A stretch of 60,120 nt of DNA, taken from contig JAISZL010000015.1 in assembly GCA_031269245.1 (NCBI GenBank), positions 1 through 60,120 on the forward strand, given 5' to 3'. The notes below the pieces were generated by a model. It saw only the letters and a list, made by a program, of their open reading frames with translations. It had not been told where the DNA came from and did not search any database. This document shows, piece after piece, positions 1 to 60,120 of this stretch (position 1 is its first letter; every line of letters begins with the position of its first letter). Position numbers and translations under genes: made by a program. The DNA is from Synergistaceae bacterium. Its GTDB lineage: Bacteria > Synergistota > Synergistia > Synergistales > Synergistaceae.

Positions 1-2
1 AG

Positions 3-119
3 GGCAAGGCCGAGGGCAAATTGGAAATGGTGAAACAGATGTTGCTCAGCGGGTTTGACATTGAAGTAATCTCTCAGGTTTCCGGCATGTCCGCGGAGGA
101 AATAAAAAACCTGAAATGA
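3..119 (+). CDS. C-terminal fragment of an Rpn/PD-(D/E)XK nuclease-family protein (cut by window edge)
   Basis: The reading frame is open from the window edge to a TGA at 117-119 and gives 38 residues. The lysine- and glutamate-rich stretch GKAEGKLEMVKQML, followed by SGFDIEVISQVSGMSAEEI, is the usual tail of Rpn (YhgA-like, recombination-promoting nuclease/putative transposase) proteins, which end in such a helical repeat after the nuclease domain. The nuclease domain itself lies outside the window, so activity cannot be judged. A 9-bp inverted repeat follows at 162-211. Confidence 0.6.
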   Translation, partial: GKAEGKLEMVKQMLLSGFDIEVISQVSGMSAEEIKNLK

Positions 120-161
120 TCAAGTGGTAAAGGTGTCTTTAAGCTTATAAACGAGTATTGA

Positions 162-211
162 GGACACGCTTAAAAACGCTTGTACCACATAAAATGCCTG
201 TCAGCGTGTCC
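162..211. repeat. 9-bp inverted repeat downstream of the Rpn-like gene
   Basis: GGACACGCT at 162-170 is the exact reverse complement of AGCGTGTCC at 203-211. The 32-base loop is long and no T-run follows, so it is not a standard intrinsic terminator. It may be an end structure of a mobile or duplicated segment. The remaining bases up to 295 show no gene. Confidence 0.4.
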
Positions 212-295
212 GGGCATAACCGGAATGAACGAATAAGGTAATCAACGGCGAGGATATGCCCGCCCACCGTTGATGTTGATTTTGATCGTATCCCC

Positions 296-802
296 TCAGC
301 CGTTCTTTATCCTCACCATCCACTCCGCCATGACATGTCCGCGATATTTCATGCCGCGCAGGTCGAGGACGCTGTTCTTCCTTCCGTTCTCCGCGTCGTC
401 GGTCAGGATTGCCCTGCCCTTCGCCCCGTCAACGTCTGTGACCAGCAGTGTGCCGTCGAACTCGCCCCGCTTGCCGGTTCTCGTCAGGAGCAGCTTGACC
501 TCCCCCCGAGTGCACCCCGGCAGGTCGCACGTGACGACTCCCAGGTAGTCCGCCTCGGGGTAGACGTCGTAAAAGTTCTTGACTATCGCCATCCTATACG
601 AGCGGCTGGCGCCCTTCTCCGGCTGCCAGTCGAGATATATGCCCCAGAAGCCCTCCACGTCATCCCTGTCCTTGCGCAGTGACTTGTCATACGCCTCCAG
701 CCCGTCGATGATCACCGGCTCCTCACACTCGCACGCTATAGCGCCCGGAACTAAGACCATGAGCGACAGGAGCGCCGCCAAAACCCTTCTCGAAAACACC
801 AT
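296..802 (-). CDS. Secreted protein of unknown function
   Basis: This 168-residue protein starts at an ATG preceded by a strong AAGGAGG site. Residues 1-23 form a signal peptide: two arginines, a hydrophobic core (VLAALLSLMVLVPG) and AIA before a cysteine. The cysteine could suggest a lipoprotein, but the -3 position is Ala instead of Leu/Val/Ile, so signal peptidase I cleavage is at least as likely. The mature part is acidic, with four cysteines (CEC near the N terminus and CDLPGC in the middle) that could form disulfides. I do not recognise the family. It is the last gene of a minus-strand cluster with three prepilin-like genes (13 bp from the previous one), so a role at the cell surface or in the pilus system is plausible but inferred. 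Confidence 0.75.
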   Translation of the reverse strand: MVFSRRVLAALLSLMVLVPGAIACECEEPVIIDGLEAYDKSLRKDRDDVEGFWGIYLDWQPEKGASRSYRMAIVKNFYDVYPEADYLGVVTCDLPGCTRGEVKLLLTRTGKRGEFDGTLLVTDVDGAKGRAILTDDAENGRKNSVLDLRGMKYRGHVMAEWMVRIKNG

Positions 803-814
803 AAACCTCCTTCT

Positions 815-1474
815 CTACTTACCCGTGCTCTGTATGAGAGACGTCTCTATTGCGCTCCTCGTGCCGTCGCTGAACACGACCGTAGCGCGTATGAGATACA
901 CCCCGGCGGACCCCGACCCCGCCGTGCCCTTGCTCCCGTCCGCCTTGCTTTTCCCGTAACTCAGCTCTTTAGGCGTTTCGTCCTCAATGTTGCTCGAGCT
1001 CGTCATCTGCAACTCCGCCATGCTTGGAGGCAGGGAGGTTATCAAATCGTCGTCGTCATTCACTTTTTCGGGCGGGTACTGCATGTCAAATATCCGGACG
1101 GAGAGGGCGGCGCTCGTCCCCCCCACATCAATGGTCCTGTCGACTCTGGCGGGCGGGAATACACCGCTGCTGTCACACACGACGAGGTCGTCCAGGTTGT
1201 TTATAGTGTCTATCGACGAACTCATCCCGAAAGGCTCGGACGCATCGTTCATCGCGAGCTTGAGAGCGGCCTTGGACCGCTCCACCTCGCCCTGCAGCAG
1301 GATGTATATCTCCTCATCGCGAATCGTGGCCCTCGACGCGCCGGAGAACCCGCCTATCATATAGATTATGGCCCCCATAAGCGCGGAGCCGCAGAGGGCG
1401 ATCAACAGCACCAACACCAGCGAGAAGCCCCCGCGCCTTGGGCTGCTCCCGCAAATCCGCAAAAATCTCCCCAT
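815..1474 (-). CDS. Prepilin-like protein (PilX-type minor pilin candidate)
   Basis: This 219-residue protein has a short basic leader ending in RRGG, then FSLVLVLLIALCGSALMGAI, a hydrophobic helix of prepilin type. The canonical Glu at +5 of the mature pilin is replaced (FSLVL), as is often seen in PilX/GspK-like minor subunits. After the helix come a helical stretch and a low-complexity region near residue 190 rich in Gly, Ser and Lys. I chose the ATG at 1474 because GGGGGTGA lies 8 bases upstream; a GTG at 1486 would add four residues. It follows two other prepilin-like genes on the same strand and probably forms part of a minor-pilin tip complex. The specific subunit cannot be fixed from sequence alone. 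Confidence 0.7.
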   Translation of the reverse strand: MGRFLRICGSSPRRGGFSLVLVLLIALCGSALMGAIIYMIGGFSGASRATIRDEEIYILLQGEVERSKAALKLAMNDASEPFGMSSSIDTINNLDDLVVCDSSGVFPPARVDRTIDVGGTSAALSVRIFDMQYPPEKVNDDDDLITSLPPSMAELQMTSSSNIEDETPKELSYGKSKADGSKGTAGSGSAGVYLIRATVVFSDGTRSAIETSLIQSTGK

Positions 1475-1512
1475 CAAAAGAATCACCCCCAGAACAATCT
1501 GCCTTTAGAAAG

Positions 1513-1556
1513 CCGATTTATTGTTAGATGCCTAAAGGATAAAGATTCAAAACCAT
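1513..1556 (+). repeat. Short copy of dispersed repeat (GATTTA...GCCTAAAGG core)
   Basis: The segment from GATTTATTG through TGCCTAAAGGATAAAG resembles copies at 6561-6617, 20291-20333 (minus) and 40430-40474, and shares the GCCTGAAGGGTGAAG core of the longer ~101-bp repeats. This is the most diverged copy. It lies between two prepilin-like genes. Confidence 0.45.
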
Positions 1557-1645
1557 ATCGAAACCAGCGTCATAAAACGCTTGAATGTTGTTTCGGCCAT
1601 TTAACCCGCCTTTCCTTTTATTCAAGAAAACAACCCATGCCCCGG

Positions 1646-2725
1646 TTACGGGGCGATCGTCCTCGCCACGTTCCTCGTGCGCCAGGTCATGGAGAACTCC
1701 TCGTAGTATATGGCTGGGTCCCATGCGCCGCCATTGGCCTCGATGTGATCCTCCCAGCGGGCTTTGAGGTCGTTCCGCAACGGGGTGCCATCATTCCTGG
1801 CGGAGTCGGCGGAGTCGCCCTCGGCGAGTACGCGGACCGTCAGGACGCTGCTTTCGCTGTAATCGAACTTGATGGCCTTAACCCCCTCAATGCGAAACCA
1901 AGGGTCATTTGCTCCAAAGTTGATAGTTGGCAGCCACGCATCAGGGTCACCGACCATCTTCATTAGATCGTCGGCGAAGACGAAGACGGAGTTCTCGTTG
2001 TTGACGTACGCCACGCCGGCTCTGACGAGAAACATGTCGTGATACGGGTAGATGACGTTGCGGGGTATCACGTCCTCGTCATCGTCCTTCTCGTATGGCA
2101 GTTTGCCCCTCAAGCTGATCTCATCCGAACCTTCATCTCCCCCGCTTTCCACAAACAGTGGATGCATATGAATGCCCGGAAACGTCACGAAAGTGCCGGT
2201 TATGTCATGAGATAGCGGGCGGGTCAGCTTCACTGAGGCCAAAGAAGGGCTTTCTCCATTGACTTCCTTCAGAGAGCTGAAGTCATCTATCTTTCCCTTC
2301 ACCTTCACGCCGGATGGCATTGAATACACGACGCGCAGGACGTCGTCCGACACTGCATCCGGCTCTGATTTGCCGAGGCTCACCGGCGCCGGCCAATCAC
2401 CAACCTTGCCCGCGAAGGTAGCGGCGGCGGTGGACGATGAGATGCCGAAACAATAACCGAAGTTGTTGTCGCCGGAGATGAGGGGCAGGCCGATCCCGGC
2501 GTTCTGGACGGGTATCTGAAGTATGTTGAACACGTCCTGGGCCCTGCGCCGGGCTATGGAGTGGTCGTCCGCCATCTCGAAGTTCATGGCGAACCCGCCC
2601 ATCAGGGCGCCGACCACGCCGACCAAAACCCCCATGATGAGTATGACTATCAGCACCTCGACAAGAGAAAACCCCCGCCGTGCCGCCGGACTACTTTGAC
2701 CTGTCGCCGACGTTTTGCCAGCCAC
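1646..2725 (-). CDS. Prepilin-like protein (PilW/type IV pilin N-terminal methylation motif)
   Basis: This 359-residue protein opens with a basic leader and the class III signal RRG/FSLVEVLIVILIMGVLV, with Glu at +5 of the mature protein. This is the prepilin peptidase cleavage and N-methylation motif (PF07963 type). The body is long for a pilin and carries acidic linkers such as EKDDDEDVIP, which is typical of PilW-like minor pilins. The GTG start at 2725 has GGGAGGTG 8 bases upstream. Its start overlaps the end of the upstream prepilin gene by 35 bp, which implies translational coupling. The product would sit in the inner membrane and then in the pilus fibre or tip. Confidence 0.8.
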   Translation of the reverse strand: MAGKTSATGQSSPAARRGFSLVEVLIVILIMGVLVGVVGALMGGFAMNFEMADDHSIARRRAQDVFNILQIPVQNAGIGLPLISGDNNFGYCFGISSSTAAATFAGKVGDWPAPVSLGKSEPDAVSDDVLRVVYSMPSGVKVKGKIDDFSSLKEVNGESPSLASVKLTRPLSHDITGTFVTFPGIHMHPLFVESGGDEGSDEISLRGKLPYEKDDDEDVIPRNVIYPYHDMFLVRAGVAYVNNENSVFVFADDLMKMVGDPDAWLPTINFGANDPWFRIEGVKAIKFDYSESSVLTVRVLAEGDSADSARNDGTPLRNDLKARWEDHIEANGGAWDPAIYYEEFSMTWRTRNVARTIAP

Positions 2726-3167
2726 TGACGCTCACCTCCCTATTCAACTGAATCGTCTTATTCCCGCCCAAAGCCGTGTTCCAAGTGACGTCGACCGTCA
2801 CCTCCGCGGAAATGGGGAGGCCTGAGGAGTCTTCCGTGCCCGACATCGTCGCCGTCGTCGTCGCTCTCATGGTGTTGCCGGAGTCTGAGTTTCTGTTCTT
2901 AGACTTGTCCGCGATGGCCTCCGCATAGTCGGCGCTGGTCGCCCCGATGTCGAACGGCACCTGTTCACAGTCCTCCAGTACCTCGAGCCCGAACTGCAGC
3001 GCGTTCTCCTCGTCCTTCAGCGCCATCGTGTTGCGGGTGGACACTATCATAACCATCATGATGGACATGACGACGAAGCTCAAAATAAAAATGGCGATTA
3101 TCATCTCGGCTAGCGAGGCGCCCCTTCTTGCCCTGCCCAACCTGGGTCCTGGCGCTAGAGTGTCCAT
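2691..3167 (-). CDS. Prepilin-like protein (PilV-type)
   Basis: This is a 158-residue protein with leader ...RARRG and mature start ASLAEMIIAIFILSFVVMSI, a prepilin helix with Glu at +5 (ASLAE). The first mature residue is Ala instead of Phe, which prepilin peptidases can tolerate. The C-terminal part is Ser/Thr-rich and ends in a beta-rich stretch. The ATG at 3167 has GGAGAG about 9 bases upstream. It is the first gene of the minor-pilin cluster, behind a promoter at 3245-3273. Family-level assignment is firm; the PilV label rests on size and gene order. Confidence 0.75.
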   Translation of the reverse strand: MDTLAPGPRLGRARRGASLAEMIIAIFILSFVVMSIMMVMIVSTRNTMALKDEENALQFGLEVLEDCEQVPFDIGATSADYAEAIADKSKNRNSDSGNTMRATTTATMSGTEDSSGLPISAEVTVDVTWNTALGGNKTIQLNREVSVSGWQNVGDRSK

Positions 3168-3244
3168 GTCTGCAAGCTCTCCTAAGCGGAATAATAATGA
3201 TTGCCATTACTATTTCACCATTGTAATATGAATATTTGATCAAG

Positions 3245-3273
3245 AGTATATCGCCTTATAGCCCCTGGCACAA
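3245..3273 (-). promoter_or_regulatory. Candidate sigma70-type promoter for the prepilin cluster
   Basis: On the minus strand TTGTGC (3268-3273) and TATACT (3245-3250) are separated by 17 bases and point at the prepilin gene starting at 3167. It lies just after the stop of the EIIC-EAL gene, so the pilin genes need not depend on read-through. Confidence 0.5.
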
Positions 3274-3292
3274 TAGGCATAAAGTCTCGGCT

Positions 3293-5398
3293 TTAATAAG
3301 TCCTGAAGCCGTTGCGTATTGCGTGCAGGCACTTCTCCGGCGAGAGGGGGGGGCTGTACAGGTAGCCCTGGAATATGAAGCAGCCCAGCTCCTTGAGGGC
3401 GCGCGCCTGATCCTCGGTCTCCACGAACTCGGCCAGGAGATGAATGTCCATGGAGCGGCAGAGCTCGCTGATGGTGGCTATTATGTCGTAGCTCACCTTG
3501 CTCTTGGCGACGTCCTTGACGAGGCTGCCGTCGAGTTTGAGTGTGTTGACCGGAAACTGCTTGAGGTACACCAGGGAGCTGTGCCCCATGCCGAAGTCGT
3601 CTATGGCGATGCTGAGCCCGATCCTCTTCATGTCCTGGAGCAGCACGTTGCGCCCCATGTGAGGGCTCAAGCCCACGGACTCCGTGACCTCGGCCTTGAA
3701 GCACTCGGGAGCCAGCCCGCGGTGTCTTATCAGCCCCTCTATTCTCTCCGGCAGGTCGGGATCGTCGAGCTGCATCACGGATACGTTGAAGGACATCACC
3801 AAATCGGAGACGCCCTTGTCCTCCCACTCCCTCATCTGCCGGCATGACTCGTCGCACACCCATAGGCCGAGCTCGTTTATGAAGCCTATCTCTTCGGAGA
3901 GGGGGACGAACAGTGACGGCGGCACGCGGCCTATGCGGCCGTGGCGCCACCGCGCCAGCGCCTCGACGCCCACCACCCTGCCCGTGCGGCAGTCGACCTG
4001 CGGCTGGTATTCCAGATAAACCTCGCGGCCGTCGAGAGACTGCAGCAGGTCGTTCGCCAACGCCCTGGAGAACGAGCCCACGTCGTCCGTCCTCGTCACG
4101 AGCGACAGGGCGAAGCTCTCCACCGGCTCGCTGCTGATTCGCAGAAGCTCCTTATACATCTCATCGAACTTCAGCCGCTGTACGTTCTCCTGTGCCCTGA
4201 CGAACGGCAGGTATATGAGCGCGCCGACGAGCAGATTGAGCAGCTGGAGCAGCCCCCCCGCGACGCCGCCCGACGCGACGTAGCCGCTGACCAGAATGGG
4301 CGTGGTCCACGCCGCCTCGGCGGTCGCCGCCGGTACGAGCCCAGTCACTGTTGCGATGTAGGAGATCACGGTCAGGATAATCGGGACGGCGGTGAACGGG
4401 ATGAAATATATCGGGTTGAGCACTATGGGGAGGCCGAACAGCAGGGTCTCGTTGATGTTGAAAAACGCCGGGATCAGTGACAATTTCGCGATCTTTCCCA
4501 AACCGCCGTCCCCGCGTGTCAGGATGAGCGCCAGCATCAGCGAAAGCGTGTTTCCGGCCCCTCCCATCGATGTGTAGGTGTCGAAGAACGTCTTGGTGAA
4601 GACGTAGGGCGGCGGCAAACCGGCCGCCGCCGCAGCCTCGTTGGCCGCCGCCGCCCCCTCGTATATCTCGGTCATCACGGGGCCCAGCGCGTTGGAGCCA
4701 TGTATCCCCAAAAACCAGAGCAACTGGCGGACGAAGTTGTACAGCAAGGCCGTTCCAACCGTGTTCCCCATCCCCGCGAAGGGTCGGCAGAGCATGTCGT
4801 ACATCATACGGTGCACGTCCTGTACTCCCATGCATCCCATCAGGACCTTGAAAGCGGCAAACGCGAAGATGGTGACCGCCCCCGGCAGGAGGGCCGAGAA
4901 GGCGTTCACCATTATGGCGCTGTGGGCCTCGATAAAAAATCTCATCCGAAACTTGAGGTCGTAGAGCTTCAGAAACATGCTGCTCGACAGTAGCGCGACT
5001 ATTATGGCCAGGAAAAGCCCGTGCATCCCCAGCCACTCGTATGGAACGGCGAAAACCCCGTTGGCCGGCTCCGCTATCGACATCAGGGAGCAGAAGCTGA
5101 CGAGGCCGACGATGAGGGGGTGGATGGAGTCCAGCCGATGCTCCGCGTTATACAGCTCGGCCACGCCATACCCTATGGAGAATACCGTTATGAGGGATAT
5201 CACTGCCATGGTGCCGCCCCACACGTACCCCCCGAATACGCGCCAGTTAGGGCCGAAGAGGCCCTCCATGAAACTCTGATAGGGCAAAATGGGGAAATTG
5301 TTTATCAGGATGGCGGCAGCCCCCGTTATTATCAGCGGGAACACAAGCGTAAGGGAATCCCGCACTATCGCCAGATATGGCGATGACGAAATTTTCAT
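3293..5398 (-). CDS. PTS EIIC-like membrane domain fused to an EAL c-di-GMP phosphodiesterase
   Basis: This is a 701-residue fusion. Residues 1 to about 430 form a polytopic membrane domain of the lactose/cellobiose EIIC type: about ten hydrophobic segments plus stretches such as LWFLGIHGSNALGPV and FFNINETLLFGLPIVLNP. Residues from about 455 on form an EAL domain with the catalytic signatures in place: EAL near residue 477, FNVSV, AEVTES, IDDFGMGHSS, KLDGS, AEFVET and FQGY. EAL domains hydrolyse cyclic di-GMP, so sugar binding or transport may be linked to c-di-GMP turnover. No EIIA, EIIB or HPr gene is nearby, and no GGDEF domain is present. The annotated ATG at 5398 lacks a good ribosome site. 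The frame stays open upstream, and a CTG at 5443 sits 9 bases after GAGGAGG (5453-5459), so the real protein may be 15 residues longer. Confidence 0.9.
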   Translation of the reverse strand: MKISSSPYLAIVRDSLTLVFPLIITGAAAILINNFPILPYQSFMEGLFGPNWRVFGGYVWGGTMAVISLITVFSIGYGVAELYNAEHRLDSIHPLIVGLVSFCSLMSIAEPANGVFAVPYEWLGMHGLFLAIIVALLSSSMFLKLYDLKFRMRFFIEAHSAIMVNAFSALLPGAVTIFAFAAFKVLMGCMGVQDVHRMMYDMLCRPFAGMGNTVGTALLYNFVRQLLWFLGIHGSNALGPVMTEIYEGAAAANEAAAAAGLPPPYVFTKTFFDTYTSMGGAGNTLSLMLALILTRGDGGLGKIAKLSLIPAFFNINETLLFGLPIVLNPIYFIPFTAVPIILTVISYIATVTGLVPAATAEAAWTTPILVSGYVASGGVAGGLLQLLNLLVGALIYLPFVRAQENVQRLKFDEMYKELLRISSEPVESFALSLVTRTDDVGSFSRALANDLLQSLDGREVYLEYQPQVDCRTGRVVGVEALARWRHGRIGRVPPSLFVPLSEEIGFINELGLWVCDESCRQMREWEDKGVSDLVMSFNVSVMQLDDPDLPERIEGLIRHRGLAPECFKAEVTESVGLSPHMGRNVLLQDMKRIGLSIAIDDFGMGHSSLVYLKQFPVNTLKLDGSLVKDVAKSKVSYDIIATISELCRSMDIHLLAEFVETEDQARALKELGCFIFQGYLYSPPLSPEKCLHAIRNGFRTY

Positions 5399-5443
5399 CC
5401 AGTAATGATCGTTCAGCCGCTGAAACTTGACAGATGAATCCAG

Positions 5444-5849
5444 ATGACTCAGCCTCCTCAGGATATTCGAATATACAGGATCTGCGGGCGAAGCGCCGCC
5501 GGCGCTGGACGGCGGCTCTCACCCCAATTCCAGATCAAATCACCCATTGCTTATAAACCAAACTGATGCCCCTCTGAATTTATAAGCCGGGATTATGTGT
5601 TCAACAAGGCGTCATCTCGTCCGGTTATCATAAAAAATAAAGGTTTCAACGTGGTTTTATTTATTATACCTCATTTTTTTTCGCGGACACCTTGTTTTTT
5701 ACGGCTCATCAACAAAAAACTGATTTATTGGCATGTGACGGGGCGGCTCTATGCTCTTCCGGGTCAGGCTTCAATGGTCGGGCATCTTCTTATATAAAAA
5801 TATAAAAAGCGGGGACGGGCTTGTGTCAGACCTGCCGCACCATACTGAT
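5444..5849. other. Gene-less stretch with a 9-bp inverted repeat
   Basis: I see no convincing gene here. GCTTATAAA at 5549-5557 is perfectly inverted as TTTATAAGC at 5579-5587. The 5630-5720 part is AT-rich compared with its surroundings. CTGATTTATTGGCAT near 5720-5735 looks like joined ends of the dispersed repeats found elsewhere in the window. The strong minus-strand ribosome site of the EIIC-EAL gene lies at 5453-5459. Confidence 0.35.
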
Positions 5850-6446
5850 TCAAGACCTTTTTCCCCAGGACGAGAGCCAGACGGCGCACACCAAGACCGC
5901 TGCGGGCAGGGCGGCCGAGCCGAGGCCGCAACCTCCTCCTCCTCCCGAGGCGTTTTCGGGGAGGGAAGAGTCCAATCTGGCCATGCTGTCTACCCTTATC
6001 GGGCTGCCGGTGAACTGCGACGCCTCCAGCCCGTCGAGCGAGTAAGCGACCGACTTGACGACGGCAGCCAATGCGTCCTCCTCGCTCGCGGCGGTACCCT
6101 CGATGATCAGGTATCTGCCGCCCGCCTCGCCCTGGGAGCGCGATTCGACGGGATAGCCCCTGGAGTCGCCTATGACTGCTTTAACATCCCTCAAACCCTC
6201 GGTGTCGACGCCTATGGGCACCGGCGTGGCACCGGATGTCACCTTTCCGTAGATGCGCACGTGGACGAGATTGCCGAGATCTATTATGAGGGAGCTCCAA
6301 TCATCGGGGTCCTCAGAGAACGCAACCGGAGGAAGCGCCGAACCCGCCGGCGAGGACTCCTCCGCGTGAGCCGCCCACCGCAGCGCTCCGCACAGAAAAA
6401 ACACGACCGCCGCCGCAATCAAACGCGCCAAGCATGTCTTCCTCAA
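5850..6446 (-). CDS. Synerg-CTERM-anchored secreted protein of unknown function
   Basis: This 198-residue protein has an N-terminal signal peptide (basic start, hydrophobic residues 9-24, AHA cleavage region). Its C terminus has a glycine run with one cysteine (SGGGGGCGLGSA), a hydrophobic helix (LPAAVLVCAVWL) and the basic end GKRS. That tripartite end is the Synergist-CTERM sorting signal, known only from Synergistota. The middle part resembles no family I recognise; it contains a DPDDWSSLIIDLGNLVHVRIYG stretch that suggests a beta-rich extracellular domain. Translation probably begins at a TTG at 6446, with GGGGGTGA about 6 bases upstream. The protein is likely processed at the Gly/Cys site by the CPBP-type protease encoded at 12446-13030 and kept on the cell envelope; that pairing is inferred. 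Confidence 0.75.
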   Translation of the reverse strand: MRKTCLARLIAAAVVFFLCGALRWAAHAEESSPAGSALPPVAFSEDPDDWSSLIIDLGNLVHVRIYGKVTSGATPVPIGVDTEGLRDVKAVIGDSRGYPVESRSQGEAGGRYLIIEGTAASEEDALAAVVKSVAYSLDGLEASQFTGSPIRVDSMARLDSSLPENASGGGGGCGLGSAALPAAVLVCAVWLSSWGKRS

Positions 6447-6514
6447 CTCGAATCACCCCCGCGTTCTGTGAAGTTCTCCCGCTGAACTCTATCAAACATG
6501 CGCGTTGTTGTAAA

Positions 6515-6526
6515 TCTATTATCTCA
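6515..6526 (-). promoter_or_regulatory. Possible extended -10 promoter for the Synerg-CTERM gene
   Basis: On the minus strand TGAGATAAT gives an extended -10 (TGn followed by GATAAT at 6518-6523). The -35 position is poor. A TTGACA inside the neighbouring repeat lies further upstream, and only a weak hexamer sits 17 bases from it. Confidence 0.3.
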
Positions 6527-6560
6527 TCAAAACCACAAAAAAAGGCAATTCCTTGAAAAC

Positions 6561-6617
6561 ACTGATTTATTGTCAAGTGCTTGAAGGTTAGGGGCTCAAA
6601 CCCCTGAGAATTGGCAT
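6561..6617 (+). repeat. Copy of dispersed repeat ending in AATTGGCAT
   Basis: It begins CTGATTTATTG, runs through GCTTGAAGG and ends in GAATTGGCAT. It therefore links the short GATTTA-type copies with the ~101-bp copies, which carry the same AATTGGCAT terminus. It also contains a small hairpin, GGGGctcaaaCCCC. Confidence 0.5.
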
Positions 6618-6708
6618 GAAACATTTTGCCTGGCAGTGGTATTATCTTTTCCGGTGCGTCGTGTCCTCGCGGACGCGTGATACCAATTCGCGCGGGAGGG
6701 TGTTTCCT

Positions 6709-7008
6709 ATGAGCGTTGCGGGAATCTTGGAGACGGTCATGTTGGTGTGTTTTGGGGCGGCGTGGCCCGCATCTATAGCCAAGTCGTGGCGTTCGAGGAG
6801 CACGCAGGGGAAGAGCCTGTTCTTTCTGCTCATACTGCTGGCGGGATACGCCGCCGGCATAGCGAAAACTGTCGTCTCGGACGGATTCGGCGGTTATCTT
6901 TTGATTCCTTACTGCCTGAACGTCGTTCTTGTGTCCGCCGATGCCGCTCTGTACTTCAGAAACGCATTGATCGAGCGGGCCGCCAGGGACGCCTCGGCGG
7001 AGAAGTGA
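6709..7008 (+). CDS. Small PQ-loop-like membrane protein
   Basis: This is a 99-residue integral membrane protein with about three hydrophobic helices. The motif WPASIAKSWRSRSTQGKS resembles a PQ-loop repeat (helix, then a Pro/Gln-type turn and a conserved SxxGKS segment), although the Pro-Gln pair itself is not present. The frame is open further upstream, but the ATG at 6709 has GGGAGGGTG 8 bases before it and starts the hydrophobic protein, so I use it. Function is unknown. PQ-loop proteins are mostly small-molecule transporters or receptors. It lies 26 bp upstream of the ACT-domain gene and may share its transcript. Confidence 0.6.
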   Translation: MSVAGILETVMLVCFGAAWPASIAKSWRSRSTQGKSLFFLLILLAGYAAGIAKTVVSDGFGGYLLIPYCLNVVLVSADAALYFRNALIERAARDASAEK

Positions 7009-7034
7009 CGTAAACTATTTTGGAGGGCTCGAAT

Positions 7035-7304
7035 GTGAAAGGGATAGTTACGGTGTTGGGTAAGGACTCTGTGGGTATAATAGCCAAGATCTGTTCGTAC
7101 ATGTCGGAGAAGAACGTAAACGTGCTGGACATCGCGCAGACCATCGTCGGCGGGTATTTCAACATGATGATGGTGGTGGACTTGAGCGATTCGCCGGAAC
7201 CTCTGGCATCGCTTGCGGTGGGCCTGGAGACGCTTGGCAGGGACATCGGGGTCGTCGTGAGGCTGCAGCACGAGGACATATTCAACGCGATGCATAGGAT
7301 ATAA
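7035..7304 (+). CDS. ACT domain protein (UPF0237 family)
   Basis: This is an 89-residue single ACT domain beginning KGIVTVLGKDSVGIIAKI, the typical beta-alpha start with the Gly-containing effector loop. ACT domains bind amino acids and regulate partner enzymes. The frame opens at a TTG at 7020, but that codon overlaps the TGGAGG ribosome site. The GTG at 7035 has correct spacing and matches the usual family start. The gene is directly followed by the UPF0210 gene (stop TAA at 7302-7304, next ATG at 7305), an arrangement conserved in many Firmicutes and other anaerobes. The two proteins therefore probably act together, although the reaction is not known. Confidence 0.85.
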   Translation: MKGIVTVLGKDSVGIIAKICSYMSEKNVNVLDIAQTIVGGYFNMMMVVDLSDSPEPLASLAVGLETLGRDIGVVVRLQHEDIFNAMHRI

Positions 7305-8672
7305 ATGACCGCCATGATAAGCATTCACGAAGTTCAGGAGACCGTTCGCATGATATCGGAGGCGAATCTCGACGTCCGCACGATAACGATGGGGATCAAC
7401 CTGGCCGATTGCGCGGATGCCGATTACAACGCCTTCTGCGGGAAAATCTACGACAAGATAACCCGAAAAGCGGAGCGTTTGGTCCAGGTGGGAGACGATA
7501 TTTCGAGGGAGTACGGTGTTCCCGTCGTGAACAAGCGCATCTCCGTCACGCCGATCGCGATAGCGGCCTCCGGCTGCCGCTGCGAGGACTACGCGGAGGC
7601 GGCCCGCGCTCTGGACCGAGCGGCAGAGGCAACCGGGGTGAACTTCATCGGCGGGTTTTCGGCGCTGGTGCATAAGGGCATAACGCCGGAGGACAGGAAG
7701 CTGCTCGACTCCATTCCGCCCGCGCTTGCCGAGACGGAGCGAGTCTGTTCCTCAGTGAACGTCGCGTCCACCCGCTCGGGGATAAATATGAACGCGGTCA
7801 ACGCCGTCGCCCGCATAGCGCTGGACACGGCGAGGCTTACGTCTGAGCGCGACTCGATAGGGTGCGCGAAGTTCGTCGTCTTCTGCAACGCGGTGGAGGA
7901 CAACCCCTTCATGGCCGGAGCCTTTCACGGCATCGGCGAGGGGGAGTGCGCGATCAACGTCGGGGTCAGCGGCCCAGGCGCAGTCAAGCGGGCGTTGGAA
8001 TCCGTCCGCGGCGCTGATTTCGAAACCCTGTGCGAGACCGTGAAGCGCACCGCCTTCAAGATCACGAGGGTCGGTCAGCTCGTCGCTCAGGAGGCGTCCC
8101 GCAGGCTGGGTGTCCCATTCGGGGTGATAGACCTGTCGCTCGCCCCAACTCCAGCCATGGGCGACAGCATAGCGGAGATACTGCGGGAGATGGGTCTGGA
8201 GCACCCCGGCGCTCCAGGCACGACTGCGGCTATAGCGATTCTGAACGACAACGTCAAAAAGGGCGGCGTGATGGCGAGCTCTTACGTCGGAGGATTGAGC
8301 GGGGCGTTCATCCCGGTCAGCGAGGATCACGGCATGATAGAGGCGGTGCTGGCGGGAGCCCTTTCGCTGGAGAAGCTGGAGGCCATGACGTGCGTCTGCT
8401 CCGTGGGGTTGGACATGATAGCCATTCCCGGCGACACGCCGGTCGAGACGCTCTCCGGGATAATAGCGGACGAGATGGCGATTGGAATGATCAACAACAA
8501 AACCACCGCGGTCCGTATAATACCGGTCACCGGCAAGAAGGTCGGTGACATGGCAGAGTTCGGGGGCCTGCTCGGCTCCGCGCCCGTCATGGAGGTCAAT
8601 CGGTTCTGCTGCGCGGACTTCGTGCGGCGCGGCGGGAGAATCCCGGCGCCGATACACAGCTTCAGGAATTAG
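7305..8672 (+). CDS. PFL family protein, UPF0210 (DUF711)
   Basis: This 455-residue protein has the expected full length for the UPF0210/DUF711 family. Typical segments are [20 protein letters not shown] at the N terminus, the [16 protein letters not shown] region, and [12 protein letters not shown] near the C terminus. The family has a fold related to pyruvate formate-lyase, but it lacks an established reaction. Known partners are ACT-domain proteins such as the one directly upstream, suggesting amino-acid-responsive control. The first ATG directly abuts the previous stop; an ATG three codons later (MISIHEV) is an equally good start. The following 312 bp contain a promoter and leader for the hydrogenase genes. 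Confidence 0.88.
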
Positions 8673-8725
8673 CGGGACCGCGTGGCGAGGCCCCGCGCCC
8701 GGGGTTCGAGGTTCGGCATGTTGGC

Positions 8726-8754
8726 TTGTTCATTCCGGCGAATGGTGATATAAT
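8726..8754 (+). promoter_or_regulatory. Candidate sigma70-type promoter for the hydG operon
   Basis: TTGTTC (8726-8731) and a perfect TATAAT (8749-8754) are 17 bases apart. This would give a 5' leader of about 225 nt before the TM1266-like gene. Apart from the hairpin at 8930-8964, I see no gene between 8673 and 8984. Confidence 0.6.
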
Positions 8755-8929
8755 TGCGGCGTAGAGGTCATCATGTTCGAGGCGGCCCGCCTTTAGTTTG
8801 GTGATCTAACCATACGCAGGCCCTTTGTTTTCTCCGAGGATGCGTTTATCTTCGGCGAACTGAGGCGACATGTCATATTGATTAAAGATTTTGCGCCGCG
8901 TTTTGCGGGGTATGTCTTTGTTTTACATG

Positions 8930-8964
8930 TCGCGCTCGAGTTCGTCTCGGGCGCGATTTCGTTT
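8930..8964 (+). promoter_or_regulatory. GC-rich leader hairpin ahead of the TM1266-like gene
   Basis: TCGCGCTCGAG (8930-8940) pairs with CTCGGGCGCGA (8946-8956), with one mismatch and a 5-base loop, followed by TTTCGTTT. It could act as a weak terminator or attenuator within the leader of the hydrogenase maturation genes. No anti-structure was identified. Confidence 0.35.
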
Positions 8965-8984
8965 GCGGAAGGGGGGAATTGTTT

Positions 8985-9233
8985 TTGCGGAGGATAGCGT
9001 TCATTGGCGCGATTTTGGATGAGCCTGAGGCGTCGCAGGCCGAGTTCAACTCCGTGGTGTCGTCGTTCAGGGGGATAATCAGGAGCCGGTGCGGCAATCC
9101 GTTCCCGGAGAGCGTGGCCGTGATCTCGCTGGTCGCGATGGGCGAGCTCGACCAGATCAACGCCTTGACCGGGAGGCTGGGTCAGGTCCCGCACGTGCAG
9201 GTGAGGAGCGCGATATCGAAGAAGGAATTTTAA
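8985..9233 (+). CDS. TM1266-type putative iron-only hydrogenase system regulator
   Basis: This is an 82-residue NikR C-terminal/ACT-like domain. Segments NALTGRLGQVPHVQVRSAIS and RIAFIGAILDEPE correspond to the ferredoxin-like fold of Thermotoga TM1266, annotated as an iron-only hydrogenase system regulator because its gene sits beside hydrogenase maturation genes. Here it lies 29 bp upstream of hydG, which supports the call. No start ATG is available. I use the TTG at 8985, 7 bases after GGAAGGGGGG; a TTG at 8979 is too close to that site. There is no DNA-binding domain, so a regulatory mechanism is unproven. Confidence 0.8.
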   Translation: MRRIAFIGAILDEPEASQAEFNSVVSSFRGIIRSRCGNPFPESVAVISLVAMGELDQINALTGRLGQVPHVQVRSAISKKEF

Positions 9234-9262
9234 TAGAATAAATTATACAGGGGGGATTTTCT

Positions 9263-10639
9263 ATGGACATGAGGATCGATGCGTCGGTTGTCGAAAAAAT
9301 GTTGGAGGACTCCAGGGGGACCGGAGCGGGGAAGCTGGACGAGATATTGGACAGGGCTGAGTCCCTGCGGGGCCTCGAGCCGGAAGACGTGGCCTCGCTG
9401 CTGACGACGGACTCGCCTGAGCACCTGTCGCGGCTCTTCAGCGTCGCGGGACGTATCAAGGAGGAGATATACGGCGAGCGCGTCGTGATGTTCGCGCCGC
9501 TTTACATCAGCGACTACTGCGTCAATAAGTGCCAGTACTGCGGATACAGCTGCGGCAACGAGTTCCAGCGGAGACGCCTCACGATGGACGAGATCAGGGC
9601 GGAAGCCGAGATCTTGGAGCGCATGGGGCACAAGCGCCTCGCGCTGGAGGCCGGCGAGGATCCGGTCAACTGTCCCATCGACTACGTCCTTGACGCGATA
9701 CGCGCCGTCTACTCCATGAAATCGGGCCCGGGCGAGATCAGGCGGGTCAACGTGAATATCGCCGCCACCACGGAGGAGAACTTCAGAAAACTCCGCGACA
9801 TAGGCATAGGGACGTACATACTCTTTCAGGAGACGTACCACGAGCCGACGTACCTCGAGTTGCACCGCGCGGGGCCGAAGCGGGATTTCAACTACCACCT
9901 GACGGCGTTCGACAGGGCGATGCGCTCGGGCATCGACGACGTTGGGGGCGGGGTGCTCTTCGGACTTCACGACTGGAGGTTCGAGGTGTTGGGCCTCATG
10001 TTGCACAACCGGCACCTCGACCGCACGTACGGCGCGGGATTTCACACCATATCCTCGCCGCGGCTGTGCCCTGCCGAGGGGATGGACCTGTCGGAGTACG
10101 ACGACCTCCTGAGCGACGAGGATTTCAAGCGCGTCGTGGCCACCATAAGGATCGCGGTGCCCTACACGGGGATGATAATTTCGACGCGGGAGTCCGCTGA
10201 GATGCGCCGCGAGCTGATACGCATCGGTATATCGCAGGTCAGCGGAGGGTCGAGCGTCGAGGTCGGCGGGTACTCACTGCGTGAGGAGGGGGGCGAGCAG
10301 TTCGAGGTCGCAGACAAACGCAGCGCCATGGATGTGATGAGATGGCTGATGGACGAGAGGCTCGTGCCGAGCTTCTGCACCGCGTGCTATCGCAAGGGGC
10401 GCACTGGGGATCGCTTCATGTCGCTCGCGAAGAGCGGCAACATCAAGAACGTCTGTCTGCCGAACGCGCTCATGACGCTCTGCGAGTACATGATGGACTA
10501 CGGCGACGACGCGTTCAGGCTGCAGGCATCGTCACTTATAGAGAGCAATATCCCGAGGATAAAGAACGAACGCATGAGGACGCTGACGAAGGGCAACATC
10601 GAGAAGATCAAGGGCGGGGCGCGCGACCTGTTCGTGTAG
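9263..10639 (+). CDS. hydG: [FeFe]-hydrogenase H-cluster radical SAM maturase HydG
   Basis: This is a 458-residue radical SAM enzyme. The CxxxCxxC cluster motif is CVNKCQYCG near residues 85-93. The C-terminal domain carries FCTACYRKGRTGDRFM and the LCEYMMDYGDD stretch, the second cluster region that separates HydG from ThiH. HydG cleaves tyrosine to make CO and cyanide ligands for the H-cluster as an iron synthon. The N-terminal radical SAM/TIM barrel is followed by the BATS-like region, and the length is normal. ACAGGGGGG precedes the ATG. HydE, HydF and the hydrogenase itself are not in this window and must be elsewhere. Confidence 0.95.
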   Translation: MDMRIDASVVEKMLEDSRGTGAGKLDEILDRAESLRGLEPEDVASLLTTDSPEHLSRLFSVAGRIKEEIYGERVVMFAPLYISDYCVNKCQYCGYSCGNEFQRRRLTMDEIRAEAEILERMGHKRLALEAGEDPVNCPIDYVLDAIRAVYSMKSGPGEIRRVNVNIAATTEENFRKLRDIGIGTYILFQETYHEPTYLELHRAGPKRDFNYHLTAFDRAMRSGIDDVGGGVLFGLHDWRFEVLGLMLHNRHLDRTYGAGFHTISSPRLCPAEGMDLSEYDDLLSDEDFKRVVATIRIAVPYTGMIISTRESAEMRRELIRIGISQVSGGSSVEVGGYSLREEGGEQFEVADKRSAMDVMRWLMDERLVPSFCTACYRKGRTGDRFMSLAKSGNIKNVCLPNALMTLCEYMMDYGDDAFRLQASSLIESNIPRIKNERMRTLTKGNIEKIKGGARDLFV

Positions 10640-10642
10640 CGA

Positions 10643-10670
10643 TTGACTTGTGGCGCTCCTTGCTGATATT
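10643..10670 (+). promoter_or_regulatory. Candidate promoter for the MBL-fold gene
   Basis: TTGACT (10643-10648) begins 4 bases after the hydG stop. TGATAT (10664-10669), with an upstream TGC making an extended -10, lies 15 bases further; the alternative GATATT gives 16 bases. Initiation here would place the ATG at 10731, not the earlier GTG at 10650, as the start of the next protein. Confidence 0.4.
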
Positions 10671-10730
10671 CTCGCAAGAGTTCGGGAAGGGGTGCGAGCG
10701 GTTGAATATGTACGTGCGCGTTTCCAAAAA

Positions 10731-11600
10731 ATGACGCGCGGGCGGGTAAGGACGAAAAAATCGGCCATATTTCGTGCTGTATTGCTTATCATAGCCGGCG
10801 TGTTTTTCGCGGCGGTGCAGGTGCGGTTTTGGGACGACGGCCTTTCGTTTTACGCGTTCGACGTCGGGCAGGGAGACTCGTTCCTGTTTCGCTTTCCCGG
10901 AGGGGAGAACGTGCTGATTGACGCCGGCACGAGGCGTTCCGCCGACAGGCTGACGGCGAAGCTGCGCTCGCTGGGTGTGGAAAAGATAGACATCCTGGTC
11001 GCCTCCCACCCTCACGAGGACCACATCGGAGGAATGGTCTCCGTCATCGACGCGTTTGCCATCGGCAAGATATGGGACAGCGGGTATAATCACGGTTCGT
11101 CTGTGCAGCGGGCGATGCTCGAGCGAGCGCGGGAGAGGAATATACGCTTCGGGCGCCCGAGGGCCGGTTTCACTGAGTCACTTTCCGGCGCCAGGATCGA
11201 GGTCCTGGCGCCGGAAAGACCCATTTCCGGCACGGAGAGCGACGCGAACAACAACTCCCTAGTGCTGAGGGTCGTATACGGTGACGTGACGTTTCTGATG
11301 ACCGGCGACATAGAGGAAGAGGGGCGGGCGCTCGTCGGCAGGTTCCCCAGAGCGTCGGTGCTGAAGGCGTCGCACCACGGGAGCCGCAACGGGACCGACG
11401 CCAGACTTCTCCGGGAGGTGTCGCCCGACGTCGCCATCCTGAGTTGCGGGCGTGGGAACCCCTATGGGCATCCGCACCGGGAGACGATGAGGCTGTTCCG
11501 CGAGTTCGGGGTCAAGACGTACTCCACCGAGGGGGGCGATATAAAGATAGTCTCCGACGGCAAAAAGTACGAGGTAGAGGCGAGAGGGGCCGGGAAATGA
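10731..11600 (+). CDS. ComEC/Rec2-like metallo-beta-lactamase fold hydrolase
   Basis: This is a 289-residue protein. An N-terminal hydrophobic segment (AIFRAVLLIIAGVFFAAVQV) is followed by an MBL domain. Visible motifs are FDVGQGDSFLF, LIDAG, the metal-binding HPHEDHIGG, FLMTGDIEEEG, LKASHHGSRNG and ILSCGRGNPYGHPH. This is the pattern of the C-terminal domain of the DNA uptake protein ComEC, here as a stand-alone, membrane-anchored or secreted enzyme. Such proteins are candidate periplasmic nucleases or phosphodiesterases. The frame is open from a GTG at 10650, but the ATG at 10731 sits just before the anchor and fits the promoter at 10643-10670. The stop overlaps the start of the next gene by four bases, so the two are coupled. 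Confidence 0.85.
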   Translation: MTRGRVRTKKSAIFRAVLLIIAGVFFAAVQVRFWDDGLSFYAFDVGQGDSFLFRFPGGENVLIDAGTRRSADRLTAKLRSLGVEKIDILVASHPHEDHIGGMVSVIDAFAIGKIWDSGYNHGSSVQRAMLERARERNIRFGRPRAGFTESLSGARIEVLAPERPISGTESDANNNSLVLRVVYGDVTFLMTGDIEEEGRALVGRFPRASVLKASHHGSRNGTDARLLREVSPDVAILSCGRGNPYGHPHRETMRLFREFGVKTYSTEGGDIKIVSDGKKYEVEARGAGK

Positions 11601-11821
11601 GCGAAATCCATCTTTTCGTGGACCGGGTGGAGAGCGGCATAGCGACGCTGCTGGCCGCGTCTCCGTGGGACGGCGAGGTCAAGGTGCGCTCGGACATGCT
11701 CCCCACCGGGGCGCGGGAGGGGACGTGGCTTTGCGCGTCCTTGGCGGTGGATGCGCACAAGAGGGAGGAAACGGCGCGAGACATCGACGCACTGATGAAC
11801 GAACTGGGCGACTCACCGTGA
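11597..11821 (+). CDS. DUF3006 domain protein
   Basis: This is a 74-residue protein that starts in an ATGA overlap with the MBL-fold gene. It begins HLFVDRVESGIATLLA and continues with a small beta-barrel-like sequence with an acidic/basic C terminus, as in DUF3006 proteins. Those genes are typically found directly beside ComEC-like MBL hydrolases in Firmicutes. A role as a small partner or regulator of the hydrolase is inferred from this coupling; no activity is known. Confidence 0.75.
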   Translation: MSEIHLFVDRVESGIATLLAASPWDGEVKVRSDMLPTGAREGTWLCASLAVDAHKREETARDIDALMNELGDSP

Positions 11822-11896
11822 GAGGTCATTAAAAATACGCCGGACGTCCCGACAGGGCAAAATCCAGTCGAATGTCCCCGAATATCGGCATTCCTC

Positions 11897-11926
11897 TGTA
11901 CAAGATAGCTGAATTATACGATAATT
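11897..11926 (+). promoter_or_regulatory. Promoter with overlapping PerR/Fur-like palindrome
   Basis: TGTACA (11897-11902) and GATAAT (11920-11925) are 17 bases apart. The -10 lies inside a perfect inverted repeat, AATTAT-acg-ATAATT (11912-11926), similar to PerR or Fur boxes. Binding of the downstream Fur-family protein here would block its own transcription. This is an inference from sequence and position. Confidence 0.5.
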
Positions 11927-11986
11927 AAAACGATAACGATTTAAAACAGCGTATATCCGATGGATGTATGGAGGAGGTTGATAGGG

Positions 11987-12424
11987 GTGACTGTCGACGA
12001 GGGGATAAAATATCTGCAAAGCTCAGGGGCGAAGATCACCGAGACGCGAGTCGCGATAATGCGGTCGCTGGAGGACAGGTGTGACCATCCTTCGGCGGAG
12101 CAGCTTTTCATCGAGCTGAAGCCGAAGCACCCTACGCTCTCGATAGCGACGGTGTACAGCACGACGCAGCTTCTTGCCAAGGCATCGTTGCTGCGCATCC
12201 TGTCCATAGACGAGAAGAAGGTTTATTTCGATCCGAACCTGGAACCACATGGACACTTTCTGTGCAAGTCGTGCAAGAGGGTGTTCGACGTCCCTGTTGA
12301 CTTCGACGCGGTCTTCGAGTTCGACGCCCCGTCGTGCATATCGTCGGTGGACACCGCTGACGTGTTCTATTACGGCCTCTGCGTGAAGTGCGACACCAGA
12401 CGCCGGACGACCTCGAAGGGGTAG
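11987..12424 (+). CDS. Fur-family metalloregulator (PerR-like)
   Basis: This is a 145-residue Fur-family repressor. It has a winged-helix domain (TETRVAIMRSLEDRCDHPSAEQ, then LSIATVYSTTQLL, the usual recognition helix region) and a C-terminal dimerisation/metal domain with HGHFLCKSCKRVFDV and the second CxxC, CVKC. The two CxxC pairs would hold a structural zinc. The PHGHFLCKSC pattern and the upstream box favour a PerR-type peroxide/iron sensor, but Fur proper is not excluded. I choose the GTG at 11987, 9 bases after GGAGGAGG (11970-11977); an ATG at 11960 lies upstream of this strong site. It is followed 21 bp later by the CPBP protease gene. Confidence 0.88.
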   Translation: MTVDEGIKYLQSSGAKITETRVAIMRSLEDRCDHPSAEQLFIELKPKHPTLSIATVYSTTQLLAKASLLRILSIDEKKVYFDPNLEPHGHFLCKSCKRVFDVPVDFDAVFEFDAPSCISSVDTADVFYYGLCVKCDTRRRTTSKG

Positions 12425-12445
12425 GGGCGGCCAGAAGATCGGGAC

Positions 12446-13030
12446 ATGGAATTTATTAAAAAAAATATAATCCCCACCGCGGTTGGGCTGATCTTCATAT
12501 ACGCTCCTTTCCTGTGGTGCAAGCTGAGGCGCGAGTCTCCCGAGTCCTACGGGCTGTCGTGGACGCCGGACAGGCGCGGTTTGCGCGAGTGCCTGGCGAT
12601 AACGGGGGTGGTTCTGATCCCTCTCACTTGCGTGTCGCTCGCTTGGCCCCTGGAGACCCTGCCGAGGAGCAGTTCCCTGTGGCGGAGCGTGAACTTGGCC
12701 GCGTCCGGGGTCGCGGCGGCCATAATAGAGGAAATTTTTTACAGGGGATGGATACAGCCGCTCTTGAGGAAGAGGTTTTCGGCACTCTGGTCGATAGCCT
12801 TCACCAGCTCGATCTTCGCGATGTCGCACGTCTTCGTGGCGAGTGCCCCTTTTCTCTTCGCCGTCTTCGTCCCTGGTTGCGTGATGGGCTTTCTGAGGGA
12901 GAGGCACGGCAACATATCGACCTCCACGCTGTTTCACGCGGCTGGCAACCTCTGGGCGATATGGTTCGCTCCCCTTGTGTGGCCGTCCATGGGCGCCATC
13001 GTACAAAAAATGTTCGAGCTGCGGTTTTAG
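12446..13030 (+). CDS. CPBP-family glutamic intramembrane protease (candidate Synerg-CTERM sorting protease)
   Basis: This is a 194-residue integral membrane protein with the three CPBP (CAAX/bacteriocin-processing) motifs: EEIFYRG at about residues 95-101, FAMSH (FxxxH) near 124-128 and HAAGN (HxxxN) near 165-169. These supply the catalytic glutamate and the histidines and asparagine within the membrane. A CPBP protease has been proposed as the processing enzyme (MrtS) for Synerg-CTERM proteins, similar to myxosortase for MYXO-CTERM. Two Synerg-CTERM proteins are encoded in this window, so this gene is a good candidate, but other CPBP paralogues in the genome could fill that role. A secreted protein gene follows 20 bp downstream. 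Confidence 0.8.
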   Translation: MEFIKKNIIPTAVGLIFIYAPFLWCKLRRESPESYGLSWTPDRRGLRECLAITGVVLIPLTCVSLAWPLETLPRSSSLWRSVNLAASGVAAAIIEEIFYRGWIQPLLRKRFSALWSIAFTSSIFAMSHVFVASAPFLFAVFVPGCVMGFLRERHGNISTSTLFHAAGNLWAIWFAPLVWPSMGAIVQKMFELRF

Positions 13031-13050
13031 CCGCTGGAGGAGGGGGTGTC

Positions 13051-14133
13051 ATGAGGATGAAACTGCCGTATTCACTGGCCGCGGCCGCGTTTTTTTTCGC
13101 GTGCGCCGCGCTGCTGTGCGGCGAGTCGCGCGCGTCGGGCGAGACTCGCCCGCTCTACGAGGTCTCGATTCCGTTCGAGGAGGGTGGAGTCGTTCGCGCC
13201 CTCCTGCCCGACGGGCGGGAATTCGTCCTGGGGCGAGTGGTCAAGCTGCCCGAACGCACGAGGTGGCCGAGCTACACGGCCAGCGCGTGGGGGAGTCCAG
13301 GTACGGTGACAGCGTCGGCGGTGAACGCCGTTCACATACTGATTGGCGTCGAATCCGGCAAGGGCCGCACGATGAGCGTCATACCCGCGGAGACCATAGC
13401 GCCGGCCGCCGGGCCGGGAGCGGCCGTCGTGCTTGACTGCAAGGGCGGTACGTCGTTCTTCGGCGCGTGGGCCCCTCCGGCCGGCACCCCTCTCTTTGTC
13501 AGGAGAGAGGGTTTACCGTTGCGCTCCATCGAGGACGGTCTGCCGGAGAGAGGAGACGAGCTGATCCTCAAGGTGAGCGAGGGGGACATTCCCTACATGG
13601 TGGAGTTCGAGAACAGGCCAGGAGGGCGGGTGATTGCCTGGAGCGCCTCCCGCGCGGAGATCGCGGCCAGGGTCGTGAGGCCGCTGGGAGGGACGGGGCG
13701 TTTCGAGGGGACGCTGTATCAGGGCCCGGGCCGCATACGTGCCAACCACTCCGGGGTAATAGACATAAGCACGTCGAGGTACGGATCAATCGGAGGGTTT
13801 CAGATAATTCCGTGGGACCACGCGCTGAGCTCGCCCGAGATGCAGGGATCGTGGCAGATGACGCAGTGGATGATCATCGCTCACCCCGACGGACGCTCCA
13901 TGATGGGCGGCACGGAGCCGCTCTTCGCTGGGGGGCTCGTGCCCGGCACGCAAGCTGGGGAGTCGCTGTGGGACATATGGTCGACTTACGGCAGGAAACC
14001 GCTGGTAATAGCCCGCATCGACGGCGGGCCGTGGGAGAGTTTGCCGGTGGCATCAGGCAGGGACGACGGCGTGCTGAAGAGCGTGACTCATCTTAGGATC
14101 TACTTCCCCCGATCTAAGGAACCCCGTCATTAA
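13051..14133 (+). CDS. Secreted protein of unknown function
   Basis: This is a 360-residue protein with a clear signal peptide (MKLPYSLAAAAFFFACAALL, cleavage near SRASG). The ATG at 13051 has a very strong GGAGGAGGGGG upstream. The frame is open much further upstream, but that part only overlaps the protease gene. The mature protein appears beta-rich, with Gly-, Arg- and Glu-rich loops and segments such as GRFEGTLYQGPGRI and GGFQIIPWDHAL. I do not recognise a family, and there is no Synerg-CTERM tail. Being 20 bp behind the CPBP protease gene, it could be functionally linked to envelope processing. An inverted repeat spans its stop codon. Confidence 0.8.
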   Translation: MRMKLPYSLAAAAFFFACAALLCGESRASGETRPLYEVSIPFEEGGVVRALLPDGREFVLGRVVKLPERTRWPSYTASAWGSPGTVTASAVNAVHILIGVESGKGRTMSVIPAETIAPAAGPGAAVVLDCKGGTSFFGAWAPPAGTPLFVRREGLPLRSIEDGLPERGDELILKVSEGDIPYMVEFENRPGGRVIAWSASRAEIAARVVRPLGGTGRFEGTLYQGPGRIRANHSGVIDISTSRYGSIGGFQIIPWDHALSSPEMQGSWQMTQWMIIAHPDGRSMMGGTEPLFAGGLVPGTQAGESLWDIWSTYGRKPLVIARIDGGPWESLPVASGRDDGVLKSVTHLRIYFPRSKEPRH

Positions 14134-14159
14134 AATCCCTCAACTTTAGGTCCTTAGAT
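14112..14159. repeat. 9-bp inverted repeat across the end of the secreted-protein gene
   Basis: ATCTAAGGA at 14112-14120 is perfectly repeated in inverse as TCCTTAGAT at 14151-14159, flanking the stop codon at 14131-14133. No T-run follows, so its role as a terminator is doubtful. It may protect the 3' end of the transcript. Confidence 0.35.
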
Positions 14160-14217
14160 TGCAAATCGGTTTTAGTTTCCGGCTCGTCATCAGACAGCGC
14201 GCCGCGCTGAAAAAGTC

Positions 14218-14342
14218 GATCTCCCGCGGGAGGCCCAGCGCTCCCGTGGCACCCGAAGAGGTTTGCTTACCGCTGCTTCCTTCCGGACCTGACGGGGTTC
14301 GCAATTCTTCGCCGCATGGGACTGAGCCTCCGGCGGGAGATC
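14218..14342 (-). ncRNA. ffs: Signal recognition particle RNA (4.5S-like, small bacterial type)
   Basis: The minus strand carries the hallmark apical loop of SRP RNA, GTCAGGTCCGGAAGGAAGCA, with AGCGGTAAGC following. The outer ends pair: GATCTCCCGC at the 5' end with GCGGGAGATC at the 3' end, and GGAGGC with GCCTCC inside. This makes a single long hairpin of about 125 nt without an Alu domain. A good promoter lies upstream at 14357-14385, so the true 5' end is probably near 14350. The RNA is followed by GACTTTTTC, which with the terminal helix may form the terminator. SRP RNA binds Ffh (domain helix 8) and directs membrane protein insertion. Confidence 0.93.
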
Positions 14343-14356
14343 GAAACGCGCCCGTT

Positions 14357-14385
14357 ATGTTACCACGCATCGGACGGGCTGGCAA
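14357..14385 (-). promoter_or_regulatory. sigma70-type promoter of the SRP RNA gene
   Basis: On the minus strand TTGCCA (14380-14385) and TAACAT (14357-14362) are separated by 17 bases. The predicted start lies about 7 bases before the 5' end of the SRP RNA helix. Confidence 0.6.
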
Positions 14386-14432
14386 GGTGCGGGGCAGCAC
14401 GTTGCCGAGGCTCGTGCCGTCCGATGCGTTTT

Positions 14433-14534
14433 ATGCCAATTTGAAATCAAAGGCCTGAAGGGTGAAGCGTTAAAGCAGATCTGGGCAGCCGCTGGAGCCG
14501 CATCAAAAACAGCCCGTTGACCGCGACTTGGTAT
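14433..14534 (+). repeat. Full-length ~101-bp dispersed repeat
   Basis: This element begins ATGCCAATT, contains AGGCCTGAAGGGTGAAG and ends in a diverged form of AATTGGCAT (ACTTGGTAT). It aligns along its length with 27558-27658 and, in inverse, with 47648-47749 and 55063-55143. It carries no open reading frame of note. It separates the SRP RNA promoter from the pil promoters. Confidence 0.75.
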
Positions 14535-14546
14535 TAGCTGTATTTT

Positions 14547-14575
14547 TTGACAATATCCGGTCTCTCTGTGATATT
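14547..14575 (+). promoter_or_regulatory. Distal pil-operon promoter
   Basis: A perfect TTGACA (14547-14552) is followed after 17 bases by GATATT (14570-14575), preceded by TGT, an extended -10. It starts with the same 10 bases (TTGACAATAT) as the second promoter 104 bp downstream. Confidence 0.6.
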
Positions 14576-14650
14576 ATGTATATGGTGCGCGGCGTGCGTT
14601 GAAGTCCAAAAAACAAAAACAAGAGGATAATAAATCCACGCAGGGGTTTC

Positions 14651-14679
14651 TTGACAATATCTCCCCGCCGTGATTATAT
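14651..14679 (+). promoter_or_regulatory. Proximal pil-operon promoter
   Basis: A perfect TTGACA (14651-14656) and TTATAT (14674-14679), 17 bases apart, with an extended -10 TGA. It precedes the pilM-like start at 14791 by about 105 bases. The remaining leader bases show no other gene. Confidence 0.65.
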
Positions 14680-14790
14680 CAATACGTGTAAATGTAGTAC
14701 TTTTATATAGTATATTAAGAAATGTTTATCCGGCATCAAGGGCTGAGTGCTTTTGCGATTGTAAGCCATGCGGCCAAAGGGGGCACCCAT

Positions 14791-15753
14791 ATGGGATTGA
14801 TTGGCAGACAAGAGGGAAGGACCAGAGCGGGGCTTTTCATATTCGGCGGAGTGATGCAATACGTTGTGCTCTCCAGGCAGGGAAACAAGTCGTACAAACT
14901 CGAAGAGTGCGTTGATACCCCGTACGACGCTGGTTCGATGGGAGGGGAGCTTTTCGCGAGCCAGGAGGTCGTGGAGGATAATCTGAAAACCCTTAAAAAG
15001 CATGTGGGGCGGAAGTGGGCTGACAATGTATATGCCGGTATCCAATCGAAGGACGTGCTGCTCCGGACCGTCGAACTGCCGCAGATGGATTTCGCGGACT
15101 TGAAGGAATCCTTCAGGTTCGAATTCGATAGATTCTTCCCCATACCCGTGGATGAGGCCATATACGATGTGGCTCTTTTGGAGCGCCCGGCGGATGATGA
15201 CGTCGTGCAGGCCGCGATGTCACAGTGCATCGCGGTAGCGGTCAGGAACGCGACGGTCGAGAACCTTATGCTTGGCGCCGGCCGCATCGGCTTGAGGCTG
15301 AGCGGCATAGAACCCTCGCCGGTCGCCTCACTGAGGTGCCTTATGGGCCCGGTCGCTCCGTCAGGGTTCAACATCTACGCGCTCGCTGGGATCGTCAGCA
15401 GCATAATAGTCGCGGCCTACAGGGACAATGGGATAGTTTACAGGAACACGACGCAGTCGTTCGCGGCTGATGACCCCACAGGCAAAAACATCGAAAACTT
15501 CACGCGCGATTTGCAGGCGACGATCAAATTCGCCGCGACTCAGATGAGGGGGTTTGCGACGGACAAGGTATATGTCGGCGGATATGGGCTGACGCATGGA
15601 ACAGCTCTGAAGGCGAGCCTGGAGGAGACGGCCAACATTCCTGTGGAGATGGTGAACCCGTGGGAGACGTGGTCCATCAGCAATCAACCCAAGCAAGTCT
15701 ACGGCTGGGAAGTGGCGATTGGTTTGGCTCTTCGGCCTTCGGGGGTGAAATAG
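14791..15753 (+). CDS. pilM: Type IV pilus inner-membrane platform ATPase-like protein PilM
   Basis: This is a 320-residue actin-like (FtsA/PilM-type) cytoplasmic protein. The N-terminal half has the ELPQMDFADLKESFRFEFDRFFPIP segment, and the second half has GFNIYALAGIVSSIIVAAYRDNG followed by VYVGGYG, matching the phosphate and nucleotide loops of PilM. PilM binds the N terminus of PilN and links the cytoplasmic motor to the alignment complex. The start at ATG 14791 has AAAGGGGG 8 bases upstream; an ATG at 14722 would add 23 residues without a ribosome site. It is the first gene of the pilMNOPQ-like operon. Confidence 0.82.
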   Translation: MGLIGRQEGRTRAGLFIFGGVMQYVVLSRQGNKSYKLEECVDTPYDAGSMGGELFASQEVVEDNLKTLKKHVGRKWADNVYAGIQSKDVLLRTVELPQMDFADLKESFRFEFDRFFPIPVDEAIYDVALLERPADDDVVQAAMSQCIAVAVRNATVENLMLGAGRIGLRLSGIEPSPVASLRCLMGPVAPSGFNIYALAGIVSSIIVAAYRDNGIVYRNTTQSFAADDPTGKNIENFTRDLQATIKFAATQMRGFATDKVYVGGYGLTHGTALKASLEETANIPVEMVNPWETWSISNQPKQVYGWEVAIGLALRPSGVK

Positions 15754-15756
15754 CTT

Positions 15757-16383
15757 ATGCAGACTATGTTTGATTTGAGACCGCCGCATCTGGTGCAGAT
15801 GCAGTCCCAGAGGGTGGACGTATTCCGGGTTTTCAACGTGCTGTTTTTCTTGATTTTTTTGATTTTGTCCGTATACGACATCGGCTTCCTCGCGCTCAAT
15901 CTGAGGAGAGTGAAGCAGGAATTGAGCGCGGCCAGGGGGGACGAGGCCAGCGTTAAGGCTCAATCTGTCCAGTACGCCAGCGCGCTCACGACTATGAAGG
16001 AACTCAGGGATAAGGTTCAGGTGTATTTGCAGTTTACGAGGGAGGAACTCCCGGCGGTCGAGTTCATGGCGGCGCTGGAGGGCGCGATATCGAACGGGAT
16101 CAAGATATCGAGGCTGGAGGTGCGCCCCGGAAACGTGTTGATGAGGGGGGCTGCCGTCTCCGACCAGGAGATAATCGACTTCGCGGCGAAGCTGGACGGC
16201 ATGAAGAACATAGTGACGACCGTCAACGCGCCGGTCACGTCTAAGTCCACCCTGGGGTCGAGGCAAATTTCGGAGTTCACGCTCACATGCAATATAAAGG
16301 ACATCATGGCGATAGCCGCCGTCTACCCGCACCTGATGAGCAGCCAGAGCGTCGCCGCTGATGAGGAGGGGACCGTGCAATGA
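15757..16383 (+). CDS. pilN: Type IV pilus assembly protein PilN-like
   Basis: This is a 208-residue bitopic inner-membrane protein. A short cytoplasmic N terminus with FDLRPPHL (the PilM-binding INLLP-type segment) is followed by a transmembrane helix (NVLFFLIFLILSVYDIGFL), a periplasmic coiled coil and a ferredoxin-like domain. Only three bases separate it from pilM, and it overlaps pilO by four bases (ATGA). The assignment depends on architecture and position; sequence similarity within the PilN family is always low. Confidence 0.75.
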   Translation: MQTMFDLRPPHLVQMQSQRVDVFRVFNVLFFLIFLILSVYDIGFLALNLRRVKQELSAARGDEASVKAQSVQYASALTTMKELRDKVQVYLQFTREELPAVEFMAALEGAISNGIKISRLEVRPGNVLMRGAAVSDQEIIDFAAKLDGMKNIVTTVNAPVTSKSTLGSRQISEFTLTCNIKDIMAIAAVYPHLMSSQSVAADEEGTVQ

Positions 16384-16895
16384 CCGCGGAGAAGCAGCAC
16401 GCTCTTTACGGGGTTTTGATGGCCTTCGTCGTGGTACTTTTTCTAGTGGCTCAGTTTGTCCTGCAACATACGCTGAAGAGCGCGTCGGAGGAATTGGCGT
16501 CCGTATCGACGAACCTGGCCTCGGAGAAGAGGACAGCCGAATCCAGGAAATTGTTGGTCGAGCGGTACAAGTCGTTTGAGAGCCTCGCAATGAACTACAG
16601 CCGGTCCGAGCGGGTTTTCCCGGTGAATGCCCGGGAGTTTTTCACCGCTATGGACAAGGTTTTGAAGGACAATTTGGTAGAATACACGAGCAGAAGCGCC
16701 TCGCCGCAAACCACCCCAGGCGGCAGGCTGGAGCTTCAATTTTCGTTCAGCGGTCCCTATTACGGCGTCTTGAAGGCACTGGCGGCGCTCCGGGAGAACG
16801 AGTACGTCATGAGGGTCTCCAACCTTGTCATAGAGGCTGAGGCAGAGGGCCGGGTATCGGGCAGCATGAGCGTAATAAGCACGGTGAGGAGCTAG
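16380..16895 (+). CDS. pilO: Type IV pilus assembly protein PilO-like
   Basis: This is a 171-residue protein with one N-terminal transmembrane helix (LYGVLMAFVVVLFLVAQFVL), then a predicted coiled coil (SEELASVSTNLASEKRTAES) and a small alpha/beta domain near the C terminus. This is the PilO/GspM architecture. PilO pairs with PilN to form the periplasmic alignment ring. Translation is coupled to pilN by an ATGA overlap. Confidence 0.72.
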   Translation: MTAEKQHALYGVLMAFVVVLFLVAQFVLQHTLKSASEELASVSTNLASEKRTAESRKLLVERYKSFESLAMNYSRSERVFPVNAREFFTAMDKVLKDNLVEYTSRSASPQTTPGGRLELQFSFSGPYYGVLKALAALRENEYVMRVSNLVIEAEAEGRVSGSMSVISTVRS

Positions 16896-16906
16896 GGGGG
16901 CTGCAA

Positions 16907-17524
16907 ATGGCTGACAGTTCATCCGCGAGAAAGACGGCGGCCGCCTCTCAGCCGAGGGGCAAACAGCAGAAACCGAGCGAGCAGAGGATCAAGAGTTTGT
17001 TATTCATCATCGCCCTTGTCGCTTGCTGCGCCGGGAGCTATTATTTTTATATGACCACGCTTCGGTTGATAGAGGACGGCGGTAACGCGGTGCGTAGGTT
17101 TACGAACCAGCAGGTTCCCCCTGACTCGACCCTGGCCGACGAGACCAAGGCGATCGATACGGTCGAGTCCGGTCTGTCCGACATAACGAAGGCAACGAGC
17201 ATGTCCATGCAGACCGCGCTGTTGGCTGAGATATCGGGCAAATATCCGGTGGCGCCTTCGAACAGGATCATGCCCGCGCCTAGTACGGGCGCTGCCGCCA
17301 GCGATCTTGCCGAGATCGAGCCTGATCCACCCATGGTCACGGTTGTGGCGATACTCATCAAGGGGGACGACAAGATAGCCATGTTGGATGTGGCCGGCGA
17401 GGAAGGCGCTCTGATAGTCAGGCAGGGCAGCAAATTTTCAAGCGGCACGGCAAGGGTTACTAAAATAGATGCGAAGGGTGTGACATATACATGGATGAAA
17501 AAAAGCATTCAAGTCCCATTTTGA
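16907..17524 (+). CDS. PilP/GspC-like inner-membrane to secretin connector
   Basis: This 205-residue protein has a basic cytoplasmic tail, one transmembrane helix (KSLLFIIALVACCAGSYYFY), a linker with Pro/Ala/Ser, and a C-terminal beta-sandwich (PPMVTVVAILIKGDDKIAMLDV...GALIVRQGSKF). The C-terminal domain resembles the homology region of PilP or GspC, which contacts the secretin's N domains. PilP proper is a lipoprotein; this protein has a membrane helix as GspC does. It is followed by the secretin gene with a 34-bp overlap. Confidence 0.65.
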   Translation: MADSSSARKTAAASQPRGKQQKPSEQRIKSLLFIIALVACCAGSYYFYMTTLRLIEDGGNAVRRFTNQQVPPDSTLADETKAIDTVESGLSDITKATSMSMQTALLAEISGKYPVAPSNRIMPAPSTGAAASDLAEIEPDPPMVTVVAILIKGDDKIAMLDVAGEEGALIVRQGSKFSSGTARVTKIDAKGVTYTWMKKSIQVPF

Positions 17525-19374
17525 AGATGGCGAAACGCAAAGGGCACTCCCGCCTCGTCATCTCTCTGGTGTTGCTTGCGGCGGCCATCATGCGGACGTC
17601 CATGGTTTGCGCGGCTGACCTGCCGCCGGGGCGCACGATGAATACTCCAACCGACCCGGTGTTGTCGGGGATTCAAGTGATGCAGGCGGGAGGGGACGCG
17701 ATCCTGCTGCGCGCGAGGGGTTTTTCCATACCGAGGCCGCGCGCGGCCTCCGCTCCGGGAGCCGATAAATTGGTGTTACAGTGGGATGGGGTGAGGTTTC
17801 CGCAGAGCCTCGAGAAACGCGAATGGTGGGATGACCGCGACTGGGATATCCTGAAGCTCAATCCAACGACCACCGATACTTGGTGGAAGCAGTACGATCT
17901 CCCGCTGTTGAACCGCATAAACGTGGAGTCCGTCGGAGAGAACGGCATGAAAATGATCTTCACCTCCACGAAGCCCCTGGTTGTGCAGAGGATCGAGGGC
18001 CTTGCGGGAGCGGACGACATCTCCTTGATGCTGAGGGTTTACGAGCGGGAGAAGCCGGCCGCTTTGCCGCCAAAGCCGGCCGCCCGCGCGAAGAACGACC
18101 CGATGGGCATCAACGCGCCGGTGACGCTGCAGTTGAGGGACGCTGACGTAAAATCCGTCTTCAGGATGCTGGCGGACCTGCAGAATTTGAACTTGCTCAT
18201 CGACACGTCAGTGCCGGATGTGCCAGTGACGTTTTCATTCAACGAGGTTCCGTTCAAGGAGGCATTCTCATACCTGCTTCGCGCGGCCGACCTCACTTAC
18301 GCGGTGGAGGGCGGGATGCTCATCGTCGGCCGCCCCGAGAGCCTCGGCAAGACACTGGGCAAGGAGATCGTCCGGGCTTACAACATATCGTATGCCATCG
18401 ACGACAGCGGTCAGGTGCGCGGGGACATAACGGCAGTGCTCACGGGGCTGATCTCGCTCTCCAAACCGCCTACTCTCGACGCGCGCAACCGCCAGCTCTA
18501 CGTGACCGCGACCCCGGACCAGCATGTGCAGGTGGCCGAGCTGCTTTCGAAGCTCGATCATCCGGGCAGACAGATCATGTTGCAGGCACGAATCTTCGAG
18601 GTCAACGACGATGCCTCGCAGGAGCTGGAGGCGCTCGTCTCGTCGGTGTACGATCAATGGCTCTTTAACTTCTCCCACCTTGGAGTAGGCACCGGATATA
18701 ATTATTCCAATATCCCTTTTGAGGAGGTGGACTTTGGTCTTCCGGTTGGAGGCAGGGCGCCTGGCAGTGACATTTTATGGGAAGGTGGAGTTGTCGACTC
18801 GGGTGTCAAGATGTTGAGCGCGGGGCTCACCGCGCTGGAGAGCAATGGCAGGGGCAAAAGCCTGGCGAGCCCCTCGATCATAACGTTGGACGGCCAGGAG
18901 GCCAACGTGTCGCTCACGCGCAATGTAAAGTACGCCTCTGGCGTCGACTCCAACGGGAACGTGACGTTCAGCGACGAGGAGAGCGGGCCGATGCTGACCT
19001 TCACGCCCGTCATCGGGCGCGACGAGGTCGTGACCATCAAGATAAGCGTGGAGACCGGTGAAATTTTGCAGTGGAGGAACGCCGGTCTTGGGGCACAGGC
19101 GCCTGAAACCTCGTCGCGCAGGGTAGAGACGACCGTCAGGGTGCGAAACGGGGAGCCATTCGCGGTGGGGGGACTGTTCACGGACAATAAAACGACCACC
19201 CGCCAGCGCATCCCCGTGCTTGGCTACATACCGCTCCTCGGCGACCTCTTCACCGCCAGGAACGAACGGCACATCAAGTCGGAGGTGGCTATAATCGTGA
19301 TCCCTTACATACTGAACATCCCGGACGAGGAGATATCGACGTTTGATCTGCTGAAGACGTCGTTGTCGAAGTGA
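17491..19374 (+). CDS. pilQ: Type IV pilus/type II secretion secretin (PilQ-like)
   Basis: This is a 627-residue outer-membrane secretin precursor. After a signal sequence (LVISLVLLAAAIMRTSMVCAADL) there is a beta-rich N-terminal domain, a secretin/TonB short N-terminal domain (LQLRDADVKSVFRMLADLQN, residues about 210-285), a NolW-type domain (TLDARNRQLYVTATPDQHVQVAELLSKLD), and the secretin core, with SLASPSIITLDGQEA and the C-terminal RQRIPVLGYIPLLGDLF. The latter is the classic secretin signature. Multimers form the outer-membrane pore through which the pilus passes. An intrinsic terminator follows at 19404-19440, marking the operon's end. Confidence 0.92.
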   Translation: MDEKKHSSPILKMAKRKGHSRLVISLVLLAAAIMRTSMVCAADLPPGRTMNTPTDPVLSGIQVMQAGGDAILLRARGFSIPRPRAASAPGADKLVLQWDGVRFPQSLEKREWWDDRDWDILKLNPTTTDTWWKQYDLPLLNRINVESVGENGMKMIFTSTKPLVVQRIEGLAGADDISLMLRVYEREKPAALPPKPAARAKNDPMGINAPVTLQLRDADVKSVFRMLADLQNLNLLIDTSVPDVPVTFSFNEVPFKEAFSYLLRAADLTYAVEGGMLIVGRPESLGKTLGKEIVRAYNISYAIDDSGQVRGDITAVLTGLISLSKPPTLDARNRQLYVTATPDQHVQVAELLSKLDHPGRQIMLQARIFEVNDDASQELEALVSSVYDQWLFNFSHLGVGTGYNYSNIPFEEVDFGLPVGGRAPGSDILWEGGVVDSGVKMLSAGLTALESNGRGKSLASPSIITLDGQEANVSLTRNVKYASGVDSNGNVTFSDEESGPMLTFTPVIGRDEVVTIKISVETGEILQWRNAGLGAQAPETSSRRVETTVRVRNGEPFAVGGLFTDNKTTTRQRIPVLGYIPLLGDLFTARNERHIKSEVAIIVIPYILNIPDEEISTFDLLKTSLSK

Positions 19375-19403
19375 ATTCGCAAACGCGTAAGGCGAGATGC
19401 GAT

Positions 19404-19440
19404 GCCCGGCCCTGTCCCCTGGTAGCCGGGCGTTTTTTTA
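19404..19440 (+). terminator. Intrinsic terminator of the pil operon
   Basis: GCCCGGC (19404-19410) pairs with GCCGGGC (19425-19431), followed directly by GTTTTTTTA. It lies 30 bases after the secretin stop and just before the convergent response regulator gene. Confidence 0.85.
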
Positions 19441-19446
19441 TAAAAT

Positions 19447-20178
19447 TTACTTGAAATCCGGGTCGAAACGATAGCCCACCCCGTGCACCGTGTGCAGTGC
19501 GCGGGGGGTTCCGGGGTTTTCCTCTATCTTCTGCCTGAGACGCGCTATGTGCTGATCCACTGATCTCGTCGTCACGTCGCAATCCGCGTCTATCCCCCAT
19601 ACTGTTTCGAGCAGCTCCTCGCGCGGCACCGCCTTGCCCCTCTTGGCTACCAGGCATTTGAGCAGCTCCGTCTCCTTATGCGTCAACTGGCACGGCCGCC
19701 CGCCCCTGATGACTGACATGCTCTCGAAGTTTATGACGGTCTCCCCGATCTTGAGAGACGCGGGGATATTCCCCCTGCCATCGAGGTTTTCAGCGCCGCC
19801 GCCGTGGGATAGCTCTCCCCTGCGAATCGCCGCCCTGACGCGCGCTGTGAGCTCCGCCATTCCGAAGGGCTTGACGATGTAGTCGTCGGCTCCGAGTTCG
19901 AGCCCCACCACCTTGTCGATCTCCTCTCCCTTCGCGGTCAGCATGACGATGGGAGTGAGCGAGTCCTCGCGCCTTATCGCGCGGCATACATCGTATCCGC
20001 TCATGAGCGGCATCATAACGTCCAGCAGCACCAGATCCGGACGGCGCTGCCTATACAGTTCGAGGGCCGACCTGCCGTCGGCCGCCTCCGTGACGGAATA
20101 TCCCTCCAGGACCAGCAGGTCCGAGACGCCGGCCAATATCGCCGGGTCGTCCTCCGCTATCAATATATGTTCGTTCAC
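19447..20178 (-). CDS. OmpR/PhoB-family response regulator
   Basis: This 243-residue regulator has a receiver domain (acidic pair EDD near residues 9-11, phospho-acceptor Asp in LVLLDVMMP, Thr in MLTAKG, Lys in IVKPFG) and, after a Gly-rich linker, a winged-helix DNA-binding domain with VTTRSVDQHIARLRQKI and the VHGVGYRF end. All conserved phosphorylation residues are present. The histidine kinase gene lies upstream on the same strand, separated by a 92-bp inverted repeat and a dispersed repeat. Cognate pairing is inferred from proximity. Confidence 0.9.
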   Translation of the reverse strand: MNEHILIAEDDPAILAGVSDLLVLEGYSVTEAADGRSALELYRQRRPDLVLLDVMMPLMSGYDVCRAIRREDSLTPIVMLTAKGEEIDKVVGLELGADDYIVKPFGMAELTARVRAAIRRGELSHGGGAENLDGRGNIPASLKIGETVINFESMSVIRGGRPCQLTHKETELLKCLVAKRGKAVPREELLETVWGIDADCDVTTRSVDQHIARLRQKIEENPGTPRALHTVHGVGYRFDPDFK

Positions 20179-20198
20179 GGCTCACGCCTCCCCTCATT

Positions 20199-20290
20199 CT
20201 ATCGCGGAATTAACGAAGCGCGTATTTAATCGCTTAAACTCGCTTTACTGTTTAAGAATACAGGCGCCGCATTCGTTAATTCCGCGATAG
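20199..20290. repeat. 92-bp element with perfect 19-bp terminal inverted repeats
   Basis: CTATCGCGGAATTAACGAA at 20199-20217 is perfectly mirrored at 20272-20290. The 54-base interior is AT-richer than its surroundings, with TTTAATCGCTTAAAC and GTTTAAG motifs that can pair further. No reading frame is present. It resembles a non-autonomous miniature transposable element (MITE) or a large hairpin between the kinase and regulator genes. Confidence 0.7.
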
Positions 20291-20333
20291 GGGATTTCAA
20301 TCTTCACCCTTCAGGCCCCCGACGATAAATCAG
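20291..20333 (-). repeat. Short copy of dispersed repeat, abutting the 92-bp inverted repeat
   Basis: On the minus strand it reads CTGATTTATCG, then GGGGGCCTGAAGGGTGAAG and ATTGAAATCCC. It shares the GCCTGAAGGGTGAAG core with the ~101-bp repeats and the GATTTA start with 1513-1556, 6561-6617 and 40430-40474. It begins directly at the right edge of the inverted repeat. Confidence 0.6.
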
Positions 20334-20341
20334 CTCTTCCC

Positions 20342-22291
20342 TTAAAGCGGGACTCGCCTGTCGTTGCCCTCACGGCGGAGGGGCAGCGACAGGGTGAACG
20401 CGCTGCCCCCTCCCTCTCGGGGCGAGTACGTCACATCGCCGCCGTGCGCGCGCGCTATGCCGCGCGCGATGGACAGCCCAAGACCCGCCCCGCCGCGCAT
20501 CGCGGAGAGCGAGTCGTCAGCGCGGTAGAACTCCTGGAATATCCGGTCGGAGAGGCCCGGGTCGACGCCGATCCCTCTGTCCTCGACGGCCGCGCGCGCG
20601 TATCCGCCGTCCGAGGCGCACCTCACGGATATCTCCCTCACGTCGCCGGAGTACTTCTCGGCGTTGGAGAGCATGTTCATTATGACCTGCCTCAGCGCCT
20701 CCCTGTCGCCCCTCGCCGGGAGCGGTCCGTCCTCGCTGAACGAGACGCTGAATCCCGTTTTGACTAGGTGAGGCTCCATCTGCCGCAGCGTGTCGCGAGC
20801 CACTTCGGCCAGGGACAGGTTCTGCATACGGTACTTCTCCCTCCCCCGCCTCGAAAACGTCAGCACGTTGTCCACGAGATGCGACAGCCTGTCGGCCTCC
20901 GACATCATCGTCCGCAGGTACTCGCGCCGCCGCCCCTCGTCCCCCTGTTTGCCGGAGGCCATCAGCTCCGCGAAGAGCCTTATCGACGTGAGCGGGGTCT
21001 TGAGCTCGTGCGACACGTTGGCGACGAAGGTCGTCTTCTGGCTCGCCACGCGCATCTCGTATGACATCGTGCGGATTATGACGACGCCGCCCGTTATTAT
21101 TGCCAGGGAGAGCGCCGCCACCTCCACCCAGACGACCATGCGGGCGAAGTTGGCGCGAGAGGCGAGCAGCTCCTGGTTGACGAGCCACGCGCCGACCTCC
21201 CACCGAGGCAGTTCCGGCGATATCTCCCTCGCCGCGAACGGGCGGCGCCAGTCCGGCTCGGCGCCGGGCCTCGGCTCCGGCGCGACGATCGGTGTCCCAG
21301 AGTCGTCCAGCACCGTCAGTATGCGCACGTCGGAGAGCATGTCGGGCATGATGCCGGCGATGCGGTCCCTCAAGACCTCCATGCGCAGGGTGCAACCCAC
21401 GAACGCCCCACCGCCGCCGCGTGCCCAGAAGAGTATCCCTAGCCCCTCGTCGGAGAGGCTAGGGAGGAGGCCGTTATCGCCGGCCGAGGTCAGCTCCTTG
21501 AAGGAGCGGCTCCTCGACACCGTACGGGATCGCGTCTCGGCGGGCTTCATGGGTGACGGCGCAGGCGCCTTGTCTGCCGCGACGGGCGCCCGCGCCGCGA
21601 CGTTGCGCCGCAGTATCTCAAACCCCTCGCGGGATGCCCGCTCGAACAGTTCGTCCCGTGCCTCGGTGTCGGAGGCGATGCGGCTTTGCGCCATCTGCCG
21701 CGCCACCCCGGACGGCTCGTCCGCCGCATAGCCCTTTGTCGGCGGGGCCTGCGCGGTGATCCCCATCTTTGACCGAGAGACGCCTTCAGCCGGTCTCCCC
21801 GCGCCCTCGGCATCGGATTTTTTCTCCGCCGGGCCGGATGGCGCCTCGTACCTGTATATCCTGGTCACGAGGTCGTAGGCCGGGATGCGGGCGCCCCCTT
21901 CGAGGAATGCGCCGAACGCGGCGATGAGGCCGTTCGCTCCGCCGGGACCGCCCCCGTCTGTGGTCTCGATGCGCCCGCCGCGGAGCGTGAAGGGGGTCTC
22001 TACCAGCGGGTCGATCTCGCCCCAGCGGGCAATCGGCATCCCATCCGCGCCGCTCAGGGAGGCGGCCTCCCGCGCCAGTGTCGTCCTGATCTCGCTCATC
22101 ATCTGGTCTATCCTCGCCGCGGCTAAGTCCACCTCGGCCATCAGCGCGCTCTCCAGCCTGCGTTCGACGTACAGGGACTCGCGCTCGGCCGCCCTGAGAG
22201 CCAGAAAGCCGAGGGCGATGCTCGGCGCGAGCACCGCCAGCATGAATATCGCCGTCAGGGTGATCGGGATGGCCCGCTGATTTATCGTCAA
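20342..22291 (-). CDS. Membrane sensor histidine kinase
   Basis: This 649-residue kinase has an N-terminal transmembrane helix (ITLTAIFMLAVLAPSIALGFLAL), a long extracytoplasmic sensor part to about residue 375 with a central Ala/Pro/Arg-rich, probably disordered stretch, then a second helix (VEVAALSLAIITGGVVII). The kinase core follows: VSHELKTPLTSIRLF (phospho-accepting His), NMLSNAEKYS (N box), DRGIGVDP (G1), and GGAGLGLSIARGIARAHGG (G2). It has no obvious HAMP domain. The signal is unknown. It is followed by the response regulator gene and preceded by surE with a 3-base gap. Confidence 0.9.
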   Translation of the reverse strand: MTINQRAIPITLTAIFMLAVLAPSIALGFLALRAAERESLYVERRLESALMAEVDLAAARIDQMMSEIRTTLAREAASLSGADGMPIARWGEIDPLVETPFTLRGGRIETTDGGGPGGANGLIAAFGAFLEGGARIPAYDLVTRIYRYEAPSGPAEKKSDAEGAGRPAEGVSRSKMGITAQAPPTKGYAADEPSGVARQMAQSRIASDTEARDELFERASREGFEILRRNVAARAPVAADKAPAPSPMKPAETRSRTVSRSRSFKELTSAGDNGLLPSLSDEGLGILFWARGGGGAFVGCTLRMEVLRDRIAGIMPDMLSDVRILTVLDDSGTPIVAPEPRPGAEPDWRRPFAAREISPELPRWEVGAWLVNQELLASRANFARMVVWVEVAALSLAIITGGVVIIRTMSYEMRVASQKTTFVANVSHELKTPLTSIRLFAELMASGKQGDEGRRREYLRTMMSEADRLSHLVDNVLTFSRRGREKYRMQNLSLAEVARDTLRQMEPHLVKTGFSVSFSEDGPLPARGDREALRQVIMNMLSNAEKYSGDVREISVRCASDGGYARAAVEDRGIGVDPGLSDRIFQEFYRADDSLSAMRGGAGLGLSIARGIARAHGGDVTYSPREGGGSAFTLSLPLRREGNDRRVPL

Positions 22292-22294
22292 GGG

Positions 22295-23095
22295 CTAGCG
22301 GATGTTGAGCGACCTGGCCAGGGCGTTCTCCGCCCCATTCGAGAGCATGTCATCCAGCACCGCGTAGTCCGTCATGTCGAGGTTGACCGGGGTCACCGAC
22401 ACGTAGCCGTCGCGCACCGCCGTCACGTCGGAGCCCTCCTCCCAAGTGTCCTCGATGCTGCCGCCCAGCCAGTAGCAGTCGTTGCCCTGAGGGTCCTTCA
22501 GGCAGATGAACTTGTCCCTGTACGAACGTTTGCCCCGCCTGGTGATCTTGAAGCCCTTGATGTTCCTGAGCAGCTCGTTCGGCACGTTTACGTTGAGCAT
22601 CACGTCCTCCGGCAGCCCGTTCTTCTCAGCGTAGCTCAAGATCGCTGTGGCCGCCAGGGCGGCCGTGGTGTTGTGCTTGAAGCTGTCTCCCTGCTTTACG
22701 CAGAGCGAGACCGCGACGGCCGGGCGCCCGAGGATCACGCCCTCAATGGCGGCGCAGGCCGTCCCGGAGTACGTCACGTCGTCGCCGAGGTTCGGCCCCT
22801 GGTTTATGCCGGATACCACGAAGTCGGACTGAACGGAGAGAGCCTCCAGCCCTATGGTCACACAGTCCGTCGGCGTGCCGTCGCAGGAGTAGGCCGACAC
22901 GTCGGGGGAGAACATCCCAGGGTCGAGCGGGCGCACCCGGACGGGGCGGTCCACCGTTATGGCGTGTCCCATGCCGCTGCGCTCGCGGTCGGGCGCGATG
23001 ACCGCGGAGAGCCAGCCCCGCTCCGACAGCATACGTGAGATTATCTGAATGCCTGGCGACGTGACGCCGTCGTCGTTCGTCAGTAGTACTTTCAT
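22295..23095 (-). CDS. surE: 5'/3'-nucleotidase SurE
   Basis: This is a 266-residue enzyme with the SurE hallmark N terminus MKVLLTNDDGV, in which the two aspartates bind the metal. Also present are APDRERSGMGHAIT, SGINQGPNLGDDVTYSGTACAA (second metal and phosphate site) and the NVNVP stretch. SurE removes phosphate from nucleoside 5'- and 3'-monophosphates and short polyphosphates. The length and start are standard. It lies between an M50 protease gene and the histidine kinase gene on the same strand. Confidence 0.95.
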   Translation of the reverse strand: MKVLLTNDDGVTSPGIQIISRMLSERGWLSAVIAPDRERSGMGHAITVDRPVRVRPLDPGMFSPDVSAYSCDGTPTDCVTIGLEALSVQSDFVVSGINQGPNLGDDVTYSGTACAAIEGVILGRPAVAVSLCVKQGDSFKHNTTAALAATAILSYAEKNGLPEDVMLNVNVPNELLRNIKGFKITRRGKRSYRDKFICLKDPQGNDCYWLGGSIEDTWEEGSDVTAVRDGYVSVTPVNLDMTDYAVLDDMLSNGAENALARSLNIR

Positions 23096-23117
23096 GTTGT
23101 GAGTTTTTCCCTCCCGA

Positions 23118-23753
23118 TCAGAACAAAAAGTTCAACAGGCACACGTCGACCAGCAAAGCCATTATCGGCCGCATGAAGATCTGAATGACGTTGGTGAATA
23201 CGAGTATGAGTATGATGAACATGCCGTACCTCTCCAGGAAGAAGTACGTGTCCAACATGGACGGCGGCAGCATCACCGAAAGGACCTTCGATCCGTCGAG
23301 CGGGGGAATCGGTATCAGGTTGAACACGCCCAGGCCGATGTTTATGAACAGCATGTTCAGCATGAACATGCGGAACGCGAAGTTGTCCAGCAGCCACGGC
23401 GCCGCTGCGGCCAGCAACCTGTAGATCACGCCGGCGGCCAGCGCCGAGGCGAAGTTGCCCGCCGCTCCGGCGAGGCTCACTATCGCTATGTCCCTCCGCG
23501 GGTTTTTGAAGTATCTGGAGTTGATCGGCACCGGCTTCGCCCATCCGAAGCGGAAGAAGATGAGCATAAACGTGCCGACCGGGTCGAGGTGGCGCATGGG
23601 GTTCAGGGAGAGGCGCCCCTGGTACGCCGCCGTTCTGTCGCCCAGTTTGTACGCCGCCCACCCGTGGCAGAACTCGTGAAAAGACAGGGCCCACAGGAGG
23701 GCCGGTATGCGAAGCAGTATTTCGGCGATGTATGCGCCGGAGAACATGCCCAT
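23118..23753 (-). CDS. Site-2 protease-like M50 family membrane metalloprotease
   Basis: This is a 211-residue polytopic protein. The zinc motif is HEFCH (HExxH) near residue 26, and the third ligand region is NLIPIPPLDGSKVL, the NPxPPLDG-type motif of the small S2P subfamily. About five to six hydrophobic segments are visible, with no PDZ or CBS domain. Such minimal M50 proteins are widespread and their substrates are mostly unknown. The ATG-GGC-ATG start is at 23753. It lies in the series uvrD, coaE-cutA, M50, surE. Confidence 0.9.
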   Translation of the reverse strand: MGMFSGAYIAEILLRIPALLWALSFHEFCHGWAAYKLGDRTAAYQGRLSLNPMRHLDPVGTFMLIFFRFGWAKPVPINSRYFKNPRRDIAIVSLAGAAGNFASALAAGVIYRLLAAAAPWLLDNFAFRMFMLNMLFINIGLGVFNLIPIPPLDGSKVLSVMLPPSMLDTYFFLERYGMFIILILVFTNVIQIFMRPIMALLVDVCLLNFLF

Positions 23754-23805
23754 TTAATAACGCACTTCCTTCCAGACTATAAGCTATGAACCGTGAACGT
23801 CTCGC

Positions 23806-24705
23806 CTATTCCGGCTCGCAGCACTCGACCACCCATTTCAGCGTGTCGAAGTTCGAGTGGCATACCTCGAGCGCGGTGATGCCCGGCAGTTCATAGGAGT
23901 GGAGCCTCGTTACGCGGGCTATTGCCCGTCTCATGACGCTCTCCGTGGTCATGCAACGCAGTGCCCACTCGTCCTCCCAGTGAACGCGGCCGCGCCATCG
24001 GAAGCAACTGTCGGCCCTGTTGACGTTGACGCTCGCGGCGAGCCTCTCGTTCACCAGCGCGGACGCTATGTTCCGGGCCTCGCCCTCGTTACCGCAGTAG
24101 GTGGTCAGCTCGTACACGGCGGACATCTTGAGCATGAGCGCGCCCAACTCCCTGGCCCGTGCCTCCCAGGATTCCATGCTCCCGGCGTTGAGCAGGACCA
24201 TGTCCGACATGGCCTGTTTCTTAGCGGTGTTCGTCATGAATCGCTCCCGCCGCCCGATCTCGCCCTCCGTCCATCCGCGCGCCAAGTTTCTCTCGGCCTT
24301 GAGGTCGTCGGGAGCGGTCACGCATATTATGCAGTCTACGTAGTCGAAGCGGCCGCTCTCGAACAGCAGGGGTACCTCCAGGACAATCCAGCCCCGAGCC
24401 TCCCGCACCGTCCGCGTGATCTCGGCGATCGTGCCGGGATGTATGAGCCCGTTGGTGAACGCGTTCTCCGTGTTGTCCTTGAACGCCATCTCCGCGATCC
24501 TCCGGTGGTCGGGCTCGCCGCCCTTGAAAACCCCCTCGCCCCAGCGCTCCTTCGCCGCCCTCATTATCTCAGGCCTTCGCCATTGCTCCTTCGCGACGGC
24601 GTCCGCTTTGATCACGTTCGCCCCCATCTGCCCCCACACGCGGGCGATGGAGCTTTTTCCTGAGCCGACCTCTCCCGTCAGCGCCACCGTGAACATGTGC
24701 CGCAC
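23806..24705 (-). CDS. coaE: Dephospho-CoA kinase fused to a CutA-like domain
   Basis: This is a 299-residue two-domain protein. Residues 1-190 are dephospho-CoA kinase: a P-loop TGEVGSGKSS at about 9-18, INxDxxA-like KADAVAKE, the HPGTIAEI segment, and EVPLLFESGRFDYVD in the CoA-binding part. This enzyme performs the last step of CoA synthesis. Residues from about 193 on match CutA1: YELTTYCGNEGEARNIASALVNERLAASVN, then FRWRGRVHWEDEWAL and LHSYELPGITAL, the usual trimeric ferredoxin-like domain linked with divalent cation tolerance. The reading frame is continuous through the junction (around 24130). I know of no established functional reason for the fusion. It lies 37 bp downstream of the helicase gene. 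Confidence 0.9.
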   Translation of the reverse strand: MRHMFTVALTGEVGSGKSSIARVWGQMGANVIKADAVAKEQWRRPEIMRAAKERWGEGVFKGGEPDHRRIAEMAFKDNTENAFTNGLIHPGTIAEITRTVREARGWIVLEVPLLFESGRFDYVDCIICVTAPDDLKAERNLARGWTEGEIGRRERFMTNTAKKQAMSDMVLLNAGSMESWEARARELGALMLKMSAVYELTTYCGNEGEARNIASALVNERLAASVNVNRADSCFRWRGRVHWEDEWALRCMTTESVMRRAIARVTRLHSYELPGITALEVCHSNFDTLKWVVECCEPE

Positions 24706-24742
24706 CCCTCTCTAACCCGAAAACCCGAAAAACGCGCGCGCA

Positions 24743-26731
24743 TCATGAACTCCACCAACCGCTGGAACGAGACTTTCCCGGGATGCGCCAGACTCTCGCC
24801 TGGCCCGACGCGCCGAGCCGCGTCCTGTCGTCTATTTTGACCGCGCCGGCCGAGTCGGAGAGCTCGCTGATGAACCGGGAGAGGTTGAACGTCCTGAATT
24901 CGCCGAACATAACCCTGCGCGTCACGCCGGACATGTAGAGTCTCTCCTTGGCCCGCGTCATGCCTACATAGCATATCCGCCGCTCCTCCTCCAGCCCCCC
25001 CGGCTCGTCGAGCGACCTCTCGCTGGGGAATATCCCGTCCTCGAGGCCGGCGAGAAACACCACCGGGAACTCCAGCCCCTTCGCCGCGTGAAGCGTCATG
25101 AGGCTGACATGCGAGTCCCCGAACCTCATCGAGTCCTGGTCCGTGAAGAGCGCCGCCTGCGCGAGCGCCTCCGCCGCGCTGCCGTCGTCCGGCATGATGG
25201 AGGTCATCTCGCGCACGTTTTGCAGCCGGTCCTCCCAATCCTCGGGGAACGCGTCCCTTATGTATTCCTCATAACCGGCATTATACAATATAAAGTCAAT
25301 AGCGCTCCCAAGAGATTCCTCCTCCGCGACGCGCAGCATCGTTTTGGCGAGAGCCGCGGCGCCCTCGCCCTGTTTTCCCTTGAGCGGCGGGTTTGCGGTC
25401 ATCCCGCCCCATATCTCGCGAGGCTCGCCGAGGGCTTTCGAGAGGTATAGGGCGAGCCGTGCCGTCCCCTTTGGGCCAAGCCCGCGCGCCGGGATGTTGG
25501 CTATCCGCTCGAGCGACGCCGCGTCGCGGGGGTTGGCGGAGAGCCGCAGCATGGAGAGCACGTCCTTGACCTCACGCCTGTCGTAGAACGCGACCCCCCG
25601 GACTATCCCGTACGGTATCCCCCGCTCCAGAAGAGCCTGCTCGTAGCCGCGGGACAGGGCGTTCACGCGGTACAGTATGCTTATGTCGCCGTACCGGTAT
25701 CCGTCCTCGAGGACGAGGCGCTCTATCTCGTCCGTTATAAACGCGTACTCGTCCCTGTCGCTGTTCTCGATCGTGACCCTCACCGGCGCCCCCTCCGCGG
25801 AGTCGGTCCAGAGGTTCTTGTCGCGCCGCTCCCGGTTGTTCCGTATGACGGAGTTGGCCGCCGCCAGGATGTTGGACGTGGACCTGTAGTTGCGGTCGAG
25901 CACGATAACGCGCGCGCCCCTGAAGTCGTCCTCGAAGCCCATCATCAGGGACATGTCGGCGCCGCGCCAGCCGTATATGGACTGGTCCGGGTCGCCCACC
26001 GCCATCAGGCGCCCGGAGCCGCCGGCGAGCGTCTTGAGGAGCAGGTACTGGGGGGAGTTCACGTCCTGGCACTCATCGACCAGTGTCCACTCGACGCGGT
26101 TTCGCTCCGATTCCAGCGCGTCCCGGTCGTTGAGGAGGATGTGGAGCGGCATCATCATGAGGTCGTCGAAGTCGAGCGCCCCCTGCCTCTTGAGCTCGTC
26201 CCTGTATAGATCGTAGGCGGGGCGCCACCTCTCCTCGATGTCCGGGTCGAGCGTGGCCGGGTCGCAGTTGGCGTATGCCCTCGATATCCTGTCCGCGAGG
26301 CTCCTGTTGTCGTCGCCCTTGGCGTCGAGGCCGAGATGCCTGGCTATTTTTTTCGCGGCGTTCCGGCAGTCGCCCCTGTCGAATATGACGAAGTTGGACG
26401 GGTAGCCCAGGGAGGCCATGCTGGACGCGTTTCGGAACAGAAACCGCATACCGTAGGAGTGGAACGTCGAGACCTGCATTCCACGAAGGTCACCGCCCAC
26501 CATGGACTTCACCCGCTCCAGCATCTCCGCCGCGGCCTTGTTGGTGAAGGTGAGCGCCAGAATCCGATTGGGAGGGACTTTTTTCTCGGCGATGAGATAC
26601 GCTATCTTCGACGCGAGCACCCTGGTCTTGCCGCTCCCCGCGCCGGCCATGACGAGTTCCGGCCCGTCGCACCACTCGACCGCCGCGGCCTGAGCGCTGT
26701 TCAGCGCCCTGAGTATGGATCTACCGTCCAC
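24743..26731 (-). CDS. UvrD/PcrA-family superfamily 1 DNA helicase
   Basis: This is a 662-residue helicase with all SF1A motifs: LNSAQAAAVEW (Q motif), MAGAGSGKTRVLA (Walker A), LTFTNKAAAEM (Ia), LVDECQDVN (Walker B), AVGDPDQSIYGWRGA (III), LDRNYRST (IV), SLMTLHAAKGLEF (V) and CYVGMTRAKERLY (VI). It translocates 3' to 5' on single-stranded DNA in repair and replication fork processing. It is somewhat shorter than typical PcrA (about 720) because the C-terminal tail is reduced. The GTG start at 26731 has AGGCGGG upstream. UvrD, PcrA and Rep cannot be told apart from motifs alone. Confidence 0.92.
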   Translation of the reverse strand: MDGRSILRALNSAQAAAVEWCDGPELVMAGAGSGKTRVLASKIAYLIAEKKVPPNRILALTFTNKAAAEMLERVKSMVGGDLRGMQVSTFHSYGMRFLFRNASSMASLGYPSNFVIFDRGDCRNAAKKIARHLGLDAKGDDNRSLADRISRAYANCDPATLDPDIEERWRPAYDLYRDELKRQGALDFDDLMMMPLHILLNDRDALESERNRVEWTLVDECQDVNSPQYLLLKTLAGGSGRLMAVGDPDQSIYGWRGADMSLMMGFEDDFRGARVIVLDRNYRSTSNILAAANSVIRNNRERRDKNLWTDSAEGAPVRVTIENSDRDEYAFITDEIERLVLEDGYRYGDISILYRVNALSRGYEQALLERGIPYGIVRGVAFYDRREVKDVLSMLRLSANPRDAASLERIANIPARGLGPKGTARLALYLSKALGEPREIWGGMTANPPLKGKQGEGAAALAKTMLRVAEEESLGSAIDFILYNAGYEEYIRDAFPEDWEDRLQNVREMTSIMPDDGSAAEALAQAALFTDQDSMRFGDSHVSLMTLHAAKGLEFPVVFLAGLEDGIFPSERSLDEPGGLEEERRICYVGMTRAKERLYMSGVTRRVMFGEFRTFNLSRFISELSDSAGAVKIDDRTRLGASGQARVWRIPGKSRSSGWWSS

Positions 26732-26777
26732 GGCGCGGTCCCGCCTCTAGCCGCCTCGAACCCGGAAACATCGAAGC

Positions 26778-26803
26778 GGGGAAGGCCTGAATCCGCCTTC
26801 CCC
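26778..26803. other. Perfect 9-bp hairpin between hpf and the helicase gene
   Basis: GGGGAAGGC (26778-26786) is inverted as GCCTTCCCC (26795-26803) with an 8-base loop. No T-run follows on the minus strand, so it is a weak candidate for the hpf terminator. Confidence 0.4.
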
Positions 26804-26851
26804 GACAGCCGGAGCGCAGACGCGCGTGCTGAGGCTCCGCCGGCATAAGAG

Positions 26852-27400
26852 CTATTCCAGGGGTTCCAACAGCCCGTAACCGCCGTCGTTGCGCCTGTAG
26901 ACCACATTGAAACCGCCGCTCTCCCCGTTGCGGAAGAGGAAGAAACTGTGCCCCAGAAGGTCCATCTGGCGGGCGGCCTCCGCGGGCATCATGACCGACA
27001 CGGGGAACCTCTTCACCTTGACGATGTCGGTGGGGCTGCTGTCGTCCTGATCTCTGCTGTCGCCGAATATGTCGGAGGGCAGGTCGAAGGAGATGTCCCT
27101 GGTTTTGATGTGGGTGCGGTCGTTCAGATAGTCCTTGTGCCTCTTCACCTGGCGCTCGATATTTTTCAGTGCCTTGTCGAACGCCTTGCGCATGTCCGGC
27201 GAGTGATCCTCTCCCCTCATCACCAGGCCGTTCGCGTTCGCCGTGATTTCGACGATATTCATACCTCGCTTGTAATCGAGCACCACCTGAACGTCAAGTA
27301 TCTTGTCGAAGAATCTCTCGACCTTGGATAGCTTCTTCTCCATGAACTCCTTCTGTTCATCTGCTGCCTCGGCGTTGCGAGTGACGAAACGAACATCCAT
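26852..27400 (-). CDS. hpf: Ribosome hibernation promoting factor, long form (HPF)
   Basis: This is a 182-residue protein. The N-terminal RaiA-like domain (residues 1-100, KLSKVERFFDKILDVQVVLDYKRG and ADAxG-like DMRKAFDKALKNIERQVKRHKD) binds the decoding centre. An acidic linker follows (FGDSRDQDDSSP), then a C-terminal dimerisation domain (VKRFPVSVMMPAEAARQMDLLGHSFFLFRN). This is the long HPF form that makes 100S ribosome dimers in resting cells. The ATG at 27400 has AGGAGGGG directly upstream. The frame stays open to 27559, but that part overlaps the promoter. Its promoter lies at 27462-27490. Confidence 0.93.
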   Translation of the reverse strand: MDVRFVTRNAEAADEQKEFMEKKLSKVERFFDKILDVQVVLDYKRGMNIVEITANANGLVMRGEDHSPDMRKAFDKALKNIERQVKRHKDYLNDRTHIKTRDISFDLPSDIFGDSRDQDDSSPTDIVKVKRFPVSVMMPAEAARQMDLLGHSFFLFRNGESGGFNVVYRRNDGGYGLLEPLE

Positions 27401-27461
27401 AGTCACCCCTCCTAAGTTTTTTGTCTGCTTGCCGCCGAGCCGCGCTGCCCGGCGCGACAAA

Positions 27462-27490
27462 ATTCTAACACTTAGCACCCCGCCTCGCAA
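27462..27490 (-). promoter_or_regulatory. Candidate hpf promoter
   Basis: On the minus strand TTGCGA (27485-27490) and TAGAAT (27462-27467) are 17 bases apart, about 60 bases before the hpf ATG. Confidence 0.55.
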
Positions 27491-27557
27491 CGCTTCGTTG
27501 TTCGTTGCCGCCATTAGCCAACTCATATATAATGCAATGGCCCTTGGTTTGCCGCTC

Positions 27558-27658
27558 ATACCAATTTGAAATCAAAGGCCTAAAGGGCGAAGCGTTAAAA
27601 CAGGTTTGATCAACCATTCAGCCTTGTCAAAAACAGCCTGTTGACCGCGAATTAGCAT
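27558..27658 (+). repeat. Full-length ~101-bp dispersed repeat
   Basis: It runs from ATACCAATTTGAAATC through AGGCCTAAAGGGCGAAG, CGTTAAAACAGG and CAGCCTGTTGACCGCG to AATTAGCAT. It matches 14433-14534 in the same orientation and 47648-47749 in inverse. It lies between the divergent hpf and aminotransferase genes. Confidence 0.75.
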
Positions 27659-27703
27659 CAAATTTTTGTCGGTGTGTCGATGTTATGAAGGGAGAGAAAT
27701 TTT

Positions 27704-28873
27704 TTGAAGTGGAAATTGTCCGAGCGATCCAAGAGAATCCGTCCGTCGGCGACATTCGCTGTGACCGCGCTGGCTAAGGAGTTGAAGGCGTCGGGATGCC
27801 CCGTTCTGTCGTTCTCCGCGGGCGAGCCCGATTTCGCGTCGCCTCCTTCGGCGGTCACGGCGGCGCGGGACGCCATAGACCGGGGGGAGACCCACTACAC
27901 GGCCAACTCCGGCGTAGCCGAGCTTAAGAGGGCCGTAGCGTCGTACTACAAGGAGCGCTTCGGGCTCGAGTACGCGGCGTCCGAGATCATAGCGTCCGGG
28001 GGGGCGAAGCAGGTTTTGTACGAGGCCGTTCAATCGCTCGTGGACCCTGGGGACGAGGTGCTGCTCTTCACCCCCTCTTGGGTGAGCTACGTGGAGCAGA
28101 TCCGCATGGCGGAGGGCGAGCCGGTCGTGGTGGACACGACGGGCTCGAATTTCCTCCCGGCGCCGAAGGCGGTGCGCGGCGCCCTCACCGGGAGGACGGC
28201 GGGCATGATAGTGAACAGCCCCAACAACCCGACCGGCGCGGTGTACGGTCGGGAGACCTTGGAGATGCTGGCCGGCGTCGCCCGAGAGCGCGGTCTTTGG
28301 ATCATATACGACGAGATATACGAGCGCCTCGTCTACGGCGCGGCCAGACACCTCAACATCTTACAGGTCGCCCCCGACATCCGCGACCGCGTCATCGTCG
28401 TCAACGGGGTCAGCAAGGCTTACAGCATGACCGGATGGAGGATCGGGTACGCCCTTGGCCCCAGGGAGGCGATATCCGGGATGGATGACCTGCAGGGGCA
28501 CCTCGCGTCGAACCCGTCGTCGATCGCGCAGTGGGCGTCGGTGGGCGCGATAGAGGGCGCGGAGGCCGACGTCGAGCGTTGCAGGGCCGAGTTCGAGCGC
28601 CGCAGGGATATTCTCTTCGGCATCCTCTCGGGGATAAAGGGCGTCAAGATAGTCCCGCCCGACGGCGCGTTCTACGCCTTCTTCGACGTGAGGGGCACCG
28701 GGCTCCCGGACGACATGGAGTTCTGCCGGCGCATCCTGGAGGAGAAGTACGTAGCGCTGGTCCCGGGCGCCGCGTTCTTCGCCCCGGGCTTCGTCCGCAT
28801 GTCCTATGCCTGCTCGGAGGAGGACATACGAGCAGGCGGCGCGCGAATAAAGGAGTTCGTGGAGTCCCTGTGA
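27704..28873 (+). CDS. PLP-dependent class I/II aminotransferase (aspartate aminotransferase-like)
   Basis: This is a 389-residue fold-type I aminotransferase. The N terminus has RIRPSATFAVTALAKELKASG and FSAGEPDF, the lid region of the I-gamma aspartate aminotransferases. NSPNNPTGAVY, DEIYERLVY and the PLP lysine in VNGVSKAYSMTGWRIGY are intact, and the C-terminal FVRMSYACSEEDI holds the substrate-carboxylate arginine. The substrate is likely aspartate or another acidic or aromatic amino acid. The TTG start at 27704 lies 7 bases behind GAAGGGAGAG. The gene is followed 51 bp later by a LUD-domain gene. Confidence 0.9.
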   Translation: MKWKLSERSKRIRPSATFAVTALAKELKASGCPVLSFSAGEPDFASPPSAVTAARDAIDRGETHYTANSGVAELKRAVASYYKERFGLEYAASEIIASGGAKQVLYEAVQSLVDPGDEVLLFTPSWVSYVEQIRMAEGEPVVVDTTGSNFLPAPKAVRGALTGRTAGMIVNSPNNPTGAVYGRETLEMLAGVARERGLWIIYDEIYERLVYGAARHLNILQVAPDIRDRVIVVNGVSKAYSMTGWRIGYALGPREAISGMDDLQGHLASNPSSIAQWASVGAIEGAEADVERCRAEFERRRDILFGILSGIKGVKIVPPDGAFYAFFDVRGTGLPDDMEFCRRILEEKYVALVPGAAFFAPGFVRMSYACSEEDIRAGGARIKEFVESL

Positions 28874-28924
28874 TTCCCGAATTTTTTAAGTAAACGCGGA
28901 CTTGTTGCGGGGGAGGGGTTTTGC

Positions 28925-29578
28925 ATGAGCGCTTACGGTGAACCATTGAGGAGGGCGAACGAGGCGTTGGGCGGCAGGATAGCGTTGTCCCTGCTGTCCA
29001 AAGGCTACAAAACGGCGGTATACGCGCCGTCGGCGGATGACGCGGCCCGCGCCGCGCTGGATTTGATACCGGACGGCAGTTCGGTCGGAATACCGGGCTC
29101 GGTGACGGTAAGGGAGCTGGGGCTGCCAGAGCTCCTGGCGGAGAAGAAGTGCAGGGTCTTTCACCACTGGGACCCGGCGCTTGCGCCGGAGGACAGGCCC
29201 GCGCGGCTGCTGGAGGAGAACTCCGCCGATTGGTTCGTGACGAGCAGCAACGCGATAACCATCGACGGCAGGATGGTCAACATCGACGGCACCGGCAACA
29301 GGGTGGCGTGCATGTCGTGGGGGACCGGGAGGATACTCTTCATAGTCGGCCTCAACAAGGTCGCCTCGGACCTGGAGGGCGCGATCTCCCGGGCCCGCAA
29401 CAGGGCGACCCCTCCCAACTCGGTGAGAACGGGCCTCGGCTCGCCGTGCGTGAAGACGGGGCACTGCGTCAACTGCGACTCGCCCGAGAGGGCGTGCCGG
29501 GTGATCTCGATAATCGAGCGCGTCCCATTCGGCAGGGAGGCTCACGTCATCCTGGTGGGGGAGCGCCTGGGTTATTGA
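28925..29578 (+). CDS. LUD domain protein (LutC/YkgG-type, DUF162)
   Basis: This is a 217-residue protein with LUD-domain features: GSSVGIPGSVTVRELGLPELL, WFVTSSNAITIDGRMVNIDGTGNRVA and a C-terminal Cys cluster (CVKTGHCVNCDSPERAC). Members with this four-Cys tail are often annotated as lactate utilisation proteins, although the LutA/LutB partners are missing here. The Cys motif could bind an iron-sulfur cluster. The exact reaction is not established for stand-alone members. The ATG at 28925 follows GGGGGAGGGG. Confidence 0.82.
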   Translation: MSAYGEPLRRANEALGGRIALSLLSKGYKTAVYAPSADDAARAALDLIPDGSSVGIPGSVTVRELGLPELLAEKKCRVFHHWDPALAPEDRPARLLEENSADWFVTSSNAITIDGRMVNIDGTGNRVACMSWGTGRILFIVGLNKVASDLEGAISRARNRATPPNSVRTGLGSPCVKTGHCVNCDSPERACRVISIIERVPFGREAHVILVGERLGY

Positions 29579-29596
29579 GCGCGCTTGTGGTGAGAC

Positions 29597-29620
29597 GCCG
29601 GAGGTCTATCCCCCTCCGGC
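29597..29620. other. 8-bp hairpin between convergent genes
   Basis: GCCGGAGG (29597-29604) pairs with CCTCCGGC (29613-29620). It overlaps the 3' end of the minus-strand B3/B4 gene. There is no T-run in either direction, so termination is uncertain. Confidence 0.35.
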
Positions 29621-30301
29621 TATGCCCCTGCTCTTGGGGGTGCCGCCTATCTTGGCGATGCGCTCCCACAGGATGTCGAGCCCCCGCTCTATCGGCGTCG
29701 CGTGCGGGACGAACGCCGAATCGACGATGAAAACGGCCTCGCGCGTCCCCTCGGTCACGCTGGCCAGCCTGCTGTCCCTGTGGTTCCAAAGCCAGCAGCA
29801 TATCTTCGTGTCATCAGCGTACGCTATGTTGCGCGGATCCGCTTCGATCACCTCGTCTCCCGCGCCCAGCGGGAAAAACTTCTCCCCCGCGCGGCATCGG
29901 CGCAGCGTCATGACGCCGTCGATCTTCTCCGCGTCGTGCGCCCCCAGGGAGAGCAGCGTCGACACGGACGTGCAGTCGTAGCAGTCGACGACGCTCGACA
30001 CGCTCCACATCCCCTTCCCCTTCAGCACGCGCCTCGCCAGCGCCTCCGGGGATGACCGGAATTTGCTGGGCTTCACCCCCATGTCGCTGTATACGGCGCG
30101 CCACCGCGCGATGTCGGGATGGAGCGCCAGGTTTTCGTCGGTGACGCCGAGCGACGCGAGGTCACGGGCCAGGCGCCCCTTCAGCTCCTCCACGTATGGA
30201 TGCTCTCTTTCGACCCTTACGTCTGCCAGCAACCAGCCGACCCTCGCGTCAGGGTAATCGCGCGCCACCTCTGGAGTTATTGTTATGCCAGCAAAAGGCA
30301 C
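29606..30301 (-). CDS. B3/B4 tRNA-binding domain protein (PheRS beta editing-domain homologue)
   Basis: This is a 231-residue stand-alone B3/B4 domain. Typical segments are YSDMGVKPSKFRSSPEALARRVLKG, VDCYDCTSVSTLLSLGAHD and FIVDSAFVPHA. The B3/B4 fold is the editing domain of the phenylalanyl-tRNA synthetase beta chain. Free-standing versions are thought to act on mischarged tRNA or on amino acids, but most lack a demonstrated activity. The gene is convergent with the LUD gene and divergent from the YfcC-family transporter gene. Confidence 0.82.
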   Translation of the reverse strand: MPFAGITITPEVARDYPDARVGWLLADVRVEREHPYVEELKGRLARDLASLGVTDENLALHPDIARWRAVYSDMGVKPSKFRSSPEALARRVLKGKGMWSVSSVVDCYDCTSVSTLLSLGAHDAEKIDGVMTLRRCRAGEKFFPLGAGDEVIEADPRNIAYADDTKICCWLWNHRDSRLASVTEGTREAVFIVDSAFVPHATPIERGLDILWERIAKIGGTPKSRGIAGGG

Positions 30302-30414
30302 CTTGATCTCCTCCTTATATTTTTATAAAATCTCGCCCGTGCCATTATAATGCCTTCGCCCGAGGCGTGCCGGAGCGCGCGCGGATATCTTCGAAATGTT
30401 TTAACTTGCGGCGC

Positions 30415-30442
30415 TTGATCATGAATTTTGGCGTCATATCTT
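30415..30442 (+). promoter_or_regulatory. Candidate promoter for the YfcC-family transporter
   Basis: TTGATC (30415-30420) and TATCTT (30437-30442) are 16 bases apart and lie about 32 bases before the transporter's ATG. Confidence 0.4.
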
Positions 30443-30473
30443 CTAAATTTATATTCAAAAGGGTGGCACATGA

Positions 30474-31871
30474 ATGCATGTAGACGGTGAATCGCATGTT
30501 ACGGGAATTCCCCACGTTTATACCATTTTGTTCCTGCTGATCGTTCTGTCAGCCTTCGCGACGTGGGTCATTCCGGCTGGGGAGTACAGCCGGGCCTCGG
30601 ATGGCGGAGCGTCCGCCGGTGTATCGCGGGGCACGTACCACGAGGTGGAGTCCCGTCCGATAGGGCCTATAACGACGCTGTCGACCGTCCACAGGGGGAT
30701 GGTGAAGGCCGCGGATACGGTGTTTTTCATCTTCATAACGTTCGCGTCCATCTCCGTTCTGCTCTCGACGGGGGTGTTCCACGCCCTCATATCGCGCGTG
30801 CTCGACGTGTTCACGGGGCACTCCAGGTTATTGGTCATACCGATATTCATACTGCTCATAGGCATGGCCTCGTCGACGATGGCGGTGTTCGAGGAGATGT
30901 TCTCGTTCGTGCCCATCTTCGTGACGGTGGCCGTGGCCATGAGGTACGACGCCCTGGTGGGCATGTCCATAGTGGCTCTGGGCATCGGCCTTGGCTACTC
31001 CGGGTCGTGCCTCAACCCCTTCACGGTGGGGATAGCGCAGGGGATAGCCGGGCTTCCCCCGTTTTCCGGCGCGGCTTACAGGGTCTTCTGCCACCTGCTC
31101 ATGGTGACGGCGGCCAGCGCCTACGTCATGCTGTACGCGTTCAGCGTCTCCCGCAATCCCCTGAACAGCCTGATTCGGAGGGAGGGGCCGCGGGATTTGC
31201 GCGCGGACGGGAGGATGTTCGAGAAGCACAGGCTGACAGCCCGCCACTTCGCCGTGCTGGCTCTGGCGGCGGCCGGCATAGCCGTCATCGTATGGGGGGT
31301 GTCGCGGCGCGGCTGGTACTTCGAGCAGCTGTCCTCCGTGTACCTGACGATGGGGATAGGCTCGGGCCTCATAATGGGGTGGCCGCCGGACAAGATAGCG
31401 CACAAGTGGGCGGAGGGCGCGGTCGAGATAACGTCGACCTGCCTCAAGATCGCGTTCGCCAGGGGGATTTTGTTGATACTCGAGGATTCCTCCATATTGG
31501 ATACGCTGGTATACTGGCTCTCGATGCCGTTGGAGCGGGTGCCCAAGTGGGTGGCCGCGGAGGCGATGCTGGTCGTGCAGACCTTGGTCAACTTCATCGT
31601 CCCGTCCGGCTCCGGCCAGGCCGTCGTGAGTATGCCGCTGATGATCCCATTGTCGGACGTGCTGGGCATATCCCGCCAGACCGCGGTCCTGGCCTTTCAG
31701 TTCGGCGACGGCATATCGAATGTGATGTGGATCACCGGGTCGATGCCGATACTGTGCAAGTTCGCCGAAATATCGCCGAGGCTCTGGATCAAGTGGTTCA
31801 CGCCGCTCTTTCTCATCATCCTTATGACTCAGATGTTCTGCATAGCGCTCGCGCTCGCCATAAATTATTGA
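30474..31871 (+). CDS. YfcC-family (C4-dicarboxylate/ArcD-like) membrane transporter
   Basis: This is a 465-residue polytopic protein with about 11-12 hydrophobic segments. It starts with IPHVYTILFLLIVLSAFATWVIPAGEYSR, the signature of the YfcC/DcuC-type family (TrpF-independent anaerobic C4-dicarboxylate or basic amino acid/short peptide carriers). GIGLGYSGSCLNPFTVGIAQ and NFIVPSGSGQAVVSMPLMIPL are the two pore-region repeats. The substrate cannot be read from sequence; amino acids, dicarboxylates and short-chain acids are possible. AAAAGGGTGG lies 7 bases before the ATG. It is probably transcribed alone. Confidence 0.85.
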   Translation: MHVDGESHVTGIPHVYTILFLLIVLSAFATWVIPAGEYSRASDGGASAGVSRGTYHEVESRPIGPITTLSTVHRGMVKAADTVFFIFITFASISVLLSTGVFHALISRVLDVFTGHSRLLVIPIFILLIGMASSTMAVFEEMFSFVPIFVTVAVAMRYDALVGMSIVALGIGLGYSGSCLNPFTVGIAQGIAGLPPFSGAAYRVFCHLLMVTAASAYVMLYAFSVSRNPLNSLIRREGPRDLRADGRMFEKHRLTARHFAVLALAAAGIAVIVWGVSRRGWYFEQLSSVYLTMGIGSGLIMGWPPDKIAHKWAEGAVEITSTCLKIAFARGILLILEDSSILDTLVYWLSMPLERVPKWVAAEAMLVVQTLVNFIVPSGSGQAVVSMPLMIPLSDVLGISRQTAVLAFQFGDGISNVMWITGSMPILCKFAEISPRLWIKWFTPLFLIILMTQMFCIALALAINY

Positions 31872-31985
31872 TTTTTCAAATGATTAAAATTCGCACTTGC
31901 GGCGGCGTTGGTTTAATGCAAGAATTGTAGTGGATCGACGGAGTCATTTGACAGGGGATCATTTTTAGCGAGAGAGGTGTTGGAT

Positions 31986-32417
31986 ATGAAAACGAGCGCG
32001 CGCAATCAGTACAGAGGTTCAGTCGTCAACATCCGCAGAGGCGCGGTGAACGACGAGGTGGAGGTCTTCCTCGACGGCGGCGGCACCAGGATCACGTCGG
32101 TGATAACGAACACCTCGTCGAGGACGCTGGGCCTGGAGCCGGGCAAGAGCGTGGTGGTTCTGATCAAGGCGCCTTGGGTGATACTCGTCCTCGACCCGGA
32201 GGGAGTCAAGTTCTCCGCCGGAAACGACCTGCCCGGCACGGTCATCTCGGTCAAGGGCGGAGCGGTCAACACGGAGGTGAACATCCGCCTGGACGGCGGC
32301 GAGCCCCTTACGGCGATCATAACCGAGAGCTCCGCGAAGAACATGGGCCTCAAGGCGGGCGACAGGGTTCTGTCCCTAGTCAAGGCGTCGAACGTGATCT
32401 TGGGAGTCGAGCAGTGA
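31986..32417 (+). CDS. Molbindin: two-domain TOBE/Mop molybdate-binding protein
   Basis: This is a 143-residue protein made of two Mop (TOBE) domains in tandem. Domain 1 is SARNQYRGSVVNIRRGAVND...ITSVITNTSS and domain 2 is LPGTVISVKGGAVNTE...LTAIITESSAKNMGL. Di-Mop proteins bind molybdate or tungstate oxyanions in the cytosol and store or buffer them for molybdopterin enzymes. The ATG at 31986 lies 8 bases after GAGAGAGG. A GTG at 31977 overlaps that site. No molybdate transporter or cofactor genes are adjacent. Confidence 0.88.
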   Translation: MKTSARNQYRGSVVNIRRGAVNDEVEVFLDGGGTRITSVITNTSSRTLGLEPGKSVVVLIKAPWVILVLDPEGVKFSAGNDLPGTVISVKGGAVNTEVNIRLDGGEPLTAIITESSAKNMGLKAGDRVLSLVKASNVILGVEQ

Positions 32418-32467
32418 CGGAGTGCTGATTTTTTATTCGCCGACAGGCAACGGAGGGCATATTTCTC

Positions 32468-35400
32468 ATGAGTAGATATGAGCACTTGCTGGACGCTATT
32501 TTTGACTCCTCGCCGGACGGTATCCTCGCCCTGTCGGAAGCGGAGGAAAAGGTCTATGTCTCTCCCTCCTACGCCCTGTTGTTTCCGGGCTGGGAAAAAC
32601 TGCGCTACGACGACCCGCTTGATTCGGTCCGTGATCACTACTCGAAATATGTCGCCAACCTCGACGATCTTATGGAGATGGTTGCCGGGGTCCGCCGGAC
32701 ACGGGAACTCCGCGAGGGGAGAATACGCCTGTTCGACGGGCGCGTCATCCATGTGAGCGGCAAGGTCATTCGACACCCGGACGGCGGCGCGACCGATCTG
32801 TGGGTTTACCGAGACATCACCCAGCAATGCCTGCAGGACGAGCATCTGCAATTGCGTCTCCAGATCGTTACGGCGGTGCTCGACGCATCCAACGACGCCA
32901 TTTTCACCCTTGTGGAAGGGCTGGAAACGCCCCTGACCAACGCCAAGTATTCCTCGATCTTTCCGGGCTGGGAAAAATCCTTGCGTTTCGGTCAGCCCCT
33001 CGAGGAACTCGAGGATTTCTTTTCGCGGCATCTTGTCGACTGGGAAGCGCACATTGCTCTGGTCGCGAAGGTCAGGGAAACGGGGCGGGAGTATCAGACG
33101 GTTCATCGTCATAAGGACGGCAGGATTATCCACGTGTCCGGGAAAATGGTGGATGCCGGCCTTGCCCGGCACGGGAAGCTGGAAATTTACACCCTCAAGG
33201 ATATCACCGAAAAGGTCCTCAGCAGACAAAAAATGCACGCGATGCAATTGACAGTCGACAATTTGTCCGAGCCGGTCGTCTGGTTCGACCCTGAAGGAAA
33301 GATCACCTACGTCAATAAGGCTTCATGCGCGGCCCTCGGTTACGACGCGCCGGGGGAAATTGTCGGGAATACCGTCCGCAGCATTGACGGCACACGGCGG
33401 CCCGACGACGTTTCCGATATCTGGAGCGCGGTGCTCGCGGCGCGGCCCGCGGATGCGCACGTCAAATTCGACCGGAAGACCCTTGCCAAAAAAGACGGCA
33501 CGCTGTTGCCGTGCACGATACTGCTCGATCGTATCACCCAAGGCGGCGAGTCTTTTTGGGCCATGTGCTTTCATGATTTGTCCGAACAAATCCAGCGGAT
33601 CGAGGCGGAACGGGCCGCGGAGGCGAAATCGGAGTTCCTGGCGCGCATGAGCCACGAGATCCGCACGCCGATGAACGTGATAATCGGCCTGAGCGAAATG
33701 GCCCGAAGGGACTACGGCACGCCAAAGGGGCTCGAATACATCGCGGAAATCAACAACGCCGGGAAGAACCTGATTGCCATCATCAACGATATTCTCGATT
33801 TCTCCAAAATCGAATCCGGCCGTTTGGAGATCGTTTCTTCCCCGTATGAAACGGCTTCCCTCCTGTATGACGTGCTGGTCCTCACCCGCGTAAAACTGTC
33901 GGAAACGCCTCTCGAACTGATTCTGGACATATCGACCGAACTTCCCTCCGTCATGGAGGGCGACGTGGGACGCATCCGGCAAGTACTGCTCAACCTCCTC
34001 AGCAACGCCGTGAAGTACACGAAAAAGGGGTTCATCAGTTTTTCCGCTTCCGGGGAGGCTGTGTCCGGCGATACGGTGCGGCTGACGTTCGCTGTGGAGG
34101 ACAGCGGAGTGGGCATCAAGGAGGACGACATCCCGAAGCTGTTCGGGAAATTTTCGCGGATCGACGAGAAACGGCACATTGACATCGAAGGCGCCGGACT
34201 CGGGCTGATTATCAGCCGTAACCTGTGCCGGGCCATGGGCGGCGACATCACGGTGCGAAGCGAGTACGGCAAAGGTTCCGTTTTTACCGCCACCCTGACG
34301 CAGACCGCGGCCGACTGGCGGCCGATGGGCGACATCTCCGCCGTCTCCGTGTCGAGGTCGGAGAAGCAGTGTGTCACGTTCACCGCGCCGGAGGCTGACG
34401 TGCTGATTGTTGACGATTTCCACAGCAATCTGCTGGTGGCCAAGGGCCTGCTCGCTCCCTACAAGATGCGCGTGACCACCTGCCAGAGCGGTCACGAAGC
34501 TGTGGAGCTGATACGGCGGCGTCCCTTCGACCTCGTCCTGATGGATCACATGATGCCGGAGATGGACGGCATAGAGGCGACTCGCGCCGTCAGGGGCATG
34601 AGCGCGGAATACTGCCGTACGATGCCCGTCGTCGCGCTGACGGCCAACGCCGTATCCGGCATGAGGGAGATGTTTTTGGAGAACGGCTTCAACGACTTTC
34701 TCGCCAAGCCGATAGAGATGAACAAACTGGACGCCGTGCTGAAAAAATGGATTCCCGCCGAAAAACACCGCGGCGCGCCGGAAGAAGCCGGGAAAGCCGC
34801 CGCCCATTCGGAAACGGCCCCCCTGGAAATAGAGGGCGTGGATACCGCCGCCGGAATTACCCGGACCGGCGGGTCGCGGAGGCGCTATCTGGAGTTGCTG
34901 GCGCTGTTCCGGCAGGACGCGGAGGACGGTTCCGCCCTGCTTGCGCGGGAACCGGACGCCGCTTCCCTGAGTTCCCTCACCACGCTGGTACACGGCCTGA
35001 AAAGCGCCCTGGCCATCATCGGCGCGAACGATCTGTCGCAAACGGCCGCTTTGCTGGAGAAGTCGGCCCGTCAGTCCGATATGTCCGCGATTCGCGAAAA
35101 CCTCACCTCGTTTCGGGAACGGCTCGCCGCTCTGACGGAACGGATCGCCGAAATTGCGGGACCGGTTTCGGAGGAGGGGGAAAATTTGAATGAAACGGAA
35201 GAGGTGGGTTACGCGGACGGAACGAACGGGAAAAACTCGAGGGTGATGATCGTTGACGACAGCGTCGTCAGCTTGAAAATAGCCGCGAACATCCTCTCTG
35301 AGTTCTACGATGTGTCCGCCGCCCCGTCGGCGGCGAAGATGTTCGACCTGCTGAAGCGAAACAAGCCGGATATCATTCTGCTCGACGTCAACATGCCGGA

Positions 35401-35683
35401 GATGGACGGGTACGAGGCGATAAAGATTCTGAAAACCGACCCGGACACGCGCGATATCCCCGTGATATTCCTGACAGGAATGGATTCTCCTAGGGATGAA
35501 CTCAAAGGGCTTTCCCTGGGGGCCGTCGATTATATATCGAAACCATTCATCCCCCAGCTTTTGCGCAAAAAAATGGAGCTGTACGTCACGGTGAAGGCTC
35601 AAAAGCGACTGCTCGAAAATCAGGCCCAAGAACTCGAAGCGCTGAGGGAGGAACTCGAGCGCTTCAAGCGGTCAGATCACTAG
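32468..35683 (+). CDS. Cytosolic hybrid histidine kinase: PAS-like domains, HisKA, HATPase, REC, HPt, REC
   Basis: This is a 1071-residue signalling protein without transmembrane helices. Three PAS-like sensor regions come first (about 5-115, 135-250, 260-375), the first two similar to each other (both contain FPGWEK and HVSGK). HisKA follows with MSHEIRTPMNVI (His near 396), then an ATPase domain (NLLSNAVKYT, EDSGVGI, GAGLGLIIS), REC1 (LIVDDFHSN, LVLMDHMMPEMDG), an HPt domain (VHGLKSALAIIGA, His near 840) and REC2 (VMIVDDSVVS, IILLDVNMPEMDG). It ends in a short coiled coil. All phospho-relay residues are present. There is no DNA-binding or c-di-GMP output domain, so the relay must pass to another protein. 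The sensor and kinase part uses more GAA, ATT/ATC and CGG codons than neighbouring genes, which prefer GAG, ATA and AGG. Confidence 0.93.
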   Translation: MSRYEHLLDAIFDSSPDGILALSEAEEKVYVSPSYALLFPGWEKLRYDDPLDSVRDHYSKYVANLDDLMEMVAGVRRTRELREGRIRLFDGRVIHVSGKVIRHPDGGATDLWVYRDITQQCLQDEHLQLRLQIVTAVLDASNDAIFTLVEGLETPLTNAKYSSIFPGWEKSLRFGQPLEELEDFFSRHLVDWEAHIALVAKVRETGREYQTVHRHKDGRIIHVSGKMVDAGLARHGKLEIYTLKDITEKVLSRQKMHAMQLTVDNLSEPVVWFDPEGKITYVNKASCAALGYDAPGEIVGNTVRSIDGTRRPDDVSDIWSAVLAARPADAHVKFDRKTLAKKDGTLLPCTILLDRITQGGESFWAMCFHDLSEQIQRIEAERAAEAKSEFLARMSHEIRTPMNVIIGLSEMARRDYGTPKGLEYIAEINNAGKNLIAIINDILDFSKIESGRLEIVSSPYETASLLYDVLVLTRVKLSETPLELILDISTELPSVMEGDVGRIRQVLLNLLSNAVKYTKKGFISFSASGEAVSGDTVRLTFAVEDSGVGIKEDDIPKLFGKFSRIDEKRHIDIEGAGLGLIISRNLCRAMGGDITVRSEYGKGSVFTATLTQTAADWRPMGDISAVSVSRSEKQCVTFTAPEADVLIVDDFHSNLLVAKGLLAPYKMRVTTCQSGHEAVELIRRRPFDLVLMDHMMPEMDGIEATRAVRGMSAEYCRTMPVVALTANAVSGMREMFLENGFNDFLAKPIEMNKLDAVLKKWIPAEKHRGAPEEAGKAAAHSETAPLEIEGVDTAAGITRTGGSRRRYLELLALFRQDAEDGSALLAREPDAASLSSLTTLVHGLKSALAIIGANDLSQTAALLEKSARQSDMSAIRENLTSFRERLAALTERIAEIAGPVSEEGENLNETEEVGYADGTNGKNSRVMIVDDSVVSLKIAANILSEFYDVSAAPSAAKMFDLLKRNKPDIILLDVNMPEMDGYEAIKILKTDPDTRDIPVIFLTGMDSPRDELKGLSLGAVDYISKPFIPQLLRKKMELYVTVKAQKRLLENQAQELEALREELERFKRSDH

Positions 35684-35771
35684 AGGTCAAAGCGTTCTCC
35701 CGGCCAGGGTTGCGCCGCGATAGTTCGGGGGTCCGGTGATAGAATATACGAGTCACGAGAGGAGGCGCGTC

Positions 35772-36659
35772 ATGGGCGATAAAATCGGGGCGACGAATCG
35801 TTTGATACCCATCCTCGTGCTGGCGGTTGGGGTGATGTGCATATCGACCGGCTCTATATTCGCCCGTCTCGCCGACGCTCCCGCGCTCGTCAAGAGCGCT
35901 TATAGGGTCGGTATAGCGTCGCTGGTGTTCATCCCGGCCGCGCTCGCCTATCATCGCGACGAGTTCAGGAGGCTGACGCGCCGCGACGTGTGCGTGACGA
36001 TGCTCTCGGGGATGTTCCTGTCGCTGCACTTCGCCGCGTGGATATCGTCCCTCGACTACACGACGGTCGCGTCCAGCGTGATCCTGTGCAACACGATCCC
36101 TATCTGGATCGCCGTCGTCAATATCGCGCTGGGGAGAGGGCGGCCCGGGCGCACGATGTGGATCTCTATACTGCTCAGCGTCACGGGAGCGTGCATAGTG
36201 GGCTATGGGGACATGTCCTTCGACAGGAACGCGCTCTTTGGCGACGCCCTGGCGCTGGTGGGCGCTATAGGGGGGGCCGTTTACATAATGTGCGGCGCCG
36301 AGAGCCGGAAGAAACTGAGCCTGACGGCCTACGCCGCGCTCTGTTACGGGTTCTCCGCCGTTGTCCTGTTTTGCGCCGTGCTGCTCGCGGGCTGTCCGCT
36401 GACTGGATACGCGCCGTCGACGTGGGGGGCTTTTGCAGGGCTCGCCCTCATGTCGCAGGTGCTGGGGCACAGCAGTTACAACTGGGCGCTCGGGTATTTC
36501 AGCGCCGGCTTCATCGCGATAATGCTCCTGGGCGAACCGCTGGGCAGTTCCATACTTGCCTTCCTCCTCTTCCGCGAGATGCCAACCGCGATGAAACTGG
36601 CCGGGTGCGCCATCCTGATGGCCTCCATAGTCCTAGCGGCGCGCAGCGAGCAAAAGTGA
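35772..36659 (+). CDS. DMT-superfamily (EamA) transporter
   Basis: This 295-residue protein has ten hydrophobic segments in two EamA repeats. The first ends near [30 protein letters not shown], and the second contains [29 protein letters not shown], the conserved drug/metabolite exporter motif. EamA proteins commonly export amino acids or metabolites; the substrate is unknown. The ATG at 35772 follows GAGAGGAGGCG; the frame extends upstream to 35736 without a ribosome site. A GC-rich repeat begins at its stop codon. Confidence 0.9.
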
Positions 36660-36713
36660 AAAGGGTCCAGGGAGCTGGCTCCCTGGCGGGTGCGGGCAGA
36701 GCCCGCGGTTTGA
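36659..36713 (+). repeat. GC-rich double-hairpin repeat, copy 1
   Basis: AAAAGGGT is followed by CCAGGGAG-ctgg-CTCCCTGG, then GCGGGTGCGGGCAGAGCCCGCGGTTTG. It contains two small stem-loops. Near-identical copies lie at 43743-43794 and, on the minus strand, at 57155-57210. Here it starts at the stop codon of the transporter gene. Confidence 0.7.
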
Positions 36714-36777
36714 GGCCGCTTTCATAAGGATGATTAATATTCGTCTATGTGGTAGAGTTTGCGGAGGTGGAGGAATT

Positions 36778-38751
36778 GTGCCCGGCGCGGACATCGATAA
36801 TCTGGGAGTGATGGCAGTGTCATCAAAAAAAATAATTCACGGCGTCACGCTGCTGAGGGAGAAGGACGTTTATTTTTTCAGGGAGGGCAACAACACAAAG
36901 CTGTACGAGGCATTGGGATCCCACGTGATCGAGGCGGAGGGCGAACGGGGGACTCACTTCGCCGTGTGGGCGCCAAACGCGGAGAGCGTCTCGGTCATCG
37001 GCGGCTTCAACGGATGGAACCCGGTCTCCCACCCCCTCTCGGTTCGCTGGGACAGCTCGGGGATATGGGAGGGTTTTGTCCCGGGGGTTGGCAGCGGCGA
37101 GCTGTACAAATACCGCATCGTCTCCAAGAACGGAGGGCAGGCGCTGGAGAAGGGGGACCCCTACGCGTTCTGGTGGGAGACGCCCCCGAGGAGCGCCTCC
37201 TGCGTGTGGGACCTTAGCGGCTTCGGGTGGTCCGACGACGACTGGATGAAGGGCCGCGCCGCTAAGAACGGGACGAAGGCCCCTCAGTCGATATACGAGG
37301 TTCACATCGGCTCGTGGAGGCGGGTCCCGGAGGAGGGCAACAGGGCGCTCTCATACCACGAGCTCGCGACGGCGCTCGTTGACTACGTTGTAGAGATGGG
37401 GTTCACTCACGTCGAGTTCCTCCCCGTGATGGAGCACCCGTTCTACGGGTCCTGGGGGTATCAGACGCTCGGCTACTTCGCCCCCAGCTCGCGCTTCGGC
37501 ACCCCCCACGAGTTCATGGAGCTGGTGAACGCGCTCCACAGGGCCGGCATAGGGGTCATCCTCGACTGGGTGCCGTCTCACTTCCCCACGGACGCCTACG
37601 GCCTCGCCAGCTTCGACGGCACTTGCCTCTACGAGCACGCGGACCCGAGGAGGGGCTTCCACCCGGACTGGAAGAGCGGCATATTCAACTACGGGCGCGC
37701 GGAGACGCGCAGCTTCCTCCTGTCTAGCGCGCGATTCTGGCTCGGCGTGTATCACGCGGACGGACTGCGGGTCGACGCGGTGGCGAGCATGTTATATCTG
37801 GACTACTCCAGAGGGGATGGAGAATGGCTGCCGAACAGGTACGGGGGCAAGGAGAACATAGAGGCGATAGACTTCCTCCGCAAGATGAACGAAACGCTCT
37901 ACGCAGACTTCGGCGGCATCCAGACGACCGCCGAGGAGAGCACCTCGTGGCCGATGGTGTCGCGCCCCGCTTACGTGGGCGGGCTGGGCTTCGGCTACAA
38001 GTGGAACATGGGGTGGATGCACGACACGCTTCATTACTTCGGGACGGACCCGGTGTACAGAAAGTACCACCAGAACGAACTGACGTTCAGCATGTGGTAC
38101 GCGTACAGCGAGAACTTCACGCTGCCGCTCTCCCACGACGAATCAGTCCACGGCAAGGGCTCGCTCTACGGCAAGATGCCCGGCGATCCGTGGCAGAAGG
38201 CGGCCAATCTCCGGCTCCTGCTGGGCTGGCAGTTCGGCCACCCCGGCAAAAAACTCCTCTTCATGGGCGGCGAGTTCGGCCAGGAGGGGGAGTGGAATCA
38301 CGACGAGAGCCTATCCTGGCACGAACTCGGGTACGCCTCCCACGCGGGTATTCACCTCTGGGCGAAGGATCTGATCCGCTACTACAGGGAGCGCCCGGAG
38401 CTGTGGGAGGGGGACTGCGAGGGATGGGGGTTCGAGTGGATCGACTGCGGCGACACGGATTCTAGCGTGCTGTCGTTCGTGAGGCGCGACTCGCGCGGCA
38501 AGTCCATACTCTGCGTCGGCAACTTCACCCCGGTGCCGAGGAGCGGCTACAAGATAGGCGTCCCGGAGGGCGGATACTGGAAAGAGGCGCTGAACAGCGA
38601 CGGAGCGCGATACGGCGGCGGCAACTGGGGGAACTTCGGGGGCTTGGAGGCCATCAATTTCAGGATACACGGGCGCGAACACGCGCTCAGGCTCACGCTG
38701 CCGGCGCTGTCGTTCCTGATGCTGGAGCATTCGGAGCGAGACGAGCTGTGA
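36778..38751 (+). CDS. glgB: 1,4-alpha-glucan branching enzyme GlgB
   Basis: This is a 657-residue GH13 enzyme. It has a CBM48 domain ([22 protein letters not shown], about residues 60-150), a catalytic barrel with [20 protein letters not shown] (catalytic Asp in GLRVDA), [10 protein letters not shown] (acid/base Glu) and [12 protein letters not shown], and a C-terminal beta domain. It makes alpha-1,6 branches in glycogen. The N terminus is chosen at GTG 36778 behind GGAGGTGGAGGA; an ATG at 36811 is a possible alternative. No other glycogen genes are nearby. The next gene, a helicase, begins at once, perhaps even within the glgB stop codon. Confidence 0.95.
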
Positions 38752-38816
38752 CGCGCGGCGCGGACGACGCGCGGGCGAGCGTCAGCTTGCCCGGCGAACC
38801 AGGAGGCATGGGCGCC

Positions 38817-40406
38817 ATGCTCTACGAGTGGCAGGAGCGGGCGGTGGAGATGGTCAGGGGCAGAAACGCGATACTGTCCGCCCCCACCGGGAGTGGGAAG
38901 ACCTGGGTGGCGTACAGGTGGGCGGGGTTGATGGACGCGGAGGGGAACGCGTCGCTCCCCTCCGCGAGCCGGGTCATATTCACGGCCCCGATCAAGGCGC
39001 TCTCCAACGAGCGCTATCTGGATCTGCGGAGGATGGGGTTCGACGTCGGGCTCGAGACCGGGGACTTCAAAAAAAATTCCGGCGCTCACGTGCTCTGCTG
39101 CACACAGGAGATATTCACCATCAAGTACGCCCACATCCCCAACCAGCGCGTGATAGTGGACGAGTTCCACTTCATATTCGGGTCGCCGGAGCGCACCCGC
39201 GCGTACATCGACGGGATAAGGGGCACGTCGCTCGACTCCGCGATGCTCGTGATGAGCGCCACGTTCGGAGACCCGGGGACTGTTCGCTCCTATCTGGAGG
39301 AGATGACGAGCCGGGACTTCGAGCTGTTCGAGACGAACGAGCGCGTCACCAGCCTGATATTCCGCAAGAAGGGCGTTCACTGCTCCCGAATACACGATGC
39401 GCTGGTGTTCGTGTTCTCGCGCAGGGGCGCTGAGCACACCGCCGCGCAGATAGCCAGGACCAGAAAAAAAATAGGCCGCTCGGACAGAGCCAGGCTGCGC
39501 GAGATGGCGGAGATACTCGAGGTCACGCGCATACCGGAGACGCTGCTCTCCGGGGTTGGGGTGTACTACGGCAGCTTGTACCCGAAGGAGAAGCTGCTCG
39601 TCGAGATGGCGTTCCGCGAGCGCATACTGGACGTGGTGGTGGGGACCGACGCCCTGTCGCTGGGCGTCAACCTGCCGGCTGAGAGCGTGATCTTCGCTCA
39701 GATGGCGAAGTACGTCGACGGTCCCCTCACCCACAACGAATTCCTTCAGATGGCGGGCCGCGCGGGAAGAAAGGGCTATTTCGACACCGGCTTCGTCTCC
39801 TTCATACCGAGGAGCAGGACGGAGCACCACGACTTCGACACGGAGACGCTCTACCGGCAGATAATGGCGGCGCCCCGCGAGCCCGCGACGATCAGGATAC
39901 AGCCAGCGGTGGGCAAGCTCCTCAAACAACACGCCACCGTCGAGCAGGAGGCCAGGATGATAGCGGACTGCTCGCTGCCGCGCATCCCATACGACAAAGC
40001 GCTGACCGAGGTGGAGGAGATCCTGCTGCTGATACAGCGCGCGCTGGGCCTGATCAAGAATCGAGACGAGAGGAACAAACTGAAGTCCATAATGGCGGAC
40101 CTCTGGTTCGACGAGATGAGCGTAACGGGCAACTTCGCCGTCGCCCACCTCTTCGCCACAGAGAAGGAGCCGGACGCGCTGAAGGCGGCGGAGATCCTCG
40201 GCTCGGAGGAGAGGAACTACCTCCAGGCGCTGCTCAAGATAAAGCGGTACGCGGGGAGGATGCCCGGGGGATACAGATTCTCTAATATGGAGCGAGTGGA
40301 CGCCACAGTGGAGCGAATCGACGTCACGGTATTCGGCTTCGAGGAGAAGATACGCCAGCTCGACCTCACGGAGGACAGCTGGTCGTTTCACGGGAACGAC
40401 TCCTGA
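38817..40406 (+). CDS. Ski2-like DExH-box helicase
   Basis: This 529-residue protein shows superfamily 2 motifs: LYEWQERAVEM (Q-like), LSAPTGSGKTWVAY (I), FTAPIKALSNERYLDL (Ia), IVDEFHFIFGSPERT (II, DEFH), LVMSATFGD (III), LVFVFSRRGAEHTA (IV), VVVGTDALSLGVNLPAE (V) and FLQMAGRAGRKGY (VI). This pattern fits the Ski2/Mtr4-like helicases, which usually unwind RNA or DNA 3' to 5'. I use the ATG at 38817, 10 bases after AGGAGG (38801-38806); a GTG at 38748 overlapping the glgB stop would add 23 low-complexity residues. Bacterial Ski2-like proteins of this size are uncommon and their role is unclear. The link with glgB is only positional. Confidence 0.88.
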   Translation: MLYEWQERAVEMVRGRNAILSAPTGSGKTWVAYRWAGLMDAEGNASLPSASRVIFTAPIKALSNERYLDLRRMGFDVGLETGDFKKNSGAHVLCCTQEIFTIKYAHIPNQRVIVDEFHFIFGSPERTRAYIDGIRGTSLDSAMLVMSATFGDPGTVRSYLEEMTSRDFELFETNERVTSLIFRKKGVHCSRIHDALVFVFSRRGAEHTAAQIARTRKKIGRSDRARLREMAEILEVTRIPETLLSGVGVYYGSLYPKEKLLVEMAFRERILDVVVGTDALSLGVNLPAESVIFAQMAKYVDGPLTHNEFLQMAGRAGRKGYFDTGFVSFIPRSRTEHHDFDTETLYRQIMAAPREPATIRIQPAVGKLLKQHATVEQEARMIADCSLPRIPYDKALTEVEEILLLIQRALGLIKNRDERNKLKSIMADLWFDEMSVTGNFAVAHLFATEKEPDALKAAEILGSEERNYLQALLKIKRYAGRMPGGYRFSNMERVDATVERIDVTVFGFEEKIRQLDLTEDSWSFHGNDS

Positions 40407-40429
40407 CGCCCGCTCACTTTGCGGACAGG

Positions 40430-40474
40430 CTGATTTAACGTTAGAGGCCTGAAGGGTAAAGAATTAAACCCTTC
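40430..40474 (+). repeat. Short copy of dispersed repeat
   Basis: CTGATTTAACG is followed by AGGCCTGAAGGGTAAAG and AATTAAACCC. It shares its core with the ~101-bp repeats and its start with copies at 1513, 6561 and 20291. It lies 24 bp after the helicase stop. Confidence 0.6.
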
Positions 40475-40590
40475 AAAAAAATAAGAGCCTGCTCCCCAAA
40501 ACTAGGCGAGCGGGGCCGCATACCCGCGCGTCATGGCGTGAAAAAACATAACCATCCCTCCCGCGAATTAAAGTTTTAGCAATCGCTCCT

Positions 40591-40744
40591 CTAATGTCCG
40601 CTTTCGAAACATCCGCGACATCCACGCGGGAACATGCGTATCGCTGTCGGCACATCCAATCCCAGGCGCTCGAACAATTCCGAAGCCCGCCGTCTCGTTT
40701 CGCCGTCAATCCTCAGCGGAGCGCGGAGACGCTTGACAACGCTG
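40591..40744 (-). pseudogene. Remnant of a RelB/DinJ-family antitoxin
   Basis: One minus-strand frame reads APLRIDGETRRRASELFERL then GLDVPTAIRMF before losing similarity and stopping at 40591-40593. That is the N-terminal ribbon-helix-helix of RelB/DinJ antitoxins (LRIDxxxKxxAxxLFxxLGL...TAIxMF). There is no ATG, GTG or TTG in frame before it, the usual C-terminal part is absent, and no toxin gene follows, so it looks like a decayed toxin-antitoxin locus. The rest of the 340-bp gap (40407-40746) holds only the dispersed repeat. Confidence 0.45.
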
Positions 40745-40746
40745 AA

Positions 40747-41823
40747 TTATTTCCTATCCTGCCCATACAGAAATATTTTGATGTTTCCGCGATAAGCCTC
40801 ATTCGCCGCGTCGGCGAGAGTGGTCAAGTCGTCCTCGTAGCCGTAGATGGTTATCGGGGCTATCCACCTCACCCTCTCCGATATGGCGTCAACGAATTCG
40901 TCGAACGACGCCCACAGGCCCGTCAGCACCACGCTCTCGACGTCGCCGTCCAGTGCCGCCGCGCGCGCGCCGATCTCGCGCGCCACCTTGTACGCCATGG
41001 CCTTGACGAGGAATATCGTTTTTTTGTTCCCCGCACGGTACGACGCCATCACGCCGCTGAGACTGACGTCGTCCATGTAGGCCGCGAGCCCGCCCTTTCG
41101 CGATACTTTGTTCAGCATCTCGTCCATGTCGTACTTGCCGGAGTAGCACATGTCTATGAGCGAGTCGAGCGGCAGGGTCCCGGACGTGGAGGGGGAGAAC
41201 GGCCCCTCTCCGTCCAGGGGGCTGTTGCAGTCGAGTATTCTCCCGTTGTAGTAGGCTCCGACGCTTATCTCCGCGCCCAGGTGCGCGACCACCAGTTTCA
41301 CGTCGTTCATCCCCTTGCGCTTTTCCCACCACGCGTAGAGTGTGGCGGCCGTGCGGTGCGAGAACGTGTGGTACACGGGGTTCCGAACCACGCCCTTCAG
41401 CCCGGAGAGGGTGGCCTCGGGCTTCATCTCGTCGTTGATGACGGGCTCCAGGATTATCGGCATACACTCGGCATCGTAGGCGTTTTTCAAGTGCTGGCAG
41501 ATGTGGTTGGCCGCGAACACGCTGGAGCGGCAGTGGTTTTCGTCTATCTGGTGCTTCGAGAGGAGGGACAGCAGCGCGTCGTTTATCATGTAAAGCCCGG
41601 GGGGGACTGAGGGAGACGTGACTTGGGTGATGACCACGTCGATACCCTCCGCCTTGACCTCCCGGCCAGTCAGCAGATCCATGATCGCGTTGAAGCGGAA
41701 CTGTCCCTGCTCCGGCGGCGTGAGGAGCGCGTGCAGGTCCGACGGGGAGTGTTCGATGGTCTCGTCGACCACCCTCTCCGTGCCGTCATAGAGGACCACC
41801 TCGGTGGATGAGACCTTTGACAC
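40747..41823 (-). CDS. Butyrate kinase-like protein with altered nucleotide-site motifs
   Basis: This ASKHA-family protein (358 residues from GTG 41823) aligns with butyrate kinase over its length: FRFNAIMDLLTGREV, VVAHLG, ISVGAYYNGRILDCNSPLDGEGPFSP, MCYSGKYDMDEML, KGGLAAYMDD and RWIAPITIYGYEDD. Butyrate kinase makes butyrate and ATP from butyryl phosphate. Three glycine-rich ATP-site motifs differ from the usual forms: the first strand is LVFVSKVSST where NPGSTST is expected, HLGAEIS replaces HLGGGIS, and LTGLWAS replaces LTGGIA. The GTG start would remove the first beta strand. The frame continues upstream as LKILVFV to a CTG at 41841 with GAGGCG before it, so a CTG start is likely. It pairs with the normal-looking ptb gene. 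Activity is uncertain. Confidence 0.82.
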   Translation of the reverse strand: MSKVSSTEVVLYDGTERVVDETIEHSPSDLHALLTPPEQGQFRFNAIMDLLTGREVKAEGIDVVITQVTSPSVPPGLYMINDALLSLLSKHQIDENHCRSSVFAANHICQHLKNAYDAECMPIILEPVINDEMKPEATLSGLKGVVRNPVYHTFSHRTAATLYAWWEKRKGMNDVKLVVAHLGAEISVGAYYNGRILDCNSPLDGEGPFSPSTSGTLPLDSLIDMCYSGKYDMDEMLNKVSRKGGLAAYMDDVSLSGVMASYRAGNKKTIFLVKAMAYKVAREIGARAAALDGDVESVVLTGLWASFDEFVDAISERVRWIAPITIYGYEDDLTTLADAANEAYRGNIKIFLYGQDRK

Positions 41824-41933
41824 GAAAACGAGTATCTTCAGCGCCGTTCGCCTCGCGGTTTCCCTCCCCGAAGCCCGCGCGTTTTCGACCCGCGCGGGAC
41901 TTCGGGGAAAATAAGATTATATAGCAGGGTGCG

Positions 41934-42854
41934 CTATTTCTTCTGGAACGCGGCCAGTGCGACCGCTGAGGCTATCGAGAGCAGTTTTGTCTCCGCGGAA
42001 TCCGCCCTGCTGGTCAGGACGATGGGTGCCTTCGCGCCGAGGACGAGGCCGGCCGTTTTGTTGCGCGCGAAGTAGACGATGGCCTTCGCCAGCATGTTCC
42101 CGCTGTCGATGTTCGGCACGTGCAGTATGTCCGCGCGTCCCGCGACCTCAGAGACGATTCCCTTGTGCTTCGCCGACTCCTCCGAGACCGCGTTGTCGAG
42201 CGCGAACGGGCCGTCTATCACGCAGCCCTTTATCTGGCCCCTGCGGTTCATCTGGGTGAGTATGGCCGCGTCCAGGGTTGGGGGCATGTCCGGGTTCACC
42301 ACCTCGACCGCCGCGAGGCACGCGACCTTCGGCGTCTCGACCCCGAAAGCGTGGGCGAGCTTTACGACGTTCTCGATGATCCCGACCTTCCCGTTGATGT
42401 CGGGATATGTGTTGAAGGCGGGGTCGGAGATGAAGAATATGCGGTCGTAGTTCTCCACCTCGTGTATGTAGACGTGCGACAGCGTCGAGCCGGAGCGCAG
42501 CCCCTTCTCCTTGTTCAGGACGGCGCGGAGGAAGTTGGCCGTCTTGACCATGCCCTTCATCAGTATCTGTGCCTTGCCGGACGAGACGACCTCGACCGCC
42601 CTGAGGCTGGCCTCCGCCTCCCCGCCCTTCTCGTCTACGACGTCGTAGTTGTTCAGGTCGATTCCCTGCGTGTCCGCGATTTTCTTGATCTTGCCGGCGT
42701 CCCCCACCAGGTGAGCGGAGGCGACGCCCTCCTTCCTGGCGCCCTCGACCGCCTCGAGGACTTCGGCGTCATCGGCGCACGCGACGCTGATGGTCATCGG
42801 CCCGACCTGGCGCGCGTGGTCGAGCAGCTCGGTGAGTGTTCGCAGTTGTTTCAT
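41934..42854 (-). CDS. ptb: Phosphate butyryltransferase
   Basis: This is a 306-residue phosphotransacylase of the PTA_PTB family. It begins with a DHARQVGPMTISVACADDAEVLEAV-type N terminus and contains ILMKGMVKTANFLRAVLNKE, VEVVNPDMPPTLDAAIL, GQIKGCVIDGPFALDNA and the conserved LGAKAPIVLTSRADS. It exchanges CoA for phosphate on butyryl-CoA, giving butyryl phosphate for the kinase. The ATG is preceded by AAGGAGG. The butyrate-kinase-like gene follows 93-110 bp downstream on the same strand, so the two probably form an operon. All family signatures look intact, in contrast to the kinase. Confidence 0.92.
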   Translation of the reverse strand: MKQLRTLTELLDHARQVGPMTISVACADDAEVLEAVEGARKEGVASAHLVGDAGKIKKIADTQGIDLNNYDVVDEKGGEAEASLRAVEVVSSGKAQILMKGMVKTANFLRAVLNKEKGLRSGSTLSHVYIHEVENYDRIFFISDPAFNTYPDINGKVGIIENVVKLAHAFGVETPKVACLAAVEVVNPDMPPTLDAAILTQMNRRGQIKGCVIDGPFALDNAVSEESAKHKGIVSEVAGRADILHVPNIDSGNMLAKAIVYFARNKTAGLVLGAKAPIVLTSRADSAETKLLSIASAVALAAFQKK

Positions 42855-43034
42855 AAATTATATACCTCCTTAGATTTTGTTGAGCCGTCAGCAACGTTTT
42901 GAATTGTACAGAAACTAGGATAACATAAACACCTCGTTTCGTGTAGGTTTGCGCTGTCCACATTGCGCGCCGGCATAGTAGAATACTTGGGGACGCGCCG
43001 CGCGCGTTTACCGGCAGGGGAGGGGGATCGCGGC

Positions 43035-43703
43035 ATGTTTTACAGGTTGGCTCAGATCGCGGTCAGAATTTATTTCACGCTTTATCATCGCGTATCGATA
43101 AGGGGATTGCGTGAGCTCGAAGAATTTCTCGTCTCGCGCGGCGGCTCGCCGGTGATACTGGCCGCGAACCACGCGAGCTATCTCGACCCACCGGCCATAG
43201 GCATGGTGTTCCCGAGGCCGCTCCGTTTCATCGCGTGGGACGGGCTCTTCAGGGTTCCCCTGCTTTCATCGCTGATACGCGCGCTCGGCGCGGTGCCGGT
43301 GAACCAGGAGGACAAGTCCAGCGCAGCGAGGCTGCTTCGCGCTGTCATTGGCTTCATCGAGGATGGCTTCAGCGTCCTCATATTCCCCGAGGGTATGAGG
43401 TCTCCCGACGGGAACCTGCTGCCGCTGGAGGGCGGCGTCGCGCTGATCGCGTTGAAGACGGGGGCGCCCATAGTCCCAGTGCGGCTGGACGGCACGTGGG
43501 AGGCCTACCCCGTGGGCCGAAGGTTTCCCAGGCCGCGCAAGGTGTCGGTCTCCTTCGGTCCGCCCATCCGCGTCGGCGATCTGCCGCCTGGCATGACTGA
43601 TAAGGAGCGCAGGAAGCGCCTCCTCGATTCGCTAGAGGCCGCGCTCATATCCATGCGCGGCCCGGAAGCGCGAACGCGCCCAAAACCACAGGCGAAACCT
43701 TGA
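43035..43703 (+). CDS. plsC: 1-acyl-sn-glycerol-3-phosphate acyltransferase (PlsC family)
   Basis: This is a 222-residue membrane-associated acyltransferase. The catalytic NHASYLD (HxxxxD motif) lies near residue 44, PVNQEDKSS in the middle, the FPEGMRSPDG glycerol-phosphate site near residue 120, and VPVRLDGTWEAYP near 155. It adds the second acyl chain in phosphatidic acid synthesis. The ATG at 43035 has GGGGAGGGGGA upstream; the frame extends back to 42963 without a ribosome site. It is divergent from ptb. Its 3' end is followed by a GC-rich repeat and a strong hairpin. Confidence 0.9.
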   Translation: MFYRLAQIAVRIYFTLYHRVSIRGLRELEEFLVSRGGSPVILAANHASYLDPPAIGMVFPRPLRFIAWDGLFRVPLLSSLIRALGAVPVNQEDKSSAARLLRAVIGFIEDGFSVLIFPEGMRSPDGNLLPLEGGVALIALKTGAPIVPVRLDGTWEAYPVGRRFPRPRKVSVSFGPPIRVGDLPPGMTDKERRKRLLDSLEAALISMRGPEARTRPKPQAKP

Positions 43704-43742
43704 GGCTCCGCCCCAAACCCCGCAGGGTGAAAATAAAAATTT

Positions 43743-43794
43743 AAAAAGGGTCCAGGGAGCTGACTCCCTGGCGGGTGCGGACAGCGCCCGCGAT
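43743..43794 (+). repeat. GC-rich double-hairpin repeat, copy 2
   Basis: AAAAAGGGT, then CCAGGGAG-ctga-CTCCCTGG and GCGGGTGCGGACAGCGCCCGC. It differs from the copy at 36659-36713 in a few bases. It lies 39 bp after the plsC stop. Confidence 0.7.
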
Positions 43795-43809
43795 TTTTCC
43801 CCGTGGTTC

Positions 43810-43845
43810 GAGGACGCGTCCGCCATCGGACGCGTCCTCCTTATT
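43810..43845 (+). terminator. Perfect 13-bp hairpin after plsC
   Basis: GAGGACGCGTCCG (43810-43822) and CGGACGCGTCCTC (43827-43839) pair without mismatch around a CCAT loop, followed by CTTATT. It is a probable terminator in front of the promoter of the Fur-family gene; the T-run is short. Confidence 0.6.
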
Positions 43846-43895
43846 GACAACGGGGACGTTAGGAATTATCATGCAAAAAGAAATTGAGTCTCAAT
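43844..43895 (+). promoter_or_regulatory. Strong promoter and palindromic operator of the Fur/Zur-type gene
   Basis: A perfect TTGACA (43844-43849) and TATCAT (43867-43872) are 17 bases apart. ATTGAG-t-CTCAAT (43883-43895), a perfect 6-1-6 palindrome, lies at about +5 to +17 of the transcript. Repression by the encoded metalloregulator is inferred. Confidence 0.6.
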
Positions 43896-43919
43896 AGCGT
43901 CAGGAGGGGGGGCGAGCCA

Positions 43920-44396
43920 ATGCCGGGCGGTTCGCGTCATTCGCCGGACGTATCTGACGCGCCAGAAAAGCCGTCAGGCGCGTCTCGCAACACAAGGCAA
44001 AAAAATCTGATACTGGAGTGCCTGATGTCCGCCGGCAAGCGGCACGTGACGGCGGAGGAGATAGTCGACGAGCTGAAGGCTCTCGGGACGCCCGTCGCCA
44101 AGTCCACCGTCTATCGTTTTTTGGCGTCCCTTGAGGAGTGCGGCGAGGTCAGGAAGTATCTCCTCAAGGAGGGCAGCCCGGCATGTTACCAGTTCATCGG
44201 CGGCGTTGGGTCTTGCGCGGAGCACTATCACCTGATGTGCAAGGAGTGCGGCGGCATCGTGCATTTCGAGAGCGCCGAGCTTCAGAGGGTCCTGAAGAAC
44301 GCCCGCGGGCATGCCGGCGGCGGGCGGTTTCGGATAGACGGGCCTCGCACGGTCTTTTACGGGACTTGCCCGGAGTGCTTGGGCGAGGATGACTGA
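43920..44396 (+). CDS. Fur-family metalloregulator, probably Zur-like
   Basis: This is a 158-residue Fur-family protein with an extended, polar N-terminal tail of about 25 residues. The winged-helix part is TRQKNLILECLMSAGKRHVTAEEIVDEL and VAKSTVYRFLASLEECG. The C-terminal domain has HYHLMCKECGGIVHFES and the final CPEC, the two CxxC pairs of the structural zinc site. A metal ABC transporter with a zinc/manganese-type architecture is encoded directly downstream, which suggests Zur or a related zinc regulator. The ATG at 43920 has AGGAGGGGGG upstream. The palindrome in its own promoter is a likely operator. Confidence 0.85.
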   Translation: MPGGSRHSPDVSDAPEKPSGASRNTRQKNLILECLMSAGKRHVTAEEIVDELKALGTPVAKSTVYRFLASLEECGEVRKYLLKEGSPACYQFIGGVGSCAEHYHLMCKECGGIVHFESAELQRVLKNARGHAGGGRFRIDGPRTVFYGTCPECLGEDD

Positions 44397-44477
44397 CTTC
44401 AGGTCCACCGGCGGCAAATCGGCGTTTCCCAAATGACCCTTATATCTTTTAATTTATAAGAAGCGGAGGCAGTTTTC

Positions 44478-44609
44478 ATGGCAAAAAATAATCGTGCTCC
44501 GGTCCCGTTCGCTCCTGCCGTCTTTCGCGCGCTCGCAAGAGGCCGCCGCGCCGGCGGCGCATCGCGCATTGCGGCGGCCTGGCTCGCGGGACGGGCTGTC
44601 CGGGTCTGA
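44478..44609 (+). CDS. Small ORF, possible decayed substrate-binding protein start
   Basis: A 43-codon frame starts at an ATG with GCGGAGGC 7-8 bases upstream, where a metal-binding protein gene (znuA-like) would be expected in such operons. Its translation, MAKNNRAPVPFAPAVF followed by an Arg/Ala/Gly-rich end, is no clear protein. The +1 frame reads QKIIVLRSRSLLPSFARSQE, which resembles a signal peptide with charged substitutions. It may be the remnant of a lost binding-protein gene, or a spurious frame in GC-rich DNA. Confidence 0.25.
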   Translation: MAKNNRAPVPFAPAVFRALARGRRAGGASRIAAAWLAGRAVRV

Positions 44610-44649
44610 TGGCGCGCGGCGTCAGCGCGCCCTGGGAGGTCCTTCCGTG

Positions 44650-45360
44650 ATGCCGTTGCTAGCCTGCAGGAGGCTGTCCCTCGGGTACGGGGGCAATGTG
44701 GTCTTGAACGGCGTGGACTTTCAGGTGAACTCCGGGGACTACCTCTGCGTCGTCGGGGAGAACGGCTCGGGCAAGAGCACCCTCATGAAGGGGTTGCTGC
44801 GCCTCCAGCCCCCCATGAATGGGGAGGTGGCCTATGGGGATGGGCTGAAGGCCAACATGATCGGCTACCTGCCGCAGAGGGTGACGACGGGCGCTGACTT
44901 TCCCGCCGGGGCCTATGAGGTGGTGCTCTCCGGGAGGCTGGGGAGGCGCGGCATGAGGCCTTTTTACACGCGGCAGGACAAGGAGGCGGCCAGGGCCAAC
45001 ATGAAGATGCTCGAGATCGACGGCCTGACCGGAGCGTGTTTCGGGGAGCTGTCCGGGGGACAGCAGCAGCGCGTGCTCCTGGCGCGGGCGCTCTGCTCCG
45101 CCGACCGGCTGCTGTTGCTCGACGAGCCGGTCGCCGGGCTCGACCCGGTGGTCGCCCAGGAGTTTTATGATATTTTGGGACGCCTCAACGCCTCGAACGG
45201 CATGACGATAATAATGGTCTCGCACGACGTTGGGCGGGCGGCGGCTCACGCGTCGCACGTCCTCCACCTCAGCCGTGTTCAGCGGTTCTTCGGGCCGAGG
45301 GACGAGTATCTCAAAAGCGACGTGGGCAAAAAATTCACGGGAGGGGACGCAAATGCTTGA
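44650..45360 (+). CDS. znuC: Metal ABC transporter ATP-binding protein (ZnuC-like)
   Basis: This is a 236-residue ABC ATPase. Walker A is GENGSGKSTL near residue 37, the Q loop GYLPQR, the signature ELSGGQQQRVLLARAL, Walker B RLLLLDEPVAGLD, and the H-loop VSHD. The family matches zinc/manganese/iron chelate importers (ZnuC/MntB type). An ATG at 44650 or a GTG three bases earlier, both behind GGGAGG, could start it. It overlaps the permease gene by 8 bases. The regulator upstream and the permease downstream point to metal uptake. Confidence 0.9.
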   Translation: MPLLACRRLSLGYGGNVVLNGVDFQVNSGDYLCVVGENGSGKSTLMKGLLRLQPPMNGEVAYGDGLKANMIGYLPQRVTTGADFPAGAYEVVLSGRLGRRGMRPFYTRQDKEAARANMKMLEIDGLTGACFGELSGGQQQRVLLARALCSADRLLLLDEPVAGLDPVVAQEFYDILGRLNASNGMTIIMVSHDVGRAAAHASHVLHLSRVQRFFGPRDEYLKSDVGKKFTGGDANA

Positions 45361-46204
45361 AATTTTTCGCACGCTGTCGGAGATGTTCTCGTACACGTTT
45401 CTGGTGAGGGCGTTCGTGGTGGGCCTGCTGGTCTCCCTCTGCGCGTCCCTCCTTGGAGTGAGCCTCGTGCTGAAGCGCTATTCGATGATCGGCGACGGGC
45501 TGTCTCACGTGGGCTTCGGTGCGCTGGCCGTCGCTATGGCGATGAACGTGGCGCCCCTCGCGGTGTCCATCCCCGTGGTCGTGGCGGCGGCGTTCCTGCT
45601 GCTGCGCATAAGCGAGAACAGCAGGATAAAGGGCGACTCCGCGATAGCCCTGATATCGACGAGCTCGCTCGCCATAGGGGTGATGATCATATCCGTGACG
45701 ACCGGGATGAACACGGACGTGTGCAATTATATGTTCGGAAGCATACTCGCCATGACGAAAGGCGACGTGTACCTGAGCGTGTCACTCTCGGTCGTGGTGC
45801 TGAGCCTGTTCGTGTTCTTCTACAACAAAATATTCGCCGTCACGTTCGACGAGACGTTCGCCAGGGCCACGGGGGTCAGGGTGCGGGCCTACAACATGCT
45901 GATCGCGTTCCTCTCGGCGGTGACGATAGTCATAGGCATGAGGATGATGGGGGCCATGCTCATATCGAGCCTCATAATATTCCCCGCCCTGTCGTCCATG
46001 AGGATATACAGGAGGTTCCGAACCGTCGTCGTCTCGTCCGCGTTGATATCCTCGGTCTGTTTTTTCGTCGGGATAGTGATATCATATATATACGCGACGC
46101 CGACCGGCGCCAGCGTGGTGTCGGTGAACCTGCTGGTGTTTATCGCTTTCTCCGCCGCCAGGCTGATGTCGGAACGGGTAAGGGCGAGGAGGGTCGAGTC
46201 GTGA
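45353..46204 (+). CDS. znuB: Metal ABC transporter permease (ZnuB-like)
   Basis: This is a 283-residue ABC-3 family permease with about eight hydrophobic helices. Characteristic segments are GVSLVLKRYSMIGDGLSHVGFGALA near the N terminus, SSLAIGVMIIS, YMFGSILAM and AVTIVIGMRMMGAMLISSLIIFPALSSM near the C terminus. It forms the channel for Zn, Mn or Fe. The ATG lies within the end of the ATPase gene (8-bp overlap), and its stop overlaps the next start by one base. No binding protein is encoded between the regulator and this gene. Confidence 0.9.
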   Translation: MLEIFRTLSEMFSYTFLVRAFVVGLLVSLCASLLGVSLVLKRYSMIGDGLSHVGFGALAVAMAMNVAPLAVSIPVVVAAAFLLLRISENSRIKGDSAIALISTSSLAIGVMIISVTTGMNTDVCNYMFGSILAMTKGDVYLSVSLSVVVLSLFVFFYNKIFAVTFDETFARATGVRVRAYNMLIAFLSAVTIVIGMRMMGAMLISSLIIFPALSSMRIYRRFRTVVVSSALISSVCFFVGIVISYIYATPTGASVVSVNLLVFIAFSAARLMSERVRARRVES

Positions 46205-46632
46205 TGCGTAAATTTGTCTTAATCCTGGCGGGCCTCGCGGTGTGCCTGGCACCCCTGCCCGGCCGCGCCGGGGAGGGGAAAATCATAGAGATTCGCGAGA
46301 AGATGTTCGTGGGGCAGGTCAACGACGTATACCTCAACCCCGACGAGTACATCGGCCGCACGATAAAACTGGAGGGGATCTTCGGGATCGTTGACGACAT
46401 AGAGGAAGCGCCTTGCTACTATGTGTACCGCTACGGGCCTGGCTGCTGCGGATACGACGCCAACGTTGGTTTCGAGGTCGAGTGGAGCGGGGCGTACCCG
46501 AAGGCGGACGAGTGGGTCGAGGCCACTGGCGACCTCGTGTCCTACGAGTATGAGGGCATGTCGTTCCTGAAGCTCGCCCTGTCGTCGCTCAATGTGAAGT
46601 CAAAGCGAGGGCTGGAGAGCGTCGAGCAGTGA
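46204..46632 (+). CDS. Secreted DUF1980/YcgQ-C-like protein linked to the metal transporter
   Basis: This 142-residue protein has a signal peptide (MRKFVLILAGLAVCLAPLPGRA). The mature domain has IIEIREKMFVGQVNDVYLN, EYIGRTIKLEGIFG, a Cys pair in YGPGCCGYDANVGFEVEW and WVEATGDL. That resembles the C-terminal domain of YcgQ (DUF1980, TIGR03943), an OB-fold-like region with adjacent cysteines. These proteins are often encoded with zinc/metal transport genes. Its start overlaps the permease stop, so it is the last gene of the operon. It may bind metal at the Cys-Cys site and replace or assist a classical binding protein; that is inference. Confidence 0.65.
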   Translation: MRKFVLILAGLAVCLAPLPGRAGEGKIIEIREKMFVGQVNDVYLNPDEYIGRTIKLEGIFGIVDDIEEAPCYYVYRYGPGCCGYDANVGFEVEWSGAYPKADEWVEATGDLVSYEYEGMSFLKLALSSLNVKSKRGLESVEQ

Positions 46633-46687
46633 TGCCGCGCCGGAGTTTTTTTCACGCGCGATATTCTTAAAAACTTCCCGCTAGCTA

Positions 46688-46716
46688 TTGACAGGTTGTG
46701 AGAGTGTGACTAGAAT
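46688..46716 (+). promoter_or_regulatory. Promoter of the ilv-leu operon
   Basis: A perfect TTGACA (46688-46693) and TAGAAT (46711-46716) are 17 bases apart. Transcription would start near 46723, about 50 bases before the leader peptide ATG and about 305 before ilvN. Confidence 0.75.
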
Positions 46717-46773
46717 GTCAACCACTTTGAACGTGAGCGGTGATATGGCATGGCCCGGGAGGAGGGATTCGCG

Positions 46774-46860
46774 ATGCGCTACGTTATGGGTTTAATGAAC
46801 GTCATAATTCTGGTTCTGGTACTTAGCCGCGGGTCCCGCCCGAGGTCGATTGGTGCTTGA
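46774..46860 (+). CDS. ilvL: Branched-chain amino acid leader peptide
   Basis: This is a 28-codon reading frame with GGGAGGAGGGA 5 bases before its ATG. The peptide has eight consecutive branched-chain residues, VIILVLVL, at codons 10-17 (46801-46824), written with Val, Ile and Leu codons of mixed types. The sequence continues as SRGSRPRSIGA and stops at 46858-46860. A terminator hairpin follows 22 bases later, and the biosynthetic operon follows that. This is the classic layout of an attenuation leader: ribosome stalling at the Val/Ile/Leu codons when the charged tRNAs are scarce would alter folding of the RNA. The peptide itself has no expected function. Confidence 0.85.
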   Translation: MRYVMGLMNVIILVLVLSRGSRPRSIGA

Positions 46861-46918
46861 ACTGGCATAAATCGAAAACCGGGTCGGGATCCTTAAAAGA
46901 GGGTCCCGGCTTTTTTTT
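46831..46918 (+). promoter_or_regulatory. Transcription attenuator: antiterminator and terminator of the ilv-leu operon
   Basis: Terminator: GTCGGGATCC (46883-46892) pairs with GGGTCCCGGC (46901-46910) around an 8-base loop and is followed by eight Ts (46911-46918). Antiterminator: GGGTCCCGCCCG (46831-46842) can pair with CGGGTCGGGATCC (46880-46892) over 12 bp with one bulge, using up the left arm of the terminator. The antiterminator's upstream arm begins 6 bases after the Val/Ile/Leu codon run, so a stalled ribosome would leave it free, while a ribosome reaching the leader stop would cover it. No T-box features were seen. Confidence 0.82.
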
Positions 46919-47026
46919 GGGGTTCGGCGGAATTCGATGCCGCGCCGAGGGGCGCGTGTCCGCCGCATCTGAAAATTCATCCCGAGGGCGTCGGGAACCG
47001 ATAAGGGCACGGAGGGGGAACATTTT

Positions 47027-47620
47027 ATGAAATGCACTTTCAGCGTTTTGACACAGGACACTCCGGGGGTTTTGATGAGGATCGCGTGTCTCTTCTACAA
47101 GCGGAACTACAACATCGAGAGCTTGAGCGTCAGCTCCGCTAACCTGCCGGGCATATCCAGGTTCACGATAGTGATCGAGGGAGACGAGTGGGCGCACGAA
47201 CAGGTTGAGAAACAGCTCGCCAAGCTCGTCGAGGTGATATCGGTGGACAACCTCAACAGGGGCGGCAAGTTCGTCGAGAGGTGGCTCTCCCTTATAAAGG
47301 TTCGCGCCACGATGGAGACGAGGCCGCACATACTTCAGATCGCCGACATTTTCAGGTGCCGGGTCGTGGACATGGGGAGCACCGCGCTGACGCTGGAGGT
47401 CACGGGCGACGAGGGCAAGGTCGCGGCGTGCATGGAGGCGCTTCGAGCCTACGGGATAGTCGAGGTAGCGGGCTCGGGCTCCGTGGCGCTGGGCCGCGCC
47501 GGTTTCAACGCGTCCGGCGCGCTTGACGGGGACGTCCCCGACCCGCGCAAGCTCGACAAGATCGAGTTCGGCCGCGTCGCGGCGGAGTCATGCGGCGGGG
47601 TTGCTCGCGGCGTCGCGTGA
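47027..47620 (+). CDS. ilvN: Acetolactate synthase small (regulatory) subunit
   Basis: This 197-residue protein starts with an ACT domain (KCTFSVLTQDTPGVLMRIACLFYKRNYNIESLSV, then SRFTIVIEGDE) and continues with the second ferredoxin-like domain of ALS small subunits (LIKVRATMETRPHILQIADIFRCRVVDMG...LTLEVTGDEGKV). The extra C-terminal 30 residues or so exceed the usual length of about 165 and look unstructured. It gives valine feedback inhibition of IlvB. AGGGGG lies before the ATG. The catalytic subunit gene is at the far end of the operon (53384-55063), an unusual separation. Confidence 0.92.
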   Translation: MKCTFSVLTQDTPGVLMRIACLFYKRNYNIESLSVSSANLPGISRFTIVIEGDEWAHEQVEKQLAKLVEVISVDNLNRGGKFVERWLSLIKVRATMETRPHILQIADIFRCRVVDMGSTALTLEVTGDEGKVAACMEALRAYGIVEVAGSGSVALGRAGFNASGALDGDVPDPRKLDKIEFGRVAAESCGGVARGVA

Positions 47621-47647
47621 CGCGCGGCCGGTTTGGCGCTTGAAATG

Positions 47648-47749
47648 ATGCCAATTCGCGGTCAACCGGTTGTTTTCGATGCGGTTTTCGCGGTTATCCA
47701 AACCTGTTTTAACGCTTAACCCTTCAGGTCTTTGACTTCAACTTGGCAT
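47648..47749 (-). repeat. Full-length ~101-bp dispersed repeat
   Basis: It begins ATGCCAATTCGCGGTCAACC, runs through CGTTAAAACAGG in inverse, and ends ACTTGGCAT. It is the inverse of the elements at 14433-14534 and 27558-27658. It lies between ilvN and ilvC within the operon, so it is transcribed with it. Confidence 0.75.
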
Positions 47750-47811
47750 GAGTACGCAACCGTATGCGGCGTTTAAAATATCACACATAATTTTGAGAGG
47801 AGTGTTTTACG

Positions 47812-48822
47812 ATGGCGAAGGTGTACTATGACAGGGATGCGAATCTGAAGATTTTGGAAGGCAAGACGGCGGCGATTTTGGGTTACGGCAGCCAGGGGCA
47901 CGCCCACGCTCAGAACCTGAGGGACAGCGGCGTGTCCGTCATCATAGGGCTGCACGACGGGAGCCGTTCGCGCGCCGCGGCCGCGGCCGACGGCTTCGAG
48001 GTATACGCGGTGGACGAGGCGGCGCGCCGGGCCGACATCATCATGTTCCTCATACCGGACCATCTTCAGGCTGACATATACGACAAGCTGGTGGCGCCGA
48101 ACATGAAGGACGACGCGGTGCTGGCGTTCGCGCACGGTTTCGCCGTTCACTTCGGGCAGGTGACGCCGCGCGCCGATAACGACGTCTTCATGATCGCGCC
48201 GAAGGGGCCGGGCCACATCGTCCGCCGCATGTACACCGAGGGCAAGGGGGTCCCGGCCCTTGTCGCGGTGCATCAGAACGCGTCGGGCCGCGCGATGGAC
48301 ATAGCTCTCGCCTATGGGGCCGGCATCGGCGCCGGGAGGTCCGGCATCCTGGAGACGACCTTCCGCGAGGAGACGGAGTCGGACCTCTTCGGCGAGCAGG
48401 CCGTTCTTTGCGGCGGCGTGAGCGAGCTGATCAAAGCCGGTTTCGAGACGCTCGTCGCGGCGGGGTATCAGCCGGAGGTCGCCTACTTCGAGTGCCTGCA
48501 CGAGATGAAGCTGATCGTGGACCTCATCTTCGAGGGCGGCCTCTCGTGGATGCGCTACTCCGTCAGCGACACGGCGAAGTACGGCGACAGCACAGCTGGG
48601 CGCCGCGTGATCGACGACAGGGCGCGGGCTGTCATGAAGCGGCTCCTGGAGGAGATCCAGGATGGCACCTTCGCGAAGGATTGGATACTCGAGAACAGAG
48701 CGGGCCGCCCGAAGATGAAGAAGTGGGTCTCGTCCGAGCGCGCCCATCTGATCGAGCGTGTCGGCAGGGATCTGAGGGGCATGATGCCCTGGCTCGACAA
48801 AAAAGAAGCTCCGGAGTACTAG
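47812..48822 (+). CDS. ilvC: Ketol-acid reductoisomerase
   Basis: This is a 336-residue class I KARI. The N-terminal Rossmann domain has the dinucleotide loop [17 protein letters not shown] near residue 25, and further sites are [28 protein letters not shown] and the C-terminal metal-binding [17 protein letters not shown] and [18 protein letters not shown]. It isomerises and reduces acetolactate or acetohydroxybutyrate to the dihydroxy acid. GAGAGGAGTG precedes the ATG. leuA begins two bases after its stop. Confidence 0.95.
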
Positions 48823-48824
48823 AG

Positions 48825-50366
48825 ATGAGCGGCCCCGATGGAATTGTAAGAATTTTCGACACGACCATGCGGGATGGCGAGCAGGCGTCGAGAATAAACC
48901 TCAACACCGGCGAGAAGATCCAGATAGCGCGCCAGCTGGAGCGGCTTGGCGTCGATATAATCGAGGCCGGTTTCCCGGCCGCCTCCCCCGGGGACTACGA
49001 CGCGGTGCTCAACGTGGCGAGGGAGGTGGAGACCCCCGTGGTGGCGGGGCTTGCCCGCACGAGGGAGCACGACATAACGGTCGCGGGCGATGCGCTCAAA
49101 GGCGCGGCGCACCCGCGCATACACGTCTTCATAGCGACCAGCCCCATCCACATGGAGTACAAGCTCAAGCTGACCCCAGCCGAGGTGCTGAGGGAGGTGG
49201 AGCGCGGCGTCTCGCTGGCTAAGGGCATCGTGGACGACGTGGAGTTCTCCGCCGAGGACGCGAGCCGCTCCGACATCGATTTTTTGACGGAGGTCTTCAC
49301 TTGCGCGATAGATCGCGGCGCCACGACCCTGAACATCCCCGATACGGTGGGGTACGCGATGCCCGCCGAGTTCGAGGAGTTCTGCCGGACCATCATAAAC
49401 CGGGTCGGCAGGGACGGCGTCGTCTGGTCAGTCCACTGCCACAACGACCTGGGGCTCGGCGTCGCGAACTCACTCGCTGCGGTCAGGGGCGGGGCGAGGC
49501 AGGTGGAGTGCACCATAAACGGTCTGGGCGAGCGAGCCGGCAACGCATCTATGGAGGAGATAGTGATGAGCCTTCGGACCAGGGCCGACCACTTCGGCGC
49601 CGACACGAGGATCGACACGACGAAGTTCTACGGCACGAGCAAGCTCGTCTCGCTCCTGACCGGCGTCTCGGTCCAGCCCAACAAGGCGATAGTGGGGATC
49701 AACGCGTTCTCCCACGAGGCGGGCATCCATCAGCATGGGATGCTCTGCAACAAGGCCACCTACGAGATAATGACGCCGGAGAGCGTCGGCGCCCCCGGAA
49801 CCGACCTCCATCTCGGCAAGCACTCCGGGCGCCACGCGTTCAACGAGCGCGTCGAGAAATTGGGCTACCAGCTTACGGACGAGCAGAGCAGAGCCGCGTT
49901 CGAGCTCTTCAAGGATCTGTGCGACAAGAAAAAGGACGTGTCGGACGGGGACATAGAGGCCCTTCTGATGGACAGGGTGGTGCAAGTGACCCCGGAGCGC
50001 AGGTACGAGCTGAAGGACTACACGGTGACGGTCGGCTCCGGCGGGAAACCGACGGCCTCCATAACCCTGTCCCACGGCGGCGCCGAGACGACTGAGGCGT
50101 CGGTAGGGAACGGCCCCGTTGACGCGGCTTACAAGGCGATACTGAAGATACTGGGCTTCTCGCCGGAGCTGGCGGAGTTCCGCATAAGGGCGACGAGCGA
50201 GCTGGCGGACGCCCTCGGCGAGGCGCGCGTGATCCTGCGCTACAAGGACATAAAGGCTCAGGGCAGGGGCGCCAGCACCGACATCATAGAGGCGACGATA
50301 AGTGCCTACGTGGAGGCCGTGAACCGCCTCTACTCGTTCGCCGCCGCCAAGGAGGTCGTCATTTAA
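48825..50366 (+). CDS. leuA: 2-isopropylmalate synthase
   Basis: This is a 513-residue LeuA type 1. The HMGL-like catalytic barrel has FDTTMRDGEQASRINL near the N terminus, CHNDLGLGVANSLAAV (metal-binding His pair region), GLGERAGNASMEEIVM and NAFSHEAGIHQHGM. The C-terminal regulatory domain (from about residue 390) contains TVTVGSGGKPTASITL and RYKDIKAQGRGASTDIIEA, which bind the feedback inhibitor leucine. It condenses acetyl-CoA with ketoisovalerate. The ATG at 48825 is two bases behind the ilvC stop; the open frame continues far upstream only because of codon bias. leuC starts directly after its stop. Confidence 0.95.
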   Translation: MSGPDGIVRIFDTTMRDGEQASRINLNTGEKIQIARQLERLGVDIIEAGFPAASPGDYDAVLNVAREVETPVVAGLARTREHDITVAGDALKGAAHPRIHVFIATSPIHMEYKLKLTPAEVLREVERGVSLAKGIVDDVEFSAEDASRSDIDFLTEVFTCAIDRGATTLNIPDTVGYAMPAEFEEFCRTIINRVGRDGVVWSVHCHNDLGLGVANSLAAVRGGARQVECTINGLGERAGNASMEEIVMSLRTRADHFGADTRIDTTKFYGTSKLVSLLTGVSVQPNKAIVGINAFSHEAGIHQHGMLCNKATYEIMTPESVGAPGTDLHLGKHSGRHAFNERVEKLGYQLTDEQSRAAFELFKDLCDKKKDVSDGDIEALLMDRVVQVTPERRYELKDYTVTVGSGGKPTASITLSHGGAETTEASVGNGPVDAAYKAILKILGFSPELAEFRIRATSELADALGEARVILRYKDIKAQGRGASTDIIEATISAYVEAVNRLYSFAAAKEVVI

Positions 50367-51668
50367 ATGACCGCGCCTAAGGACAATCCCGGAGGCGGTA
50401 TGACGCTGGCCGAGGCGATAATCGCGTCGCATACGGCGGATTCGGTGGCACCCGGCGCCGTCTGCCGGACCAGGGTCGACTTCGCCTTCGCCAACGACAT
50501 CACCGGGCCTCCCGCGATAGAGGAGTTCAGGAGGATGGGCGCCGTGCGCGTGTTCGACCCGGAGCGGTGCGCCATCATCCCGGACCACTTCACCCCAAAT
50601 AAGGACATAGCGTCCGCCGAGGGGGCTAAACGGGCTAGGGAGTTCGCGCGCGAGCAGGGGATGAAGTACTGGGAGGTCGGCCGCGTCGGCGTGGAGCACG
50701 CGTTCATACCGGAGACGGGCAACGCCCTTCCGGGGGAGATAATCATAGGCGCGGACAGCCATACCTGTACCTACGGCGCGCTCGGCGCGCTCGGCACCGG
50801 GATGGGGCAGACCGACCTCGCCGCCGTGTGGGCGCTGGGGGAGACGTGGCTTCGGGTGCCCGAGACGCTCAGGGTGATATTGCGCGGCGCGCCGTCCAGG
50901 TGGGTCGGCGGCAAGGATCTGATAATTCACCTGATCGGCGTGATCGGGGTGGAGGGCGCCCGCTACATGTCCATCGAGTTTCATGGGGACGCCGCGGCCA
51001 GCCTGCCGCAGGACGACCGCTTCACCATGTCCAACATGGCCATCGAGGCCGGCGCCAAGTGCGGGCTCTTCGTGCCCGACGAGACGACCATGACCTACGC
51101 CTCCGCGCGCGGCACGCGGGACTTCACGCCGGTATATCCCGGCGAGGGCGCGAGGTACGCCCGGACGGTCGAGATCGACGCGTCCTCGGTCGAGCCGACG
51201 GTGGCCCTGCCCCACCTTCCGGGCAACGCCCGGCGAGCCAGGGACTGCGCGCATCTGGAGATCGACCAGGTCTTCATAGGCAGCTGCACGAACGGGCGGT
51301 CGAGGGACATCGAGATAGCGGCTGATATGCTCGCGGGCCGGACGGTCCACGAGAGGGTGAGGCTGATTGTCATCCCCGCCTCCTACGAAGTTTACAACGA
51401 GGCCCTGGAGCGCGGGTGGCTCAGGATATTCTCGGAGGCGGGCGCCGCCGTCTGCACCCCGACGTGCGGGCCGTGCATGGGCGGGCACCTTGGCATACTC
51501 GCCGCCGGGGAGCGGGCCGTCTCGACCAGCAACCGCAACTTCGTCGGCAGGATGGGACACAAGGAGAGCGAGATAATACTGGCGTCCCCGGCGGTCGCCG
51601 CGGCGAGCGCCATACTGGGCAGGGTCGCCGATCCTCGCGAGGTCTCCGGCGACACCCGCCCTTCGTGA
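50367..51668 (+). CDS. leuC: 3-isopropylmalate dehydratase large subunit
   Basis: This 433-residue aconitase-family subunit has the length of the bacterial/archaeal LeuC2 (homoaconitase-like) type. Visible features are IIPDHFTPNKDIASA, GADSHTCTYGALGALGTGMGQTDLAAVWALGETW, IGSCTNGRSRDIEIAADML and the cluster cysteines CTPTCGPCMGGHLG. Together with SHTCT these supply the three Cys ligands of the 4Fe-4S cluster. With LeuD it isomerises 2- to 3-isopropylmalate. The ATG directly abuts the leuA stop. Confidence 0.95.
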   Translation: MTAPKDNPGGGMTLAEAIIASHTADSVAPGAVCRTRVDFAFANDITGPPAIEEFRRMGAVRVFDPERCAIIPDHFTPNKDIASAEGAKRAREFAREQGMKYWEVGRVGVEHAFIPETGNALPGEIIIGADSHTCTYGALGALGTGMGQTDLAAVWALGETWLRVPETLRVILRGAPSRWVGGKDLIIHLIGVIGVEGARYMSIEFHGDAAASLPQDDRFTMSNMAIEAGAKCGLFVPDETTMTYASARGTRDFTPVYPGEGARYARTVEIDASSVEPTVALPHLPGNARRARDCAHLEIDQVFIGSCTNGRSRDIEIAADMLAGRTVHERVRLIVIPASYEVYNEALERGWLRIFSEAGAAVCTPTCGPCMGGHLGILAAGERAVSTSNRNFVGRMGHKESEIILASPAVAAASAILGRVADPREVSGDTRPS

Positions 51669-51694
51669 GGCGTGAGAGGGAGGTTTTAGGCTAA

Positions 51695-52212
<518 letters not shown>

Positions 52213-52216
<4 letters not shown>

Positions 52217-53361
52217 TCGAGAAAACGGCCGGGGATAAGAAAAAGTTCAGCATAGCCGTCATAAATGGCGACGGCATAGGCCCGGAGGTCATGTCCGAGG
52301 CACGGGCGATAGCGTCGGCCGCCGCGTCGCGGGAGGGCGCGTCCCTCGAGTGGTCCGACTACCCCTTCGGGGCGTCCCATTACCTCATGACCGGCGAGAT
52401 CCTGCCGGAGTCGGCGATACGGGAGATCGGACAGCACGACGCGATGATGCTGGGCGCGATAGGCGACCCAGCCGTCAAGCCCGGAATCCTGGAGCGGGGC
52501 ATCCTGCTCGCGCTGAGGTTCGTGTTCGACCAGTACGTCAACCTGCGCCCGGCCGTGTCATACCCTAACGTCCCCGTCCCCGTGCCCTCCGGCGGCCCCA
52601 TCGACTCGGTGGTGGTGAGGGAGAACACCGAGGACCTGTACATGGGCTTGGGCAGTGTCTCGGAGGACGGTCTCCTCGAATCGCCCTTGGACCTGGAGCG
52701 CGGGGGATACTCCCTGAGAGGACACTTGAGCCTGTCGGTGTCGCCCCGCATGGGGTTTGCCGCGCAGGTGGCCCTGAACACGCGCCACGGGACGGAGCGG
52801 ATAGCGCGCTACGCGTGCGAGACGGCGCGGAGGCGCGGTGAGGACAGGGTGACGATAGTCACGAAGTCCAACGCGGCGCCGGCGCTTTACGGCTTTTTCG
52901 AGGACACGGCGAAGAGCGTGATAGAGTCCGAGTTCCCTGGAATCGAGTGGAGCACGGTGAACGTAGACGCGCTCTGCTACCACCTCGTCCGCAACCCCTC
53001 CGCTTACGGGGTGCTGCTCTGCCCCAACCTGTTCGGCGACATCGTGAGCGACCTTCAGGCCGGGCTGGCCGGCGGGCTGGGCACCGCCGCCGGGGGCAAC
53101 ATCGGCGGCGGGCTCTCGATGTTCGAGCCAGTCCACGGCTCGGCGCCCGACATCGCGGGCACCGGCAGGGCGAACCCGATAGCCGCCATTCTGTCGGGCG
53201 CGCTCATGCTGAGGCACTTGAGCCTGGAGGGGGCGGCGGTCGCCGTGGAGCGGGCCGTCAGGACCTACCTGGAGGGCGCGTCCAGCGATGAGAGGCCGTT
53301 CGAGTTCGGCGGGTCCGCGTCCTGCGGGCAGGTCGGCGCGGCCGTGATGAAAAATATTTGA
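52213..53361 (+). CDS. leuB: 3-isopropylmalate dehydrogenase (LeuB-type decarboxylating dehydrogenase)
   Basis: This is a 382-residue member of the isocitrate/isopropylmalate dehydrogenase family. The NAD and substrate segments are [76 protein letters not shown] and [25 protein letters not shown]. The loop reads RENTEDLY, which is more like isocitrate or homoisocitrate dehydrogenases than the RELTGGIY of classical LeuB. The leu operon context makes 3-isopropylmalate the likely substrate, although wider specificity is possible. The ATG at 52213 overlaps the leuD stop; a GTG at 52204 is an alternative. Confidence 0.88.
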
Positions 53362-53383
53362 AAGAAGGCGGGTGGGTATAAAG

Positions 53384-55063
53384 ATGGAGCTGACGGGGGC
53401 ACAGATTGTCATGAAGTCGTTGGAGGACGAGGGAGTCGAGACCGTGTTCGGGCTGCCCGGCGGTCAGGTCATCCCCCTCTACGACGCGATTTACGATTCT
53501 CCAATAAACCACGTCCTCGTTCGCCACGAACAGGCGGCCGCCCACGCGGCGGACGGGTTTTCCAGGGCAGGGGAGGGTGTCGGGGTGTGCATAGCGACGT
53601 CCGGCCCGGGAGCCACGAACCTCGTGACCGGCATAGCGACGGCCTGCATGGACTCGTCTCCGATGGTGGCGATAACGGGCCAGGTGGCGACCTCCGCCAT
53701 AGGCACGGACGCCTTTCAGGAGGCGCATATATTGGGCATAACGCTCCCTGTGGTCAAACACAGTATGCAGGTGCGCACGCCTGAGGACATTCCCCAGATC
53801 TTGAGGGACGCGTTCTTCATCGCGTCGACGGGACGCCCCGGCCCGGTCGTGGTCGATCTGCCGTCCGACGTGCAGAAGTCTCGCGGCGAGTACAGGCGCC
53901 CCAAGGGCTCATGCCTTGGCTACCCCGGATATTCCGCCGAGCTGCCGGAGGACCTGCGGCGCGCGGACGAGGCGATTGACGCCATAAGGAGGGCCAAGCG
54001 CCCTGTTTTGATCGCGGGCAACGGGGTCAACGTGTCGCGCGCATACGATCAGCTGAGGGAGTTTTCGGAAAAGCTGGAGGTGCCGGTCGCCACGTCGCTG
54101 CTGGGCAAGGGGACCATCGGCGCGGACCACCCCAACCACATCGGGATGATGGGGATGCACGGGGTCGCCGCCGCTAACAGGGCGATCATGAACGCGGACC
54201 TGGTAATCGCCGTCGGCTCGCGTTTCAGCGACAGGAGCACCGGCAAGCAGGCGGAGTTCGCCCTCGCGTCGAAGGTCATACACATCGACGTTGACAGCGC
54301 GGAGATTCGCAAGAACATTGACGCTGGCATTTGGCTCATCGGAGACGCGGGCAGGGTGCTGCGGCTGCTGATGGACGAGGCCGGGGGACACGACTCCGCG
54401 GCCCGCCGCGCGTGGCTGGACGGCATACGCGTCATGGACGCGGCCGAGCCCCTCGCGCGCGACGCTTCCGACGGCCGTCTGCACGCGTGGCGGATATTGG
54501 ACGCCATCGACGGCGCGACGTCGGGCGACGCCACGATCGTCACCGAGGTCGGCCAGCACCAGATGTGGACGGCGTTGTACCACAGGGCCCTGCGCCCGAG
54601 GCGCTTCATAACGTCCGGCGGCCTGGGCACGATGGGATTTGGCATCCCGGCGTCCATCGGCGCTCACTTCGCGCGTCCCGGCGAGCCCGTGATATGCGTG
54701 GCGGGCGACGGCAGCGCCATGATGAACATACAGGAGCTCGACACGTACGCCAGATACAATCTGCCGATAAAGGTCATGATATTCGACAACAACTGTCTCG
54801 GCATGGTGAAGCAGTGGCAGGAGCTGTTCTACGAGAGGCGTTTCTCGAACACCCTCTACACACGCTGCCCCGATTTCGTGAAGATCGCGGAGGGCATGGG
54901 CGTGGAGGCGTTCGCGGTGGAGAGCCCCGACGGCCTCGAACGGTCCGTAGAGCGCGCGCTCGAGATCCCAGGCCCAGCGCTCGTGCACTTCAAGATACCT
55001 CAGAGCGACAACGTGTACCCGATGGTCCCGGCGGGCGAGTCGCTCCGCAACATGATCCTCTGA
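53384..55063 (+). CDS. ilvB: Acetolactate synthase large (catalytic) subunit
   Basis: This is a 559-residue ThDP enzyme. The N-terminal domain has FGLPGGQVIPLYDAI, the catalytic Glu in VRHEQAAAHAADGFSRA, and SGPGATNLVTGIA. The C-terminal ThDP-binding motif is VAGDGSAMMNIQELDT ending in DNNCLGMVKQWQE. It condenses two pyruvates, or pyruvate and 2-ketobutyrate, into acetohydroxy acids. The ATG at 53384 follows AAGGCGGG (a GTG at 53372 overlaps that site). It ends the operon and lies six genes away from its regulatory subunit ilvN. Its TGA overlaps the first base of a dispersed repeat. Confidence 0.94.
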   Translation: MELTGAQIVMKSLEDEGVETVFGLPGGQVIPLYDAIYDSPINHVLVRHEQAAAHAADGFSRAGEGVGVCIATSGPGATNLVTGIATACMDSSPMVAITGQVATSAIGTDAFQEAHILGITLPVVKHSMQVRTPEDIPQILRDAFFIASTGRPGPVVVDLPSDVQKSRGEYRRPKGSCLGYPGYSAELPEDLRRADEAIDAIRRAKRPVLIAGNGVNVSRAYDQLREFSEKLEVPVATSLLGKGTIGADHPNHIGMMGMHGVAAANRAIMNADLVIAVGSRFSDRSTGKQAEFALASKVIHIDVDSAEIRKNIDAGIWLIGDAGRVLRLLMDEAGGHDSAARRAWLDGIRVMDAAEPLARDASDGRLHAWRILDAIDGATSGDATIVTEVGQHQMWTALYHRALRPRRFITSGGLGTMGFGIPASIGAHFARPGEPVICVAGDGSAMMNIQELDTYARYNLPIKVMIFDNNCLGMVKQWQELFYERRFSNTLYTRCPDFVKIAEGMGVEAFAVESPDGLERSVERALEIPGPALVHFKIPQSDNVYPMVPAGESLRNMIL

Positions 55064-55143
55064 TGCCAATTCGCGATCAACAGGTTGTTTTTGATGCGGC
55101 TCCAGCGGTTATCCAAACCTGTTTTAACGCCTCACCCTTAAAT
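55063..55143 (-). repeat. Truncated ~101-bp dispersed repeat at the ilvB stop
   Basis: ATGCCAATTCGCGATCAACA begins at the last base of the ilvB stop codon and continues through TTGATGCGGCTCCAGCGG and CCTGTTTTAACGCCTCACCCTT. The last 20 or so bases of the element, including the terminal repeat, are missing. The TTGATGCGGCTCCAGCGG segment matches the inverse of 14433-14534 exactly. Confidence 0.7.
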
Positions 55144-55171
55144 ATCGCGGCGGCCGGCATAGGGGTGACGC

Positions 55172-55209
55172 GCGGCGCGCATACCGCGAAACGCGCGCCG
55201 CTTGTTTGG
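55172..55209 (+). terminator. Possible terminator of the ilv-leu operon
   Basis: GCGGCGCGC (55172-55180) pairs perfectly with GCGCGCCGC (55193-55201), followed by TTGTTTGG. The T-run is interrupted, so efficiency is uncertain. The opposite strand gene ends shortly after. Confidence 0.5.
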
Positions 55210-55223
55210 CGTGACCGATGGCG

Positions 55224-56168
55224 CTATTCCCCTTTTTCGCGGCGCGCCCGATTGCCGGGGATGTCGGCTGACGCGTTCCTGGCTATGCGCGCCCTGGAGA
55301 TATACAGCGCCTCCGGGCTGTCCGCGAACTGACTCTCGATAAAATTGGCTATGGCGCGGCGCTCGCCGTGCGGCGCGAAGCGGCGATCCATACCGTCCGC
55401 GACCGCGCTCAGCATCTTCAGGCAGCAGCGGTACTCGCCGTGCCTCAGAGCCCGCGTCTGTTCCCGCCGTATAACGCCGTTCGACGAGGTCTTCCCGCCG
55501 TCCGGCAGGGGGATTTCAGAGGAGAACAGCTCGCCTCCCAGGTCGTTCAACACGCGTATACGGTTGGCGAGACAGCGGTTCTCGATGGCGGAGCCGACGG
55601 CCCTCATGAACCGCAGCGAGTCCCTGTGCCATTCCTCGACGGGGATGAACGCCATGCCGTGTGTCCCCTTCAGCCGCTCGTACTCGTATGCGGCACGCGC
55701 CGCGCTCAACTTGCCGGGGACGGCCAGCATGACCGTCTCGGTGCGGTATCCTTTTCTCCTCATTATCTTGAGCATGTCCGGCGCGGTGATTTCGTTGATG
55801 CACTTCGGGAGCCAGAGGATGTTCCTGCCGGCAGAGGCGAGCATCTTTACGCAGCACCGCTCCAGCAGGCGGATGTCTTTCAACGCCTCCTTGGTCTCCG
55901 AGTAGAGGCGCTTCGTCAGGAGATCCGGCGCAAGTTCGTGGAGGCACCTGAAATCCTCCTCGCAGACGACGGCGGGGCGGCGCCATCTCCCCGTACCGTC
56001 CGTGAAATACTCCCTCTGGAGCCTCGCGGAGGCCCTTAGCTGCCCGGCGCCGAGCTGGCCTATCAGCACGAGAGCCCTCGGGCCGCTCCCCGGCGCGGCC
56101 TCCTCGCTCGCGGCGAGGCCTCCGGCCATCGTCCTCCTCGCCAGCGCTTTTATCTCCAGCTTGTTCAT
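55224..56168 (-). CDS. Zeta-toxin-like kinase with altered P-loop
   Basis: This 314-residue protein resembles zeta/PezT toxins, which phosphorylate UDP-N-acetylglucosamine and stop cell wall synthesis. Visible are ALVLIGQLGAGQLRASARL where a P-loop is expected, VVCEEDFRCLHELAPDLL (the DxxRxxHP-like substrate Asp region), and KIMRRKGYRTETVMLAVPGKLSAARAAYEYERLKG, the zeta core. The Walker lysine position is Gln (GAGQL for GAGKS/T), and the EGT motif reads LWLPKC, so kinase activity is doubtful. It starts directly after the stop of a 75-residue protein, the usual antitoxin-toxin order. The C-terminal third (from about residue 210) is of unknown type. Confidence 0.65.
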   Translation of the reverse strand: MNKLEIKALARRTMAGGLAASEEAAPGSGPRALVLIGQLGAGQLRASARLQREYFTDGTGRWRRPAVVCEEDFRCLHELAPDLLTKRLYSETKEALKDIRLLERCCVKMLASAGRNILWLPKCINEITAPDMLKIMRRKGYRTETVMLAVPGKLSAARAAYEYERLKGTHGMAFIPVEEWHRDSLRFMRAVGSAIENRCLANRIRVLNDLGGELFSSEIPLPDGGKTSSNGVIRREQTRALRHGEYRCCLKMLSAVADGMDRRFAPHGERRAIANFIESQFADSPEALYISRARIARNASADIPGNRARREKGE

Positions 56169-56396
56169 CTACATCCGGCGCCCGCCTTTGAATGTCAGGT
56201 AAAGCTCCCGGAGCCGATGCGCCGCGCCGGCGTCCCCGAAATAAACCCTGTCGCGGAGATCCCATAGCTCGGCGTCCAGTGCGCCGCGCCCGGCCTGGAA
56301 TTTGCCGGCGAGCATGACGCCGGCCAGCAGCTTTGCCTCGGCCATCTCCAGCTCCGCCCTGAACGTTTCGAATAGCGGTCCGTCCATGTGAACCAC
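56169..56396 (-). CDS. Small protein upstream of the zeta-like gene (antitoxin candidate)
   Basis: This is a 75-residue, probably all-helical protein (FRAELEMAEAKLLAGVML, LDAELWDLRDRVYFG, LRELYLTFKGG). Its stop codon directly abuts the ATG of the zeta-like gene, so the two are co-transcribed. By position and size it could be an antitoxin of epsilon type, but no sequence match to the epsilon family is evident. The start may be the GTG at 56396 or the ATG at 56387. Confidence 0.5.
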   Translation of the reverse strand: MVHMDGPLFETFRAELEMAEAKLLAGVMLAGKFQAGRGALDAELWDLRDRVYFGDAGAAHRLRELYLTFKGGRRM

Positions 56397-56403
56397 GCGC
56401 CTT

Positions 56404-57127
56404 TCACGAGAAGATGATGGGAAATATGAAGCGGGTCTCGGAGTCCGAGCCCTTGAACGGAAATTCCTTGAGGATGTCGTTTAACAGATTGACCGCCATG
56501 TACTCAAACGCCTTAAAAGATCGGACGCGGCCGATGCTCCCCGCTTCGCGCCGGGTTTCCGCGCAGCATGTCGAGCCAGCCGAAGATCGCCTTCTTGGAG
56601 GAGAGGAAATATTCGGTCATCCTCTTCTCCAATGCCTGGCCGGCGACGTCCGAAGAGGGTTCGAAGGCGCGCTGGAACGCGCTGCGCTCGAATTCCACGC
56701 CTCCGTCCAGCGGGCCGTGTGACGCGCTGTGCTCCAGGTAGGCGTTCGTAAAGCCCGTGTACTTTCCGTGAATCTCATTAAACAGCTCGATCTTCCGCCT
56801 GTCCCCGGCACAGTGACGCTGTGTAATTGAATTCAAGCGCTCGCGATACACGTGGGGGTTGTCGGATTCCCTCGCCGCCTCGAACAGTTTGTAGTCGATC
56901 CAGAAGAGAAAGAGCCCCTTCAGCGCGGCGTAGCACGTGCGGAACCTCTCCGCCGCCCTCTCCCCGGACTTGCCGAGAACCCGCTCCGCGCGCATCGGCC
57001 ACATCCCCGCAATCTTCACGGGTTTCCGCCGAGGCAGACGCAACCCTAAGCAACCCTCCAGAAAAGCGATCTCCTCGTCCGAGTCGCCGGACAGATACGC
57101 GTTGAAAGCCGCTTCCACCATATCCAT
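56404..57127 (-). pseudogene. Unknown helical protein gene with probable frameshift
   Basis: An intact frame of 204 codons (56513-57127) starts with MDMVEAAFNAYLSGDSDEEI and includes RFRTCYAALKGLFLFWIDYKLFE. Its last 15 or so residues (SGEHRPRPIF) look abnormal. If one G of the GGGG tract at 56539-56542 is removed, the frame continues for about 45 residues as SIGRVRSFKAFEYMAVNLLN, then DILKEFPFKGSDSETRFIFP, and stops at 56404-56406, just ahead of the next gene. That suggests a frameshift mutation, a sequencing error, or programmed shifting. I do not recognise the protein. It lies at the head of the zeta-like cluster. Confidence 0.5.
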
Positions 57128-57154
57128 TATCTATCAACCGCCTCCATTTACCCG

Positions 57155-57210
57155 CAAACCACGGGCTATGCCCGCACCCGGCAGGGAACTTAGTTCCCCG
57201 CACCCTTTTT
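57155..57210 (-). repeat. GC-rich double-hairpin repeat, copy 3
   Basis: On the minus strand it reads AAAAAGGGTGCGGGGAACT, then AGTTCCCTGCCGGGTGCGGGCATAGCCCGTGGTTTG, the same design as the copies at 36659 and 43743 with compensating changes in the first stem. It lies between the surface protein gene and the zeta-like cluster. Confidence 0.65.
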
Positions 57211-57293
57211 CGGGCAGAGCCCGTGGCGCTGTTCAAACGCGGCGAGGCGGCCGCTATGGCCGCCCCTTCCGCGAATCACGCGGATGCTCCGCG

Positions 57294-60120
57294 CTATCTT
57301 CTTCTGCCCCGCGCGGCGGCAAGCGCCGCTATGCCCAGCGCGGCTAACGCCAGCGAGCCGGCGTCGCAGCCGCCGCCCGATGATGACAGCCCGGGCGTTT
57401 CTTCTTCCTCTTCTTCCTTCTTTTCCTCGTACTCGACGGAGACCTTCGTGCTCGCTACGGCCACGCCGGCGCCGCCCGCGCCAAGTGCCTGCTCGTGCGT
57501 GTCACTCGAGCCCTCCATCCAGAAGAGTAACTTATCTATCCTCGCGCTCTCATAGGCCTCCTCGTCCGCGCACGTCCCGGAGAAGAGGAGCATGTACGGC
57601 TCGTCGCCGGCCGTGAGGGCCTGCACCGTTGGGGTGGGGGTGGAGCCGGCCGTGAAGTCCTTTATGACCTTGTTACCCTGTACTATCGTGAAGGTTACGC
57701 TGCTCCGGTCGAAACCGGACACCTCGGCGGTGATGTTCTCTATGTCGCCTATCAACGCGGGGTCGATCGACATCGGCATCCAGAGAGTCACCTCCACGAC
57801 CCCGGACTTCCTGACGAATGCCTCCGCCTCCCAGTCCCCGGCGGCGACGCCCGAGTCCACGATGTCGCCAATGACCACGTTCTCCTCGATCCTCACGAAG
57901 ACCGTGTAGGACACGGTCGTTCCGTCCTCCGCTGTGACGGTGAAGACCCTGCTCCCGGTCTCGGTGAAGTCATACGCGCCACCGTCCGCCTCCGGCGAGA
58001 CGACGGCTTTCGGGCTCACCGGCGTTATCCAGATTGGCAGCGCCTCGAGCGCCGCGCTGTCCGTCTCCTCCGGGAGCAGGATGACGCCGTCGCCGTCGGC
58101 GGTGAACCTTTCCCCGCCGACCTCCGTCCATATCTCGTCAACGCCGGCGTCGGCGTCGAGCGCCGGCAGCACCGTCACCCTGGCGGAGAGCGACGGCGCG
58201 TAGCCGCCGAAGAGGCTGGCGGCCGGGTTCCCCGTGTTCCAGACGAGGAAGAGGACCTCCGTGTCGCCCAGCGCGACCGGGGAGAGCGACGCCCGGGACG
58301 AGCCGGGCACGGCGGCGAGCTCCGCGGACGAGCCGGACGCCGTCCACGAGCCGATTATGTTCCCTGCCGAGGAGGACTCCTCCGGGTAGACCTTCACCGT
58401 GAACTCGATCGGCCGCCCGCCCAGCCGCAGCTCGACGGCGTAGGACGGCGTCAGCATGGCCGCTGTCGGGGGGAGAGCGGCGGCGCTCGAGACGCTGGTT
58501 ACACCGGTCCCAACTGGCGCGGTGATGCTCGGGCTCAGCGCACTCAGCCCGGCGTTTGTCGTTTCGTCCGCTAGCCATTGGCAGTTGGTTATTTTGGCGG
58601 CGACGGTTGCCGCGTCACAAAAACCGGCAATCGCCCCGATATACTTGTTAGTCCCTGTGGGCGTTTTCACGCTGCCCAGCGAGACGCAGTTCTTCATCTC
58701 GTAGTTATCAAAGTTATTATTGCCGGGGAAATATGCGGCGATTCCTCCAATATACTCAGCTACTCCGCTGTTTCTTGTAGTAGAGATCTCGCCTTTGAAG
58801 ACGCAGTTTTTTATATCGGTCTTCCTACCAAGACCTACACTATACGGATATGAAACTATTCCACCGACATAGACAGCGCCCGTTGATGAATCACCCGCCG
58901 GGATAGTCAGGTCCGCGCTAACGTAGCAGTTTTCAATGTTTATCCTTTGAGAAGGGGACGCAACTATGCCACCCACAAGCACCATTAACCCGCTAAAGCT
59001 GGCCATGCCTTCCTCATCAAGGGTGAAGTCCGCGACACAACCCGTCGTCTCCAAGGGTATAGTATTGTCGCCCCCGGTACGAGTAGCGCCGAAGATTCCC
59101 CCTACGTAATTCCCGCTGAGCCGACCCTTGAACGAGCAGTCCCTAAGGATTGTTGAATGGGAGGATATCCCCGCTATTCCACCCACATAAGTACCGGCCC
59201 CTGCAACAACAGTAACAGCCTGCTTTCCGAGGAGAGATGCCTCCACCCGGCAGCCCTCGATTATCCCGGTCCGGGGGTTGGCGCCAGCGGCAGAATAATT
59301 ACTCCCAGCTATTCCCCCTATATACGGCTGGGGGTTATTATGGTACCCTTCCGCCCTCACGCTCCCCGTGAAAGAGCAGCCGCGTATGACCGCGCGTATG
59401 GTCCCCGGACCGGAACCTAAGACGCTACTCGCGCCAAGATTCTGGCCCACGATTCCGCCGAAATTCCTCTCATTAGGATGTAAGTTGCTGTAAGAAAAAG
59501 AAAAAAACCCCGTGACGGAGCAATTCTCTATGAGGCCTCTGTTATACGTCACGACGCCCCCGGCGACGTATAACATCTCACCCCCCATGTCTGCCGATAC
59601 GGAGCAGCCGGATATCGTTCCCTCGTTCTCGAACGCGACGCCGCCGACGGCGTAACGATAGTCACTGCCGTTGTTACTCGCCGATGAAAGCACGTCCGCG
59701 GACGTGAACCTGGGGGCCGTGACGTCCACCGCCAGGTTGCGGACCGTGCCCATATTGCCCACCCAGTAGAAGAGGCTGAGGGTGCCTCCCCTCCAGTTGG
59801 TGTTCTCCTCGCCCGAGTACGTCACCCTGTGGCCGCCGCCGTCAAATGTCCCCTGAAAATATTGGAAGGGGCCGCTACTAGTGAAGGGACCGGGCTCCCC
59901 GTACCTGCCTATGGGAATCCAGTCGCGGCTGATCCCGGCAAGGTCGAGGTCGCTTCGCAGCGTTATTGTCTTGCTAAAGAAGTTCATGGGTTCCGACTCG
60001 TCCGCGATGTAATCGCCTACGGCGTCGCTCATCAGTACCCAGAGGCCGAAGAGGCCGGCCTCGTCATCTATGTAAAACTCGTCGGCCTCCGGGTTCGCCG
60101 TGTACCACGACACGTCCGGC
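57294..60120 (-). CDS. Large GLUG-type surface protein with Synerg-CTERM anchor (5' end beyond window)
   Basis: At least 940 residues are encoded; the frame continues past the window edge, so the apparent GTG at 60113 need not be the start. The N-terminal visible part, VSWYTANPEADEFYIDDEAG, then ITLRSDLDLAGISRDWIPIG and FQGTFDGGGHRVTYSG, is typical of GLUG-type beta-helix adhesins. Repeats with INCSV/IxNCYVSADL and YVGGIA follow through residue 520. Then come beta-sandwich domains with VSPKAVVSPEADGG and FTVTAEDGTTVSYTVFVRIEE (a cadherin-like domain of bacterial surface proteins). A charged linker (EYEEKKEEEEEE) precedes SSGGGCDAGS, a hydrophobic helix and RGRRR, the Synerg-CTERM signal. It is probably a cell-surface adhesin. 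Confidence 0.88.
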   Translation of the reverse strand, partial: PDVSWYTANPEADEFYIDDEAGLFGLWVLMSDAVGDYIADESEPMNFFSKTITLRSDLDLAGISRDWIPIGRYGEPGPFTSSGPFQYFQGTFDGGGHRVTYSGEENTNWRGGTLSLFYWVGNMGTVRNLAVDVTAPRFTSADVLSSASNNGSDYRYAVGGVAFENEGTISGCSVSADMGGEMLYVAGGVVTYNRGLIENCSVTGFFSFSYSNLHPNERNFGGIVGQNLGASSVLGSGPGTIRAVIRGCSFTGSVRAEGYHNNPQPYIGGIAGSNYSAAGANPRTGIIEGCRVEASLLGKQAVTVVAGAGTYVGGIAGISSHSTILRDCSFKGRLSGNYVGGIFGATRTGGDNTIPLETTGCVADFTLDEEGMASFSGLMVLVGGIVASPSQRINIENCYVSADLTIPAGDSSTGAVYVGGIVSYPYSVGLGRKTDIKNCVFKGEISTTRNSGVAEYIGGIAAYFPGNNNFDNYEMKNCVSLGSVKTPTGTNKYIGAIAGFCDAATVAAKITNCQWLADETTNAGLSALSPSITAPVGTGVTSVSSAAALPPTAAMLTPSYAVELRLGGRPIEFTVKVYPEESSSAGNIIGSWTASGSSAELAAVPGSSRASLSPVALGDTEVLFLVWNTGNPAASLFGGYAPSLSARVTVLPALDADAGVDEIWTEVGGERFTADGDGVILLPEETDSAALEALPIWITPVSPKAVVSPEADGGAYDFTETGSRVFTVTAEDGTTVSYTVFVRIEENVVIGDIVDSGVAAGDWEAEAFVRKSGVVEVTLWMPMSIDPALIGDIENITAEVSGFDRSSVTFTIVQGNKVIKDFTAGSTPTPTVQALTAGDEPYMLLFSGTCADEEAYESARIDKLLFWMEGSSDTHEQALGAGGAGVAVASTKVSVEYEEKKEEEEEETPGLSSSGGGCDAGSLALAALGIAALAAARGRRR

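Follow-up and report, generated by a model that had tools for sequence, protein, structure and literature searches.

The question raised by this locus is how an operon for branched-chain amino acid synthesis is controlled in Synergistaceae. The window, the whole stretch of 60,120 nucleotides analysed here, comes from the genome of a Synergistaceae bacterium (a 2.34-Mb draft, 97% complete) and contains genes in the order ilvN-ilvC-leuA-leuC-leuD-leuB-ilvB, preceded by a leader region. In anaerobic Firmicutes, operons of this kind often have T-boxes. The first-pass annotation of this DNA proposed instead that ribosome stalling on Val/Ile/Leu codons controls the operon, and treated the element as a stand-alone attenuator of the enteric kind. 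We describe the structure of the leader, its conservation and its relatives elsewhere in the phylum Synergistota.

Structure of the leader element

The features of the leader and of the operon are listed in Table 1. The consensus promoter, the 28-codon leader peptide with eight consecutive branched-chain codons, the terminator with eight Ts and the mutually exclusive antiterminator, all claimed in the first-pass annotation, were found as described. The promoter hexamers are TTGACA (46688-46693) and TAGAAT (46711-46716), and transcription probably starts near 46723. The two arms of the antiterminator form 12 pairs, which exclude the terminator, and the segment 46827-46895, including the enclosed hairpin, folds at −36.8 kcal/mol. 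Two features go beyond the earlier description: the stop codon of the leader peptide lies in the loop of an inner hairpin whose pairs covary, and the 5' arm of the antiterminator is inside the leader ORF.

The window, read in all six frames, has three runs of at least eight Ile, Leu or Val codons (mean of 0.03 in shuffled sequences). Only the VIILVLVL run belongs to a short ORF with a Shine-Dalgarno (SD) sequence and a terminator; the other two are in segments of 82 and 8 codons. The control codons avoid GTG, ATC, and CTC, which the operon genes use commonly, and include GTT, GTA, ATT, and CTT, which are rare in those genes (4-11% of their amino acid).

Table 1. Features of the ilv leader and its operon in the window, and two further leaders of the same genome (G000)
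Feature	Position	Strand	Remarks
Sigma-70-type promoter, TTGACA-17-TAGAAT	46688-46716	+	17-nt spacer; 11/12 matches; top-scoring of three sites in 10 kb
Shine-Dalgarno sequence AGGAGG of leader ORF	46760-46765	+	From the sequence
Leader peptide ORF, MRYVMGLMNVIILVLVLSRGSRPRSIGA	46774-46860	+	28 codons; ATG 46774, TGA 46858-46860
Control codons GTC ATA ATT CTG GTT CTG GTA CTT	46801-46824	+	VIILVLVL
Region 2, antiterminator 5' arm	46831-46842	+	Within leader ORF
Antiterminator inner hairpin	46846-46875	+	Leader stop codon in loop
Region 3, antiterminator 3' arm	46880-46892	+	Common to terminator
Intrinsic terminator	46881-46918	+	14-pair stem 46881-46912; T8 46911-46918
ilvN, acetolactate synthase small subunit	47027-47620	+	PRK11895, TIGR00119 above cut-off
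ilvC, ketol-acid reductoisomerase	47812-48822	+	TIGR00465 above cut-off
leuA, 2-isopropylmalate synthase	48819-50366	+	TIGR00973 above cut-off; start approximate
leuC, isopropylmalate dehydratase large subunit	50367-51668	+	
leuD, isopropylmalate dehydratase small subunit	51695-52216	+	
leuB, isopropylmalate dehydrogenase	52204-53361	+	Family match and operon context
ilvB, acetolactate synthase large subunit	53372-55063	+	TIGR00118 above cut-off
Paralogue leader, IIIII, MSIRHSRAQQGIIIIIGSAAPPRGIGV	C4:8012-8113 (L097:1513-1614)		Before PorC/PorB-type 2-oxoacid oxidoreductase operon; R1 43.1 bits
Paralogue leader, VVTMMC, VNGYSFATKFVVTMMCASRGSSLGATAFR	C3:661-762 (L098)		Before MetQ-like lipoprotein gene; R1 31.6 bits

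In the same genome, ilvD has no attenuator in front of it, and trpE was not found. Elsewhere in the window, a bacterial small SRP RNA is located at 14229-14328 on the minus strand (71.3 bits).

Conservation and covariation

A search of Synergistota genomes for conserved leaders and covarying stems, suggested with the first-pass annotation, found both. The named relatives are Synergistaceae metagenome-assembled genomes. A leader is present at all 46 of the same-family ilvN loci with enough upstream sequence; it consists of a short ORF, with six to eight Ile, Leu or Val codons per eight, followed by a conserved tail. An SD-like motif also precedes the leader start in close relatives. Of the loci examined in other Synergistota families, thirty carry such a leader upstream of ilvN as well. 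The terminator and the region 2:3 duplex are both present in 74 of these 76 leaders, with a median duplex energy of −23.9 kcal/mol (one script). Because the leader is kept across relatives, a chance origin is excluded. In the close group, the minority-base fractions at codon positions 1, 2, and 3 of the control codons are 0.24, 0.04, and 0.26, the coding-like pattern expected when hydrophobic amino acids are kept.

Covariation was evaluated in 20 close sequences and in a wider set of 39 sequences from several families. In the close set, the antiterminator and the inner hairpin have standard pairs in 94.5% of cells and seven pairs changed on both sides; their covariation score was reached by none of 500 shuffles, and every slid register failed. 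For the inner hairpin (helix 2), 5 of the 11 pairs have changes on both sides, and 91.7% of cells are paired. The terminator stem, with 92.3% of its cells paired in the close set, did not beat the shuffles there. In the wide set, the antiterminator and the terminator are both above shuffles and slides; the terminator figures are nine pairs and 51 cells changed on both sides. These data give good support to the stop-codon hairpin as a component of the switch.

In four genomes of another family, f6 (L053-L056; genera g40, g41, g43, and g47), IlvN is 74-80% identical to that of the window and is preceded by a leader of the same kind, while the other IlvN sequences of f6 are only about 31-41% identical to it. 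These identities suggest that the operon and its attenuator may have been transferred together. One contig of another genome carries ilvN with its leader twice, in inverted orientation and with identical scores (G055:C46:4893-5526 and 16753-17386).

Folding with a ribosome and proposed mechanism

The leader transcript was folded at varied lengths with a ribosome footprint imposed at chosen codons. When the transcript ends at 46893, about 12 antiterminator pairs form with the ribosome at codons 10-15, and 2.2 falling to 0.9 pairs with the ribosome at the stop codon. For transcripts ending at 46893-46904, the corresponding values are 9-12 pairs versus about 2 falling to 0.1. Over these lengths, the antiterminator is thus lost in the fold model once the ribosome occupies the stop codon, in agreement with the sequence of states that classical attenuation predicts. 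In the full-length transcript, thermodynamics favours the terminator wherever the ribosome is placed; therefore, read-through must be kinetic. Without a ribosome, the model still forms the antiterminator in transcripts ending near 46893. A protecting hairpin between the SD sequence and region 2 appeared in the full-length minimum-energy fold; however, the ensemble of shorter transcripts prefers the antiterminator, and this hairpin is not claimed here.

The following mechanism is proposed. When charged Val-, Ile- or Leu-tRNA is scarce, the ribosome would slow at codons 10-16, leaving region 2 and the inner hairpin free. Region 2 would then pair with region 3, and RNA polymerase would read through into the operon. 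When charged tRNAs are ample, the ribosome would run on to the stop codon within the inner-hairpin loop and break the antiterminator; region 3 would pair with region 4, and transcription would end near 46918. Control of the ilvNC-leuACDB-ilvB operon by stalling and kinetic competition is probable, and a response to these amino acids may be expected by analogy. The claim that ribosomes stall on Val/Ile/Leu codons gains comparative support from the in-frame leader, the codon-like variation, the covariation, the lack of a T-box match and the fold model.

Probably homologous leaders with other control codons

A covariance model built from ilv leaders only (R1) also matches, over its full length, other loci of the same genomes whose control codons differ. 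Two of them are in the genome of the window (Table 1). The leader before the oxidoreductase operon has counterparts in eight other genomes of the family; there, the same gamma-subunit gene follows a similar leader with as many as six Ile codons. Many relatives have MMMC leaders stronger than that before the MetQ-like gene, located before MetQ, MetX, and MetY. Other types reach R1 scores of 75.9 bits (phe-type), 64.1 bits (panB), 50.5 bits (paaK-type), and 46.6 bits (aspartokinase). Full-length matches to the other types mostly score 31-76 bits, compared with at most about 27 bits for terminator-only matches. The leader of the window scores 72.5 bits with the family model, of whose training set it is a member.

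A second model, trained with the paralogues of the window's own genome added (R2), has matches in 37 of 43 chosen genomes at E ≤ 0.01. At E ≤ 1e-5, it has matches in 59 of 96 near-complete genomes, with up to 13 in one genome; the genomes of genus g38 (family f6), searched identically, have none. About 60 paralogue matches were read individually; most have an in-frame leader with an SD sequence and a stop codon at model position 39-42. Several of the genomes are single contigs (e.g. G001, G014, G015, and G072), and contamination of draft bins therefore does not explain the paralogues.

Tests of the paralogue duplexes are individually weak (median z of −1.3) because the sequences are GC-rich; the best duplex nearly always falls on the same conserved arm. 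When all types were aligned together with MAFFT, the oxidoreductase type came out with its region 2 displaced by one base; therefore, covariation across types was not counted on that alignment. The two aromatic leaders of the window's own genome gave only partial R1 matches (23.8 and 18.3 bits) and are not counted as family members. A leader with YSY/FSF codons and a terminator, with a partial model match, precedes an apparent tyrA-aroB-aroA-aroC cluster (G000:C28, about 11456-11650; L120 and L129). Another leader with FSF codons and a terminator is found in the region of G000:C18:11213 (L122 and L128), where the next gene encodes a DedA-type-like membrane protein, not an aromatic function, and a PaaK-like gene is located further along.

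These leaders could also have arisen independently, with the window holding an isolated classical attenuator and the others resembling it only through GC-rich GGGTCC-type arms, terminators and stop-codon hairpins. The modest duplex z-scores agree with such convergence, and function itself forces regions 2, 3, and 4 to resemble one another. Against convergence stand the full-length scores that a model of ilv leaders gives to other types, well above those of terminators alone, and the fixed spacing between the stop codon and region 2. The genomes of g38, which give no match, also argue against it, as do the leaders of Escherichia coli: the family covariance model has no match in the ilvL, ivbL, leuL, and thrL leader regions, and its best score, elsewhere, is 15.6 bits. 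We consider independent origins unlikely. The R1 scores relative to terminator-only matches and the lack of an E. coli match make homology within Synergistota the better reading.

For the homologous leaders, we favour an origin by duplication and codon replacement. One ancestral attenuator was probably copied within Synergistota and re-specified by codon exchange, giving up to about 12 homologous attenuators per genome that would control genes for Met, Ile, Leu, Val (including panB), Thr/Met, and aromatic metabolism and several unassigned transporters. The scaffold of leader tail, antiterminator, stop-codon hairpin and terminator would be retained, while the control codons would be exchanged to match the downstream gene. 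Of the original proposal, attenuation is upheld; the stand-alone character is not, since the element belongs to a family that spans the phylum and whose members differ in their control codons.

Agreement between control codons and downstream genes

The control codons agree with the functions of the genes that follow. Met leaders (MMMC..MMMC) precede MetQ, MetX, and MetY genes, Ile leaders a threonine dehydratase-like gene, and Leu leaders LeuA and LeuC genes. The leader FDVVVVVDV precedes the gene of PanB, whose substrate, 2-ketoisovalerate, is the precursor of valine. Leaders with MTMT (Thr/Met) precede homoserine dehydrogenase and aspartate kinase genes, and Phe/Tyr leaders precede PaaK-type ligase genes. 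With a set of amino acids assigned to each pathway, matching residues make up a mean fraction of 0.37 versus 0.12 in permutations (0 of 50,000), and 0.39 versus 0.14 with one leader per gene family (1 of 200,000); the sets were drawn up with the leaders already known, and these figures are thus descriptive.

Some leaders stand before genes with less definite functions. Genes that follow Ala/Met or Met leaders encode a protein of about 420 residues without a Pfam match (L163, L195, and L203) and an aspartate-aminotransferase-like product (L189). Membrane transporters without an assigned substrate follow Tyr/Phe or Leu/Ile leaders (L170, L213, L164, and L162); the control codons would predict their substrates.

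A different role for the leader would be that the peptide itself acts, the tail SRGSRPRSIGA and its relatives arresting the ribosome or the peptide working as a small protein in trans. The tail is conserved as a peptide in addition to the RNA, and trans-acting leader peptides are known, peTrpL being one. However, region 2 and the stop-codon hairpin, with their covarying pairs, occupy the same stretch as the tail, the tail residues vary by type (GSPPGA, NAAPPR, and GVGPPR), and the control codons track gene function. An active peptide is very improbable. Even less credible is regulation by a T-box, riboswitch or repressor with an incidental leader: T-boxes commonly serve such operons in anaerobic Firmicutes and repressors such as HisR exist in Synergistota (PMC9413887), but a search of Rfam 15 at the gathering score, covering the window and 20 paralogue loci, gave no T-box or other regulatory RNA match, and the leader is kept across the phylum.

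With its anatomy, conservation and covariation, the likeness of its paralogues under the covariance model and the agreement of codons with genes demonstrated, the element is very probably a ribosome-mediated attenuator of ilvNC-leuACDB-ilvB that belongs to a homologous, codon-exchanged family of Synergistota.

Comparison with known systems

The attenuators of E. coli ilvL (ilvGMEDA), ivbL (ilvBN), and leuL (leuABCD) likewise combine a leader with Ile, Val or Leu codons, an exclusive antiterminator and terminator, and genes of the same pathway. Compared with the enteric attenuators, the gene order of the Synergistaceae operon differs, region 2 is inside the leader ORF, the inner hairpin carries the stop codon in its loop, and one scaffold is common to leaders of several amino-acid types. 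Outside Proteobacteria, leaders with branched-chain amino acid codons have been described for Mycobacterium tuberculosis ilvB1NC and actinobacterial ilvB (PMC13236596, PMC1262725, and PMC10272879). They belong to another phylum and differ in sequence, and the parts of these reports consulted describe no codon-swapped homologous family. The closest experimentally tested system is M. tuberculosis ilvB1, in which induction was lost once LVVI had been replaced by AAAA (PMC13236596).

According to a 2010 survey, which itself contributed histidine leaders of Firmicutes, leader-peptide systems had until then been known only from Proteobacteria and Actinobacteria (PMC2965389). Stav et al. (2019), whose survey of intergenic regions covered Thermovirga lienii (Synergistetes), listed upstream ORF candidates with Phe/Tyr codons near shikimate genes; the source genome of these candidates is not given in the main text, which, in the parts consulted, mentions neither ilv nor a codon-swapped family (PMC6429828). 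Our literature search, which did not extend to a 2010 survey (PubMed 20198868) or the supplement of PMC6429828, found no report of leader-peptide attenuators in Synergistota. The switch mechanism is classical; the homologous, codon-swapped set across the phylum is the new part and appears to be undescribed.

By analogy only, the set resembles the T-box family, in which one scaffold with an exchangeable specificity codon occurs in many copies per genome for different amino acids. Unlike the Synergistota leaders, T-boxes bind tRNA directly and need no translation of a leader.

If the family is real, amino-acid control in an entire phylum would rely to a large extent on leader-peptide attenuation, and evolution by codon swapping could be traced directly in sequence. 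The control codons would serve as function labels for the downstream genes. Five Ile codons before the 2-oxoacid oxidoreductase, a four-subunit-type 2-oxoacid:ferredoxin enzyme, suggest that it may have a role in isoleucine supply, and Phe/Tyr codons before PaaK-type aryl-CoA ligases suggest possible synthesis of aromatic amino acids from aryl acids. Tyr codons mark a transporter without an assigned substrate. If the single-ancestor reading is true, these leaders would form a counterpart of the T-box family based on leader peptides, and substrates of uncharacterised genes could be predicted from them.
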